Below are positions 1 to 39,973 of a DNA stretch of 39,973 nucleotides, piece by piece. The stretch is from assembly GCF_003287405.1 (NCBI RefSeq), contig NZ_PRLD01000017.1, positions 1 to 39,973 on the forward strand, given 5' to 3'. The DNA comes from Faecalibacterium prausnitzii (GTDB taxonomy: Bacteria > Bacillota > Clostridia > Oscillospirales > Ruminococcaceae). Position 1 is the stretch's first letter, and every line of letters starts with the position of its first letter. The notes under the pieces are model-generated. The model was not told the origin of the DNA. It did not search any database and saw nothing but the letters and a program-made list of their open reading frames with translations. The translations under genes were made by a program, and so were the position numbers.

Positions 1-959
1 GCAGCACCGCAGCCCAGTGCAAACCCAGCAGCAACTGCTGCAAGCCCGGCAAAAAGCGCCTCCCACAGGCACATGAGCCGGAGATCCCGATTCTTAGCCC
101 CCAGCGTCAGGAAGGTATTGATGGTATGTATACGCTTGTGCAGAACGATCAGAAAATACTGCGCCACTGCAAAAAAGCTGACCAGAATCGCTGCGACCAG
201 CAAAAAGCGCAGGGAGAACGAAACGGTATCCTCCTGCGGGTAGGCATACTCGTTTGCCACTAAAGCAGGGTCGGTTGAAGCGGTCACGGGTGCGGCTGCA
301 TTCAAGTAATAAAACGTCTGGAACTTTTGCCCGTCTATGGCAAGCGGCTCTGCTACAATGCCGCTGACGGTCAGATTGCCGTTCAGATTCCAATACACAT
401 CATAGGCAGGCAAAACGCCGCACAGAGTATAGGCTTTTTCCATCACTGCGCCAGAGCCCGCCAGCGGGTCGTAATCATTGGCAGCGACCTTCAGCGTGAC
501 CGTCTGCCCTACGTCATAGGAGCAGCCCAGCGCATCCAGCAGTGTCGTCGTCATGGCGATCTCATCGGGCTGCGTGGGGAAATCACCGCTGATCGGCACG
601 ATACGTCCCAGCTGTGCAAAGGTATCGTCTACCGTTCCGATCCCGCCCGCCACACCATCGTCTGCACCGAGAACGATTCCGTTTTGGGTCACTGTGCTGA
701 CCTGTGCGGATGCGGGCAAGGCGTTTTGTACCTGTGCGGCATCCTCAGCTGTATCCGACAAACGCAGGTACTGCCATTCGCCATATAACTCACAGCGGGT
801 GTCCTGCAATACCTGTGCAGAACTGACGGAGTAGATCACCGCCGCTGTCAGGAACGAGAAAACCAGTGTCAGCAAAAGCAGCAATAGGCTGGTCTGCTTC
901 TTGCGGCCAAGCATCCCACGAAACGCCAGAATGATAGATGGACTTTCTTTGATTTTCAT
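1..959 (-). CDS. FtsX-like ABC transporter permease (5' part, runs off the window)
   Basis: The minus-strand frame opens with ATG at 959 behind an AGGG site and stays open to the window edge, giving at least 319 residues of the N-terminal part. It starts with a short basic segment (KIKESPSIILAFRGMLGRKK), followed by a long hydrophobic helix at about residues 22-45. An extracellular domain of about 190 residues follows, then a second membrane segment near residue 245 and the start of a third near residue 290. This is the layout of the MacB/FtsX permease family (TM1, periplasmic core, TM2-3). The ATPase partner is not in view and probably lies beyond the left edge. The substrate cannot be read. 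The gene is divergent from the polysaccharide/GG-peptide genes, so a shared role in peptide handling is only a guess. Confidence 0.8.
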   Translation of the reverse strand, partial: MKIKESPSIILAFRGMLGRKKQTSLLLLLLTLVFSFLTAAVIYSVSSAQVLQDTRCELYGEWQYLRLSDTAEDAAQVQNALPASAQVSTVTQNGIVLGADDGVAGGIGTVDDTFAQLGRIVPISGDFPTQPDEIAMTTTLLDALGCSYDVGQTVTLKVAANDYDPLAGSGAVMEKAYTLCGVLPAYDVYWNLNGNLTVSGIVAEPLAIDGQKFQTFYYLNAAAPVTASTDPALVANEYAYPQEDTVSFSLRFLLVAAILVSFFAVAQYFLIVLHKRIHTINTFLTLGAKNRDLRLMCLWEALFAGLAAVAAGFALGCGA

Positions 960-994
960 AAGGCACCCTCGCTGTATAAGCGAAAACACTTTGT

Positions 995-1027
995 CTCCAA
1001 AATTGTAATGCCACTCCATGTTTGGAG
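995..1027 (-). promoter_or_regulatory. Candidate promoter/operator of the FtsX permease gene
   Basis: A perfect 7-bp inverted repeat, CTCCAAA (995-1001) and TTTGGAG (1021-1027), encloses a good minus-strand -10 box TACAAT (1002-1007). It lies about 45 nt upstream of the permease start. No convincing -35 box is visible, which would fit an activator-dependent promoter. The function is inferred from position and symmetry only. Confidence 0.3.
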
Positions 1028-1029
1028 CT

Positions 1030-1540
1030 TTCCAGTTTCAATATACCATGGATTTTTTTTAAATCAAGACCTTTGGCAAAAGTGGTATGTCACACCGCTT
1101 GATGCGACCTTTTTACTGACCGCCTGTTTCAAAAAAGAAGTTGTCCTTACGATGGTGCTATCTTTATATTACGCTTTTGATCGTGGAGCAATGTATATGA
1201 ACAACCGAGAAAACAGATTTTCCCGTTTCTGTCTGCATAGATAGGTCAATGATCCTACAAACACTTGACAGCAGGACAGGAAACGAGGTAAACTATTGCA
1301 AGTATAGGCTTATTCTGTCTTTCAGAATGAGATGATTCAATAGGGCACAAATGATTGCACTGGGATCCATTGGAACCCAGAGCTTTTGCTTATATTGCGG
1401 GACAGGGCGAAATTGGTGCTGTAGCAGATCACTATTTTTCAGCAAATAAAACCCTTATTGCAAAAATATATTGTAGATCAAAAGCACTCCTCTTTCCCAG
1501 AATGACTTCACCAAAATCATAACGAAAGGTTAAAGGAAAA
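1030..1540. other. AT-rich intergenic region without a recognised gene
   Basis: About 500 bases between divergent genes. Short open frames exist (for example 1008-1244 and around 1350-1510), but they lack a ribosome site or recognisable protein. The stretch 1395-1500 reads in one frame as AYIAGQGEIGAVADHYF without a start, which could be a gene remnant. I could not assign it. The only signal I support is a possible promoter at 1265-1294. Confidence 0.4.
1265..1294 (+). promoter_or_regulatory. Possible sigma-A promoter for the GG-peptide/polysaccharide cluster
   Basis: A perfect -35 TTGACA (1265-1270) is followed after 18 nt by TAAACT (1289-1294, 4 of 6 matches to TATAAT). It lies about 245 nt upstream of the first gene of the plus-strand cluster and implies a long 5' leader. 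No terminator is visible inside the cluster before 5729, so this promoter could serve all seven genes. Confidence 0.35.
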
Positions 1541-1825
1541 ATGAACTATCCTGCCAAGTATTTTGTACTGGAACAGGGCGAGCTGCCGGAGGTATCCGGC
1601 GGCGGCTTGCTGGATGTTTTTGACCGCGTGACCGCTTATACGTTTCAGAACCAGTTTCTGGGCAGTATGCGCACTGCCGTGTGGAACTGCCTGCTGCAAA
1701 AAAGCCTGCAGCCGACGGTAGACTGGGCAAAAGACTTCTGGCAGATGTCCCTCCTGCGAAAAGCGACCTTTCTGTACGGCGGTGTCCGGTTAGGGCAGAC
1801 CGTGGCCAACTACTGGAAGATGTAA
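1541..1825 (+). CDS. Double-glycine-leader small protein, MAM-like leader (copy 1)
   Basis: 94 residues, preceded by AAAGGA. Residues 1-21 form a bacteriocin-type leader: L10, E14-L15 and V18 stand at the usual spacing before G20-G21, where a C39-peptidase ABC exporter would cut. The predicted mature part is about 73 residues, rich in aromatic residues, with one Cys (WNC). It aligns with the protein at 5433-5717: both are 94 residues with GG at 20-21, and they share R-x-A-x-W, QP-x-VD-x-x-K and RL-x-x-TV blocks. The leader resembles that of Faecalibacterium MAM (MPANYSVIAENEMTYVNGG, from memory). The next gene, a glycosyltransferase, begins 16 nt downstream, so the two are probably co-transcribed. 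No peptidase transporter is in the window. Function unknown: secreted signal, bacteriocin or surface factor are all possible. Confidence 0.75.
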   Translation: MNYPAKYFVLEQGELPEVSGGGLLDVFDRVTAYTFQNQFLGSMRTAVWNCLLQKSLQPTVDWAKDFWQMSLLRKATFLYGGVRLGQTVANYWKM

Positions 1826-1841
1826 GACGGCAGGGTGATAT

Positions 1842-2609
1842 ATGGAGAACATCAAGCTGTTGGTGGCGATGCACAAAGCGTACTGTCTGCCGGAAGATGC
1901 AGTTTATGCGCCCATTCAGGTGGGCGGTGTACATATCCCGGGCATGGAAAACGCGCTGAGAGACGACACCGGAGAGAATATCTCAAACAAAAACAGATCC
2001 TATTGTGAGCTGACTGCTCTTTACTGGGGCTGGAAAAACCTGCAGGCAGATTATCTGGGGTTGGTGCATTACCGGCGTTATTTTGCCCGCAGAATGCCCG
2101 GCGGCAGAAAGTTTGACCGCATCGCATCAGGAACCGAGATCCATGCTGCACTGGAAAAAGCCCCTGTGATCCTGCCGAAAAAGCGCAATTATTGGATCGA
2201 AACGACCTATACCCAGTACATTCACGCCCATCATAAGGAAGATCTGGATGCTGTACAGAGTATCCTTGCAGAAAGATACGCAGCCTACCTGCCGGCCTAC
2301 GCAGCTGTCATGGGGCGCACCAGCGGGCATCGGTTCAATATGTTCGTCATGCGCAGGGACATTCTGGATGCATACTGCACATGGTTGTTCGATGTGCTGG
2401 CAGAAGCCGAAAAGCGTATCGATGCAGACCGTTATGATGCGTATAATGGCCGTGTTTACGGTTTTCTGGCCGAGCGGCTGCTGGACGTCTGGATGGAAAC
2501 GAACCATATTGCGTATACGGAACTGCCCGTGGTGTTTTTGGAAAATCAGCACTGGCTCAAAAAGGGCACTGCATTTCTCAGCCGTAAAATTCGATATAGG
2601 AGACCGTAA
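1842..2609 (+). CDS. DUF4422 family glycosyltransferase
   Basis: 255 residues, the usual size for this family. Typical DUF4422 blocks are visible: the N-terminal IKLLVAMHKAY, then PIQVGG, then NISNKNRSYCELTALYWGWKN, then YLGLVHYRRYF near residue 75, and NMFVM near residue 162. DUF4422 proteins occur in capsule and exopolysaccharide loci and are taken to transfer a sugar onto a lipid-linked acceptor in the cytoplasm. The donor and acceptor sugars cannot be predicted. The start ATG has AGGGTGA 6 nt upstream. The gene ends 3 nt before the polymerase gene, so the two are almost certainly translationally linked. It is the only ordinary glycosyltransferase in the cluster. Confidence 0.88.
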   Translation: MENIKLLVAMHKAYCLPEDAVYAPIQVGGVHIPGMENALRDDTGENISNKNRSYCELTALYWGWKNLQADYLGLVHYRRYFARRMPGGRKFDRIASGTEIHAALEKAPVILPKKRNYWIETTYTQYIHAHHKEDLDAVQSILAERYAAYLPAYAAVMGRTSGHRFNMFVMRRDILDAYCTWLFDVLAEAEKRIDADRYDAYNGRVYGFLAERLLDVWMETNHIAYTELPVVFLENQHWLKKGTAFLSRKIRYRRP

Positions 2610-2612
2610 AGA

Positions 2613-3794
2613 ATGCTGGTTTATATTGCGGCCACGCTGATCTCCTGCCTGTTGGCAGTCTGGTGCGAAAAACGGAACACCGATGCTCTGAACGCTATTG
2701 ACAGCAAACAGCGCTGGGGAGCGCTTGTGCTCTGTTCCCTGCCGCTTATATTAGTAAGTGCGGCGCGGTGGGGCGTGGGCACAGATTTCCTTTATACCTA
2801 TCTGCCGGAATTCCGGGCTCTGCAGTGGCTGCGGGCAGGCGGTGGCGATGCGCTGTGTCAGGAGCTGTTTGCGCCGATGCGCGAAGAGCTTACCCGGTGG
2901 GGGCTGTATGAGAGTCCAGAGTCTGCTTTGCAGTTCTTTTTGGGTGTGCTGGACAATTGCGAGCCAGGGTATCGGGTCTTGATGGAAGCTGCTGTGGCAT
3001 TGGGCGGAAACTTTCGTCTTGTAATCGCGGCAACATCTGTTATAATAGGTCTGTGCGTTTATTATGCCATATTCACCCAGTGTTCTGCTCCGGTTCTGGC
3101 TATCTACCTCTATGTAGCCAGCAGCAATTATTTTCTCAGCATGAACATCATCCGGCAGTACATTGCCATTGGCATCGGGCTGGTGGCCGTACAGTTCATC
3201 CGGGAGAAGCGGCTCTTCCCTTTTCTGGCCTGCGTGGCGGTGGCAATGCTGTTCCACACTACAGCGGTGGTACTGCTGCCGTGTTATTTTTTGTGCCGGG
3301 TCGAGCTGAACCCCCGCTATGCCCTGTTGCTGACAGCAGGCGTGCTGGCCTGTTCTGGTGTTTTGGGTACGGCTGCTGCCTGGCTGATGCCGCGGATCGG
3401 GCTGGGATATTATGCCCGTTATCTGGGTTCTGCATGGAGTGAAGACGGCTTTGAGACGATGTTCTTTGTCATAAACCTGTGCGTTCTGCTGTTCTGCGGG
3501 CATTACTGGAATGCAGCAAAGCAGCGCTGTCCCTATTACGTTATTTGGTACAACATGACCTTGTTAGGGACTTTTGCACTGGCACTGTCCGGGGTGCTGC
3601 CGTTGATGAAACGGTTGAATTACTACTATGCAGCCCCGCAGTTCCTGCTGCTTCCGGAAGCGCTGCAGACAGAAACAGACCCGCACCGCCGCCGCATCCT
3701 GACCGGGTTGGTGGCAGTTGCCTTTGCGGCAGAAACTCTGGTAGCTGTAGTGCTGCTGAACAAAAACGAAGTGTTGCCATATCGACTGTGGTGA
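2613..3794 (+). CDS. EpsG/Wzy-like polysaccharide polymerase
   Basis: 393 residues, very hydrophobic, with roughly nine or ten membrane segments. Family-like features are RWGVGTDFLYTY near residue 50, where EpsG proteins have an R-x-x-x-GTDY-like motif, and NYFLSMNIIRQYIAIGIGL near residue 175, a block typical of EpsG proteins. The product would polymerise lipid-linked repeat units at the outer face of the membrane. It lies directly downstream of the DUF4422 gene and 24 nt upstream of the phosphoglycosyl transferase. No flippase (Wzx) or chain-length regulator (Wzz/EpsA) is present in the window, so those steps would need genes elsewhere. Confidence 0.85.
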   Translation: MLVYIAATLISCLLAVWCEKRNTDALNAIDSKQRWGALVLCSLPLILVSAARWGVGTDFLYTYLPEFRALQWLRAGGGDALCQELFAPMREELTRWGLYESPESALQFFLGVLDNCEPGYRVLMEAAVALGGNFRLVIAATSVIIGLCVYYAIFTQCSAPVLAIYLYVASSNYFLSMNIIRQYIAIGIGLVAVQFIREKRLFPFLACVAVAMLFHTTAVVLLPCYFLCRVELNPRYALLLTAGVLACSGVLGTAAAWLMPRIGLGYYARYLGSAWSEDGFETMFFVINLCVLLFCGHYWNAAKQRCPYYVIWYNMTLLGTFALALSGVLPLMKRLNYYYAAPQFLLLPEALQTETDPHRRRILTGLVAVAFAAETLVAVVLLNKNEVLPYRLW

Positions 3795-3818
3795 TCACTG
3801 CATAAAGGAGAGAAAGTC

Positions 3819-4448
3819 GTGATCAAATGCACGGAGAGGTCAGGTGTCTATCAGGCAGTCAAACGCCTTTTTGATATTCTGGCAAGTCTTGCGGCTCTGG
3901 CGGTGTTGTCCCCGCTCTTTCTGGTGATCGCCATTTTGATTTTATCAGAAGACGGCAGACCGGTTTTTTACAAACACACCCGGGTGGGCAAGGGTGGAAA
4001 AACATTTCAGATGTACAAATTCCGCACAATGTATCAGGACCGGAGGATCGTTCTGACCCCGGAGCAGCAGGTGGAGCTGCAGCAGGAGTTCAAACTGGAA
4101 AACGATCCCCGTGTGACCCGGATCGGCAGCAAGCTGCGGATGTCCAGTCTGGATGAGCTGCCGCAGCTGCTGAACATCCTGAAAGGCGATATGAGCTTTG
4201 TGGGGCCGCGGCCCATTATGGAGCGGGAATTTGAATTTTATACTCCGGCGGAAACCGCAGCATTTCAGAGTGTCAAGCCCGGTCTGACCGGGTACTGGCA
4301 GGCGTATGCCCGCAACGATGCAACCTATCAGAGCGGGGAACGTCAGGCCATGGAGATGTACTACGTAAAGAATGTCTCCCCCTGGCTGGATATCCGTATC
4401 CTGTTCAAAACCGTAGGCGCAGTGCTGCGGAAGTCCGGTGTAAAGTAA
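3819..4448 (+). CDS. Phosphoglycosyl transferase (bacterial sugar transferase family)
   Basis: 209 residues, starting with GTG behind AGGAGAG. This is the small monotopic type (PglC/EpsL/RfbP C-terminal domain). One re-entrant hydrophobic helix lies at about residues 20-43, followed by the amphipathic FQMYKFRTM block (63-71). The catalytic Asp-Glu pair is in LDELPQ (D112, E113), with GPRP at 129-132 and PGLTGYWQ near residue 150. The enzyme transfers a sugar-1-phosphate from a UDP-sugar to undecaprenyl phosphate, the first committed step of a lipid-linked repeat unit. Together with one glycosyltransferase and one polymerase it could support a very simple repeat. All key residues are present. 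Confidence 0.93.
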
Positions 4449-4484
4449 GGCAGTAAGGCAACTTGTAAAAAGGAAGCAGCGTTT

Positions 4485-5300
4485 ATGAAGAAAGCACTGA
4501 AAAAAACGTTGTGTGGGATCGGATCGTGTGCGGTAGTGGCAGGTGGTCTGCTGTATTTTAGAGCTCATACAGAGCCATCGCCTTTGCCCGTCAGTGAACC
4601 TCCGGCTGCACAGAGTGCGGTCTCTGAGCCGGAAAGCAATTCGTCGACAGATACAGCAAAAGAAGACGTTGAGACCCTGATCCAAGACGGCGAGAACATG
4701 AGCAGCTCGGAAGTGGAAGAACTGCTTGAAAAGATCGCCGCACAGGAAGAAAATGCTGCCGGAAGTGAAGCATCTGCTGCAGCCAGTTCATCCCGTCCGG
4801 TGGGGGCTTCCAGTGCAGATACCAGCACGGCTGCGGTCTCCAGTTCTGTTGTATCGCAAAGCCAGAGCACATCCGCTGCTGCTTCTCATCCACAGCAGGA
4901 CGAATGCGACGCGCAGATCGAAGCGCTGGTAGCGCAGCTGTACCAGCAGCAGGAGCGCTATGAACGGGAGCTGCTGGAGATCATCCGGCAGGCACATCAG
5001 GAGTATGTTGCTTACCCAGAAGATCAGCGCAGCCTGATTTTGAAAGTACAGGTCGTTCTTGGAAAAACAAATGTTCTGACGGCGATGGAAAAGGACTGCG
5101 ATGCCGAAGTGAATAATATATGCAGCCAGATGACGGCTATTCTCAAGGCAAATGGTCGGGATACTGCCATCGTGCGGGAAGTAAAAAAGACATACACCGA
5201 TAAAAAAGCAGAACTCAAGCAGGAACTTATCCGTCAGACTTACAGCGGCGGCGATGGCAGCGGTTCGGCCGGGCATTGGCTGTATGATCGGCTGGAATGA
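4485..5300 (+). CDS. Membrane-anchored protein with Ser/Ala linker and helical C-terminal domain, function unknown
   Basis: 271 residues. A short basic N-terminus (MKKALKKTLCGIG) leads into one hydrophobic segment at about residues 8-25 (signal anchor or uncleaved signal). There follows a Ser/Ala/Glu-rich low-complexity stretch (about 30-138), which looks like a wall-spanning linker. The C-terminal domain (about 139-250) is helical and probably coiled-coil, rich in Gln and Glu (LYQQQERYERELLEIIRQAHQEY). I recognise no family. It sits between the phosphoglycosyl transferase and the second GG-leader gene on the same strand. The product is therefore probably an extracytoplasmic partner of polysaccharide assembly or of the peptides. 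That role is inferred from position only. Confidence 0.75.
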   Translation: MKKALKKTLCGIGSCAVVAGGLLYFRAHTEPSPLPVSEPPAAQSAVSEPESNSSTDTAKEDVETLIQDGENMSSSEVEELLEKIAAQEENAAGSEASAAASSSRPVGASSADTSTAAVSSSVVSQSQSTSAAASHPQQDECDAQIEALVAQLYQQQERYERELLEIIRQAHQEYVAYPEDQRSLILKVQVVLGKTNVLTAMEKDCDAEVNNICSQMTAILKANGRDTAIVREVKKTYTDKKAELKQELIRQTYSGGDGSGSAGHWLYDRLE

Positions 5301-5310
5301 AAATTTGTAT

Positions 5311-5407
5311 CTACAGCAGTTTGCTTTTTTAGTGCCTAAGCAGCACCCGCAAACTGCATATCGCAAGCATGATGTTTTATAGGCACTTTTTTTGAAAATC
5401 GCGATAA
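5311..5407 (+). repeat. ~98-bp structured intergenic repeat, copy A
   Basis: One of three related direct copies (others at 5786-5884 and 9386-9483). Ends resemble imperfect terminal repeats: CTACAGCA on the left and CGCGATAA on the right. Copy A has two perfect, interleaved inverted repeats: GCAGTTTGC (5316-5324) with GCAAACTGC (5349-5357), and AGTGCCTA (5331-5338) with TAGGCACT (5380-5387). The interleaving would allow a pseudoknot if transcribed. Confidence 0.75.
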
Positions 5408-5432
5408 CAAACAACGATCACGAGGTGGAATT

Positions 5433-5717
5433 ATGAAATACCCCTGCAATTACGATCTTCTCCGCGAAGAAGAAATGGTCTATATCGCTGGTGGTTCAGC
5501 GCTGGATGCATTCAACTACCTGTTTGGTGACTGGTTCCGCGATATGCTGCTTTCCGATATCCGCAATGCAACATGGGGCAGTATGCAGCAACTGAATGTA
5601 CAGCCTGTGGTGGACACCGGCAAAAAGATCGCCAGTTGGGCTTGGCCGGCACAGCTGGCCTATGGGTACGGTTTCTACCGTCTGGCGCTGACCGTAAAGA
5701 GCTTTCTGACCCAGTAA
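5433..5717 (+). CDS. Double-glycine-leader small protein, MAM-like leader (copy 2)
   Basis: 94 residues with a good GAGGTGG site 6 nt before ATG. The leader (residues 1-21) fits the GG consensus: L10, E14-M15 and I18 before G20-G21. It matches the pattern PxNYxxLxxxEMxYxxGG, which is close to the MAM leader recalled from Faecalibacterium. The predicted mature part has about 73 residues, rich in Trp, Tyr and Phe, with no Cys. It shares R-x-A-x-W, QP-x-VD-x-x-K, YG and RL-x-x-TV with the protein at 1541-1825. Export would need a peptidase-containing ABC transporter, not seen here. The gene is bracketed by copies A and B of the ~98-bp repeat and followed by a terminator at 5729. A separate promoter is not evident. 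Confidence 0.8.
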   Translation: MKYPCNYDLLREEEMVYIAGGSALDAFNYLFGDWFRDMLLSDIRNATWGSMQQLNVQPVVDTGKKIASWAWPAQLAYGYGFYRLALTVKSFLTQ

Positions 5718-5728
5718 AATGAAAAAAC

Positions 5729-5788
5729 GAAGCCGTCAGAGTATCATGTGATATCTATCACACGGTACTCTGGCGGCTTCTTATTTTA
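5729..5788 (+). terminator. Rho-independent terminator closing the polysaccharide/GG-peptide cluster
   Basis: A long hairpin with arms GAAGCCG-TCAGAGTA and TACTCTGGCGGCTTC and an inner GTGATA/TATCAC pairing. The T-rich run TTATTTTAT follows. It lies 12 nt after the stop of the second GG-leader gene. Confidence 0.8.
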
Positions 5789-5884
5789 TAGCAATTCAAC
5801 TTTTTAATGCAACAGCAGCAGCATTGCATTGCATATCGCAGATATGCTGTTTGAATGTTGCACTAATTTCTTGACTTGCGATAA
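5786..5884 (+). repeat. ~98-bp structured intergenic repeat, copy B
   Basis: Direct-orientation relative of copies A and C. The ends are TTATAGCA and TGCGATAA, which are inverted repeats with one mismatch. Inside are GCATATC/GATATGC (5831-5837 and 5841-5847) with a 3-nt loop, and TGCAACA/TGTTGCA (5808-5814 and 5856-5862). The latter replaces the AGTGCCTA/TAGGCACT pairing of copy A with a different but still complementary pair. Confidence 0.72.
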
Positions 5885-5913
5885 CGATCATTCTGCTATC
5901 ACTTCGGTTCCAG

Positions 5914-6897
5914 TCACTTCACGCCTGCCTTTTTCGCGGTAAAACGCTGATACGCAGGCAGCGGCAGCAGCACATGGCCTGCCAGCGGCTGCACCTGTAC
6001 CGACACCTGCTTGCAGGGAGCACACTCGCCGTCCACGGTGGCAATGATCGGCCCGCGGCCATCTGCTGCCCGCAGGCTGACCGATTTTGCGCGGCGATAG
6101 ATAAAGTAAGGCTTTGCGGCCTCGGTGAGCTGGCCGTTTTGAAAGTGCTGGCCGTTTTTGTACAGCATCAGCAGCTTTGCAATGACCCGGCGGCTGACCT
6201 TGCGCACGATGAACACATCAAGCCAGCCGTCATCCGGCTGTGCCTCCGGCCCTGCCATAAAACCGCCGCCGTAGGCGCGGCCATTGCACACCGCGCACAT
6301 CAGGCAGTCCACGGTCAGCACCTCGCCGTCAATGACGTACTCCACCCTGCGGCCGATATGCCCGCACAGCTGTTGTACGATGGACAGTGCATAAGCTGCT
6401 TCGCCGCCGCACAGCGGGATGCGCCGGAACTTGGGGATGCCGTAGGCCACCTGTGCGTCCAGACCGGCGGCGCAGATGGTGGCAGAAAGCCCCAGACTGG
6501 TGCGCATCAGGTCGATGGGTACTGCCCCGCCTGCCAGCTGGGCGTCCAGATCCAGAAACTCCTCCTTTGTACCGTAGGTGCGCAGAAAGTCGTTGCCGCT
6601 GCCATAGGGCAGGCAGCCCACGGCGGTCTTATCAAAGCCGTGGGCACCGGTGAGCGCCTCGTTGAAGGTGCCGTCACCGCCGGCGGTAAAAATGCGCAGC
6701 TCCACCCCGGCCTTCTGGGCGGCAGCGGCGGCAGCGCGGGACAGCTCCCGGGCGTGGCCTGCGTGGGTGGTAACACGAATAGTGTAGTCCTCCGGGGCAA
6801 GCCCGGCACCGGCAGCAGCCGCCGCGATCTGCTGCGGCAGGGTGCGGGTACAATCAGCCTTTCCGGCTGTGGGGTTCAGAAGAAACAGCGTGTGCAT
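5914..6897 (-). CDS. Diacylglycerol/lipid kinase family protein (DagK/YegS/BmrU-like)
   Basis: 327 residues from ATG at 6897, which has GGGAGGA 7 nt upstream. A longer frame to 6960 exists but would start inside the promoter -35 box, so I use 6897. Family motifs are LLNPTAGK near the N-terminus, TAGGDGTFNEALTG near residue 75 (the GGDGT nucleotide motif) and LPYGSGNDFLRTYG near residue 100. Such enzymes phosphorylate diacylglycerol or related lipids with ATP at the membrane; in Firmicutes DgkB recycles diacylglycerol from lipoteichoic acid synthesis. The exact lipid cannot be told. It is a single gene with its own promoter, and copy B of the ~98-bp repeat lies just beyond its stop. Confidence 0.9.
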   Translation of the reverse strand: MHTLFLLNPTAGKADCTRTLPQQIAAAAAGAGLAPEDYTIRVTTHAGHARELSRAAAAAAQKAGVELRIFTAGGDGTFNEALTGAHGFDKTAVGCLPYGSGNDFLRTYGTKEEFLDLDAQLAGGAVPIDLMRTSLGLSATICAAGLDAQVAYGIPKFRRIPLCGGEAAYALSIVQQLCGHIGRRVEYVIDGEVLTVDCLMCAVCNGRAYGGGFMAGPEAQPDDGWLDVFIVRKVSRRVIAKLLMLYKNGQHFQNGQLTEAAKPYFIYRRAKSVSLRAADGRGPIIATVDGECAPCKQVSVQVQPLAGHVLLPLPAYQRFTAKKAGVK

Positions 6898-6931
6898 CGG
6901 GGATCCTCCCTGTTGTAACTCTATTTCCTCT

Positions 6932-6960
6932 ATAATAGTCGAAAACCGCGCCGGTTGCAA
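6932..6960 (-). promoter_or_regulatory. Promoter of the lipid kinase gene
   Basis: Minus-strand -35 TTGCAA (6955-6960), 17-nt spacer, -10 TATTAT (6932-6937). The predicted transcript starts about 30 nt before the ATG at 6897, which supports that start. Confidence 0.6.
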
Positions 6961-6985
6961 GCAAAAATGCTATTTTGCTATTTTC

Positions 6986-9283
6986 TTATAGGGTTACGGT
7001 CTCATCCTCCCGCAAAACGATACTGCCATCGGCGGCGCAGTCTGCCGTCCAGTGCTGTCCCACACAGGCAGTCCCAGCAGCAATGCGGTTTGCCAGTGCC
7101 TGCTCCACTGCCCTGTCCACCTGACGGCGCAGCTCCCGCGCGCCGTAGGCCGATCGAGCCCGGGCAGCCAGTGCCGCTCCTACCTGCGGGGTGTGGCGCA
7201 GCCGGTAGCCGCTGCGAGCAGCGCGCTGCTCCAGCTGGCAGAGCATTTTTTCTGCAATGGCGCAGAGGTTTTCCTCCCCCAGCGGACGGAACACGATCAC
7301 TTCATCCAGCCGCCCGAGCAGCTCTGGGTGGAACCACTTTTTTGCTTCCTCCACAGCCTGCGCGGACTGCTTTTCAAACACGGCTTCTGCCCCGGCGGCA
7401 AAGCCCAGCGGCGCGTTCTGCCCTGCCAGAAACCGTGCGCCCAAGTTGGAAGTAAGCAGCACGATGGTGTTGCGGAAATCCGCCTTGCGCCCCATGGCAT
7501 CGGTCAGCTGACCATCCTCCAAAATTTGCAACAGGATATTCTGGATATCCGGGTGTGCCTTTTCGATCTCGTCAAACAGCACCACGCTGTACGGGCGGCG
7601 GCGCACAGCCTCGGTCAGCTGCCCGCCCTCATCGTGGCCGAGGTAGCCCGGCGGCGCGCCCAGCAGCCGGGCAGCGGTGTGCTGCTCCTGATACTCCGAC
7701 ATATCGAACTTGAGCAGCGCTTTCTCGCTGCCGAACCAGCTGACTGCCAGCGCCCGTGCCAGTGCGGTCTTTCCCACGCCGGTAGGGCCTAAAAACAGCA
7801 TGGCACCAATGGGACGCCCCGGCTCGCCCAGACCGGTGCGGCTGCGCCGGATGGCTCCCGCCACAGCTGCCACCGCCCGCTGCTGGCCGACGATCTCCGC
7901 GTTCAGGCGGCTTTCCAGCTTGTCCAGCCGCTCCCGCTCCTGCTCGCCCACCCGCTGGGCAGGCACGCCGCTGGCGGCTGCCACCACCCGGGCGATATCC
8001 TCCGGGGCAAGCACCGGCTGGGTGCGCTGCTCCTTTTCGGCAAGGATGCGCGCCGCTGCACAGGCTTCGTCCACAAGGTCGATAGCCTTATCCGGCAGGC
8101 AGCGCCCGGGCAGGTACCGCACCGAAAGCTCCACCGCCGCCTGCAAGGTCTGGGGCGGCAGGCGCACATTGTGGTACCGCTCGTAGCGGGGCGCAAGACC
8201 GTTGAGGATCTCCACTGCCTGTGCGGGGGTAGGTTCCTCCACCTGCACCCTGCCAAAGCGGCGTTCCAGCGCGGCGTCCTTCTGGATGTGGGTGCGGAAT
8301 TCCTGATTGGTAGTTGCGCCGATGAGCTGCAATTCGCCCCGGGCAAGCACCGGTTTCAGGATGCTGGCGGCGTCGATCGCGCCCTCGGCGGCACCGGCAC
8401 CCACGATGGTGTGGAACTCGTCGATAAACAGGATGGCAGTGCCATCCCGCACCAGCTCTTCCAGCAGGTTTTTCAGCCGCTCCTCAAAATCGCCCCGGTA
8501 CTTGGTGCCCGCCACCAGACTGGCCATATCCAGCGCCAGCAGCCGCCGCCCCTGCAGTGCTCTGGGCACCTGTCCGGCAGCAATGCGCAGCGCCAGACCC
8601 TCGGCCAGCGCCGTTTTGCCCACGCCCGGCTCGCCGATCAGGCAGGGGTCGTTTTTCTGGCGGCGGCACAGGATCTCCACCATGCGGTCAAGCTCCGCTT
8701 CCCGGCAGAACACCGGGTCCAGCTCCCCTTCGGCGGCGCGGCGGGTCAGGTCGCGGCAATATTTATCGCTGGCACGGCTGCCCCGGGGGATGCTGGCCGA
8801 CACCCGTGGCTGGGCGGGCAGCACGAACTGTCCGCTCAGCTGGCGGCACTCCCGCACCGCCTCGGTGAGCGGAAGCCCCATCTCCGCCAGCAGCAGCCCG
8901 GCGGCGCAGCCGTCATCTTCCAGCATGGCGCAAAGCAGGTGCTCCGGCTCTGCCCGGCTGACATGGGCGTTCTGCGCCCCGATGAGCGCATAGTCCATGG
9001 TGCGGCGCAGATCCGGTGCCATAGCCCGCCTGTCCAGCCGCTGTGCCGGGCCGCTGCGCCGCTGCGCCAGCTGGCGGCGCACCTCCGGCTCGGTGATGTT
9101 TTTCCGGGTGAGGAACTGCGCCGCAGCGCCCTGCTGCTGTAACATTGCCAGCAAAAGGTGGCCGGTATCCGCCTGTTCACAGCCCAGATCACCCGCCAGC
9201 TGCACCGCCTGCTGTAACAGCCGCGCCGCCGGGCGCGAAAAGCCCCGGTAGCCGCCCATGCCCAGATTTTTCCAAATGCCCAT
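6986..9283 (-). CDS. ClpA/ClpC-type AAA+ unfoldase (Clp protease ATP-binding subunit)
   Basis: 765 residues from ATG at 9283, with AAGGAG 7 nt upstream. An upstream TTG (9319) has no such site. Two Clp N-domain repeats (about 10-150) precede AAA-1 (Walker A GEPGVGKT, 217-224; Walker B ILFIDE) and AAA-2 (Walker A GPTGVGKT, 499-506; Walker B VVLFDEIEKAHPD). A P-L-G-F loop at 625-628 sits where ClpP-binding loops (IGF/LGF) occur. The product should therefore feed substrates to ClpP. The coiled-coil middle domain and UVR motif of Bacillus ClpC are missing; AAA-1 passes almost directly into AAA-2, as in ClpA. No mcsAB or ctsR neighbours are present. The gene stands alone, so substrate choice is unknown. 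Confidence 0.92.
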   Translation of the reverse strand: MGIWKNLGMGGYRGFSRPAARLLQQAVQLAGDLGCEQADTGHLLLAMLQQQGAAAQFLTRKNITEPEVRRQLAQRRSGPAQRLDRRAMAPDLRRTMDYALIGAQNAHVSRAEPEHLLCAMLEDDGCAAGLLLAEMGLPLTEAVRECRQLSGQFVLPAQPRVSASIPRGSRASDKYCRDLTRRAAEGELDPVFCREAELDRMVEILCRRQKNDPCLIGEPGVGKTALAEGLALRIAAGQVPRALQGRRLLALDMASLVAGTKYRGDFEERLKNLLEELVRDGTAILFIDEFHTIVGAGAAEGAIDAASILKPVLARGELQLIGATTNQEFRTHIQKDAALERRFGRVQVEEPTPAQAVEILNGLAPRYERYHNVRLPPQTLQAAVELSVRYLPGRCLPDKAIDLVDEACAAARILAEKEQRTQPVLAPEDIARVVAAASGVPAQRVGEQERERLDKLESRLNAEIVGQQRAVAAVAGAIRRSRTGLGEPGRPIGAMLFLGPTGVGKTALARALAVSWFGSEKALLKFDMSEYQEQHTAARLLGAPPGYLGHDEGGQLTEAVRRRPYSVVLFDEIEKAHPDIQNILLQILEDGQLTDAMGRKADFRNTIVLLTSNLGARFLAGQNAPLGFAAGAEAVFEKQSAQAVEEAKKWFHPELLGRLDEVIVFRPLGEENLCAIAEKMLCQLEQRAARSGYRLRHTPQVGAALAARARSAYGARELRRQVDRAVEQALANRIAAGTACVGQHWTADCAADGSIVLREDETVTL

Positions 9284-9323
9284 GTGTCTGCTCCTTGCTG
9301 CATATAAAATCGTCTGCACTGGA

Positions 9324-9329
9324 AGTATA
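9324..9329 (-). promoter_or_regulatory. Probable -10 box of the Clp ATPase gene
   Basis: TATACT on the minus strand, about 40 nt upstream of the ATG at 9283. The -35 region is poor. No CtsR or CIRCE-type operator is visible. Confidence 0.4.
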
Positions 9330-9385
9330 GCCCCAAAGGCGCAGAAAAAATCAGTCGTTTGTGTCGGGCGGCAGAAAAGTGATGG

Positions 9386-9483
9386 CTATAGCAGTTTGCG
9401 TTTTTAATGCACAAACAACATCCGCAAACAGCATATCGCAAATATGCTGTTTTGATAGGCACTATTATTGAAAATTGCGATAA
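9386..9483 (+). repeat. ~98-bp structured intergenic repeat, copy C
   Basis: Ends CTATAGCA and TGCGATAA. It contains GCAGTTTGCG (9391-9400) with CGCAAACAGC (9423-9432, one mismatch), and a perfect 9-bp hairpin ACAGCATAT/ATATGCTGT (9428-9436 and 9442-9450). It lies between the Clp ATPase gene and the terminator of the TPM gene. Confidence 0.75.
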
Positions 9484-9484
9484 A

Positions 9485-9522
9485 AGAACAACGCCGGAAA
9501 GTCCGCAGACCTTCCGGCGTTG
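9485..9522 (-). terminator. Terminator of the SPFH/zinc-ribbon/TPM operon
   Basis: A perfect hairpin, CAACGCCGGAA with TTCCGGCGTTG (9489-9522), with an inner GTC/GAC pair. On the minus strand it is followed by TTCTTTTA. It lies about 45 nt after the stop of the TPM gene. Confidence 0.8.
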
Positions 9523-9566
9523 CATTGCTATGGGAGGGACAGTTTACAGCAGCCCTCTATATTTTT

Positions 9567-10415
9567 TCAGAATGAACCGCCACCGCCGCCATGGGTCGAG
9601 CCGCTGGAGGAGGTGTGGGTGGAACTGCCGCCGGAATCGCCGGAGCTGGTCTCCTTTGGCCGCTCGGTGCGGTGCACGTCCCGGTACAGGAACAGATCCC
9701 GCTGGTTGGTCAGCTTCATACTGCCCTGCCGCACATAATCGGTTGCGTCCCGCTGCGGTGCCACGCTCTTGAGCTGGCCCTTCATCACGCCGGTCACGAT
9801 CAGCGCCGTCACCAGACCAATGACCAGCGCCACGCCCAGATACACGATCGAGAACGGCTCCTTGGGCATATTGTCTACGTCATAGGGGTGACCTTCGCGG
9901 GCGGCGGTGACATACGAATCCGTCCACTGGATAAAGGTGCGGAAGGCGGCGGCGTAATCGCCGTCTGCCATATCGGGGGTCATCTGCTCGCCAAGGTACT
10001 GGATGCCGGCATCCGTAAATGCGGTGATGCCGTAGCCGCAGGTGGAGATGTGCCACTTGCGGTCGCCTGTGCTTACCAGCAGCAGTACGCCGTCACGGTC
10101 TGCACCGTAGCCGAACTGACAGTAGTCATAGAGGTCATCGGCGTATTCCTCCATGCTGGTGTAGCCCTCACTTTCCAGCGAGTCGATGGTGGCAATGGTC
10201 ACATCAAAGCTCTGGCGGACGCTCAGCTCCTCCAGTGAAGCTTCCAGTTCGCTGTCCTCGTCCTCGGTCAGGACTTCTGCGCTGTCGTTCAGGCGGTAGT
10301 ATAGGTCAGCAAAACCATTTTCGGCAGCAAAAGCCGGTACGGCCAGCGCCAGCAAGAGCACCAGTGCTGCCAGCGCAGCACAGAGGGAGCGCAACGGGGT
10401 AACAGTCTTTTTCAT
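9567..10415 (-). CDS. TPM domain membrane protein (YdjH-like)
   Basis: 282 residues. A cleavable signal peptide is visible (about 1-30, ending VPAFAA). The TPM domain (about 32-165) begins FADLYYRLNDSAEVLTEDEDSELE, with the typical GYGADRDGVLLLVS and CGYGITAFTD blocks. One transmembrane helix follows (about 188-210), then a cytoplasmic tail ending in Ser/His/Gly-rich low complexity (STHGGGGGSF). TPM proteins function in envelope maintenance; the domain was first linked to phosphatase-like activity in plant TLP18.3. The start has AAAGGAGG. Its partners upstream on the same transcript are a zinc-ribbon protein and an SPFH protein, the same trio as Bacillus YdjG-YdjH-YdjI. It is the last gene before the terminator at 9489. 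Confidence 0.88.
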   Translation of the reverse strand: MKKTVTPLRSLCAALAALVLLLALAVPAFAAENGFADLYYRLNDSAEVLTEDEDSELEASLEELSVRQSFDVTIATIDSLESEGYTSMEEYADDLYDYCQFGYGADRDGVLLLVSTGDRKWHISTCGYGITAFTDAGIQYLGEQMTPDMADGDYAAAFRTFIQWTDSYVTAAREGHPYDVDNMPKEPFSIVYLGVALVIGLVTALIVTGVMKGQLKSVAPQRDATDYVRQGSMKLTNQRDLFLYRDVHRTERPKETSSGDSGGSSTHTSSSGSTHGGGGGSF

Positions 10416-10430
10416 CTTCCGTTCCCTCCT

Positions 10431-11522
10431 TTACAGAATCCCTGCCAGCCACAGCAGCCACATGACCGCATAGGACGCGGCGCCAACGGCTGCCGTAAGC
10501 CCCAGCGTCCACTTGCGGGCAGCGGCCTTATCCACCGGCAAATTGCCTACAAACTTACCGGTCTGGCCGTTCATGGCAAAGATGTAATTCTCGCCGCGCC
10601 AGCTGGTGCTCAGCACCCAGACTGGGAACAGGGCATACTTTGCCTTGCCGCCGTGCAGCTGGATACTGCTGTTCTCCACCTTGACCGAGTCGTAACCGGT
10701 GACTGTCTGGGTAAAGGCGTCCTCGGTGGACTGGCGGATACGCTCGTTGGCGCGCTCGATGCTCTTTTTGGCGTCCACATCGTACTTATCTGCCACATAG
10801 CCTGCCAGATACGCAGTGTTGAAGGCCACTGCATCCTGCATGGCAAAGGGCTCGATGGATTCCATCAGGTCATCTGCCATCTTGGAGGAGCCGTCCACCG
10901 GAACCGCGTCAAAGCCCAGCACGCCATCCCGGCGCACAGAGTAGTAGCTGGTCTCGGTGTAATCATAGTCGTCATCCGACCAGCAGCGGGTGCGGGTAGC
11001 GGTAAAGCGCAGCTGGGCATCGGCATCGCTGTCGTACAGCCAGAAGGGCACATACACGCCCTTGATCTCGTCGATATGGTTCTGGCTGCGGAACACCTTG
11101 GGCAGCAGGGTCTTGCCCTTGAGGTGCTCCTGCAGCTTTTCCTTAGCTGCCTTTTTGTCCAGCTTGAAGGGGATGATGAGGTCGGGGCGCAGGTCTCCGG
11201 CAAACTGTCCGGTCAGCACGATGGGGTTGCCGCAGAAGGGGCAGGCCGAAGCCGCCATGGTGTCGTCGCCCACGATCTCGCCGCCGCAGCTCTTGCAGCT
11301 GTAAGTATGCAGACCGGCGGTCTCCCCTTCTGCCCAGCCGCCGCCGGGGGTAGTCCAGTTCATCCTGCTGGGCTTCGCATCCTTCAGATCCTCATCGTAA
11401 CCCTTCAGTGCGTCCACCTCAAACTCGGTGTCGCAGTAGGGGCATTTCAGCTTCTGGGTGGTGCTGTCAAATTTGATCGCACCATCGCAGCAGGGGCACT
11501 TATATTCCAGCATTCCTGCCAT
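10431..11522 (-). CDS. TFIIB-type zinc-ribbon membrane protein (YdjG-like)
   Basis: 363 residues with AGGAGG before ATG. Two zinc ribbons are visible near the N-terminus: CPCC...CPYC (about 9-32) and CKSC...CPFC (about 76-97). A long soluble domain follows, with ends carrying GVYVPFWLYD and FPVWVLSTSW. One C-terminal membrane helix lies at about 340-360. Bacillus YdjG has the same plan. It lies 15 nt from the TPM gene and 75 nt downstream of the SPFH gene, so the three are one operon. The role is probably envelope stress handling with the SPFH protein. PspA, which leads the Bacillus operon, is absent. Confidence 0.85.
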   Translation of the reverse strand: MAGMLEYKCPCCDGAIKFDSTTQKLKCPYCDTEFEVDALKGYDEDLKDAKPSRMNWTTPGGGWAEGETAGLHTYSCKSCGGEIVGDDTMAASACPFCGNPIVLTGQFAGDLRPDLIIPFKLDKKAAKEKLQEHLKGKTLLPKVFRSQNHIDEIKGVYVPFWLYDSDADAQLRFTATRTRCWSDDDYDYTETSYYSVRRDGVLGFDAVPVDGSSKMADDLMESIEPFAMQDAVAFNTAYLAGYVADKYDVDAKKSIERANERIRQSTEDAFTQTVTGYDSVKVENSSIQLHGGKAKYALFPVWVLSTSWRGENYIFAMNGQTGKFVGNLPVDKAAARKWTLGLTAAVGAASYAVMWLLWLAGIL

Positions 11523-11597
11523 AGTGTTTCCTCCTATAGTCTGCGGGGCAAGGAGTCCTTCCCTGCCCCGCAGCGTGATCGGTCATTGTGCGCAGAT

Positions 11598-12998
11598 TCA
11601 GCTGCGGTCGTTCTCGTCGAAAGGATCGCCGCACTCCGGGCAGAACTTGGGCGGGTGCGCGGGGTCAGCCGGTTCCCAGCCGCACTTGTCGCACTTATAT
11701 TTAGGCATACCGGCGGGACGGGGTTTGCCGCACTCGGAGCAGAACTTGCCTTTGTTCACCGCACCGCAGCTGCAAGTCCAGCCCTCTGCTGCCGCCGGGC
11801 GGGGCTTGCCACACTCCGGGCAGAACTTGCCGGTGACGGTGGCACCGCAGCTGCAAGTCCAGCTGTCGGCAGCGGGCTTCGGCTCCGGCTTTTTGCTGCC
11901 GCATTCCGGGCAGAACTTGCCGGTAACGGTAGCGCCGCAGCTGCACTGCCAGCTGCCAGCGGCAGAAGACTGCTGCTGGGGCGCTGCGGGCTGCTGACCC
12001 ATGGCAAACAGATTCTGGGCGTTCATGCCGTTTGCACCGGCTGCCATGCCCATGCCCATAAAACCGGTCATGGCACCGGCGGTGTTGCCGGCGGCGGTCT
12101 TCATGGCATCGATCTGACCACCCACCAGACGGGCGGCAGCGGTGGTGGGGTCGGTGGTCATGGCGTTCTCTTCCCACTCGGTGATCTTCTTCTGCTGTTC
12201 CTCCGGGATGGACAGAGAGTTGATGTTGAAGGAGAACACCTCAATACCCCGCTTCTTGCGCCAGACGTTGGACAGCTGCTCGTTGAGGGCGTCCGAGATC
12301 TCCAGCGTGTGGGCGGGGATCTCGTAATACTGCACCTTGTTGGCGGAAAGGGTGGCCAGCGCCGGCTGCAAAGCGTTCATCAGTTCGCTCTTCAGGCGGG
12401 GAGCCAGCTCCGAGGCATCGTACTGGTTGGAGACATTGCTGCACACATTGGTGTAGAACAGCAGCGGGTCGCAGATGCGGTAAGTAAAGCTGCCGTTACA
12501 GCGGATATTCACCGAGAGCTTATAGCCCCGCTCCTCGCTGACCACCACCCGGAATGGGATGGGCGTCGCGGTGCCGTACAGGATCTCGCCCAGCTCCTTG
12601 GTGTTGATGTAGTACACGCGCTGATCCTTGCCGGTGTCGCCGCCATAGGTAAAGCGCTTGGCTACGGTCTGGAAGGTAGCTGCCAGACTGTCGCCGAAGT
12701 TGCCGGTGAACACGCTGGGCTCGGTGGATGCGTCAAAGGTAAACTCGCCCGGCTCGGCGCACACCTCCACCACCTTGCCCTGCTCCACGATCAGCATACA
12801 CTGACCGTCTGCCACGGCAATGCCGCTGCCGTTGGTGATGATGTTGTCCTCGCCGTGGTTGGAACTGCGGCGGGAGCTGCGCTTCTGGCCCTTGACCATC
12901 AGCACATCCTTGTCCAGAGAATCGCAATAGAAAAATTCCTTCCACTGGTCTGCAAGAGTTCCGCCCAGTGCGCCCATACCTGCTTTGATCAAACCCAT
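11598..12998 (-). CDS. SPFH/Band-7 domain protein (YdjI-like) with four C-terminal zinc ribbons
   Basis: 466 residues from ATG with AGGAGG. The N-terminal 310 residues match the YdjI/virion-core-like SPFH family (WKEFFYCDSLDKDVLMVKGQKR near the start, KRGIEVFSFNINSLSIPEEQQKKI near residue 265). A Gly/Ala/Met-rich hinge (about 300-340) follows. The tail has four zinc ribbons: three near-identical CxC...CPECG or CSECG modules starting W-x-CSCGA, and a last one with CDKCGWEP...CPECG. The tail is much longer than in Bacillus YdjI, which has no such array as I remember it. SPFH proteins form membrane-associated scaffolds. The zinc ribbons may capture partner proteins, perhaps through the YdjG-like zinc-ribbon neighbour. 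Confidence 0.88.
   Translation of the reverse strand: MGLIKAGMGALGGTLADQWKEFFYCDSLDKDVLMVKGQKRSSRRSSNHGEDNIITNGSGIAVADGQCMLIVEQGKVVEVCAEPGEFTFDASTEPSVFTGNFGDSLAATFQTVAKRFTYGGDTGKDQRVYYINTKELGEILYGTATPIPFRVVVSEERGYKLSVNIRCNGSFTYRICDPLLFYTNVCSNVSNQYDASELAPRLKSELMNALQPALATLSANKVQYYEIPAHTLEISDALNEQLSNVWRKKRGIEVFSFNINSLSIPEEQQKKITEWEENAMTTDPTTAAARLVGGQIDAMKTAAGNTAGAMTGFMGMGMAAGANGMNAQNLFAMGQQPAAPQQQSSAAGSWQCSCGATVTGKFCPECGSKKPEPKPAADSWTCSCGATVTGKFCPECGKPRPAAAEGWTCSCGAVNKGKFCSECGKPRPAGMPKYKCDKCGWEPADPAHPPKFCPECGDPFDENDRS
11640..11960 (-). repeat. Tandem zinc-ribbon modules inside the SPFH gene
   Basis: Three DNA modules of about 85-95 bp encode W-x-CSCGA, then GKFCPECG or GKFCSECG. The two closest (about 11805-11870 and 11900-11955) are nearly identical over some 45 bp, which points to recent in-frame duplication. 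Confidence 0.7.
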
Positions 12999-13049
12999 AG
13001 TAATTTCCTCCTGTACGTTTTATTGTTTTGCTTTCTTCTTTTTTATCAT

Positions 13050-13081
13050 GCAGAACGATTTCGTTTGTAAAAAGGTTCTGC
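13050..13081 (-). promoter_or_regulatory. Inverted repeat in the likely promoter of the SPFH operon
   Basis: GCAGAAC (13050-13056) and GTTCTGC (13075-13081) are a perfect 7-bp inverted repeat. It lies about 50-80 nt upstream of the SPFH start, in an otherwise AT-rich stretch. A weak TTTACA/TGATAA pair with a 17-nt spacer overlaps it. It could be an operator or a leader hairpin. Confidence 0.3.
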
Positions 13082-13186
13082 CTGCTCAGGGGTAAGGGTC
13101 AGATAATTGATATTATAATCATACTGCAATGCGGCGCTGAACGCAAGGCATTTCTAACCGTTGCCACCTGCCATTCCGGCTTTCTT

Positions 13187-13229
13187 TACAAAAAAGAACA
13201 CCGGTGCGTCCATAGACACTCCGGTGTTC
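13187..13229 (-). terminator. Terminator downstream of trkH
   Basis: GAACACCGG (13196-13204) pairs with CCGGTGTTC (13221-13229), with an inner GTC/GAC pair. On the minus strand the run TTCTTTTTTGT follows. It lies about 40 nt beyond the trkH stop. Confidence 0.8.
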
Positions 13230-13270
13230 CGAAATAATATTTTTATGCTTGTCCCGTGCCACAAAAGCAC

Positions 13271-14713
13271 TTAGAACCGCCGCCATGTATCGGGCATGAA
13301 CAGCACCAGCATGGGGAAGATCTCCAGACGGCCGGCCAGCATATCGAAGATCAGTACCAGCTTTGCGGGGTCTGCAAAGCAGCCGAAGTTCTGCATGGGG
13401 CCTGCCATTTCCAAGCCCGGGCCGATGTTGTTCAGAGTAGCAGCCACGGCGGTAAAGTTCGTCACCATATCAAAGCCGTTCAGGCTGATGAGGAAGAAGG
13501 AGGCCGCAAAGATAAAGATATAGGCCGCAATGAACACGTTGGTGGTGCGGATGGTCTCGTGGTTCAGCAGCTTGCCGTCCATGCGGGCGGGTGCCACCAC
13601 CTGCGGGTGCAGGGCAGTCTTGAGTTCCTTAACTAAGGTCTTGCCCAGAATGAGGAAACGGCTCACTTTGATGCCGCCGCCGGTACTGCCGGCGCAGGCA
13701 CCAATGAACATGAGCATGACCAAGATCTCCTTGGAGAGAGTCGGCCACAGGTCAAAGTCGCAGCTGGAAAAGCCGGTGGTGGTGATGATGGAACCTACCT
13801 GAAACGCGGCCTGCCGCAGCGCCACGCCGAAGCTGTTGTACATACTATAAATATTGGCGGTGATGATGCCCACTGCCACCGCGATGACCACAAAGTAGCC
13901 CCGCACCTCCTCGCTGGCAGCAGCGCGGCGGAACTTGCGCATGAGCAGCAGGAAGTAGGCGTTGAAGTTGACGCCGAACAGGATCATGAAGATGGTCACG
14001 ACCCACTGGATGTAGGGCGAAAAGCTGCCAAAGCTGTCGTTGCGGAAGCCAAAGCCGCCGGTGCCCGCCGTACCAAAGGCGGTGAGCAGTGCCTCGAACA
14101 GGGGCATTCTGCCAATCAGCAGGAACACCAGTTCCAGCATGGTGAGGGCAAAATAGATGCCGTACAGAATTTTAGCGGTAGACTGCACCTTGGGCACCAG
14201 CTTATCCACCTGCGGGCCGGGGCTTTCCGCCTTCATCAGGTTGACGTGGGAGCCGCCGGTCAGCGGCAGCAGCGAGAGCAGGAACACCAGAACGCCCATG
14301 CCGCCGATCCAGTGGGTGAAACTGCGCCAGAACAGAATGCCCTTGGGCAGATCCTCCACGCCGGGCAGAATGCTGGCACCGGTGGTGGTAAAGCCGGAGA
14401 CCGTCTCAAACAGGGCGTCCACGGGGTTCGGGATGCAGCCGGTGAGCACAAAGGGCACCGCGCCCATCACCGAGATGAATACCCAGCACAGCGAGGTAGC
14501 CGCAAAGCCCTCGCGCATATAGAACACCTTGCTGCGGGGTTTGATGGTGTGCAGGGCGTAGCCGATGCCGGCGCTGACCGCAGCTGTGAGCAGAAACACG
14601 CCCAGCACCATCCACTCGCCATACACTAAGCTGGCGGCGGCGGGCAGCAGCAACAACGCGCCCTCGATCATCAGCACATAGCCCAGCAGACGGAAAACGA
14701 TCGCATAATTCAT
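13271..14713 (-). CDS. trkH: Trk/Ktr potassium uptake channel protein TrkH
   Basis: 480 residues, polytopic, made of four membrane-pore-membrane repeats. The four selectivity-filter loops are visible: SGFTTTGASIL (near 107), FGTAGTGGFGF (near 215), ITTTGFSSCDF (near 316) and NNIGPGLEM (near 436). The product forms the K+ pathway in the cytoplasmic membrane and is gated by TrkA, encoded 12 nt upstream in the same operon. GGAGG precedes the ATG. The set is complete, with no sign of degradation. No c-di-AMP riboswitch is visible upstream of the operon. Confidence 0.95.
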   Translation of the reverse strand: MNYAIVFRLLGYVLMIEGALLLLPAAASLVYGEWMVLGVFLLTAAVSAGIGYALHTIKPRSKVFYMREGFAATSLCWVFISVMGAVPFVLTGCIPNPVDALFETVSGFTTTGASILPGVEDLPKGILFWRSFTHWIGGMGVLVFLLSLLPLTGGSHVNLMKAESPGPQVDKLVPKVQSTAKILYGIYFALTMLELVFLLIGRMPLFEALLTAFGTAGTGGFGFRNDSFGSFSPYIQWVVTIFMILFGVNFNAYFLLLMRKFRRAAASEEVRGYFVVIAVAVGIITANIYSMYNSFGVALRQAAFQVGSIITTTGFSSCDFDLWPTLSKEILVMLMFIGACAGSTGGGIKVSRFLILGKTLVKELKTALHPQVVAPARMDGKLLNHETIRTTNVFIAAYIFIFAASFFLISLNGFDMVTNFTAVAATLNNIGPGLEMAGPMQNFGCFADPAKLVLIFDMLAGRLEIFPMLVLFMPDTWRRF

Positions 14714-14725
14714 AGTCTGCCTCCG

Positions 14726-16078
14726 TCAGTGCTCCACGATATCGCGCAGATCGTGCAGGCCATGCTCCAGCGTGACCACGATGACGTTGTCGCCCACCTG
14801 GATCTGGTCGCCGCCGCGGGGGATCAAAATCTTGCTGCCGCGGGTAATGCAGCACAGCAGCAGGTTCTTTTTCAGGTGCAGCTGGCTCAGGGGCACACCG
14901 GTGGCGGCGCTCTCCTCGTGCACCGTAAATTCCAGCGCCTCCACGCGGTCGTCCAGTATGCGGTACAGAGTCTTGATGTTGTTGCCCGCCTCGTTTTGCA
15001 GGGCGCGGACGTACTGCACGATGTAGTCACAGGTCATGTACTTGGGGTAGACCACGCTGCCCAGATCCAGCCCGGCCAGAATATCGTCAAATTCCAGACG
15101 GTTGACTTTGGTCACCAGCTTGCCGTTGGAGTGCTTTTTGGCAAATAGGGTCAGCAGCACGTTCTCCTCGTCAATGTTGGTCAACGCCACAAAAGCCTCG
15201 GTGGATTCCAGACCCTCGGAAAGCAAAAACTCGCGGTTGGAGCCGTCCTCGTTCAGGATCTGTGCGCCGGGCAGCTGCTCGGCCAGCTCTACGCAGCGGG
15301 CGGCGTCCCGCTCCACGATGCGCACCCGCACATGGTTTTCCAGCAGTTCCTGACTGAGGTAGTAGGCAATGGCACCGCCGCCCACGATGAGGGCGTTGCG
15401 CACCGGCTGCACTGGCAGATGCAGCTGCTGGAAGAAGGCGTGCGCCTTTTCCTGCGTGGCAAGGAAAGTGACCTGATCACCTTTTTGCAGCACAAAGTTA
15501 CCGTTGGGGATGATGACCCCGCCGTCACGCTCCACCGCGCACACCAGAATATCGCTCTTGAGCCGGGTGGGGATCTCGCGGATGGCTACGCCGTCCAGCG
15601 CATCGGGCAGCGCAAACTTGATCAGCCGCACACGGCCGTCCGCAAAGGTATCGATCTTGCTGGCACCGGGGAACCGCAGCAGATGGGAGATCTCCTTTGC
15701 CGCTGCCATTTCCGGGTTGATGATGGCGGAAATGCCGATCTGCTTTTTGATAAAGTCCAGCTCATGGCTGTAGGACGGGTTGCGCACACGGGCAATGCCG
15801 TGGCAGTGACCCGCCTTTTTGGCAAACATACAGCAAAGCAGGTTCAGTTCGTCCGAGCCGGTGACCGCAATGAACACGTCCGCATCCTCAATGCCCGCCT
15901 CGGACAGGGTGGTGATGGACGAGCCATTGCCCACGATGCCCAGCACGTCGTAGCTTTCGGTCAGGTGCTCCACGCGCGCCTTGTTGGTGTCCACCACAGT
16001 CACGTTGTGGCCTTCCTCGCTGAGCTGGCGCGCCAGAGCCGTGCCAACCTTGCCGCCGCCCACCAGAATGATCTTCAT
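14726..16078 (-). CDS. trkA: Trk system potassium uptake regulatory protein TrkA
   Basis: 450 residues with two RCK modules. The first Rossmann fold opens with MKIILVGGGKVGTALARQL (G8-G9-x-x-G). A second fold starts near residue 228 with ALIVGGGAIAYYLSQEL. A TrkA-C domain follows each. TrkA is the cytoplasmic NAD(H)/nucleotide-binding gating ring of the TrkH channel. AAAGGAG precedes the start. It is the first gene of a two-gene operon with trkH, transcribed from an extended -10 promoter at 16134. A perfect AGCCCC/GGGGCT hairpin lies in the leader (16101-16119). Confidence 0.95.
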   Translation of the reverse strand: MKIILVGGGKVGTALARQLSEEGHNVTVVDTNKARVEHLTESYDVLGIVGNGSSITTLSEAGIEDADVFIAVTGSDELNLLCCMFAKKAGHCHGIARVRNPSYSHELDFIKKQIGISAIINPEMAAAKEISHLLRFPGASKIDTFADGRVRLIKFALPDALDGVAIREIPTRLKSDILVCAVERDGGVIIPNGNFVLQKGDQVTFLATQEKAHAFFQQLHLPVQPVRNALIVGGGAIAYYLSQELLENHVRVRIVERDAARCVELAEQLPGAQILNEDGSNREFLLSEGLESTEAFVALTNIDEENVLLTLFAKKHSNGKLVTKVNRLEFDDILAGLDLGSVVYPKYMTCDYIVQYVRALQNEAGNNIKTLYRILDDRVEALEFTVHEESAATGVPLSQLHLKKNLLLCCITRGSKILIPRGGDQIQVGDNVIVVTLEHGLHDLRDIVEH

Positions 16079-16133
16079 AACAAGTCCTTTCTCCTTTGGC
16101 AGCCCCTTTTTCCGGGGCTAGCAATTACAGTTT

Positions 16134-16142
16134 AGTATAACA
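16134..16142 (-). promoter_or_regulatory. Extended -10 promoter of trkAH
   Basis: TGTTATACT on the minus strand (TG-n-TATACT), about 56 nt before the trkA start. The -35 region is weak, as is common for extended -10 promoters. Confidence 0.55.
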
Positions 16143-16318
16143 TATCCCACCGCAAAGTTCTACCGTTTGCCCCGCAAATACATTGAATTGCTAAAAAAGC
16201 GACAGTTCTTTTGTGCAAAACAGCCTGCACGTTCTATAAAAGTCCGCTTTTTGTTTACACCTGCTGGCGTTTCTGCGCATTTTTCTTGCTGGCAGTGTTC
16301 GGCACACTGATTTTTTCA
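16143..16318. other. Intergenic stretch between trkAH and the hslO terminator
   Basis: I see no open frame with a ribosome site and no strong structure here, beyond the promoter and the terminator at its ends. Confidence 0.5.
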
Positions 16319-16357
16319 TAAAAACACCCCCAGTACCGGATATCCGGCATTGGGGGT
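16319..16357 (-). terminator. Terminator of the lon-engB-methyltransferase-hslO operon
   Basis: ACCCCCAATGCCGG pairs with CCGGTACTGGGGGT (16326-16357) around a GATATC-like centre. On the minus strand it is followed by GTTTTTATG. Confidence 0.85.
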
Positions 16358-16382
16358 ACGTATCATCGCTTCTTCGGTGTGG

Positions 16383-17288
16383 TTATTCTTTGGACTGGGC
16401 GGCTTCGGCGGCCTGTGCATCATACTCGGCAAGCAGAGCGTTGAGGTCGTACTGATACTTACTGTGGCAGAAGTGGCACACCACCTCACAGGTGGGGTCC
16501 TCGTCCCGCATCCGCGCAAGCTCGGCACGGCCAAGGCTGAGCAGCATCTCTTTGGTACGCTCGGCGCTGCAATCGCACTGGTACTGCACCGTACGCTCGT
16601 CCAGCACATTGGGGGCAAAGCCTGCCAGTGCCATCTGCATCATGTCCTCGGGGGTCTTGCCCGCATGGAGCAGCTCGGTGACGGAGGGCATGGCGTTGAT
16701 GTTCTTTTCCAGCTGGTCGATCTCGGCATCGGTAGCGCCGGGCAGCAGCTGCACCATAAAGCCGCCGGCGCAGAGGATGGACAGATCCTTGTCCACCAGA
16801 ACGCCCAGCGCCATCACGGTGGGCACCTGCTCGCTGTAGGCATAGTAGCTGGTCAGATCCTCGGCGATCTCGCCGGATACCAGCGGCACCTGCCCGACTG
16901 TGGGCTCCTTTTGCAGGCGGTTATCGCGGATGACGGTCAGCACGCCATCCTTGCCCACGGCGGTGCCCACGTCCAAGTGGCCGTTGGCTTTGGCGGGCAG
17001 CTCCACCAGCGGGTTGTCAATGCAGCCCTTCACGTTGCCGGTGCCGTCGGTGCAGGCAATAAGCACGCCCGCAGGGCCACCGCCCGCCACACGCAGGGTG
17101 ATACGGTCGCGGTCGTCCTTGAGCATGGAGCCCATCAGGGTAGCGCCCGTGAGCAGACGGCCCAGTGCCGCGCTGCAGGTGGCGCTTGTGGTGTGAAGCT
17201 TTTCGGCTTTACGGACGATATCGGTGGAATCCACACCGCAGAACACGACACCGCCGTTCTCGGACAGGCCGCGGATCAGGTTTGCCAT
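16383..17288 (-). CDS. hslO: Redox-regulated chaperone Hsp33
   Basis: 301 residues, family length. The C-terminal redox switch has four zinc-binding cysteines: CDC at 238 and 240, and CHFC at 271 and 274, with the usual spacing. A further Cys at 267 is unusual. The N-terminal core contains the typical GATLMGSMLKDDRDRITL block near residue 48. Hsp33 is a cytoplasmic holdase that unfolds under oxidative stress and binds damaged proteins. GGAGGA precedes the start, and the gene begins 3 nt after the methyltransferase stop. It is last in an operon led by lon, which suggests joint expression of protein-quality factors. Confidence 0.95.
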   Translation of the reverse strand: MANLIRGLSENGGVVFCGVDSTDIVRKAEKLHTTSATCSAALGRLLTGATLMGSMLKDDRDRITLRVAGGGPAGVLIACTDGTGNVKGCIDNPLVELPAKANGHLDVGTAVGKDGVLTVIRDNRLQKEPTVGQVPLVSGEIAEDLTSYYAYSEQVPTVMALGVLVDKDLSILCAGGFMVQLLPGATDAEIDQLEKNINAMPSVTELLHAGKTPEDMMQMALAGFAPNVLDERTVQYQCDCSAERTKEMLLSLGRAELARMRDEDPTCEVVCHFCHSKYQYDLNALLAEYDAQAAEAAQSKE

Positions 17289-17291
17289 AGG

Positions 17292-18041
17292 TTATTCCTC
17301 CAGTTGTGTATACTGTTTTGTTGCGCAGAAGAAGTAGCGCTGGCTTTCCTCGGTCAGCGGGCCGAAGGTCTCGCCGTCGCAGACGCTTTCCAGCGCAAAG
17401 CCGTGCTTTTCCAGCGCCGCACGGATGGTATCCAGATCATAGGTATACTCGCAGAATTCCTCGTGGAAATGCTCGCCGGTCTCGTGATAATCAATATCCA
17501 CCGTGATCTCCACCCTGCGGTCGGCGGCGTTATAGTGGTTGCGCCACACGCAGGAGGCATCCTCTTCCTCAAAGGTGAACGCGTTATCGCCCAGAACCTT
17601 CTGGTGCTTATAGGGGGTGTTCATATCAAACAGGAACACGCCGCCCTTTTCCATAAAAAAGCCTGCGTTGGCAATGGCGGTATCCAGATCCGGGATGTGG
17701 TTGAAGGTATCAAAGGTGGATACCGCCGCCCGGATGGTGCCGTAGAGATCCAGCTTGAGCAGATCCTGCCGGAGCAGCAGCAGACGGCCGGAAAGTCCCA
17801 GCTGCTCAGCCTTATCCCGCACCACGCAGAGCATCTCCTCCGACTGATCGATGCCGATCATATCGTAGCCTGCCTGCGTCAGCATCAGGGTCAGTTCCCC
17901 GGTGCCGCAGCCAAGGTCGGCTACAATGCCGTCATGGATGCCGTGGGCTTCCAGCTTTGCATGGATCTGGCTGTACAGGGCGTCGTAGTCCGCTTCGCCG
18001 TTGAATTCATCGTAGAAATAGGCAAATTCGTTGTAAGCCAT
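17292..18041 (-). CDS. Class I SAM-dependent methyltransferase
   Basis: 249 residues. Motif I VADLGCGTGELTLML (about 40-54) gives the glycine-rich SAM loop, followed by the acidic residue in GIDQSEEML (about 63). VSTFDTFNHIPD (about 108-119) fits the motif IV region of the Methyltransf_25/11 type. The N-terminal NEFAYFYDEF block is common in Firmicute proteins of this group. The substrate is unknown. It starts 4 nt after engB ends and stops 3 nt before hslO, so it belongs to the lon operon. A role in translation or RNA modification would fit the engB neighbour, but this is only a guess. Confidence 0.88.
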   Translation of the reverse strand: MAYNEFAYFYDEFNGEADYDALYSQIHAKLEAHGIHDGIVADLGCGTGELTLMLTQAGYDMIGIDQSEEMLCVVRDKAEQLGLSGRLLLLRQDLLKLDLYGTIRAAVSTFDTFNHIPDLDTAIANAGFFMEKGGVFLFDMNTPYKHQKVLGDNAFTFEEEDASCVWRNHYNAADRRVEITVDIDYHETGEHFHEEFCEYTYDLDTIRAALEKHGFALESVCDGETFGPLTEESQRYFFCATKQYTQLEE

Positions 18042-18045
18042 GGCG

Positions 18046-18648
18046 TTACTCCGCTTCCTCGTTTTCCGCAGCCACTGCGGCGTTGAGCACTGCCTGCAGT
18101 TCCGGGATGCCGTAACCGTTTTCGCCGCTGGTCAGCACCACCTTCTGACAGCCATAGGGGCGGCAGATGTTTTCAAAGTCCTCCTGCGTTTTGGCAAGCT
18201 GGCTTTTTTTCAGCTTATCCGCCTTTGTCAGAGCCACCACATAAGGGATGCGGTGGTAGTGCAGGTAGCGCAGCATCTGCAGATCGTCTGCGCTGGGGGC
18301 GTGGCGGCAGTCCAGCAGCTGTACCAGCAGGGTGTGGTGGCGGGGCGCTTCGAAATAGCTATTGATCAGGTCGTCCCAGCGCTCGCGGTCGGCGTTGCTC
18401 ACCTTGGCGTAGCCGTAGCCCGGCAGATCCACAAAATAGCAGTCGTCCACAGAATAAAAGTTGATGGTAGCCGTTTTGCCCGGCGTACTGGACACGCGCG
18501 CCAGATTTTTGCGGCTGCACAGCTTGTTGATCAGGCTGGATTTGCCCACGTTGGAGCGCCCCGAAAAGCTCAGCTCCGGGCGGTCGCTTTCGGGCAGCTG
18601 GCTGGAAATGCCATAGCTGGCAATAAAATCAGCTTTATTGAAGATCAT
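18046..18648 (-). CDS. engB: Ribosome biogenesis GTPase EngB (YsxC/YihA)
   Basis: 200 residues. The G motifs are complete: G1 GRSNVGKSS (30-38), G2 region with a conserved Thr (SSTPGKT), G3 DLPGYG (about 74-79) and G4 TKAD (about 140-145). Switch II carries YGYAKVS, typical of this family. EngB is an essential GTPase of large-subunit assembly in Bacillus. AAGGA precedes the ATG. It lies 21 nt downstream of lon, a very common order (lon-engB) in Firmicutes. Confidence 0.95.
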   Translation of the reverse strand: MIFNKADFIASYGISSQLPESDRPELSFSGRSNVGKSSLINKLCSRKNLARVSSTPGKTATINFYSVDDCYFVDLPGYGYAKVSNADRERWDDLINSYFEAPRHHTLLVQLLDCRHAPSADDLQMLRYLHYHRIPYVVALTKADKLKKSQLAKTQEDFENICRPYGCQKVVLTSGENGYGIPELQAVLNAAVAAENEEAE

Positions 18649-18669
18649 GGCGTGTTCCTTTCTATTATT

Positions 18670-21123
18670 TCAGCAGACAGCGCCCGGCTGGTTCTTCTCA
18701 GGCGCGGCGGGGATGCGGCTCTCCCCTGCCTTGGACTTTTTGGTACGGGGACGGCCTGCGGTGCTCTTGGCAGCTTTCGGCTTGAGCAGGGCGGCAGCCA
18801 GCACCTGCGAGAGATTCTGCATAGGCAGGAAGGTCAGGTTCTTCTTGACCTCCTCATCCACGTCATACAGATCAGGCTCGTTGTCCTTGGGGATGAGCAC
18901 GGTCTTCATGCCCTCGCGGTAAGCAGCCATGCTCTTCTCCCGCAGGCCGCCAATGGGCAGCACGTTGCCGTGCAGGGTGATCTCGCCGGTCATGGCCACA
19001 TCGCCGCGCACCGGCACGCCGGACAGACACGACACCAGTGCCGTGGTCAGGGTGACGCCTGCACTGGGGCCGTCCTTGGGCACAGCACCCTCTGGGGCGT
19101 GGATGTGCAGGTCGCACTTTTTCAGCCGCTCAGGGTCGATGCCGTATTCCTCGGCATGGACGCGCATCCAAGTAACTGCCAGCTGTGCGCTCTCCTTCAT
19201 CACATCGCCCAGAGAGCCGGTAACGGTGATCTTGCCGGTGCCGTTGTCCATGACCTGCACCTCGATGGGCAGGGTCTCGCCGCCTACACTCGTCCATGCC
19301 AGACCGTTGGCGATGCCCACGGCGTTGGTACGGTTGAGGAAGTCCGGCTTGACGATGCGGGGGCCCAGCAGTTCCTCCAGCATGGCGGCAGTCACGGCTA
19401 CGCTTTCCACCTCGCCGGCGGCGATCTTGCGGGCACACTTGCGCAGCACACTGGTGATGGTGCGCTCCAGATTACGCACACCGGCCTCGCGGGTGTACCC
19501 GTCGATGATGCCGTAGAGTGCGCTCTGGTTCATGGTGACCTTGCTGGTCAGACCGCAGGCCTTAAGCTGCTTGGGCAGCAGATGCTTGCGGGCAATATTG
19601 TATTTTTCCACGCGGGTATAGCTGGGCAGCTCAATGACGTCCATGCGGTCGCGCAGCGGGCCGGGGATGCTGCCCAAGTCGTTGGCGGTGGTAATAAAGA
19701 GCACATGGCTCAGGTCAAACGGGATATCAATGAAATGGTCGTTGAAGGTGCTGTTCTGCTCCGGGTCCAGCGCTTCCAGCAGAGCTGCCGCCGGGTCGCC
19801 CCGGAAGTCCCCTGCCAGCTTGTCGATCTCGTCCAGCAGCATCAAAGGGTTGGAGGACTTGGCTGTGATCATGGCGCTGATGATCTTGCCGGGCATGGCA
19901 CCGATGTAGGTGCGGCGGTGGCCGCGGATCTCGGCTTCGTCCCGCACGCCGCCCAGGCTGATGCGCACATACTTGCGGCCAAGGCTTTCGGCGATGGAGC
20001 GTGCGATGCTGGTTTTGCCGACACCCGGAGGGCCGACCAGACAGATGATCTGCGCCTTCACGTCCGGTGCCAGCTTGCGCACAGCCAGCGTTTCCAGAAT
20101 GCGATCCTTGACCTTTTTCAGGCCGTAGTGGTCCCGGTCCAAGATCTGCTGGGCGCGGTGGATATCCAGATCATCCACGGTCATGGTGTTCCACGGCAGG
20201 TCCAGACAGGTGTCCAGATAGGTGCGGATGACCGTGGCTTCCTGATTGCTGCTCTGCATCCGGGACAGGCGGTCTACCTCCTTGAGCAGCTTTTTCTCGC
20301 TGTCCTCGGCAAGGTGCAGCTCCCGGATCTTGCGGCGGTAATCATCGGCTTCGGCGTGGGTATCGTCCCCCTCGCCCAGCTCGTCGTTGATGATGTGCAG
20401 CTGCTCGTGCAGGTAATAATCGCGCTGGTTCTTGTCCATGGACTCGTTGACTTTTTCCGCGATCTCCTTTTCGATCTTCATCACCTGACACTCGCGGCGC
20501 AGCATCTCCACAAGGCGCTGCAGGCGGCCGTTGAGGGTGTTTTCGTTCATCACAGCCTGCTTGTCCTCGTAGCGGAACAAGAGATTTGCCGGCATATACT
20601 CGGTGAGGAACATAGGGTCATCGCTGGAAACGATGGTGAACACCACGTCCTTTGCAAGGCGCGGGTTCATGCCCAGATACTCGTCAAAGCCAGTCTTGAG
20701 GGCGCGGAGCAGTGCTTCGGTTTCTACAGCTTCTTCGGGCTTCGCGGCACGCACCGGAGCGGAGCGCACGGCAGACAGCAGAAAATCGCCGGTGGTATCC
20801 AGCTCGGTCAGCTTGGCGCGGTACTTGCCCTCTACCAGCACCTTGACCAGCTCGTCCGACACGCGCAGCACCTGCTTGACCTCGGCTACTACGCCGTAGG
20901 TGTACAGATCCTGCTGGGTGGGCTCGCTGGTTTCCATCTCCTTCTGGGCTACCAGAAATACGTTGGAGTTATTGGCCATAGCCCACTCCACGGCAGCAAT
21001 ACTCTTTTCCCGCCCGACTTCAAAATGAACAAGGTTGTTGGGGAACACCACCAGCCCACGCAGTGCGATGGTGGGCAGATGGAGTTCCTTCCGCTCGACC
21101 TTGATGGTAACTTTTTCAGACAT
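18670..21123 (-). CDS. lon: ATP-dependent protease Lon (LonA)
   Basis: 817 residues from ATG at 21123, with GGGAGG about 7-9 nt upstream. A TTG two codons earlier is less likely. Order: LonN substrate domain (about 10-205); coiled coil (about 205-290); AAA+ module with Walker A GPPGVGKT (364-371), Walker [10 protein letters not shown] and the [18 protein letters not shown] pore region; then the serine-lysine protease domain with KDGPSAG (S687) and [10 protein letters not shown] (K730). The 43-residue spacing matches E. coli S679/K722. The basic C-terminal extension of about 35 residues ([16 protein letters not shown]) looks variable and may bind nucleic acid. It is first in an operon with engB, a methyltransferase and hslO. 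A 7-bp inverted repeat lies upstream. Confidence 0.96.
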
Positions 21124-21140
21124 ATACAAACACCTCCCGA

Positions 21141-21169
21141 CTGCCGCTTGAATCCCTATACTGCGGCAG
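21141..21169 (-). promoter_or_regulatory. Inverted repeat in the lon leader/promoter region
   Basis: CTGCCGC and GCGGCAG are a perfect 7-bp inverted repeat with a 15-nt spacer that contains TATAGG, a possible -10. It lies 18 nt or more upstream of the lon start. It could be an operator, or a hairpin near the ribosome site. It is not a CIRCE or CtsR motif. Confidence 0.35.
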
Positions 21170-21192
21170 CGCTATCCTTTGGGGTCTTTTAA

Positions 21193-21352
21193 GGTGTATC
21201 TGAAAACAAAGAAAATGACGAATATTTCGCAAGCACAAGCGGGATTTAAGGCAAATAGCCGCAGGAATCCTTTGTGGATTTCAAGGCTCTTTAACGCAAA
21301 ATCCAGCTGTGTTTGTAGAAACAGACTAAATTTTCGACTTTTCAGATACACC
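21193..21352 (+). mobile_element. 160-bp MITE, copy 1
   Basis: Terminal inverted repeats GGTGTATCTGAAAA and TTTTCAGATACACC, 160 bp from end to end. Taking the repeat as AGGTGTATC, the element is flanked by TA on both sides, as expected for IS630/mariner-type insertion at TA. A near-identical copy lies at 29240-29399 in the opposite orientation. The element carries no transposase; its short frames are not credible genes. It sits between the Gx transporter gene and lon. Confidence 0.88.
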
Positions 21353-21427
21353 CTAGATAAAAATACAGTTGTTTCCTTATTATACAGATTTCCGGCCAAA
21401 ATGCAACTGCCCTGCCGGAATGGTCGG

Positions 21428-21973
21428 TCATTCGGGGCGGTTTTCGTGGGTGTTGAAGCCCATTTTGCCCAGTGCGGGCAGCAGCGCCCGCAGGGTGACC
21501 GAGGTGAGCGCGCCCATGACAAGCCCCAGCACCAGCATGACCGGTGCATAGTACAGCGACAAAGACGAGGAGATGATGACCCCTGCGCCCAGCAGCTGCC
21601 CCACGTTATGCGCCAGTGCGCCGCAGACCGACAGGATGAACCATGTAGGCCGCACCGGCAGAAGATAGTACAGCACCCACATCACCGCAAGGGACAAAAG
21701 CCCGCCGCACAGCGAGAGGAAGCCCGCCGTAAAGCCGGAAACCAGAAAGACGAACAGCGCCTTGAGCACATCCAGCACCAGTGCCTGCCGAGCGCCCATG
21801 AAGAACAGGGCGTACATGACCACGATGTTGGCAAGGCCCAGCTTCATGCCCGGCAAAAGCCCCGGGATGACCAGCGTGCCCTCGATGAAGGAAAGCGCCA
21901 TGGCCAGCGCAAACAGCAAGCCGGACAGGGCAATGTGCCGTGTTTTTTGATAGTTGCGGTGATTTTTAGGCAT
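21428..21973 (-). CDS. Gx transporter family membrane protein (Hpre_diP_synt_I)
   Basis: 181 residues with about five membrane helices. The N-terminus IALSGLLFALAMALSFIEG and the LPGMKLGLANIVVMYALF block (about residues 43-60) are typical of the family once called heptaprenyl diphosphate synthase component I, now named Gx transporter. Such proteins resemble ECF-type S components and often neighbour an NusG-II or ApbE gene, but neither is present here. The substrate is unknown. AAAGGAG lies 10 nt upstream. It starts 15 nt after the ABC-F gene ends, so they share a transcript. Confidence 0.85.
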   Translation of the reverse strand: MPKNHRNYQKTRHIALSGLLFALAMALSFIEGTLVIPGLLPGMKLGLANIVVMYALFFMGARQALVLDVLKALFVFLVSGFTAGFLSLCGGLLSLAVMWVLYYLLPVRPTWFILSVCGALAHNVGQLLGAGVIISSSLSLYYAPVMLVLGLVMGALTSVTLRALLPALGKMGFNTHENRPE

Positions 21974-21988
21974 AGAGGATACGCTCCT

Positions 21989-23884
21989 TTATTCTTCGGG
22001 CTGCTGCGTCTGCTCGTAGGCTTCCTGCTCTTCCATGGCGGCTTCCCATGCGGCAAAAAGTTCCTCCTGATGGAAGCGCAGGTCGCTCAGCTCATCGCTT
22101 TTCTGGCGCAGCAGGTCGGGGTCGTTGTACACCTCCGGGGAGTTGATCTCGTTGTCCAGCTCCACCTCGCGTGCACCGCAGGCCTCCATCTCGTCCTCAC
22201 AGGCCTTGATCTTGGCGCGCAGCTCGGCGCGGCGGCGGCGCTGCTCCTTGCCGTAGCCAGTCTTGACAGGCTCGGCAGCCTTCTGCGCAGTCTGCACCGG
22301 GGCGGCACGTCCCATCAGGGCATCGTAGCTGGGGTAAAGCACCGCCTTGCCGTCCTCAAGATAGAGGATGGGACAGGCCAGACTGTTCATCAGGTGACGG
22401 TCGTGAGTGACCAGCAGCAGGGTGCCGGTGTACGCCATCAGTGCTTCGGTCAGGTTTTCGCGGGTGTAGATGTCCAAGTGGTTGGTGGGCTCGTCCAGAA
22501 ACAGCAGATTCGGCCGTTCCAGCACGATCTCCGCAAAGCGCAGACGCGCCAGCTCGCCGCCGGACAATGCTTCGCAGGGCTTGAACACCGTATCGCCCCG
22601 GAAGCCCAGCTTTGCAAGGTGGCTGCGCACCTCCAGCTCGGTCATGCGGGGGTACTTGTTCCAGATAACATCAATGACCCTGCCCTGTCCCAGACGGTTC
22701 TGCTGCTGGGCAAAAATACTGGGACGCGCCCCGGTGCCCAGCCGCACCATGCCGCCGGAGGGGCGGCGCTTGCCGTCCAGCACCTGCATCAGGGTGGATT
22801 TGCCTGCGCCGTTGGGGCCGGCAATGATGAGCCGCTGCCCGCGGCAGACCGTATAGGTAAAGGGTTCCAGCAGGGTACGCTCCCCGATCTTGATGCTGAG
22901 GTTTTTCATCAGCACCAGCTCGTTCCACGGCTCTACGTCATATTCAAAGCGGAATTTCAGCTGGTTGGTCTCGTCCTTGGGTGCCTCGGTGATCTCCAGC
23001 TTTTCCAGCTGCTTGCGGCGGCTCTGCGCCATTTTGGTGGTGGAAGCGCGCACAAGGTTGCGGTCCACATAGTCCTGCAGTTTTTCAGCCAGTGCCACAT
23101 CGGCATCGTGCTGCTTCTGGCGCAGGGCATCGGCGGCTTCCTTCTGGGGCAGATAGGCCGAGAAGTTACCCTTGTAGGTGGTCATGGTCTGGAAGGATAC
23201 CTCCCAGATCTTTGTACAGACATTATCGAGGAAATAGCGGTCGTGGCTGACCACCAGCACCGCGCCAGAGTAGCCCTTGAGGTAATTTTCCAGCCATTCC
23301 ATGGTGGCAAAGTCCAAGTGGTTGGTGGGCTCGTCCAGAATGAGCACATCCGGCTTTTCCAGCAGCAGCTTCGCCAGACGCAGCCGCGTCAGCTCGCCGC
23401 CGGAGAGCACCGCAATGTTCTTTTGCCATGTATCCTGCGCAAAGCCCATGCCGGACAGCACCTTTTTGATGTTCACATCCATGTTGTAGCCGTCGGCAGC
23501 ATCTACGATGTTTTGCAAAGCATCGTGCTGCGCCAGCAGGTCGGCGTTATCGGGCTGGGCAGCCATGCGGCGCTCTAAGATCTGCATCTGCGCCATGGCG
23601 TCCAGCACCGGGGCAAAGGTGGCGCGCATCTCGCCGTAGATATCCAGCGTGGCGTCCAGCTTTGCGTTTTGCTCCAGATAGCCCAGCGTTACCCCGTGGG
23701 TCACGCTGAACTCACCCTCGTAGTCCTGATATTCGCCGGTAAGGATCTTGAGCAGAGTGGTCTTGCCCGCGCCGTTTTGTCCCACGATGCCGATGCGGTC
23801 CTCCCGCTCGACACTGGCGGTCACATCGTGCAGCACCACCTTTTCGCCAAAGGTCTTACCCAGTTTTTCCAAATGTATCAGCAT
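21989..23884 (-). CDS. ABC-F family ATPase
   Basis: 631 residues with two ABC domains and no membrane segment. The first has Walker A GQNGAGKTT (about 35), signature LSGGELTRLRLAKLL and Walker B VLILDEPTNHLDF. The second has GPNGAGKST (about 350), LSGGELARLRFAEIV and LLFLDEPTNHLDI. A charged linker (about 250-300, KTKMAQSRRKQLEKLE-like) forms the P-site tRNA interaction motif region. A C-terminal coiled coil (about 545-625) is like that of Uup/YdiF/YfmR types. ABC-F proteins act on the ribosome in rescue or antibiotic protection. Whether this one protects against a drug cannot be told. It lies 33 nt downstream of yjjG and 15 nt upstream of the Gx transporter gene. Confidence 0.93.
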   Translation of the reverse strand: MLIHLEKLGKTFGEKVVLHDVTASVEREDRIGIVGQNGAGKTTLLKILTGEYQDYEGEFSVTHGVTLGYLEQNAKLDATLDIYGEMRATFAPVLDAMAQMQILERRMAAQPDNADLLAQHDALQNIVDAADGYNMDVNIKKVLSGMGFAQDTWQKNIAVLSGGELTRLRLAKLLLEKPDVLILDEPTNHLDFATMEWLENYLKGYSGAVLVVSHDRYFLDNVCTKIWEVSFQTMTTYKGNFSAYLPQKEAADALRQKQHDADVALAEKLQDYVDRNLVRASTTKMAQSRRKQLEKLEITEAPKDETNQLKFRFEYDVEPWNELVLMKNLSIKIGERTLLEPFTYTVCRGQRLIIAGPNGAGKSTLMQVLDGKRRPSGGMVRLGTGARPSIFAQQQNRLGQGRVIDVIWNKYPRMTELEVRSHLAKLGFRGDTVFKPCEALSGGELARLRFAEIVLERPNLLFLDEPTNHLDIYTRENLTEALMAYTGTLLLVTHDRHLMNSLACPILYLEDGKAVLYPSYDALMGRAAPVQTAQKAAEPVKTGYGKEQRRRRAELRAKIKACEDEMEACGAREVELDNEINSPEVYNDPDLLRQKSDELSDLRFHQEELFAAWEAAMEEQEAYEQTQQPEE

Positions 23885-23917
23885 AGTTTTGATCCGTTAT
23901 CCGTTCTTTTTCATATT

Positions 23918-24658
23918 TCAGCACTGATGGCGGCGGTTCTTCAGGCCAACATTGGCCAGCTCCTCCTGCTCCATCACCAGCGGATACAGCTCTTCCAGAC
24001 TGGCGATCTCGTAGGTAGGGATCACCTTGCCGGGGTTCTCGGCGTGGTTGGGGTTGTACCAGCAGGTATCCAGCCCGGCGTTGCTGCCGCCCTGAATATC
24101 GCTGGACAGGCTGTCGCCCACCATCAGAACGTGCTCCCGGTTCTCCACACCCAGCGCGCGCAGGGCTGCATCAAAGATGCGGGCATTGGGCTTTTCGCAG
24201 CCCATTTTTTCAGAGATGAACACATCTTCCATAAAGTTCATCACGCCGCTTTCCGCCAGACGGCGGGTCTGCACCTTCTGGGCACCGTTGCTGACGATGG
24301 CCAGCGTTGCCACCTCGGAAAGCTCGCGCAGCACGTCCAGCACCTCCGGGCTCATCAGGTCCGGGTGGGTGGACAGCTGCTCCAGATAGCAGCGGTTCAT
24401 CTCCACGCCGTCGCCGGCGGCATTGATGGCCTTTAAAAAGCGGCTGAACCGCTCGCCGAACAGCTTTTCGCGGCGGATCTGGCCTTTTTCCAGCTGCCGC
24501 CACAGTTCCTCGTTGATGGTGCGGTAGGTCTGCACGGTCTCGGCGTCCGGCTCGATGCCGTAGTTCACCAGCGTTTCGGCCAGCGCCTTGTTTTCGGCTG
24601 CGTCAAAGTTGAGCAGCGTATTGTCCGCATCGAACAGGATGCAATAGTATTTTGCCAT
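23918..24658 (-). CDS. YjjG/YfnB family noncanonical pyrimidine nucleotidase (HAD)
   Basis: 246 residues. HAD motif I is FDADNTLLNFDAAE (D10, D12), with the family-typical DADNTL and F-D-A-A-E. Motif II lies in AIVSNG (about 120). Motif III and IV regions are KPNARIFDAAL and LMVGDSLSSDIQGGSNAG. YjjG/YfnB enzymes remove phosphate from 5'-nucleotides, including damaged pyrimidines, so that these do not enter DNA. The helical cap (about 20-105) is complete. The ribosome site is weak (AAGTGAGA). It is in a same-strand series with the ABC-F and Gx genes. Confidence 0.9.
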   Translation of the reverse strand: MAKYYCILFDADNTLLNFDAAENKALAETLVNYGIEPDAETVQTYRTINEELWRQLEKGQIRREKLFGERFSRFLKAINAAGDGVEMNRCYLEQLSTHPDLMSPEVLDVLRELSEVATLAIVSNGAQKVQTRRLAESGVMNFMEDVFISEKMGCEKPNARIFDAALRALGVENREHVLMVGDSLSSDIQGGSNAGLDTCWYNPNHAENPGKVIPTYEIASLEELYPLVMEQEELANVGLKNRRHQC

Positions 24659-24706
24659 AGTATCTCACTTTCTTTTCAGCATTTCCCACTTTGGTGTATC
24701 AACAGG

Positions 24707-24744
24707 GAGAAGCCAGCCCCACCCCCCGGCAGAGCTGGCTTCTC
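24707..24744 (-). terminator. Hairpin directly after the small acidic protein gene
   Basis: GAGAAGCCAGC (24707-24717) and GCTGGCTTCTC (24734-24744) form a perfect 11-bp stem that begins 2 nt after the stop codon. The minus-strand sequence after it is not U-rich, so it may attenuate or protect RNA rather than fully stop transcription. Confidence 0.45.
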
Positions 24745-24745
24745 G

Positions 24746-24967
24746 TTATTCAGAAACGATTTCATACGCAGACAGGTCTGTTTGTGCCGGGGTATTGTCC
24801 GGGCACGTTGCCTTTCCTTCGCAGGGCGTCAGACCGCATTTCTGCATTTCTTCCTCCAGTGCGCTGTTATCCACGTTTTCCCAGTCGGTGTCGTAGTAGT
24901 CCACGCTGCCGTCGGTCACGTCGTTCTCCCCGGGCAGGGAGGGTGTGCGCATTTCTTGCCAGTACAT
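24746..24967 (-). CDS. Small acidic protein of unknown function
   Basis: 73 residues from ATG at 24967, which has AAGGTGGAG about 6 nt upstream. The frame extends to an ATG at 24988 (80 residues) with a weaker context. The protein is acidic and Asp/Glu-rich (DYYDTDWENVDNSALEEEMQKCGLTPCEG), with three cysteines in the second half (KCGL, PCEG, TCPD). There is no membrane segment or signal peptide. It follows the SGNH hydrolase gene by about 55 nt on the same strand and ends at a hairpin. I do not recognise the family. Being short, it could be a false call, though the ribosome site and biased composition favour a real gene. Confidence 0.5.
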   Translation of the reverse strand: MYWQEMRTPSLPGENDVTDGSVDYYDTDWENVDNSALEEEMQKCGLTPCEGKATCPDNTPAQTDLSAYEIVSE

Positions 24968-25022
24968 AGGGCTCCACCTTCCTCTCACGCCAGCCTATGC
25001 GGCGCGGGAGCGGAGTGTGCGC

Positions 25023-26888
25023 TCAGTTGGCGGCTTCCTTGCTGGCGCTTGCCTCCGTTTTGGAGGAAGCAGGCTTTTCTTCTTTAGAAGAAGCCGGTTG
25101 TTCTTCCTTGGAGGAAGCTGTGTGTTCCTGCTTAGAGGAAGCAGTTGTTTCTTCCTTGAAGGAGGTGCTGCTCTGCGAAGAAGAGACGGGCTTTTCTTCC
25201 TTGGAGGAAGCAGGAGACGAAGCCGGCTTTTCCGCCTTGGAGGAGCTGCCGGTGCTTTCAGAGGTGCCGTTCGAGGAGGAAGAAGCGGGTTTTTCTTCTT
25301 TAGAAGAAGCCGGTTTTTCCTCCTTGGAGGAGACAGACGTTTCTTCCTTAGAGGAAGCAGGCTTATCCTCCTTAGAGGAAGCATCAGAGCTGCTGGAGCT
25401 GGTGGACGAGCTGGACGGTGCACCGCTGACCGTAAACTCCAGCTTATTGCTGGTCACTGTGCAGTCGTTATAGCTGGCAGTGGCGTACACCCGGAAGGTG
25501 CTGCCCAGCATGGAGGGATCCACCTCACCCTTTACGGAAGTCTTGCCGGCAGCCTGTGTCACCTCGCTGCCGTTGACATACCAGCGGATGCTGGAAGCAT
25601 CCAGATACTTGCCCTTGAGGGCAGCTTTGAAGGTGTAGGAGTCCCCCAGCATAGCCTTGCCGCTGCTGCTGATCTGGATGGAAGCGGCTGCAAACACAGC
25701 GGTCACATCCACGTTCTGGTCAAAATTGGTATCCGTGCGGGTGCGCTTGGTCACACCATCGCTCCACTTGACGAACACATAGCCGTCCTCCGGCACAGCG
25801 GTAACGGTAACGCTCTGGGCGGCGCTGGTCACCTTGACGGTAAGGGACTTGCCGCTCTCGTTGCCGCAGGTCAGGGAGCCGCCGCCGGTTTTATCTACAC
25901 GGTAACCGGCCTGATACTCCGTTTTTTCCTCAACAGCCGAGGAAGAGACTTCCTCCGAGCTGCTGGGCGCTTCCACGGCAGAGCTGGGGTTAGCGGTATA
26001 CTCGGCGCGGGTGGGGATGTTATTGGTGTCCGGGCGGCGATCCTCGGTCTCATAGGCGTGGGTGCGCAGATACTTCAGCAGCACCTTCAGACCTGCGGGC
26101 TTGAGGTGGATATCGCCGCTCTGGTAGTAATCGACATTGCCGTAGCCGTTGGCGTCCTTGAGCGCCTCGGCAGAGTTGAGGAACTTGACGCCCAGCTGCT
26201 CGCACATGGTCAGCAGCGCCATATTGAAATCATCAATGCGGGTCTGGTCCATATTGGGGTAATTAGAGTGGTTGGACGGGACCGGCGGCACCGTGTTGAC
26301 GATGATGTCGGTATAAGGATAGCTGGCCTGAATGGCCTGCACCAGTGCGGTGTAGTTGCTGATGAAATCCTCGGTATTCATGCCGTTATCGTTGGTGCCC
26401 AGCATGATGACCACACGGCGGGGCTTCATTTTTGCCACTGCCTGCGCGATGGTGTAGCGGTTATCGTCCCGCTTGAAGGTGACGATGCCTTCGTTCAGGG
26501 CGGCACCGGTGCCAATGCCCTCCTTGGCACAGAACTGCTGCAGCGAGATCAGGCCATTGGCATACAGACGCACCGTGTTGGAATCGCCGATAAAAAGGGT
26601 CTGCTCCTGATAGGCATTGCCTGCATCGGCGGTCCCGGTGAGCAGTGCGCTGGAGGTTTCGTTGATCTGATAGTGGTCAGAGATATCCTCCTCCCCTTCC
26701 GGGGCGGGCGCGGGGGTAATAATGGAAGAATCCCCCGGCTGCTCCGTCGGGTTCTTGCCCCGCTTGAGCATGGTAAGGGTGATGCCGATGGTCAGCAGCG
26801 CCGCCAGTGCGCACACGATGCACACCAGCACCGCCTGCTTCTGCATCGGGGTCAGCGCCTGATTCTCCTTCTGGTTATTGCTTCTCAT
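25023..26888 (-). CDS. SGNH/GDSL hydrolase with Ser/Lys/Glu-rich repeat tail
   Basis: 621 residues. One membrane anchor lies at about 18-40, with most of the protein outside the cell. The SGNH domain (about 90-280) carries block I FIGDSNTVRLY, block III MLGTNDNG and block V GDIHLKPAG, so the Ser, Asn, Asp and His positions are filled. A region with GYVFVKWSDGVTKRTR (about 365-385) resembles InlB B-repeats/bacterial repeat domains, followed by an Ig-like stretch (about 405-490). The last 125 residues are low complexity, built on SSKEEKPA-like units. Such hydrolases remove acyl groups from wall polymers or polysaccharides; the substrate here is unknown. AAGGAG lies 12 nt upstream. It follows the Gph-like gene by 39 nt. 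Confidence 0.85.
   Translation of the reverse strand: MRSNNQKENQALTPMQKQAVLVCIVCALAALLTIGITLTMLKRGKNPTEQPGDSSIITPAPAPEGEEDISDHYQINETSSALLTGTADAGNAYQEQTLFIGDSNTVRLYANGLISLQQFCAKEGIGTGAALNEGIVTFKRDDNRYTIAQAVAKMKPRRVVIMLGTNDNGMNTEDFISNYTALVQAIQASYPYTDIIVNTVPPVPSNHSNYPNMDQTRIDDFNMALLTMCEQLGVKFLNSAEALKDANGYGNVDYYQSGDIHLKPAGLKVLLKYLRTHAYETEDRRPDTNNIPTRAEYTANPSSAVEAPSSSEEVSSSAVEEKTEYQAGYRVDKTGGGSLTCGNESGKSLTVKVTSAAQSVTVTAVPEDGYVFVKWSDGVTKRTRTDTNFDQNVDVTAVFAAASIQISSSGKAMLGDSYTFKAALKGKYLDASSIRWYVNGSEVTQAAGKTSVKGEVDPSMLGSTFRVYATASYNDCTVTSNKLEFTVSGAPSSSSTSSSSSDASSKEDKPASSKEETSVSSKEEKPASSKEEKPASSSSNGTSESTGSSSKAEKPASSPASSKEEKPVSSSQSSTSFKEETTASSKQEHTASSKEEQPASSKEEKPASSKTEASASKEAAN
25042..25400 (-). repeat. 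Degenerate tandem coding repeat (SSKEE units)
   Basis: About twelve units of 21-36 bp encode A-S-S-K-E-E-K/Q-P-A-like blocks. Neighbouring units use different codons for the same residues in places, so selection seems to keep the peptide rather than the DNA. Copy number is likely to vary among strains. Confidence 0.75.
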
Positions 26889-26927
26889 ATTCTATCCATT
26901 CTCCTTCCGAAGGAATGAAACTTCCTG

Positions 26928-27581
26928 TCATACCCGGGCTGCCAGCAGCCGGTCGGTAAGGTCGGCGCAGCTTTCAGCCAGCAGCACTGGATGGAAGGCT
27001 TCCAGCTCTTCCCGGCTGCCGTAGCCGTACAGCACACCGGCAGCATCCAGACCACAGTCGGCAGCGCCCCGCATATCATCGTTGCGGTCGCCCACCATCA
27101 GCACCCGCTTGCCCTGCAAGGCGGGCTGGCTGAGCACATAACGCACGACCTCGGTCTTGGTATCCCGGCTCTCGTCCATGGAGGCACCACCGATAAAATC
27201 AAAATACGGTGCCAGCCCCTGCTCTTCCAGAATGGGCGTGACCACCTTGGTGGGCTTGGAGGTGGCAGTGCACAGGAGAAAACCCGCGTCCTTCAAGGTC
27301 TGCAGCATCTGCGGAACGCCCGGGAACACGGCACACTCGTGGCTGCCCTTCACCGCGTAGCTCGTGCGGTAAAGGTCGGTTGCTTTTTCGATCAGCGCCG
27401 GGTCGGTGAAGTGCTCGCCGAAGCTTTCGCGCAGCGGCGGGCCCAGATACCGGCGCAGGTTTATGCCGGATACATCCACACCCATGGTACAGAAAACCTC
27501 TTGCAATGTATGAATGATACCGGGAGCCGAATCGATCAGCGTCCCGTCCACATCAAATAGGATCGCATCATAATGCAGCAA
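26928..27581 (-). CDS. HAD hydrolase, phosphoglycolate phosphatase (Gph)-like
   Basis: 217 residues if it begins at TTG 27581, which has GAGGAA 7 nt upstream. An ATG at 27602 lies only about 9 nt after the predicted transcription start and has no good ribosome site. Motif I is AILFDVDGTLIDSAPG (both Asp present), motif II LCTATSKP, and motifs III-IV include RDTKTEVVRYVL and LMVGDRNDDMRGAADCG. The helical cap fits the Gph/PgmB/PpaX group. It most likely acts on a small phosphate ester, but the substrate is not certain. It is the first gene of a same-strand series. Confidence 0.88.
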   Translation of the reverse strand: MLHYDAILFDVDGTLIDSAPGIIHTLQEVFCTMGVDVSGINLRRYLGPPLRESFGEHFTDPALIEKATDLYRTSYAVKGSHECAVFPGVPQMLQTLKDAGFLLCTATSKPTKVVTPILEEQGLAPYFDFIGGASMDESRDTKTEVVRYVLSQPALQGKRVLMVGDRNDDMRGAADCGLDAAGVLYGYGSREELEAFHPVLLAESCADLTDRLLAARV

Positions 27582-27617
27582 TGTTTTATTCCTCGCTTTC
27601 ATGGTGATACATCCAAT

Positions 27618-27646
27618 AGTATAGCACAGATTTGATACATCAGCAA
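27618..27646 (-). promoter_or_regulatory. Promoter of the Gph-like gene
   Basis: Minus strand: -35 TTGCTG (27641-27646), 17-nt spacer, -10 TATACT (27618-27623) with the extension TGC. It predicts a transcript start near 27611, which supports the TTG start at 27581. Confidence 0.65.
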
Positions 27647-27689
27647 TTCCAACAAAAGATTTTTCTGTCTCTTATGCAGATCTTTCCTG

Positions 27690-27728
27690 AAAAGGGAGGC
27701 CGCTGTACCGTATTATGCGCAGCAGTCT
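27690..27728. other. Imperfect hairpin upstream of the 27.7-kb structured element
   Basis: GGGAGGCCGCTG can pair with CAGCAGTCTCCC, with mismatches. On the minus strand it is followed by CTTTTC, so it could end a minus-strand RNA covering the element at 27742-27840. Confidence 0.35.
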
Positions 27729-27741
27729 CCCTTGCAATAGA

Positions 27742-27840
27742 ACGATTTAGAATGCCCTCCGCGTGCGCTTTGGGCATTATTTAGAGGAAAAAACATTTTA
27801 TTAGAACAATGCCGGGCAGCCTGCGGGCTGCCCGGCATTG
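27742..27840 (+). repeat. Structured intergenic element with hairpin and terminator-like stem, copy 1
   Basis: A conserved 38-bp block begins ACGATTTAGAATGCCC and contains the stem AATGCCC/GGGCATT (27751-27757 and 27772-27778). After 28 nt comes a perfect 15-bp stem, CAATGCCGGGCAGCC with its complement (27807-27840). The second copy is at 39651-39755. The strong stem probably also serves as terminator of the gene ending at 27890. Confidence 0.7.
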
Positions 27841-27889
27841 CATTTTCACGGGTCAAATTGCAGCGGAGAGCGCCCCGCCCCAAAAAACA

Positions 27890-28216
27890 TTACTGCGCAG
27901 GTGATGGGCAGCTGCTGTCCCCCGGGACATAAAGGTTGTTGGAGACGAACTCCAGCTTATCCTTGAGCACCAGTTCAAGGTTTGCGACGGCGTGCACCAT
28001 ATTGGTGGCGGAGTCGTTCACCTCCAGCAGCTTGCAAAGATCCAGACCATCCAGATCCATGGCCTTCTGCATCTTCCGGCTTTCGGCGCACAGAATGTGG
28101 CTGAGCGCCGTTTCCTGCAGGGCAATGCTTTCCATCAGGTCCACAACAGCCTGATCCAGGCTGACCTTGGGCATTTCCGGGCACTGAGAACGGGCGCAGG
28201 GTGTATCGATCATCAT
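27890..28216 (-). CDS. Small helical protein of unknown function with terminal cysteines
   Basis: 108 residues with GGAAGG 9 nt upstream. The middle (about 20-92) is helical: MESIALQETALSHILCAESRKMQKAM, then LLEVNDSATNMVHAVANLELVLKDKLEFV. This resembles a group of small Firmicute proteins with SIALEE...HILNAEGEKIQ and LL-x-VN motifs, some of them linked to spore or surface layers. I recall that pattern only loosely. Cys-Pro-rich ends flank the helices (TPCARSQCPE and SSCPSPAQ). No signal peptide or membrane segment is seen. It follows yerC by 59 nt on the same strand and ends at the strong stem at 27807. The function is not known. Confidence 0.65.
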   Translation of the reverse strand: MMIDTPCARSQCPEMPKVSLDQAVVDLMESIALQETALSHILCAESRKMQKAMDLDGLDLCKLLEVNDSATNMVHAVANLELVLKDKLEFVSNNLYVPGDSSCPSPAQ

Positions 28217-28275
28217 AGGGCAAAACCTTCCTTTCCGGTCGTGTGCCCTATCCTATGCTGCGGCAGGTGCGGCTG

Positions 28276-28584
28276 TTACTGCTTTTCCGCCTGTGCGCGC
28301 ACCTTCTCGATGGTATCACGGTAGCCGCCGGAGCCGTACTGGATACAACGGTTGATACGGCTGATGGTGGCAGTGCTGATCTCCACTGCCTTAACGATCT
28401 GCTCATAGGTGGCACCGTCCAGCAGCAGCTTTGCCGCCTGCAGGCGCTGTGCCATATCCGAGATCTCCTTTACAGTGCACAGATCCTCAAAAAAGGCGTA
28501 GCACTCCTCCCGGCTCTCCAGACTGAGGATAGCATCAAACAGTGCGTCCGTTGTCTCATTTCTTCTGGAATTTTTCTCAGCCAT
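28276..28584 (-). CDS. YerC/YecD family TrpR-related DNA-binding protein
   Basis: 102 residues from ATG at 28584 with AAGGAG 7 nt upstream. An upstream in-frame start at 28623 lacks a ribosome site. The TrpR-like fold is clear: TTDALFDAILSLESREECYAFFEDLCTVKEISDMAQRLQAAKLLLDG, followed by the helix-turn-helix ATYEQIVKAVEISTATISRINRCIQYG. The YerC group is common in Firmicutes and is not a tryptophan repressor in the strict sense; its target is largely unknown. The promoter at 28664-28692 has a near-palindrome in its spacer, which could be an autoregulatory site. The T-box leader starts about 180 nt away on the other strand. Confidence 0.92.
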   Translation of the reverse strand: MAEKNSRRNETTDALFDAILSLESREECYAFFEDLCTVKEISDMAQRLQAAKLLLDGATYEQIVKAVEISTATISRINRCIQYGSGGYRDTIEKVRAQAEKQ

Positions 28585-28663
28585 TGTTTTTCTCCTTATT
28601 ATAACAGCGGCGGCAGCGGGCAAAGCAGACAGTGCTGCCGCGCGGAATATTCTGCACGCTATT

Positions 28664-28692
28664 ACTTTAGCACTTCAAAGTGTGAAAGTCAA
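28664..28692 (-). promoter_or_regulatory. yerC promoter with palindromic spacer
   Basis: Minus strand: -35 TTGACT (28687-28692), 17-nt spacer, -10 TAAAGT (28664-28669). The spacer holds CACTT-TG-AAGTG (28671-28682), a 5-bp-arm palindrome at the place where a repressor would block polymerase. Confidence 0.6.
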
Positions 28693-28826
28693 GACCTGTG
28701 GGTGAATGGTTTTCAATTAATGCACTATTCAGTTTTATTCTCTTCACACATGAAAGAAAATCATCTAAAAATTATTCCCAGAAAATGGCTTGAATTGGCG
28801 CATCCTCTGAACTTGTGACAAAAATA

Positions 28827-28855
28827 TTGACAATTGATGAAAACGGGAATAAAGT
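28827..28855 (+). promoter_or_regulatory. Promoter of the T-box leader / cstA
   Basis: Perfect -35 TTGACA (28827-28832), 17-nt spacer, -10 TAAAGT (28850-28855). The predicted start near 28862 lies just before the T-box leader. Confidence 0.75.
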
Positions 28856-28861
28856 AAGACA

Positions 28862-29202
28862 CAATCATTCAGCAAATGCAAGGAACAGGACATGATCTTC
28901 TGCATCACCCTCTTTCAGCGAGCCGCTTCTCGGGTGAAAAAGCGGCAGTCAGGAGCAGAGGACCCTCGCCTGCGAGCAGCCTGTGTGAACCGGGTTTTGT
29001 GCCCCTTAGTAGCACGGTGCCGTCCAGCCCACGTTATCGGGCAGCATGGTCAGCGTACCATGCGTGGGAGAGTGGCTGTTTTAATACAGCAAGCGAAGTG
29101 GTACCGCGGAGTAATGCCCCTGCCCTGGCAGGCGGGTGCAAAAGCCTTCGTCTTCGGAGTGTGACCGGAACATCGGTCATGTGCTGAGGACGAAGGTTTT
29201 TT
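28862..29202 (+). promoter_or_regulatory. T-box leader (tRNA-sensing riboswitch) upstream of cstA
   Basis: The T-box core TGGTACCGCGG lies at 29099-29109. Stem I can be traced: distal AGCGAG (28917-28922) and GGGTG (28932-28936), the pairing GCCGCTT/AAGCGGC, a lower helix CTTCTGC/GCAGAGG, and a basal CAGG/CCTG. A stem III-like hairpin GCATGG/CCATGC lies near 29043-29062. A strong terminator follows: CCTTCGTC (29145-29152) with GACGAAGG (29189-29196), then six T. When uncharged tRNA binds, the antiterminator should form and let transcription pass. The specifier is not certain; CTC (28965-28967, Leu) followed by G is my best reading. The next gene on this strand is cstA, with a MITE in between. 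Confidence 0.88.
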
Positions 29203-29239
29203 ACGCTCCGGGGCAACGCTTTGCCGGACGGCAGCCCAA

Positions 29240-29399
29240 GGTGTATCTGAAAAGTCGAAAATTTAGCCTATTTCTACAAGCACAGCTGGCTTTTGCGTTA
29301 AACAGCCTTGAAATCCACAAAGGATTCCTGCGGCTGTTTGCCTTAAATCCCGCTTGTGCTTGCGAAATATTCGTCATTTTCTTTGTTTTCAGATACACC
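29240..29399 (-). mobile_element. 160-bp MITE, copy 2 (inverted relative to copy 1)
   Basis: Same length and ends as copy 1 (21193-21352), with only a handful of differences, in reverse orientation. The outer repeat extends here to AAGGTGTATC and GATACACCTT. The right flank is TA; the left is CA, so one side of the presumed TA duplication has changed or is absent. It lies between the T-box terminator and the cstA ribosome site. Confidence 0.88.
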
Positions 29400-29450
29400 T
29401 TAACGTTCCGAACCTGTTGCGGAGTGAAAAAAGGAAAGAGGTAGAAAACT

Positions 29451-31178
29451 ATGAATACGCTGGTCATCGTATTGATCGCAGCGGTGTGCCTGTTTGGCGC
29501 TTATGTGCTTTACGGCCGCTGGCTGGCTAACAAATGGGGCATCGACCCCGCAGCCAAGACCCCGGCAGTCGTCCACGAGGATGGCCGGGACTATGTGCCC
29601 ACCAACGGCTGGACGGTGTTTGCTCACCAGTTCAGCTCCATTGCCGGTGCAGGCCCTGTTACCGGTGCCATTCAGGCCGCAGCCTTCGGCTGGCTGCCGG
29701 TGCTGCTGTGGGTGCTGCTGGGCGGTATCTTCTTCGGCGCTGTCACCGACTTTGGTGCCCTGTATGCTTCCGTTAAGAACGACGGCAAGAGCATGGGTAT
29801 GCTGATCGAAAAGTACATCGGCAAAACCGGCCGCAAGCTGTTCCTGCTGTTCTGCTGGCTGTTCTGCGGCATCGTCATCGCTGCCTTTGCGGACATGGTC
29901 GCCGGCACCTTCAACGCCTTTGGCGCGGACGGCGCAATGGTCGAGGCTGCCAAGACCAACGGCGCTGCCGGTATGGTTTCCATCATGTTCATGGTGTTCG
30001 CCGTTGTCTTTGGCCTGCTGCAGAAGAAGTTCAGCTTCTCCGGCTGGAAGGAAAGCGTTATCAGCATCGTGTTCATCGTGCTGTCCTTTGTCATCGGCGC
30101 AAACCTGCCCCTGATCCTGGGCAAGGCCGCTTGGAGCTACATCACCTTTGTGTACATCTTTTTTGCTGCCGTGCTGCCCATGTGGCTGCTCAAGCAGCCC
30201 CGTGACCACATGACCACCTTTATGTTCGTGGCCATGATCGTGGGCGCTGTGGTTGGCCTGCTGGTTGCACACCCCACCATGAACCTGCCTGTATTCACCG
30301 GCTTTACCAACGAAAAGCTGGGCACCATGTTCCCCATCCTGTTCGTCACCGTGGCCTGCGGTGCAGTTTCCGGCTTCCACAGCCTTGTTTCCTCCGGTAC
30401 TTCTTCCAAGACCGTTGAGAACGAGAAGGATATGCTGAAGGTCGGCTACGGTGCCATGATCCTTGAAAGCCTGTTGGCTGTTCTGGCTCTGTGCGTAGCC
30501 GGTGCTGCCGCAGCTGCCGACGGCACCCCTGCCGCCGGTACCCCGTTCCAGATCTTCAGCCGCGGCGTTGCCGGTTTCTTTGAGATGTTCGGCGTGCCCG
30601 CCTACGCTGCCACCGTGTTCATGACCATGTGCGTTTCCGCACTGGCTCTGACCAGTCTGGATGCCGTGGCCCGCATTGGCCGCATGAGCTTCCAGGAGCT
30701 GTTCAGCGTGGACGACATGGAGCACGCTGAGGGCTGGCGCAAGCTGTTCTGCAATGTGTACTTCTCCACCTTCATCACTCTGGTGTTCGGCTTCATCCTG
30801 ACCAAGATCGGCTACGCCAACATCTGGCCGCTGTTCGGTTCTGCCAACCAGCTGCTGAGCGCACTGGTGCTGGCTACCCTGTGCGTATTCCTGAAGGTGA
30901 CCGGCCGCAGCAACAAGATGCTGTTCCCCCCGCTGATCATCATGCTGTGCGTCACCTTTACCGCACTGGTGCAGCGCCTGATCGCTATGGTCAAGGCCAT
31001 CAGCACCGCCGCTTCTGTTACTATCCCTGCCGGTGAGACCACTTGGGGCGCTGTGTTCATCGCAAACGGCCTGCAGCTGATCCTTGCCGTGCTGCTGATC
31101 GTGCTGGGTCTGAATATTGTGTTCCACTCCTTCTCCGCTTATAAGAAGGCTGAGCACAACAGCGAAGCAAAGGTCTGA
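29451..31178 (+). CDS. cstA: Carbon starvation protein CstA family transporter
   Basis: 575 residues with AAAGGAAAGAGG upstream of ATG and about 14-16 membrane helices. Family blocks include YGRWLANKWGID near the start, FAHQFSSIAGAGPVTGAIQAA (about 48-68), LWVLLGGIFFGAVTDFGALYAS, ACGAVSGFHSLVSSGTSSK (about 303-321) and FGSANQLLSALVLATLCVFL (about 463-482). CstA proteins carry pyruvate or peptides/amino acids into the cell; the E. coli protein has been linked to both. The T-box leader upstream ties expression here to tRNA charging, which favours amino acid or peptide uptake. Codon use is strongly biased towards GCC/GGC/CTG, as in highly expressed genes. A terminator lies at 31215. Confidence 0.93.
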   Translation: MNTLVIVLIAAVCLFGAYVLYGRWLANKWGIDPAAKTPAVVHEDGRDYVPTNGWTVFAHQFSSIAGAGPVTGAIQAAAFGWLPVLLWVLLGGIFFGAVTDFGALYASVKNDGKSMGMLIEKYIGKTGRKLFLLFCWLFCGIVIAAFADMVAGTFNAFGADGAMVEAAKTNGAAGMVSIMFMVFAVVFGLLQKKFSFSGWKESVISIVFIVLSFVIGANLPLILGKAAWSYITFVYIFFAAVLPMWLLKQPRDHMTTFMFVAMIVGAVVGLLVAHPTMNLPVFTGFTNEKLGTMFPILFVTVACGAVSGFHSLVSSGTSSKTVENEKDMLKVGYGAMILESLLAVLALCVAGAAAAADGTPAAGTPFQIFSRGVAGFFEMFGVPAYAATVFMTMCVSALALTSLDAVARIGRMSFQELFSVDDMEHAEGWRKLFCNVYFSTFITLVFGFILTKIGYANIWPLFGSANQLLSALVLATLCVFLKVTGRSNKMLFPPLIIMLCVTFTALVQRLIAMVKAISTAASVTIPAGETTWGAVFIANGLQLILAVLLIVLGLNIVFHSFSAYKKAEHNSEAKV

Positions 31179-31214
31179 TTTAATCCCACCATTCACAATC
31201 CTGTTTTCAATAAA

Positions 31215-31257
31215 CAAAACGCCGCTGACGATACACAAAGCCGTCAGCGGCGTTTTG
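31215..31257. terminator. Bidirectional terminator after cstA and the alpha/beta hydrolase gene
   Basis: CAAAACGCCGCTGACG pairs perfectly with CGTCAGCGGCGTTTTG. A T-rich sequence follows on both strands, so it can serve the convergent genes. Confidence 0.85.
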
Positions 31258-31279
31258 TTGTGGAAGCGTATTTCATATT

Positions 31280-31315
31280 GTAAGCCCGGAAAATCTGCGG
31301 ATCTTCCGGGCTTAC
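31280..31315. terminator. Second hairpin between convergent genes
   Basis: GTAAGCCCGGAA with TTCCGGGCTTAC and an inner ATC/GAT pair. On the plus strand GTTTTC follows. It belongs to the same hairpin type as those at 9489 and 13196. Confidence 0.6.
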
Positions 31316-31349
31316 GTTTTCACAGGCTAGAGAAAAGAGAAGCTGCTTA

Positions 31350-32042
31350 TTATATGTGACAGCTTTCCCAGCCTTGCAGGGCGGCAAGCTGGGTCTCGGT
31401 ATGGAACCAATGCTCCCCGCCCTCCAGAATGGTCAGGTGCGCCCCGGTCTGCTGTCGGAACTGCTCCATGGCGGTGTGCCCGGTAAGGGGGTCTGTATCG
31501 GCATAGAGCACCTGTGTGGGCACTTTCCAGTGCAAGGGGTGTTCCCTTGCCCAGCACAGATACGGCCACGAGAGGGTCTCGCCCATGGCGGTGGGGATCT
31601 CCCCTGCCGTGCGCAGCTGCTCCTCCGTTACCCCTGCCTGCTGCATCAGGTCAAGGATGAGCTTTTCCATATCCACGATCGGGGAGACAAGCAGCGCCTT
31701 TTCCGGCTGCTGCGTTTGCAACGCCTGCATGGCAAGCCATGCCCCGATGCTGGCCCCATACACCCGGATATGCTTCCACACCGGCTGCATCCGGGCGTAG
31801 ACTGCCTGCAGCTCTCGGGTGACCACCCACGGCACCAGCTTTTCAGGGCTGTCTTTCCGGGTGCCGTGCTCCGGCAGGTCGACAGCCAGCACCTGCCAGC
31901 CTGCCGGGCAGGCTGTGCGGGCAAAGCGGGCGGCCTCGGCTGCGCTGCCGTTTTTGCCGTGGACATAGAGATAGACCCTGCGGCTGCGCTTGCCGTACAG
32001 GACAGCCGGAATGCCTGCAACCTCAAGCTTGATTTTTTCCAT
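31350..32042 (-). CDS. Alpha/beta hydrolase
   Basis: 230 residues with AGGAGG upstream. The nucleophile elbow is YGASIGAWLAM (G-A-S-I-G, near residue 96). The acid is probably in YADTDPLTG (near 184) and the His in EGGEHWFH (near 208), completing a catalytic triad. VYLYVHGKNGSAAEAARFA gives the oxyanion HG block. No signal peptide is present, so it is cytoplasmic. The proteins closest in layout are putative esterases of unknown substrate. It stands alone, convergent to cstA. Confidence 0.85.
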   Translation of the reverse strand: MEKIKLEVAGIPAVLYGKRSRRVYLYVHGKNGSAAEAARFARTACPAGWQVLAVDLPEHGTRKDSPEKLVPWVVTRELQAVYARMQPVWKHIRVYGASIGAWLAMQALQTQQPEKALLVSPIVDMEKLILDLMQQAGVTEEQLRTAGEIPTAMGETLSWPYLCWAREHPLHWKVPTQVLYADTDPLTGHTAMEQFRQQTGAHLTILEGGEHWFHTETQLAALQGWESCHI

Positions 32043-32164
32043 AACGGCTCCCTCCTGTTTTTAGGGCATTTTACGCCCTGTTTTCTTTATGATAGCACAA
32101 GAAACAGACAAACACAAACAGGAAAAGAGTTAACAGATTATTTTTATGTTTGTCGCGAGAGGGA

Positions 32165-32203
32165 TAAAAAAGAGCCACCGCACAGCCTTGTGCGATGGCT
32201 CTT
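32165..32203 (-). terminator. Terminator of the oadGB operon
   Basis: AAGAGCCAtCGCACA pairs with TGTGCGgTGGCTCTT around AGGC, with one G-T pair. On the minus strand TTTTTATC follows. Confidence 0.85.
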
Positions 32204-32225
32204 GAGGTTGTATTTCAGGTTTTGC

Positions 32226-33434
32226 TTAGCCGAAGATGTTGATCAGGATACCAGCAGCAACGGCAGAACCGATAACGCCGGCCACGTTGGGACCCATGGC
32301 GTGCATCAGCAGGAAGTTGGAGGGGTTCTCGCTCTGGCCAACCTTCTGGGAAACGCGAGCGGCCATAGGCACGGCGGAAACGCCGGCAGAACCGATCAGG
32401 GGGTTCACCTGACCGCCGGTCAGCTTGTACATGACCTTGCCGCACAGCACACCGGCTGCAGTGCCGAAGGAGAAGGCGATCAGACCCAGCACGATGATGA
32501 ACAAGGTGCGGGTGTTCAGGAAGGTGTTTGCACTGGTGGTGCAGCCAACAGACAGAGCTAGGAAGATGGTGATGATGTTCATCAGCTCATTACCGGCGGT
32601 CTTCTGGATACGATCCACAACGCCGCACTCCTTCATCAGGTTGCCCAGCATCAGCATACCGACCAGAACGGCGGCATCCGGCACGATGAGGGAAACGATG
32701 ATGGCGACCATGATGGGGAAGATGACCCTCTCGGTCTTGGAGACGGTGCGCAGCTGCTTCATGACAACAGAGCGCTCCTTGGAGGTGGTCAACGCCTTCA
32801 TGATGGGCGGCTGGATAACGGGCACCAGTGCCATGTAGCTGTACGCTGCCACGGCAATGCTGCCCAGCAGCTCAGGTGCCAGACGGGAGGTAACGAAGAT
32901 AGCGGTGGGGCCGTCGGCACCGCCGATGATGGAGATGGCAGCGGACTGCTTCTGGGTGAAGTCTACCAGACCGGTAGCGGCCAGCAGACGGGCGCCCATG
33001 TAAGTACCGAAGATACCAAACTGTGCGGCAGCGCCCAGCAGCAGGCTCTTGGGGTTGGAGATCAGAGGTGCAAAGTCGGTCATGGTGCCGATGCCGAGGA
33101 AGATCAGCGGCGGGTAGATACCCAGCTTAACGCCCATATAGAGCATATCGGCCAGACCGCCGTTGTTCAGGATCTCGACCCACATGGGGTGCTCCAGACC
33201 GTCACCGACGAAGTACTGCATATGGATGATGCCGCTACCGGGGAGGTTGGCAAGGATCATGCCAAAGGCCATGGGCAGCAGGATCAGGGGTTCGAACTCC
33301 TTGACGATAGCGAGGTACAGCAGAAAGCAGCCCACGCAGATCATCACGGCGTACAGCCAGCCGCCGGGCTGGCCAAACTGTGCAAAGCCGGAACTTTGGA
33401 AAATACCGACCAGAGTATCAATAAACTGTGTCAT
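32226..33434 (-). CDS. Sodium-translocating decarboxylase beta subunit (OadB/GcdB/MmdB)
   Basis: 402 residues, strongly hydrophobic, about ten helices. Family blocks are FLGIGTMTDFAPLISNP (about 115-131), SIIGGADGPTAIFVTSRLAPELLG (about 168-191, with the GGADGPT motif), and PLIGSAGVSAVPMAARVSQKVG followed by NFLLMHAMGPNVAGVIGSA near the C-terminus. The essential Asp of the family (D203 in Klebsiella OadB) corresponds to the D of GGADGPT. The subunit couples decarboxylation of a carboxybiotin to Na+ export. It follows the gamma subunit by 15 nt. The alpha subunit and biotin carrier are not in the window, so oxaloacetate, glutaconyl-CoA and methylmalonyl-CoA types cannot be told apart. Confidence 0.93.
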   Translation of the reverse strand: MTQFIDTLVGIFQSSGFAQFGQPGGWLYAVMICVGCFLLYLAIVKEFEPLILLPMAFGMILANLPGSGIIHMQYFVGDGLEHPMWVEILNNGGLADMLYMGVKLGIYPPLIFLGIGTMTDFAPLISNPKSLLLGAAAQFGIFGTYMGARLLAATGLVDFTQKQSAAISIIGGADGPTAIFVTSRLAPELLGSIAVAAYSYMALVPVIQPPIMKALTTSKERSVVMKQLRTVSKTERVIFPIMVAIIVSLIVPDAAVLVGMLMLGNLMKECGVVDRIQKTAGNELMNIITIFLALSVGCTTSANTFLNTRTLFIIVLGLIAFSFGTAAGVLCGKVMYKLTGGQVNPLIGSAGVSAVPMAARVSQKVGQSENPSNFLLMHAMGPNVAGVIGSAVAAGILINIFG

Positions 33435-33449
33435 GCTCTTCCTCCTGTG

Positions 33450-33806
33450 TTAAAACGGGGCCGTGGTGTCGTTCACGCCGGCCTTGCCCCAGCCATTTTT
33501 GCCACGACGCACTGCCTTAAGGGTGTACTTGCCGTTGCCCATTGCATGGATAGCAGCCATAATAGCGGCCACCACATCACCGGGGATGCCTTCCTCTACC
33601 TGAGGAGCGGGCGCAGCCTGCTGTACCGGAGCGGCAGCGGGCTTTGCGGCGGGTGCCTGCGCAGCAGTCTTAGCGGCCTTCTTCTTGGCATTCATCGAGT
33701 CGAAGATCTTGCCCTCCAGCGTGATGATAGCCATCAGCAGCACGAGGATCAGGAACACCAGCACGATACCAGTAATGGTAACGACCACATCGAAACCTAA
33801 GTCCAT
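33450..33806 (-). CDS. Sodium pump decarboxylase gamma subunit (OadG family)
   Basis: 118 residues. One N-terminal membrane helix (about 7-27) is followed by a charged turn, an Ala/Pro/Gln-rich linker (about 45-70) and a small C-terminal domain (IPGDVVAAIMAAIHAMG...YTLKAVRR...GWGKAGVNDTTAPF). That C-terminal pattern is typical of gamma subunits from Clostridia. The gamma subunit anchors and assembles the complex. The linker resembles those of biotin carriers, but no MKM biotin site is present. AGGAGG precedes the ATG. First gene of the oadG-oadB pair. Confidence 0.88.
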   Translation of the reverse strand: MDLGFDVVVTITGIVLVFLILVLLMAIITLEGKIFDSMNAKKKAAKTAAQAPAAKPAAAPVQQAAPAPQVEEGIPGDVVAAIMAAIHAMGNGKYTLKAVRRGKNGWGKAGVNDTTAPF

Positions 33807-33875
33807 GGTTTTTCCTCCTGTTTGTTGGATACTGCAAGCGATACAACATCGTCAGCAGAAAATCAATTTGGATAT

Positions 33876-33904
33876 AGTATACCGTATTTTGCCATTCATT
33901 TCAA
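33876..33904 (-). promoter_or_regulatory. Promoter of oadGB
   Basis: Minus strand: -35 TTGAAA (33899-33904), 17-nt spacer, -10 TATACT (33876-33881). The leader of about 65 nt has no obvious riboswitch. Confidence 0.7.
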
Positions 33905-33966
33905 CAAAAATTAACAATTTTTCTTTTTGCCGCTTTGTGATATGGCATGGACAAAACGAGCCTGAC

Positions 33967-34992
33967 TTAGCGGCGGCCGATGCGCGGGGTAGCGTCCGTA
34001 AAGCCGGTTTCCAGCTTATCACCGAGGGAAAGGCTCTGTGCCGTACCCAGTGCAACACAGTTCACGGGGTCCGGCGAGACCGTCACTTCCACCTTCAGTT
34101 CCTGACTCAGATATTCGGTCAGGCCGTGCAGCTGGGCACCGCCGCCGGTCAGCATGACGCCGTTGCGGTAGATATCGCCTGCCAGCTCCGGCGGGGTTTT
34201 TTCCAGCACCTGATGGGCTGCGGTGCCGATCTGCTCGCTGAGCATCATCACCGGCTCGTACAGATCGTCAGTAGAAACGGTCACGCGCACCGGCAGACCG
34301 GTGAGCAGGCTGCGGCCCTTGATCTCCATGCTCTCGTGGAAATCGGTCTTTTGGGGGCAGCAGGCAACGTGCTTTTTCAGTTCCTCGGCGGTGCGCTGGC
34401 CAATGGCAATGCTGTATTTGTTGCGCACGTGCTTGAGGATCTCCTCATCGTAGTGGTTGCCGGCCACGCGCACACTGGTGGCCTTGACCTTGCCGCCAAG
34501 GCTCAGCACCGCGATATCCGTGGTGCCGCCGCCGATATCAATGATCATGCGGCCGTCCGGCAGGGTGATGTCGATGCCGGAGCCGAGGGCGGCGGCGATA
34601 GGCTCGTCGATCAGGTACACCTGACGGGCACCGGCTGCCACCACAGCCTCTACCACGGCATCGCTCTCAATGCCGGTAATAGCGGCGGGCACGCACACTG
34701 CCACCCGGGGCTTGACCATGTGGGAGCTGTACACCTGCTTGACAAAGCGGCAGATCAGCTCCCGGGTCATGGTGTGGTCGCTGATGACGCCGTCTTTCAG
34801 CGGGAAGATGGCGGAGATATAGTTGGGCGTGCGCCCCACCATAGCCAGTGCCTTGTCGCCGGCTTCCAGCACGGTGTTCTTGCGGGTATCCATTGCCACA
34901 ACGCTGGGCTGGTTGAGCACCACGCCCTTGCCCTCCTGCGCGATGATGATGGTAGTAGTACCAAGGTCGATGCCGATATCATTCTGTGCCAT
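33967..34992 (-). CDS. mreB: Rod-shape actin homologue MreB/Mbl
   Basis: 341 residues from ATG at 34992 (MAQNDIGIDLGTTT), the usual MreB length. Upstream in-frame starts lack a ribosome site. Actin-fold motifs are phosphate-1 DLGTTTIII (about 9-17), the connect-1 block IDEPIAAALG (about 145), phosphate-2 MIIDIGGGTTDIAVLSLGG (about 160-178) and the adenosine block GVMLTGGGAQLHGL (about 285). In rod-shaped cells MreB filaments guide wall synthesis under the membrane. No mreCD or rodA neighbours are seen, so this may be a stand-alone mbl- or mreBH-type paralogue. Transcribed from an extended -10 promoter at 35073. Confidence 0.93.
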   Translation of the reverse strand: MAQNDIGIDLGTTTIIIAQEGKGVVLNQPSVVAMDTRKNTVLEAGDKALAMVGRTPNYISAIFPLKDGVISDHTMTRELICRFVKQVYSSHMVKPRVAVCVPAAITGIESDAVVEAVVAAGARQVYLIDEPIAAALGSGIDITLPDGRMIIDIGGGTTDIAVLSLGGKVKATSVRVAGNHYDEEILKHVRNKYSIAIGQRTAEELKKHVACCPQKTDFHESMEIKGRSLLTGLPVRVTVSTDDLYEPVMMLSEQIGTAAHQVLEKTPPELAGDIYRNGVMLTGGGAQLHGLTEYLSQELKVEVTVSPDPVNCVALGTAQSLSLGDKLETGFTDATPRIGRR

Positions 34993-35072
34993 AATTGCCT
35001 GAATCCTTTCTCTGCGTTCCTCTATCATGTATGTAACACCCGCAGCTGCGGGCAAAAAACAAAGACTGCTTT

Positions 35073-35081
35073 AGTATAACA
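35073..35081 (-). promoter_or_regulatory. Extended -10 promoter of mreB
   Basis: TGTTATACT on the minus strand, about 80 nt upstream of the mreB start. A second TATACT lies about 20 nt further upstream, near 35097-35102. Confidence 0.5.
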
Positions 35082-35131
35082 TAGTTGCGGCAAAAAGTAT
35101 ACAAGCTTTGCCGCTGTTCTGCGCGGTTTTA

Positions 35132-37366
35132 TCAGGAGCTCTCCCCTTCTGTACCGAGCTGCTCCGGCGGCTGTCCAGCCTGCAGCAGGGCGCACAGGCC
35201 GCTGTAACGCAGGTTCTGCCGGATGTTGCTCATCATGCTGTTCACCACGTCCCTGCGGCCCGCCACAACGCACAATTTGCGTGCGCGGGTGACGCCGGTG
35301 TAGAACAGGTTGCGGTAGCACAGCCTTGGCGGCACCTGCGCCACCGGCAGGATCACCGCCGGGAACTCGCTGCCCTGACTTTTGTGCACCGTGATGGCGT
35401 AGGCGATCTCCAGCTCGTTCAGGTTTTCCGCCGGGTAGAGCAGCCGCCGATCGTCCATGCGCACCACCATGGAGCGCTCCCGCAGGTTGATGCTTTCCAC
35501 AATGCCCATATCGCCGTTGTAGGCACCTACGCCCTGTTCGCCGCCGATGCGATTCCAGACGATCTCGTAGTTGTTGCGCACCTGCATCACCTTGTCCCCT
35601 ACCCGGAACACCCGGGCGGCGCTTTGCAGCTGGGGCTTGCCCTTCTGGGGCGGGTTGAGCAGGTTTTGCAGTTCCACGTTCAGTGCCTGTGTGCCGGTGG
35701 GGCCAAGCTTTGTGGGGCACAGCACCTGAATATCCCGGATGGGGTCAAAGCCGTAGCTCCGGGGCAGCCGGGTGGTGACAAGGTCGCACACCAGCCGCTG
35801 GGCGGCCTCGCCGTCGGACTCCAAAAAGAAGAAGTCATCGGTCTTGCTGCCCTTTTGCAGCGGCTCGCCGGAGATGATGTGGTGGGCGTTTTCCACGATG
35901 AGGCTGCGCTTTGCCTGCCGGAAGATCTCGTTCAGGCAGACGGTGGGCACACAGCCGGAGCGGATGACCTCGCTGAGGATGTTGCCCGCACCTACACTGG
36001 GTAGCTGGTCGGCATCGCCTACCATAATAATACGGCAGGTGTAGCGCAGCGCTGCAATGAGCGCCTGAAACAGCTTGACGTCCACCATGCTCATCTCGTC
36101 CAGAATGACCACGTCACACTTGAGCAGGTTTTTGTCGTTATGGATAAAGCTGACCACGCCGCCGGTGTAGTCCACCTCCAGCAGGCGGTGGATGGTGCTG
36201 GCCTTGCGGCCGGTCAGCTCGCTGAGCCGCTTGGCAGCGCGGCCGGTGGGCGCGCACAGGGCTACCCGCTCGGCCTGATTTTCCAGCAGCTGCAAAATGG
36301 CGTTGACCGTAGTGGTCTTGCCAGTGCCGGGGCCGCCGGTGAGCACAAGGCAGTTCTCAGTCATAGCCTTGCGGATGGCTTCCCTTTGCAGGGGGGCGTA
36401 GGCAAAGCCCTGTGTCAGCTCCAAGATCTGGATGTTTTTATCCAGATCCCGGGCCGTGTTCTTGCCGCGCTTTGCCAGCAGGTTCAGCCGGTCGGCAATG
36501 TCCTGCTCTGCAGCCAGCAGATCTGGCAGGTAGATATAGGGCACGGCATCGAACATTTTTACACACAGTTCTTCCGTTTCGATGCAATGATCCAGCGCAC
36601 GCGCCAGCTTTTCCGGCGGCTGGTGGATAAAGTTGGAGGCAGTTGCCAGCAGCTGTGCCCGGGGCAGACAGGTGTGGCCGTTGCCCGCATTGTGGCGCAA
36701 AGTGCGCAGCAGGGCAGCTTCCAGCCGCTGGGCGCAGTCCCCCTCCATGTGGTAATACTGGGCGATGCTGTCCGCGTGGCGGAAGTCCAGCTGCAGCGGC
36801 TCCCCGCACAGCAGATAGGGGTTTGACGCAATGGCCTGCATCGCCCCCACGCCAAAGGCTTTGAACACCTCCATGGCCTTGCGGGGGCTGATCTCGAACT
36901 GCGCCAGATAGGCGATGAGCTCCCGCATACCGAACATCCGCTTGAACTCCTGCTGGATGCGGTCGGCCTTATCCGGCGAGATGCCGGGGATCCTGGTCAG
37001 CCGGGCGGGGTCGTTGGCGATGACCTCCAGCGCCTCAGCGCCGAACATATCAATGATCTTATCCGCAGTTCGTGCGCCGATATACGGCAGGGAGCGGCTG
37101 GCCAGAAAAGCATACACCGCTTCCAGATCCTTGGGCATATCGGTCTCGCATTCCTGCGCGTGGAACTGGCGGCCATAGGTGGCGTGGTTTTCGTACCTGC
37201 CGCGGCAGATGACGCTTTCGCCTGCGTGCAGCTCTCCTACGATGCCGCAGACCACCGTGAGCACCCCGCCGCCGGAGATCTCGAACACCACATAGCCGTT
37301 ATCCTCGTTCTCGTAGATGATATCCTCCACGACGCCTTCGATCTGTTCCAGCTGCTGCTCGTCCAC
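35132..37366 (-). CDS. recD2: SF1B helicase RecD2 (YrrC)
   Basis: 744 residues from GTG at 37366, with a perfect AGGAGG 8 nt upstream. The open frame continues far upstream without support. Order: N-terminal OB-like part (about 5-75, EQIEGVVEDIIYENEDNGYVVF), tandem helix-hairpin-helix region (about 90-140, with RIPGISPDKADRI), then the helicase core: Walker A GGPGTGKTT (344-352), Walker B VVILDEMSMVD, motif III VGDADQLPSVGAG, the UvrD_C_2 block AYAITVHKSQGSEF and FYTGVTRARK. RecD2 is a 5'-3' DNA helicase acting in repair and fork maintenance without RecBC. Single gene, with its own promoter. Confidence 0.95.
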   Translation of the reverse strand: MDEQQLEQIEGVVEDIIYENEDNGYVVFEISGGGVLTVVCGIVGELHAGESVICRGRYENHATYGRQFHAQECETDMPKDLEAVYAFLASRSLPYIGARTADKIIDMFGAEALEVIANDPARLTRIPGISPDKADRIQQEFKRMFGMRELIAYLAQFEISPRKAMEVFKAFGVGAMQAIASNPYLLCGEPLQLDFRHADSIAQYYHMEGDCAQRLEAALLRTLRHNAGNGHTCLPRAQLLATASNFIHQPPEKLARALDHCIETEELCVKMFDAVPYIYLPDLLAAEQDIADRLNLLAKRGKNTARDLDKNIQILELTQGFAYAPLQREAIRKAMTENCLVLTGGPGTGKTTTVNAILQLLENQAERVALCAPTGRAAKRLSELTGRKASTIHRLLEVDYTGGVVSFIHNDKNLLKCDVVILDEMSMVDVKLFQALIAALRYTCRIIMVGDADQLPSVGAGNILSEVIRSGCVPTVCLNEIFRQAKRSLIVENAHHIISGEPLQKGSKTDDFFFLESDGEAAQRLVCDLVTTRLPRSYGFDPIRDIQVLCPTKLGPTGTQALNVELQNLLNPPQKGKPQLQSAARVFRVGDKVMQVRNNYEIVWNRIGGEQGVGAYNGDMGIVESINLRERSMVVRMDDRRLLYPAENLNELEIAYAITVHKSQGSEFPAVILPVAQVPPRLCYRNLFYTGVTRARKLCVVAGRRDVVNSMMSNIRQNLRYSGLCALLQAGQPPEQLGTEGESS

Positions 37367-37397
37367 CAGCTCCACCTCCTTTTGCACAGATATTATA

Positions 37398-37426
37398 AGT
37401 ATAGCCCTTTTGGCGGGATTTGTAAA
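37398..37426 (-). promoter_or_regulatory. Promoter of recD2
   Basis: Minus strand: -35 TTTACA (37421-37426), 17-nt spacer, -10 TATACT (37398-37403). A transcript start near 37391 gives a leader of about 25 nt to the GTG at 37366. Confidence 0.7.
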
Positions 37427-37477
37427 TTGTAGAATCCGCAAAATCCCCGGGCGGCTCTCGCCTTTTTCCGGCGGTTG

Positions 37478-37486
37478 TGCTATACT
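37478..37486 (+). promoter_or_regulatory. Extended -10 promoter of the ndpA-like gene
   Basis: TGCTATACT, 36 nt upstream of the ATG at 37523. The -35 region is poor. It is divergent from the recD2 promoter, with about 50 nt between the two. Confidence 0.55.
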
Positions 37487-37522
37487 GGGCGCAAACACTA
37501 CGTCACGAAACGAGGAGCAACA

Positions 37523-38512
37523 ATGGAGATCATCATTCATCAGGCCATTCTGCACGTTCTGGATACCACCATGGATGCGCCGGTGCTCAGCGGCGGGCCC
37601 ATGGAACTGACCGCCGAAAAAAACGCCTACCTGCAAAACCACATTGAAAAGCTGCTGGCCAGCGACGACATCCGCCAGTGCCGCCCGCTGCCGGACTCAG
37701 CCTTTAAAAATGAGCTGGAGCACAATCAGGACTTTGTGGATCTTTCCTGCCGCATTGCCGGGGTGCTGTTCGACTATATGCACGCCCACACCACCATCCC
37801 CGGGGCAGACCTTGCCGTGGTGGATTTTACCCGGGACGGTGCGCCGTGGCTGGGCATCCTGAAGTTGAACTATAAAAACGGCTACACCCACTATACGGAG
37901 ACTGTGGAGGGCGCACCGGTGAACTCCATCATCCAGCAGCGCGCCTGCCTGCCTACCCAGAGCGGCAAGGTGGAGGAGGGCGCACTGGTAGACCTGACCG
38001 ATTACTCCATGCGGCTGCTGGAAAAGAAGTACGATATTGACGGCCACAAGGAGTTTTACCTTTCCACCGTGGTGTTCCAGTACACCACCGCCCAGCCGGA
38101 AAAGAAAAAGCTGCAGGCCATTCAGGAAGCCGCCGTGCAGGCTGTGCAGGAGAACTACGCCGAAACGCCCCATGTGGAGGCACAGGTGGCCATGATGATT
38201 GCCAATCAGGCTGCCGACAACGACAATCAGGTGTCCATCCAGCAGGTGCGCCAGCAATTGGAGGAGGAATATCCTCTTGCCGCCGTGCCCTTTGACGATT
38301 ATGTGGAAAAGAGCGATGTCATTGACAGCGCCGCCCAGCCGGTGACTGTGACCCCCGCCCGCATCCGCCGCATGGAGAGCCGCAGCCTGCGCACCGCCAA
38401 CGGCATTGAAGTAAAGATTCCCACCGAACTGTTGAACGCCGAATCGGAGGTAGAGTTCCTGCACGCCGATGACGGCAGCATTTCCCTGCTGATCAAAAAT
38501 GTCATTTTGTAA
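37523..38512 (+). CDS. Nucleoid-associated protein, NdpA/YejK (NA37) family
   Basis: 329 residues from ATG at 37523, with CGAGGAG 5-7 nt upstream. The frame opens 16 codons earlier but has no site there. Family features are MEIIIHQAILHVLD at the start, FVDLSCRIAGVLFDYMHAHTTIPGADLAVVDF (about 73-104), the LGILKLNYKNGYTHY block (about 112-126) and ALVDLTDYSMRLLEKKYDIDG. In E. coli YejK binds nucleoid and topoisomerase subunits; in Firmicutes the role is untested. The C-terminal third has an acidic helical stretch. Divergent from recD2. A terminator lies at 38538. Confidence 0.87.
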   Translation: MEIIIHQAILHVLDTTMDAPVLSGGPMELTAEKNAYLQNHIEKLLASDDIRQCRPLPDSAFKNELEHNQDFVDLSCRIAGVLFDYMHAHTTIPGADLAVVDFTRDGAPWLGILKLNYKNGYTHYTETVEGAPVNSIIQQRACLPTQSGKVEEGALVDLTDYSMRLLEKKYDIDGHKEFYLSTVVFQYTTAQPEKKKLQAIQEAAVQAVQENYAETPHVEAQVAMMIANQAADNDNQVSIQQVRQQLEEEYPLAAVPFDDYVEKSDVIDSAAQPVTVTPARIRRMESRSLRTANGIEVKIPTELLNAESEVEFLHADDGSISLLIKNVIL

Positions 38513-38537
38513 GCTTTAACTGCAAAATCTTGCAAAG

Positions 38538-38570
38538 CCCTGCGTTCAGCTTTGCTATCCGCAGGGTTTT
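38538..38570 (+). terminator. Terminator of the ndpA-like gene
   Basis: CCCTGCG (38538-38544) pairs with CGCAGGG (38560-38566), then TTTT. It overlaps the promoter of the next gene. Confidence 0.65.
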
Positions 38571-38580
38571 GTGCTATACC
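38552..38580 (+). promoter_or_regulatory. Promoter of the AEC transporter gene
   Basis: -35 TTGCTA (38552-38557), 17-nt spacer, -10 TATACC (38575-38580) with the extension TGC. It overlaps the preceding terminator stem. Confidence 0.5.
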
Positions 38581-38632
38581 CGTGTTGTATCTTTCGTGGT
38601 ATACGCGTTATGGCCTAGAGGAGGAGAATTTT

Positions 38633-39559
38633 ATGGAACTGGCTCTCATCACCGCGCAGCAGGTCGCGGTCTTGTTCCTGCTGATCGGCACAGGCATGGT
38701 GGCGGTCAAAACCGGCGTGCTCAAGCTGGAAAACAAGCAGGCGCTTTCCAATCTGCTGGTGTACATCATTGTGCCGGCCATGGTGGTAAACTCTTACCGC
38801 ATGGAGTTCAGCGCCCAGATTTTGCGCAATCTGCTGGCGGCTTTCGGCATGAGCGTCCTGTCCGTGCTGCTGGGCACTGTGATCACTCTGCTGCTCACGG
38901 CACGCAAGACTGGCAGCAGGATGCCCATTTTCCGGTTCGCCTGCATTTTTTCCAACGCAGCATACATGGGCTTCCCGCTTATTTCGGCGCTGTTCGGCTC
39001 CGAAGGTCTTTTGTATGCCAGTGCCTACGTTACCGTGTTCAACATTCTGCTGTGGACGCTGGGTTATGGCCTTGTCAGCGGCGGTTCCAGTGTAAAAGAG
39101 GTTGCCCGCAGTCTGGTGCGCACCCCGGTACTGTATGCCATTGTGGTGGGGCTGGGCATCTATCTGCTACAGATCCCGCTTCCCACCCTGATCACTCAGC
39201 CACTGGAGCTGTTGGCCGGAGTGAACACCCCGCTGTCCATGCTCATTACCGGGATGCTGATTGCCGCCGGTGACGTGCGCAGCATCGTGACCGACAAGCA
39301 CATCTGGAAGCTTGCCTCTGTGCGTATGCTGCTGATCCCGGCGGCTACGCTGGCGCTGTTCGGGGTGCTGGGCTTCCACGGCACTGCTGCACAGGTGGTC
39401 GCACTGCTGGAATGCTGCCCGGCCGCCGCCATTACCTCGGTATTTGCGGTGCAGTTCGGCCACGATGAGCACTTTGCCGCCGGAAGCGTGGTGCTGACTA
39501 CCCTGCTCAGCATTATCACCCTGCCGCTGTGTGCGCTGATCATCACCATGGTGATGTAA
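38633..39559 (+). CDS. AEC (auxin efflux carrier) family transporter
   Basis: 308 residues from ATG at 38633 with AGGAGGAG 6 nt upstream. About ten helices in two five-helix halves. Typical AEC features are the first helix VAVLFLLIGTGMVAVKTGVLK, NLLVYIIVPAMVVNSYRMEFS (about 43-63), ACIFSNAAYMGFPLISALFG (about 104-123, the F-x-N-x-x-x-MG-P motif of crossover helix one) and ECCPAAAITSVFAVQFGHD near residue 265. Bacterial AEC members move organic acids such as malate, or amino acids; the substrate is not predictable. Single gene with its own terminator. Confidence 0.9.
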   Translation: MELALITAQQVAVLFLLIGTGMVAVKTGVLKLENKQALSNLLVYIIVPAMVVNSYRMEFSAQILRNLLAAFGMSVLSVLLGTVITLLLTARKTGSRMPIFRFACIFSNAAYMGFPLISALFGSEGLLYASAYVTVFNILLWTLGYGLVSGGSSVKEVARSLVRTPVLYAIVVGLGIYLLQIPLPTLITQPLELLAGVNTPLSMLITGMLIAAGDVRSIVTDKHIWKLASVRMLLIPAATLALFGVLGFHGTAAQVVALLECCPAAAITSVFAVQFGHDEHFAAGSVVLTTLLSIITLPLCALIITMVM

Positions 39560-39598
39560 GACGCCCTGCGGCGGTGCTGCTATATTTAATATTGTAAG

Positions 39599-39638
39599 AA
39601 GAGCCGCCGTGCATCGTGTTGTACGGCGGCTCTTTGCT
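39599..39638 (+). terminator. Terminator of the AEC transporter gene
   Basis: AAGAGCCGCCGT pairs with ACGGCGGCTCTT around a 12-nt loop, followed by TGCTTT. Confidence 0.8.
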
Positions 39639-39650
39639 TTGGCAAGCGGG

Positions 39651-39755
39651 ACGATTTGGAATGCGCTCCGCGTTCGCTTTGCGCATAATCAGCGGAAATA
39701 ATATTTAAAATTTCGGAGTAGCGGAACGCCTACGGGCGTTCCACTACTCCTTTTT
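39651..39755 (+). repeat. Structured intergenic element with hairpin and terminator, copy 2
   Basis: Starts ACGATTTGGAATGCGC and shares the 38-bp block of the element at 27742. Its stem is ATGCGC/GCGCAT (39661-39666 and 39681-39686), against AATGCCC/GGGCATT in copy 1. A terminator-grade stem follows: GGAGTAG-GGAACGCC with a TACG loop (39715-39750), then TTTTT. It lies beyond the AEC gene's own terminator, so it may be an independent small RNA. Confidence 0.7.
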
Positions 39756-39787
39756 CACAGGTGGGGTCGTGATGGAAAACGGCAGAT

Positions 39788-39820
39788 GCAGCGCCGCTTC
39801 CTACGGAAGCGCGACGCTGC
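39788..39820. other. Hairpin with TACG loop
   Basis: Outer GCAGCG/CGCTGC and inner GCTTCC/GGAAGC arms close on a C(TACG)G-type loop, the same stable loop as in the terminator at 39715. No T-run follows. It lies between the structured element and the tRNA terminator. Confidence 0.4.
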
Positions 39821-39847
39821 GGACATTCCCGACCATTGCCGCACGAA

Positions 39848-39890
39848 ACAAAAAAGCCATCGTTTTTGCATCTCTGCATCAACGATGGCT
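39848..39890 (-). terminator. Terminator after tRNA-Gly
   Basis: AGCCATCGTT (39855-39864) pairs with AACGATGGCT (39881-39890). On the minus strand TTTTTTG follows the stem. Confidence 0.85.
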
Positions 39891-39896
39891 TCGTAT

Positions 39897-39972
39897 TGGA
39901 GCGGCCGACGAGGCTCGAACTCGCTACCTCCACCTTGGCAAGGTGGCGCTCTACCAGATGAGCTACGGCCGC
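39897..39972 (-). tRNA. tRNA-Gly (anticodon GCC)
   Basis: 76 nt including an encoded CCA. The acceptor stem GCGGCCG pairs with CGGCCGC, with discriminator T then CCA. The D arm is GCTC...GAGC, the anticodon arm ACCTTGCCAAGGT with GCC in the loop, and the T arm carries GTTCGAGCC. The gene is complete although it ends one base from the window edge. Confidence 0.96.
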
Positions 39973-39973
39973 A

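Follow-up and report, generated by a model that had tools for sequence, protein, structure and literature searches.

Paired double-glycine-leader proteins at a polysaccharide locus of Faecalibacterium prausnitzii: candidate cargo of a single C39 exporter

Gene content and layout of the locus

The window analysed here is a stretch of 39,973 nucleotides from Faecalibacterium prausnitzii, in which a preliminary description had noted two double-glycine (GG) proteins, P1 and P2, that open and close a set of polysaccharide genes. Both genes lie on the forward strand, P1 at 1541-1825 and P2 at 5433-5717. Each starts with ATG and encodes 94 residues with GG at positions 20-21, which gives a leader (residues 1-21) and a mature part (residues 22-94); the lengths, strand, GG positions and coordinates reported earlier are all borne out. 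The genes between them are on the same strand. A DUF4422 protein (1842-2609; PF14393, E 9.8e-85), presumably a glycosyltransferase from what is known of its family, is followed by an EpsG-family membrane protein (2613-3794; PF14897, E 7.4e-44), which we take on similar grounds to be a polymerase, by an initiating sugar-phosphate transferase of the Bac_transf family (3819-4448; 209 residues, GTG start; PF02397, E 2.2e-64) and by P5 (4485-5300; 271 residues). Separate gene calls on the genomes shorten some genes, among them Bac_transf and P5 of the window, and the coordinates given here are not from those calls. P5 consists of a hydrophobic N-terminal anchor, a Ser/Ala-rich linker and a helical C-terminal domain. 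It has no Pfam match above cut-off and no match to any polysaccharide enzyme, and a fold search returned nothing at E 1e-3, the best matches being designed helical proteins. The view that the pair brackets polysaccharide genes thus holds for the DUF4422, EpsG and Bac_transf genes and does not extend to P5. With an initiating transferase and a polymerase-like gene, the locus resembles Wzy-type EPS/CPS loci; it differs from them in that no flippase or CpsB-C-D control genes are found between P1 and P2, and in the additional presence of P1, P2 and P5.

P1 is the first gene of an operon-like run and stands 16 nt before the DUF4422 gene; the following gaps up to P5 are 3, 24 and 36 nt, and P2 begins another 132 nt downstream. 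An interspersed repeat copy (5299-5415) lies between P5 and P2, and a repeat is also present on the other side of P2 (5770-5890). Within the P5-P2 gap, a T run comes after the two arms of an inverted repeat (5331-5338 / 5380-5387). These arms pair as a stem in the predicted fold of 5299-5415, but the fold of 5313-5395 favours another pairing, and a terminator scan listed no site in the gap. Because the gap combines an inverted repeat, a T run and an interspersed repeat, P2 may be transcribed separately from the P1-P5 run. The earlier suggestion that the two proteins are made together with a glycan is well supported by the layout for P1 and less so for P2. A lipid kinase gene lies after P2.

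Leaders, exporter and relation to MAM

P1 and P2 are homologous, with 31% identity over 91 residues in a gapless BLASTP alignment (E 6e-16). After removal of the leaders, the mature parts align with a score of 88, far above 500 shuffles (mean 25.0, sd 4.9, max 51), so that by sequence comparison the mature parts are themselves related. The patterns RxAxW, QPxVDxxK and RLxxTV are present in both mature parts, and every residue pattern quoted earlier for leaders and mature parts was recovered. Conserved aromatic and charged positions extend over the full 73 residues of the mature proteins. No family in Pfam or in NCBIfam matches P1 or P2 at E <=1, and a PDB sequence search gave nothing at E 1e-3. 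The predicted structure of P2, a poor model with an alignment of 2 sequences behind it (mean pLDDT 58.5, pTM 0.37), has three helices in the order long, short and medium (23-53, 57-67, 71-93).

Both leaders conform to the consensus I/L/V(-12) E(-8) L/M(-7) V/I(-4) GG(-2,-1). The six frames of the window hold 300 ORFs of 40 aa or more, and [LIV]x3E[LM]x2[VI]xGG was sought within the first 45 residues of each. Only two contained it, namely P1 and P2, against 0.01 per window expected from shuffling, which supports the assignment of both leaders to the C39 type. A leader profile made from 18 other GG leaders, with P1, P2 and their two relatives left out, gave E 3.1e-9 for P2 and only E 0.14 for P1. 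The P1 leader is thus divergent, and its assignment rests on the consensus and on homology to P2.

A C39-domain ABC transporter, whose presence elsewhere in the genome had been proposed as a check, is encoded by a single gene on another contig (L011:7161-9545). It comprises C39, ABC_membrane and ABC_tran domains, and it retains Cys14, His92 and Asp139, which we take to be the catalytic residues; an HlyD-type protein is encoded nearby. The same genome encodes other GG-leader proteins, a MAM among them. Exporter and GG leaders occur together in 26 of 31 Faecalibacterium genomes, both are absent from four, leaders alone occur in one and the exporter alone in none (Fisher P = 1.6e-4, a value that overstates independence, since the four genomes with neither may be a single lineage). 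The genome with leaders alone (G025) is 77% complete, and the table counts as absent a single leader match in G018 (E 0.9) and a C39 match in a 293-codon frame of G020 (E 7.5e-8).

MAM has been described as an abundant envelope protein of 135 aa with a core of three helices (long, short and medium), hexamers and a surface lattice, and the leader motif MMMPAN-x(8,11)-VxGG (PMC12184118), in agreement with the leader given in the preliminary description, and a peptidase-containing ABC transporter has been proposed for its export (PMC12184118, PMC8836110). P1 and P2 share with MAM the GG at residues 20-21, the type of exporter in the genome and a predicted all-helical cargo. They differ from it in length (94 versus 135 aa), in their polysaccharide locus and in their N-termini, which begin MNYPAK in P1 and MKYPCN in P2 and lack the MMMPAN motif. 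Moreover, a mature-only profile of P1, P2 and their two relatives, run against 99 distinct GG proteins, gave E 0.13 as the best match outside the family. Since MMMPAN is missing and none of the other GG proteins examined is matched by the mature parts, P1 and P2 are not MAM, as judged from sequence; MAM itself is a separate gene in this genome (L200:9115-9564). The label "MAM-like" is apt for the leader only.

Relatives of P1/P2 and other GG-leader loci

The P1/P2 family is rare. Strong matches were found in 3 of the 31 Faecalibacterium genomes, and a search of 396 genomes with the family profile at E 0.001 gave matches in 5, all Faecalibacterium, with strong matches in G000 and G015 only (G012 is absent from this result, presumably because it is outside the seven genomes of the genus drawn there). 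The relatives in two further genomes, G012 and G015, both have a P5 homologue and a gene of capsule-control type as neighbours, so that the search for company in other genomes did place the family beside polysaccharide-control-type genes. In G015 the P1/P2 family and P5 adjoin CpsC-CpsD-CpsB, another likeness to Wzy-type loci. A P5 homologue adjoins a P2-type gene in all three genomes in which the family was found, in three different arrangements, two of which include Wzz/CpsD/CpsB-type or chain-length-like neighbours. In G012 and G015 the P2 relative is followed by a P5 homologue, and in other genomes CpsB is; the genome studied here also carries, on another contig, a CpsC-CpsD-CpsB-P5 set (L199:7939-11000) without a GG gene. 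The expectation that the leader is kept in homologues was borne out in part: leaders recur, but both relatives have K in place of L/M at -7 and one has GS for GG. Three findings had been named beforehand as speaking against the reading, namely homologues without the leader, a genome without a C39 transporter and no recurrent linkage to polysaccharide genes, and none of them arose. The EpsG of the window was found at E 1e-10 in this genome only, among 7 genomes of the genus drawn (its own included); tried as an anchor for the locus across genomes, it found distant relatives alone and was set aside.

GG-leader genes are also found at other types of loci in the genus. The 99 distinct GG proteins were assigned automatically to 33 O-acetylation, 26 MAM/sigma/exporter, 23 GH77, 7 pilus, 3 EPS and 7 other loci, the G012 relative falling under "other" although it is polysaccharide-linked by hand. 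In 26 of 30 genomes the ALGX/DHHW gene of an O-acetylation pair for polysaccharides has GG leaders downstream, which start 201-293 bp away, and the four exceptions are the same four genomes that have neither exporter nor leaders. On this gene-order evidence, GG-leader genes are linked to the O-acetylation pair, and more strongly than to sugar transferases or CpsB; no paper listed in our literature searches reports this link. In most of the Faecalibacterium genomes examined, the enzyme pair immediately preceding GG genes is of the same kind as MBOAT-SGNH pairs for polysaccharide acylation such as AlgI/AlgX and PatA/PatB (PMC4148444, PMC12148441). The abstract openings of these two papers mention no GG-leader partner, and the locus in the window, unlike those systems, is without MBOAT-SGNH enzymes. 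Further GG cargo genes are found in pilus loci and near CapD and a flippase, whereas one of the commonest GG loci lies beside genes for sugar uptake and 4-alpha-glucanotransferase, that is, not surface synthesis. The surface-gene placing suggests that one exporter could serve a whole set of surface proteins.

The recurrent company with sugar-transferase genes anticipated in the preliminary description was not observed. The 31 genomes gave 80 Bac_transf matches, which were compared by eye with the listed part of 177 leader matches; among the matches listed, only the Bac_transf gene of the window lies in an operon with a GG leader, and a genus-wide link to initiating sugar transferases was rejected. 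Genome G006 has leaders 7-8 kb from a Bac_transf gene with unrelated genes between. A general link to CpsB was likewise rejected, as a GG gene is nearby in just 1 of 30 CpsB loci.

Possible roles of P1 and P2

We consider it somewhat better than an even chance (roughly 0.55) that P1 and P2 are locus-specific surface proteins, exported as cargo of the single C39 exporter and made together with the polymer of the locus. Judging from the consensus and from the exporter encoded in the genome, the 21-residue leader would be bound by this exporter and cleaved after GG, and the 73-residue, probably all-helical mature part would be exported. By analogy with MAM, P1 and P2 might then stay at the envelope as structural proteins, singly or as a P1-P2 pair. 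Synthesis of the polymer would presumably begin with the sugar-phosphate transferase and proceed by chain extension through the DUF4422 and EpsG proteins, and P5, which follows CpsC-CpsD-CpsB elsewhere, could speculatively connect the polymer machinery with the exported proteins. This shared-cargo reading is supported by leaders that exceed chance, the co-occurrence of the exporter, the P5 neighbour in three of three genomes and the GG genes at surface loci. It is weakened by the E 0.14 of the P1 leader, the K at -7 and GS in the relatives and the rarity of the family, as well as by the general lack of linkage of GG genes to Bac_transf or CpsB, the missing GG gene at this genome's CpsC-CpsD-CpsB-P5 set, the common GG locus beside sugar uptake, the 132 nt before P2, the repeats and the poor model of P2. 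A comparable case is EbfG1-4 of Synechococcus elongatus, small GG proteins that are at least partly PteB-dependent and needed for biofilm (PMC4997328). The likeness lies in several small GG proteins, one C39-type exporter and a surface rather than killing role; the host is distant, and no polysaccharide operon is reported for them in the available text of that paper. More broadly, comparable cargo proteins may be encoded at a small number of fixed loci across the genus, and several of these loci make or alter the surface. More tentatively, and with considerable doubt, each surface-building system (capsule/EPS, O-acetylation, pili) might have its own dedicated MAM-type protein or protein pair served by one C39 transporter, with MAM as one member of a genus-wide set of coat proteins associated with glycans or the surface, P1 and P2 as partners of one polysaccharide and P5 as the membrane link.

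A largely accidental neighbourhood, in which P2, or both P1 and P2, are dispersed GG genes that landed by EPS genes, would agree with the repeats flanking P2, with the restriction of the window's EpsG to one of the seven genomes drawn and with the lack of enrichment of GG genes at CpsB loci or, among the matches listed, at Bac_transf. We regard it as unlikely, since P1 is so close to the DUF4422 gene, P5 homologues remain beside P2-type genes despite differing order and genes, and other GG loci show strong conservation of position. Two-peptide class II bacteriocins typically have GG leaders and paired genes, and P1 and P2 could be such a pair, or two bacteriocins, present in the EPS locus by chance. 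A scan of 18 GG proteins of the genus gave marginal matches to Bacteriocin_IIc for three of them (best E 0.054) and to a lantibiotic family for one (E 0.0013), all below cut-off. This is quite improbable for P1 and P2, which themselves match no such family and whose genes are separated by 3.6 kb containing biosynthesis genes. In addition, no annotated small ORF from P1 to P5, or from P2 to the lipid kinase gene, is a candidate immunity gene, although such genes are hard to recognise.

The proteins had also been proposed to be exported signals, here peptides controlling polymer synthesis. Pneumococcal VP1 and BriC are GG peptides that affect biofilm, and VP1 is also tied to a glycan-processing locus (PMC7595303); among the 18 GG proteins, one has a marginal match to the VP1 family (E 0.07). 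VP1 and BriC are described as signals, whereas P1 and P2 have long mature parts with conserved aromatic and charged positions throughout, and they lack a gene of the sensor kinase, response regulator or Rgg type either between them or next to them, which speaks against the signal claim. MAM, moreover, which has been studied more closely than any other cargo of such exporters in the genus, is reported as an abundant envelope protein (PMC12184118), and we consider a signalling role very unlikely.

GG proteins joined to polysaccharide loci in Faecalibacterium do not appear in the titles and abstract openings returned by our literature searches. The term "polysaccharide" is nowhere in the article texts of two MAM papers (PMC12184118, PMC8836110), and it appears once, unrelated to GG proteins, in the available text of an 84-strain survey (PMC9846645). 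Both MAM (PMC12184118) and the extracellular polymeric matrix (PMC4409148) have been reported as anti-inflammatory factors of Faecalibacterium. If MAM-type cargo is built together with surface glycans, MAM and the matrix may be parts of one coat. The conserved placing of GG genes after the O-acetylation pair offers a concrete lead to the role of GG proteins.

Paired GG-leader genes at a sugar-polymer locus

The window constitutes the whole of contig C14 (39973 bases) in a genome of 3.03 Mb. P1 (1541-1825, +) and P2 (5433-5717, +) are homologous ORFs on one strand, which share a leader consensus far above chance and also show similarity far above chance in their mature parts. A leader profile built without either protein recovers P2 at E = 3.1e-9 and P1 more weakly at E = 0.14. 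The genes are arranged in the order P1, DUF4422, EpsG, Bac_transf, P5 (4485-5300, +) and P2, and neither a flippase gene nor a CpsB, CpsC or CpsD gene was found between P1 and P2. The run from P1 to P5 is close-packed, with intergenic gaps of 16, 3, 24 and 36 nt. P5 has a hydrophobic stretch at the N-terminus, which is joined through a linker rich in Ser and Ala to a helical domain at the C-terminus. The spacing between P5 and P2 is 132 nt and holds an inverted repeat followed by a run of T as well as one copy of a repeat of ~105 nt, so P2 may have a transcript of its own; the terminator scan returned no site in this gap.

The ~105 nt repeat is intergenic, interspersed and partly palindromic. 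Its copies in the window are located at 5299-5415, 5770-5890 and 9370-9490, the first two lying on either side of P2. It can also be found in four further fetched loci, namely L199 from the window's genome, L212 and L213 from F. prausnitzii APC923/61-1, and L229 from genome G014.

The C39 exporter and the relation to MAM

A C39-domain ABC transporter, sought elsewhere in the genome following the preliminary description, is indeed present as one gene on contig C11, which carries C39, ABC-membrane and ABC-ATPase domains and has a gene for an HlyD-type protein nearby. Its peptidase part contains Cys 14, His 92 and Asp 139, which we take to be the catalytic triad. Among 31 Faecalibacterium genomes, a profile of 21 GG leaders (threshold E = 1) has matches in 28, one of them (G018) only at E = 0.9, and C39 matches were found in 27; the weaker match in G020, in a 293-codon frame, was not counted as an exporter. 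With the G018 leader match likewise left uncounted, exporter and leaders occur together in 26 genomes, leaders alone in one (G025, 77% complete), the exporter alone in none and neither in four (Fisher P = 1.6e-4, a value that overstates independence since the last four may represent one lineage). What points to one lineage is that the O-acetylation gene is more divergent in these four genomes (53-62% identity).

Neither P1 nor P2 fits the published MAM leader motif, and a mature-part profile of the pair and its two relatives revealed no relation to MAM (best E = 0.13 among 99 distinct GG proteins), which is why we regard both as putative co-cargo of a MAM-type exporter rather than as MAM. The predicted helix order of P2 (long, short, medium) resembles, with low confidence, the MAM core as described in PMC12184118. 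A separate MAM-type protein that does fit the motif is encoded on contig C29 of the window's genome (L200:9115-9564), ~15 kb before a CpsC-CpsD-CpsB-P5 set that has no GG gene (L199:7939-11000).

Recurrence of the P1/P2 family and of P5

Strong matches to the P1/P2 family were found in only two further genomes among the 31 (E = 2.3e-16 and 5.1e-16), and the next, weaker matches cover mainly the leader. In F. prausnitzii APC923/61-1 the order is Wzz, a ParA/AAA_31-type ATPase, CpsB, the P2 relative and P5; in F. longum CLA-AA-H243 the P2 relative is followed by P5 and by a 495-aa protein that appears chain-length-like by eye and has no Pfam match over the cut-off. The leaders of the two P2 relatives vary, with K at position -7 in both and GS in the F. 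prausnitzii protein; according to PMC7595303, leaders with GS in place of GG do occur, more rarely. Relatives of P5 are present in 10 of the 31 genomes at E = 0.01, one being weak and with in-frame stops. In five genomes, including the window's, a P5 relative lies 3′ of CpsB, either directly or after a P2 relative.

The recurrent polysaccharide context that had been proposed thus holds for the P1/P2 family, in 3/3 genomes, and does not extend to sugar-transferase loci, among the matches listed, or to CpsB loci generally, where a GG gene is nearby at 1 of 30. Comparison of the sequences establishes the homology of P1 and P2, their leader type, the presence of an exporter, the gene order and its recurrence; by inference, P1 and P2 would be cleaved, exported and located at the surface in contact with the polymer, and P5 would have a role. 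That the two proteins are bacteriocins, that they act as signals, or that they lie beside sugar genes as chance neighbours are readings with less support than surface cargo.

Genomic addresses of GG genes

Thirty-two GG loci, among the matches listed, were read in eight single-contig genomes, together with loci of other genomes; classes were assigned by Pfam on one example each and by BLAST to those examples for the remaining loci, and the sigma-factor label comes from our own sequence reading and PMC8836110 rather than from Pfam. Eight of these listed loci lie 3′ of an MBOAT + ALGX/DHHW pair, eight 3′ of a sugar ABC transporter and 4-alpha-glucanotransferase, seven in a MAM/sigma-factor or exporter region, five in a pilus region with signal peptidase, two near a CapD-like protein and polysaccharide flippase, and two near an ECF-type transporter. 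The sugar-uptake class means that not every GG gene adjoins surface synthesis. The ALGX/DHHW gene is found in 30 of the 31 genomes, and a GG leader on the same strand starts 201-293 bp downstream of it in 26 of the 30; the other four are exactly those that have neither exporter nor leaders.

Directly 3′ of the MBOAT + ALGX/DHHW pair, which is of the kind that O-acetylates polysaccharides, there are one to four GG-leader genes (L012:6580-10163, with equivalents in 25 other genomes), and a pair of them follows the sugar ABC transporter and 4-alpha-glucanotransferase (L202:4330-10160 and equivalents). The pilus region has a short GG-leader gene (73-77 aa) among genes for pilin, an LPXTG adhesin and a signal peptidase (L201:341-9852), and six more such loci were found (L233, L235, L239, L244, L247 and L252). 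At L225:1455-7466 and L228:6649-12632 a GG-leader gene forms one same-strand run with CapD-like Polysacc_synt_2 and polysaccharide flippase-type proteins, with a decarboxylase gene between members of the run (Pfam on L225 only). In F. longum CLA-AA-H243, a 107-aa GG-leader gene adjoins the gene for an FHA-domain protein kinase (L215:9240-11954).
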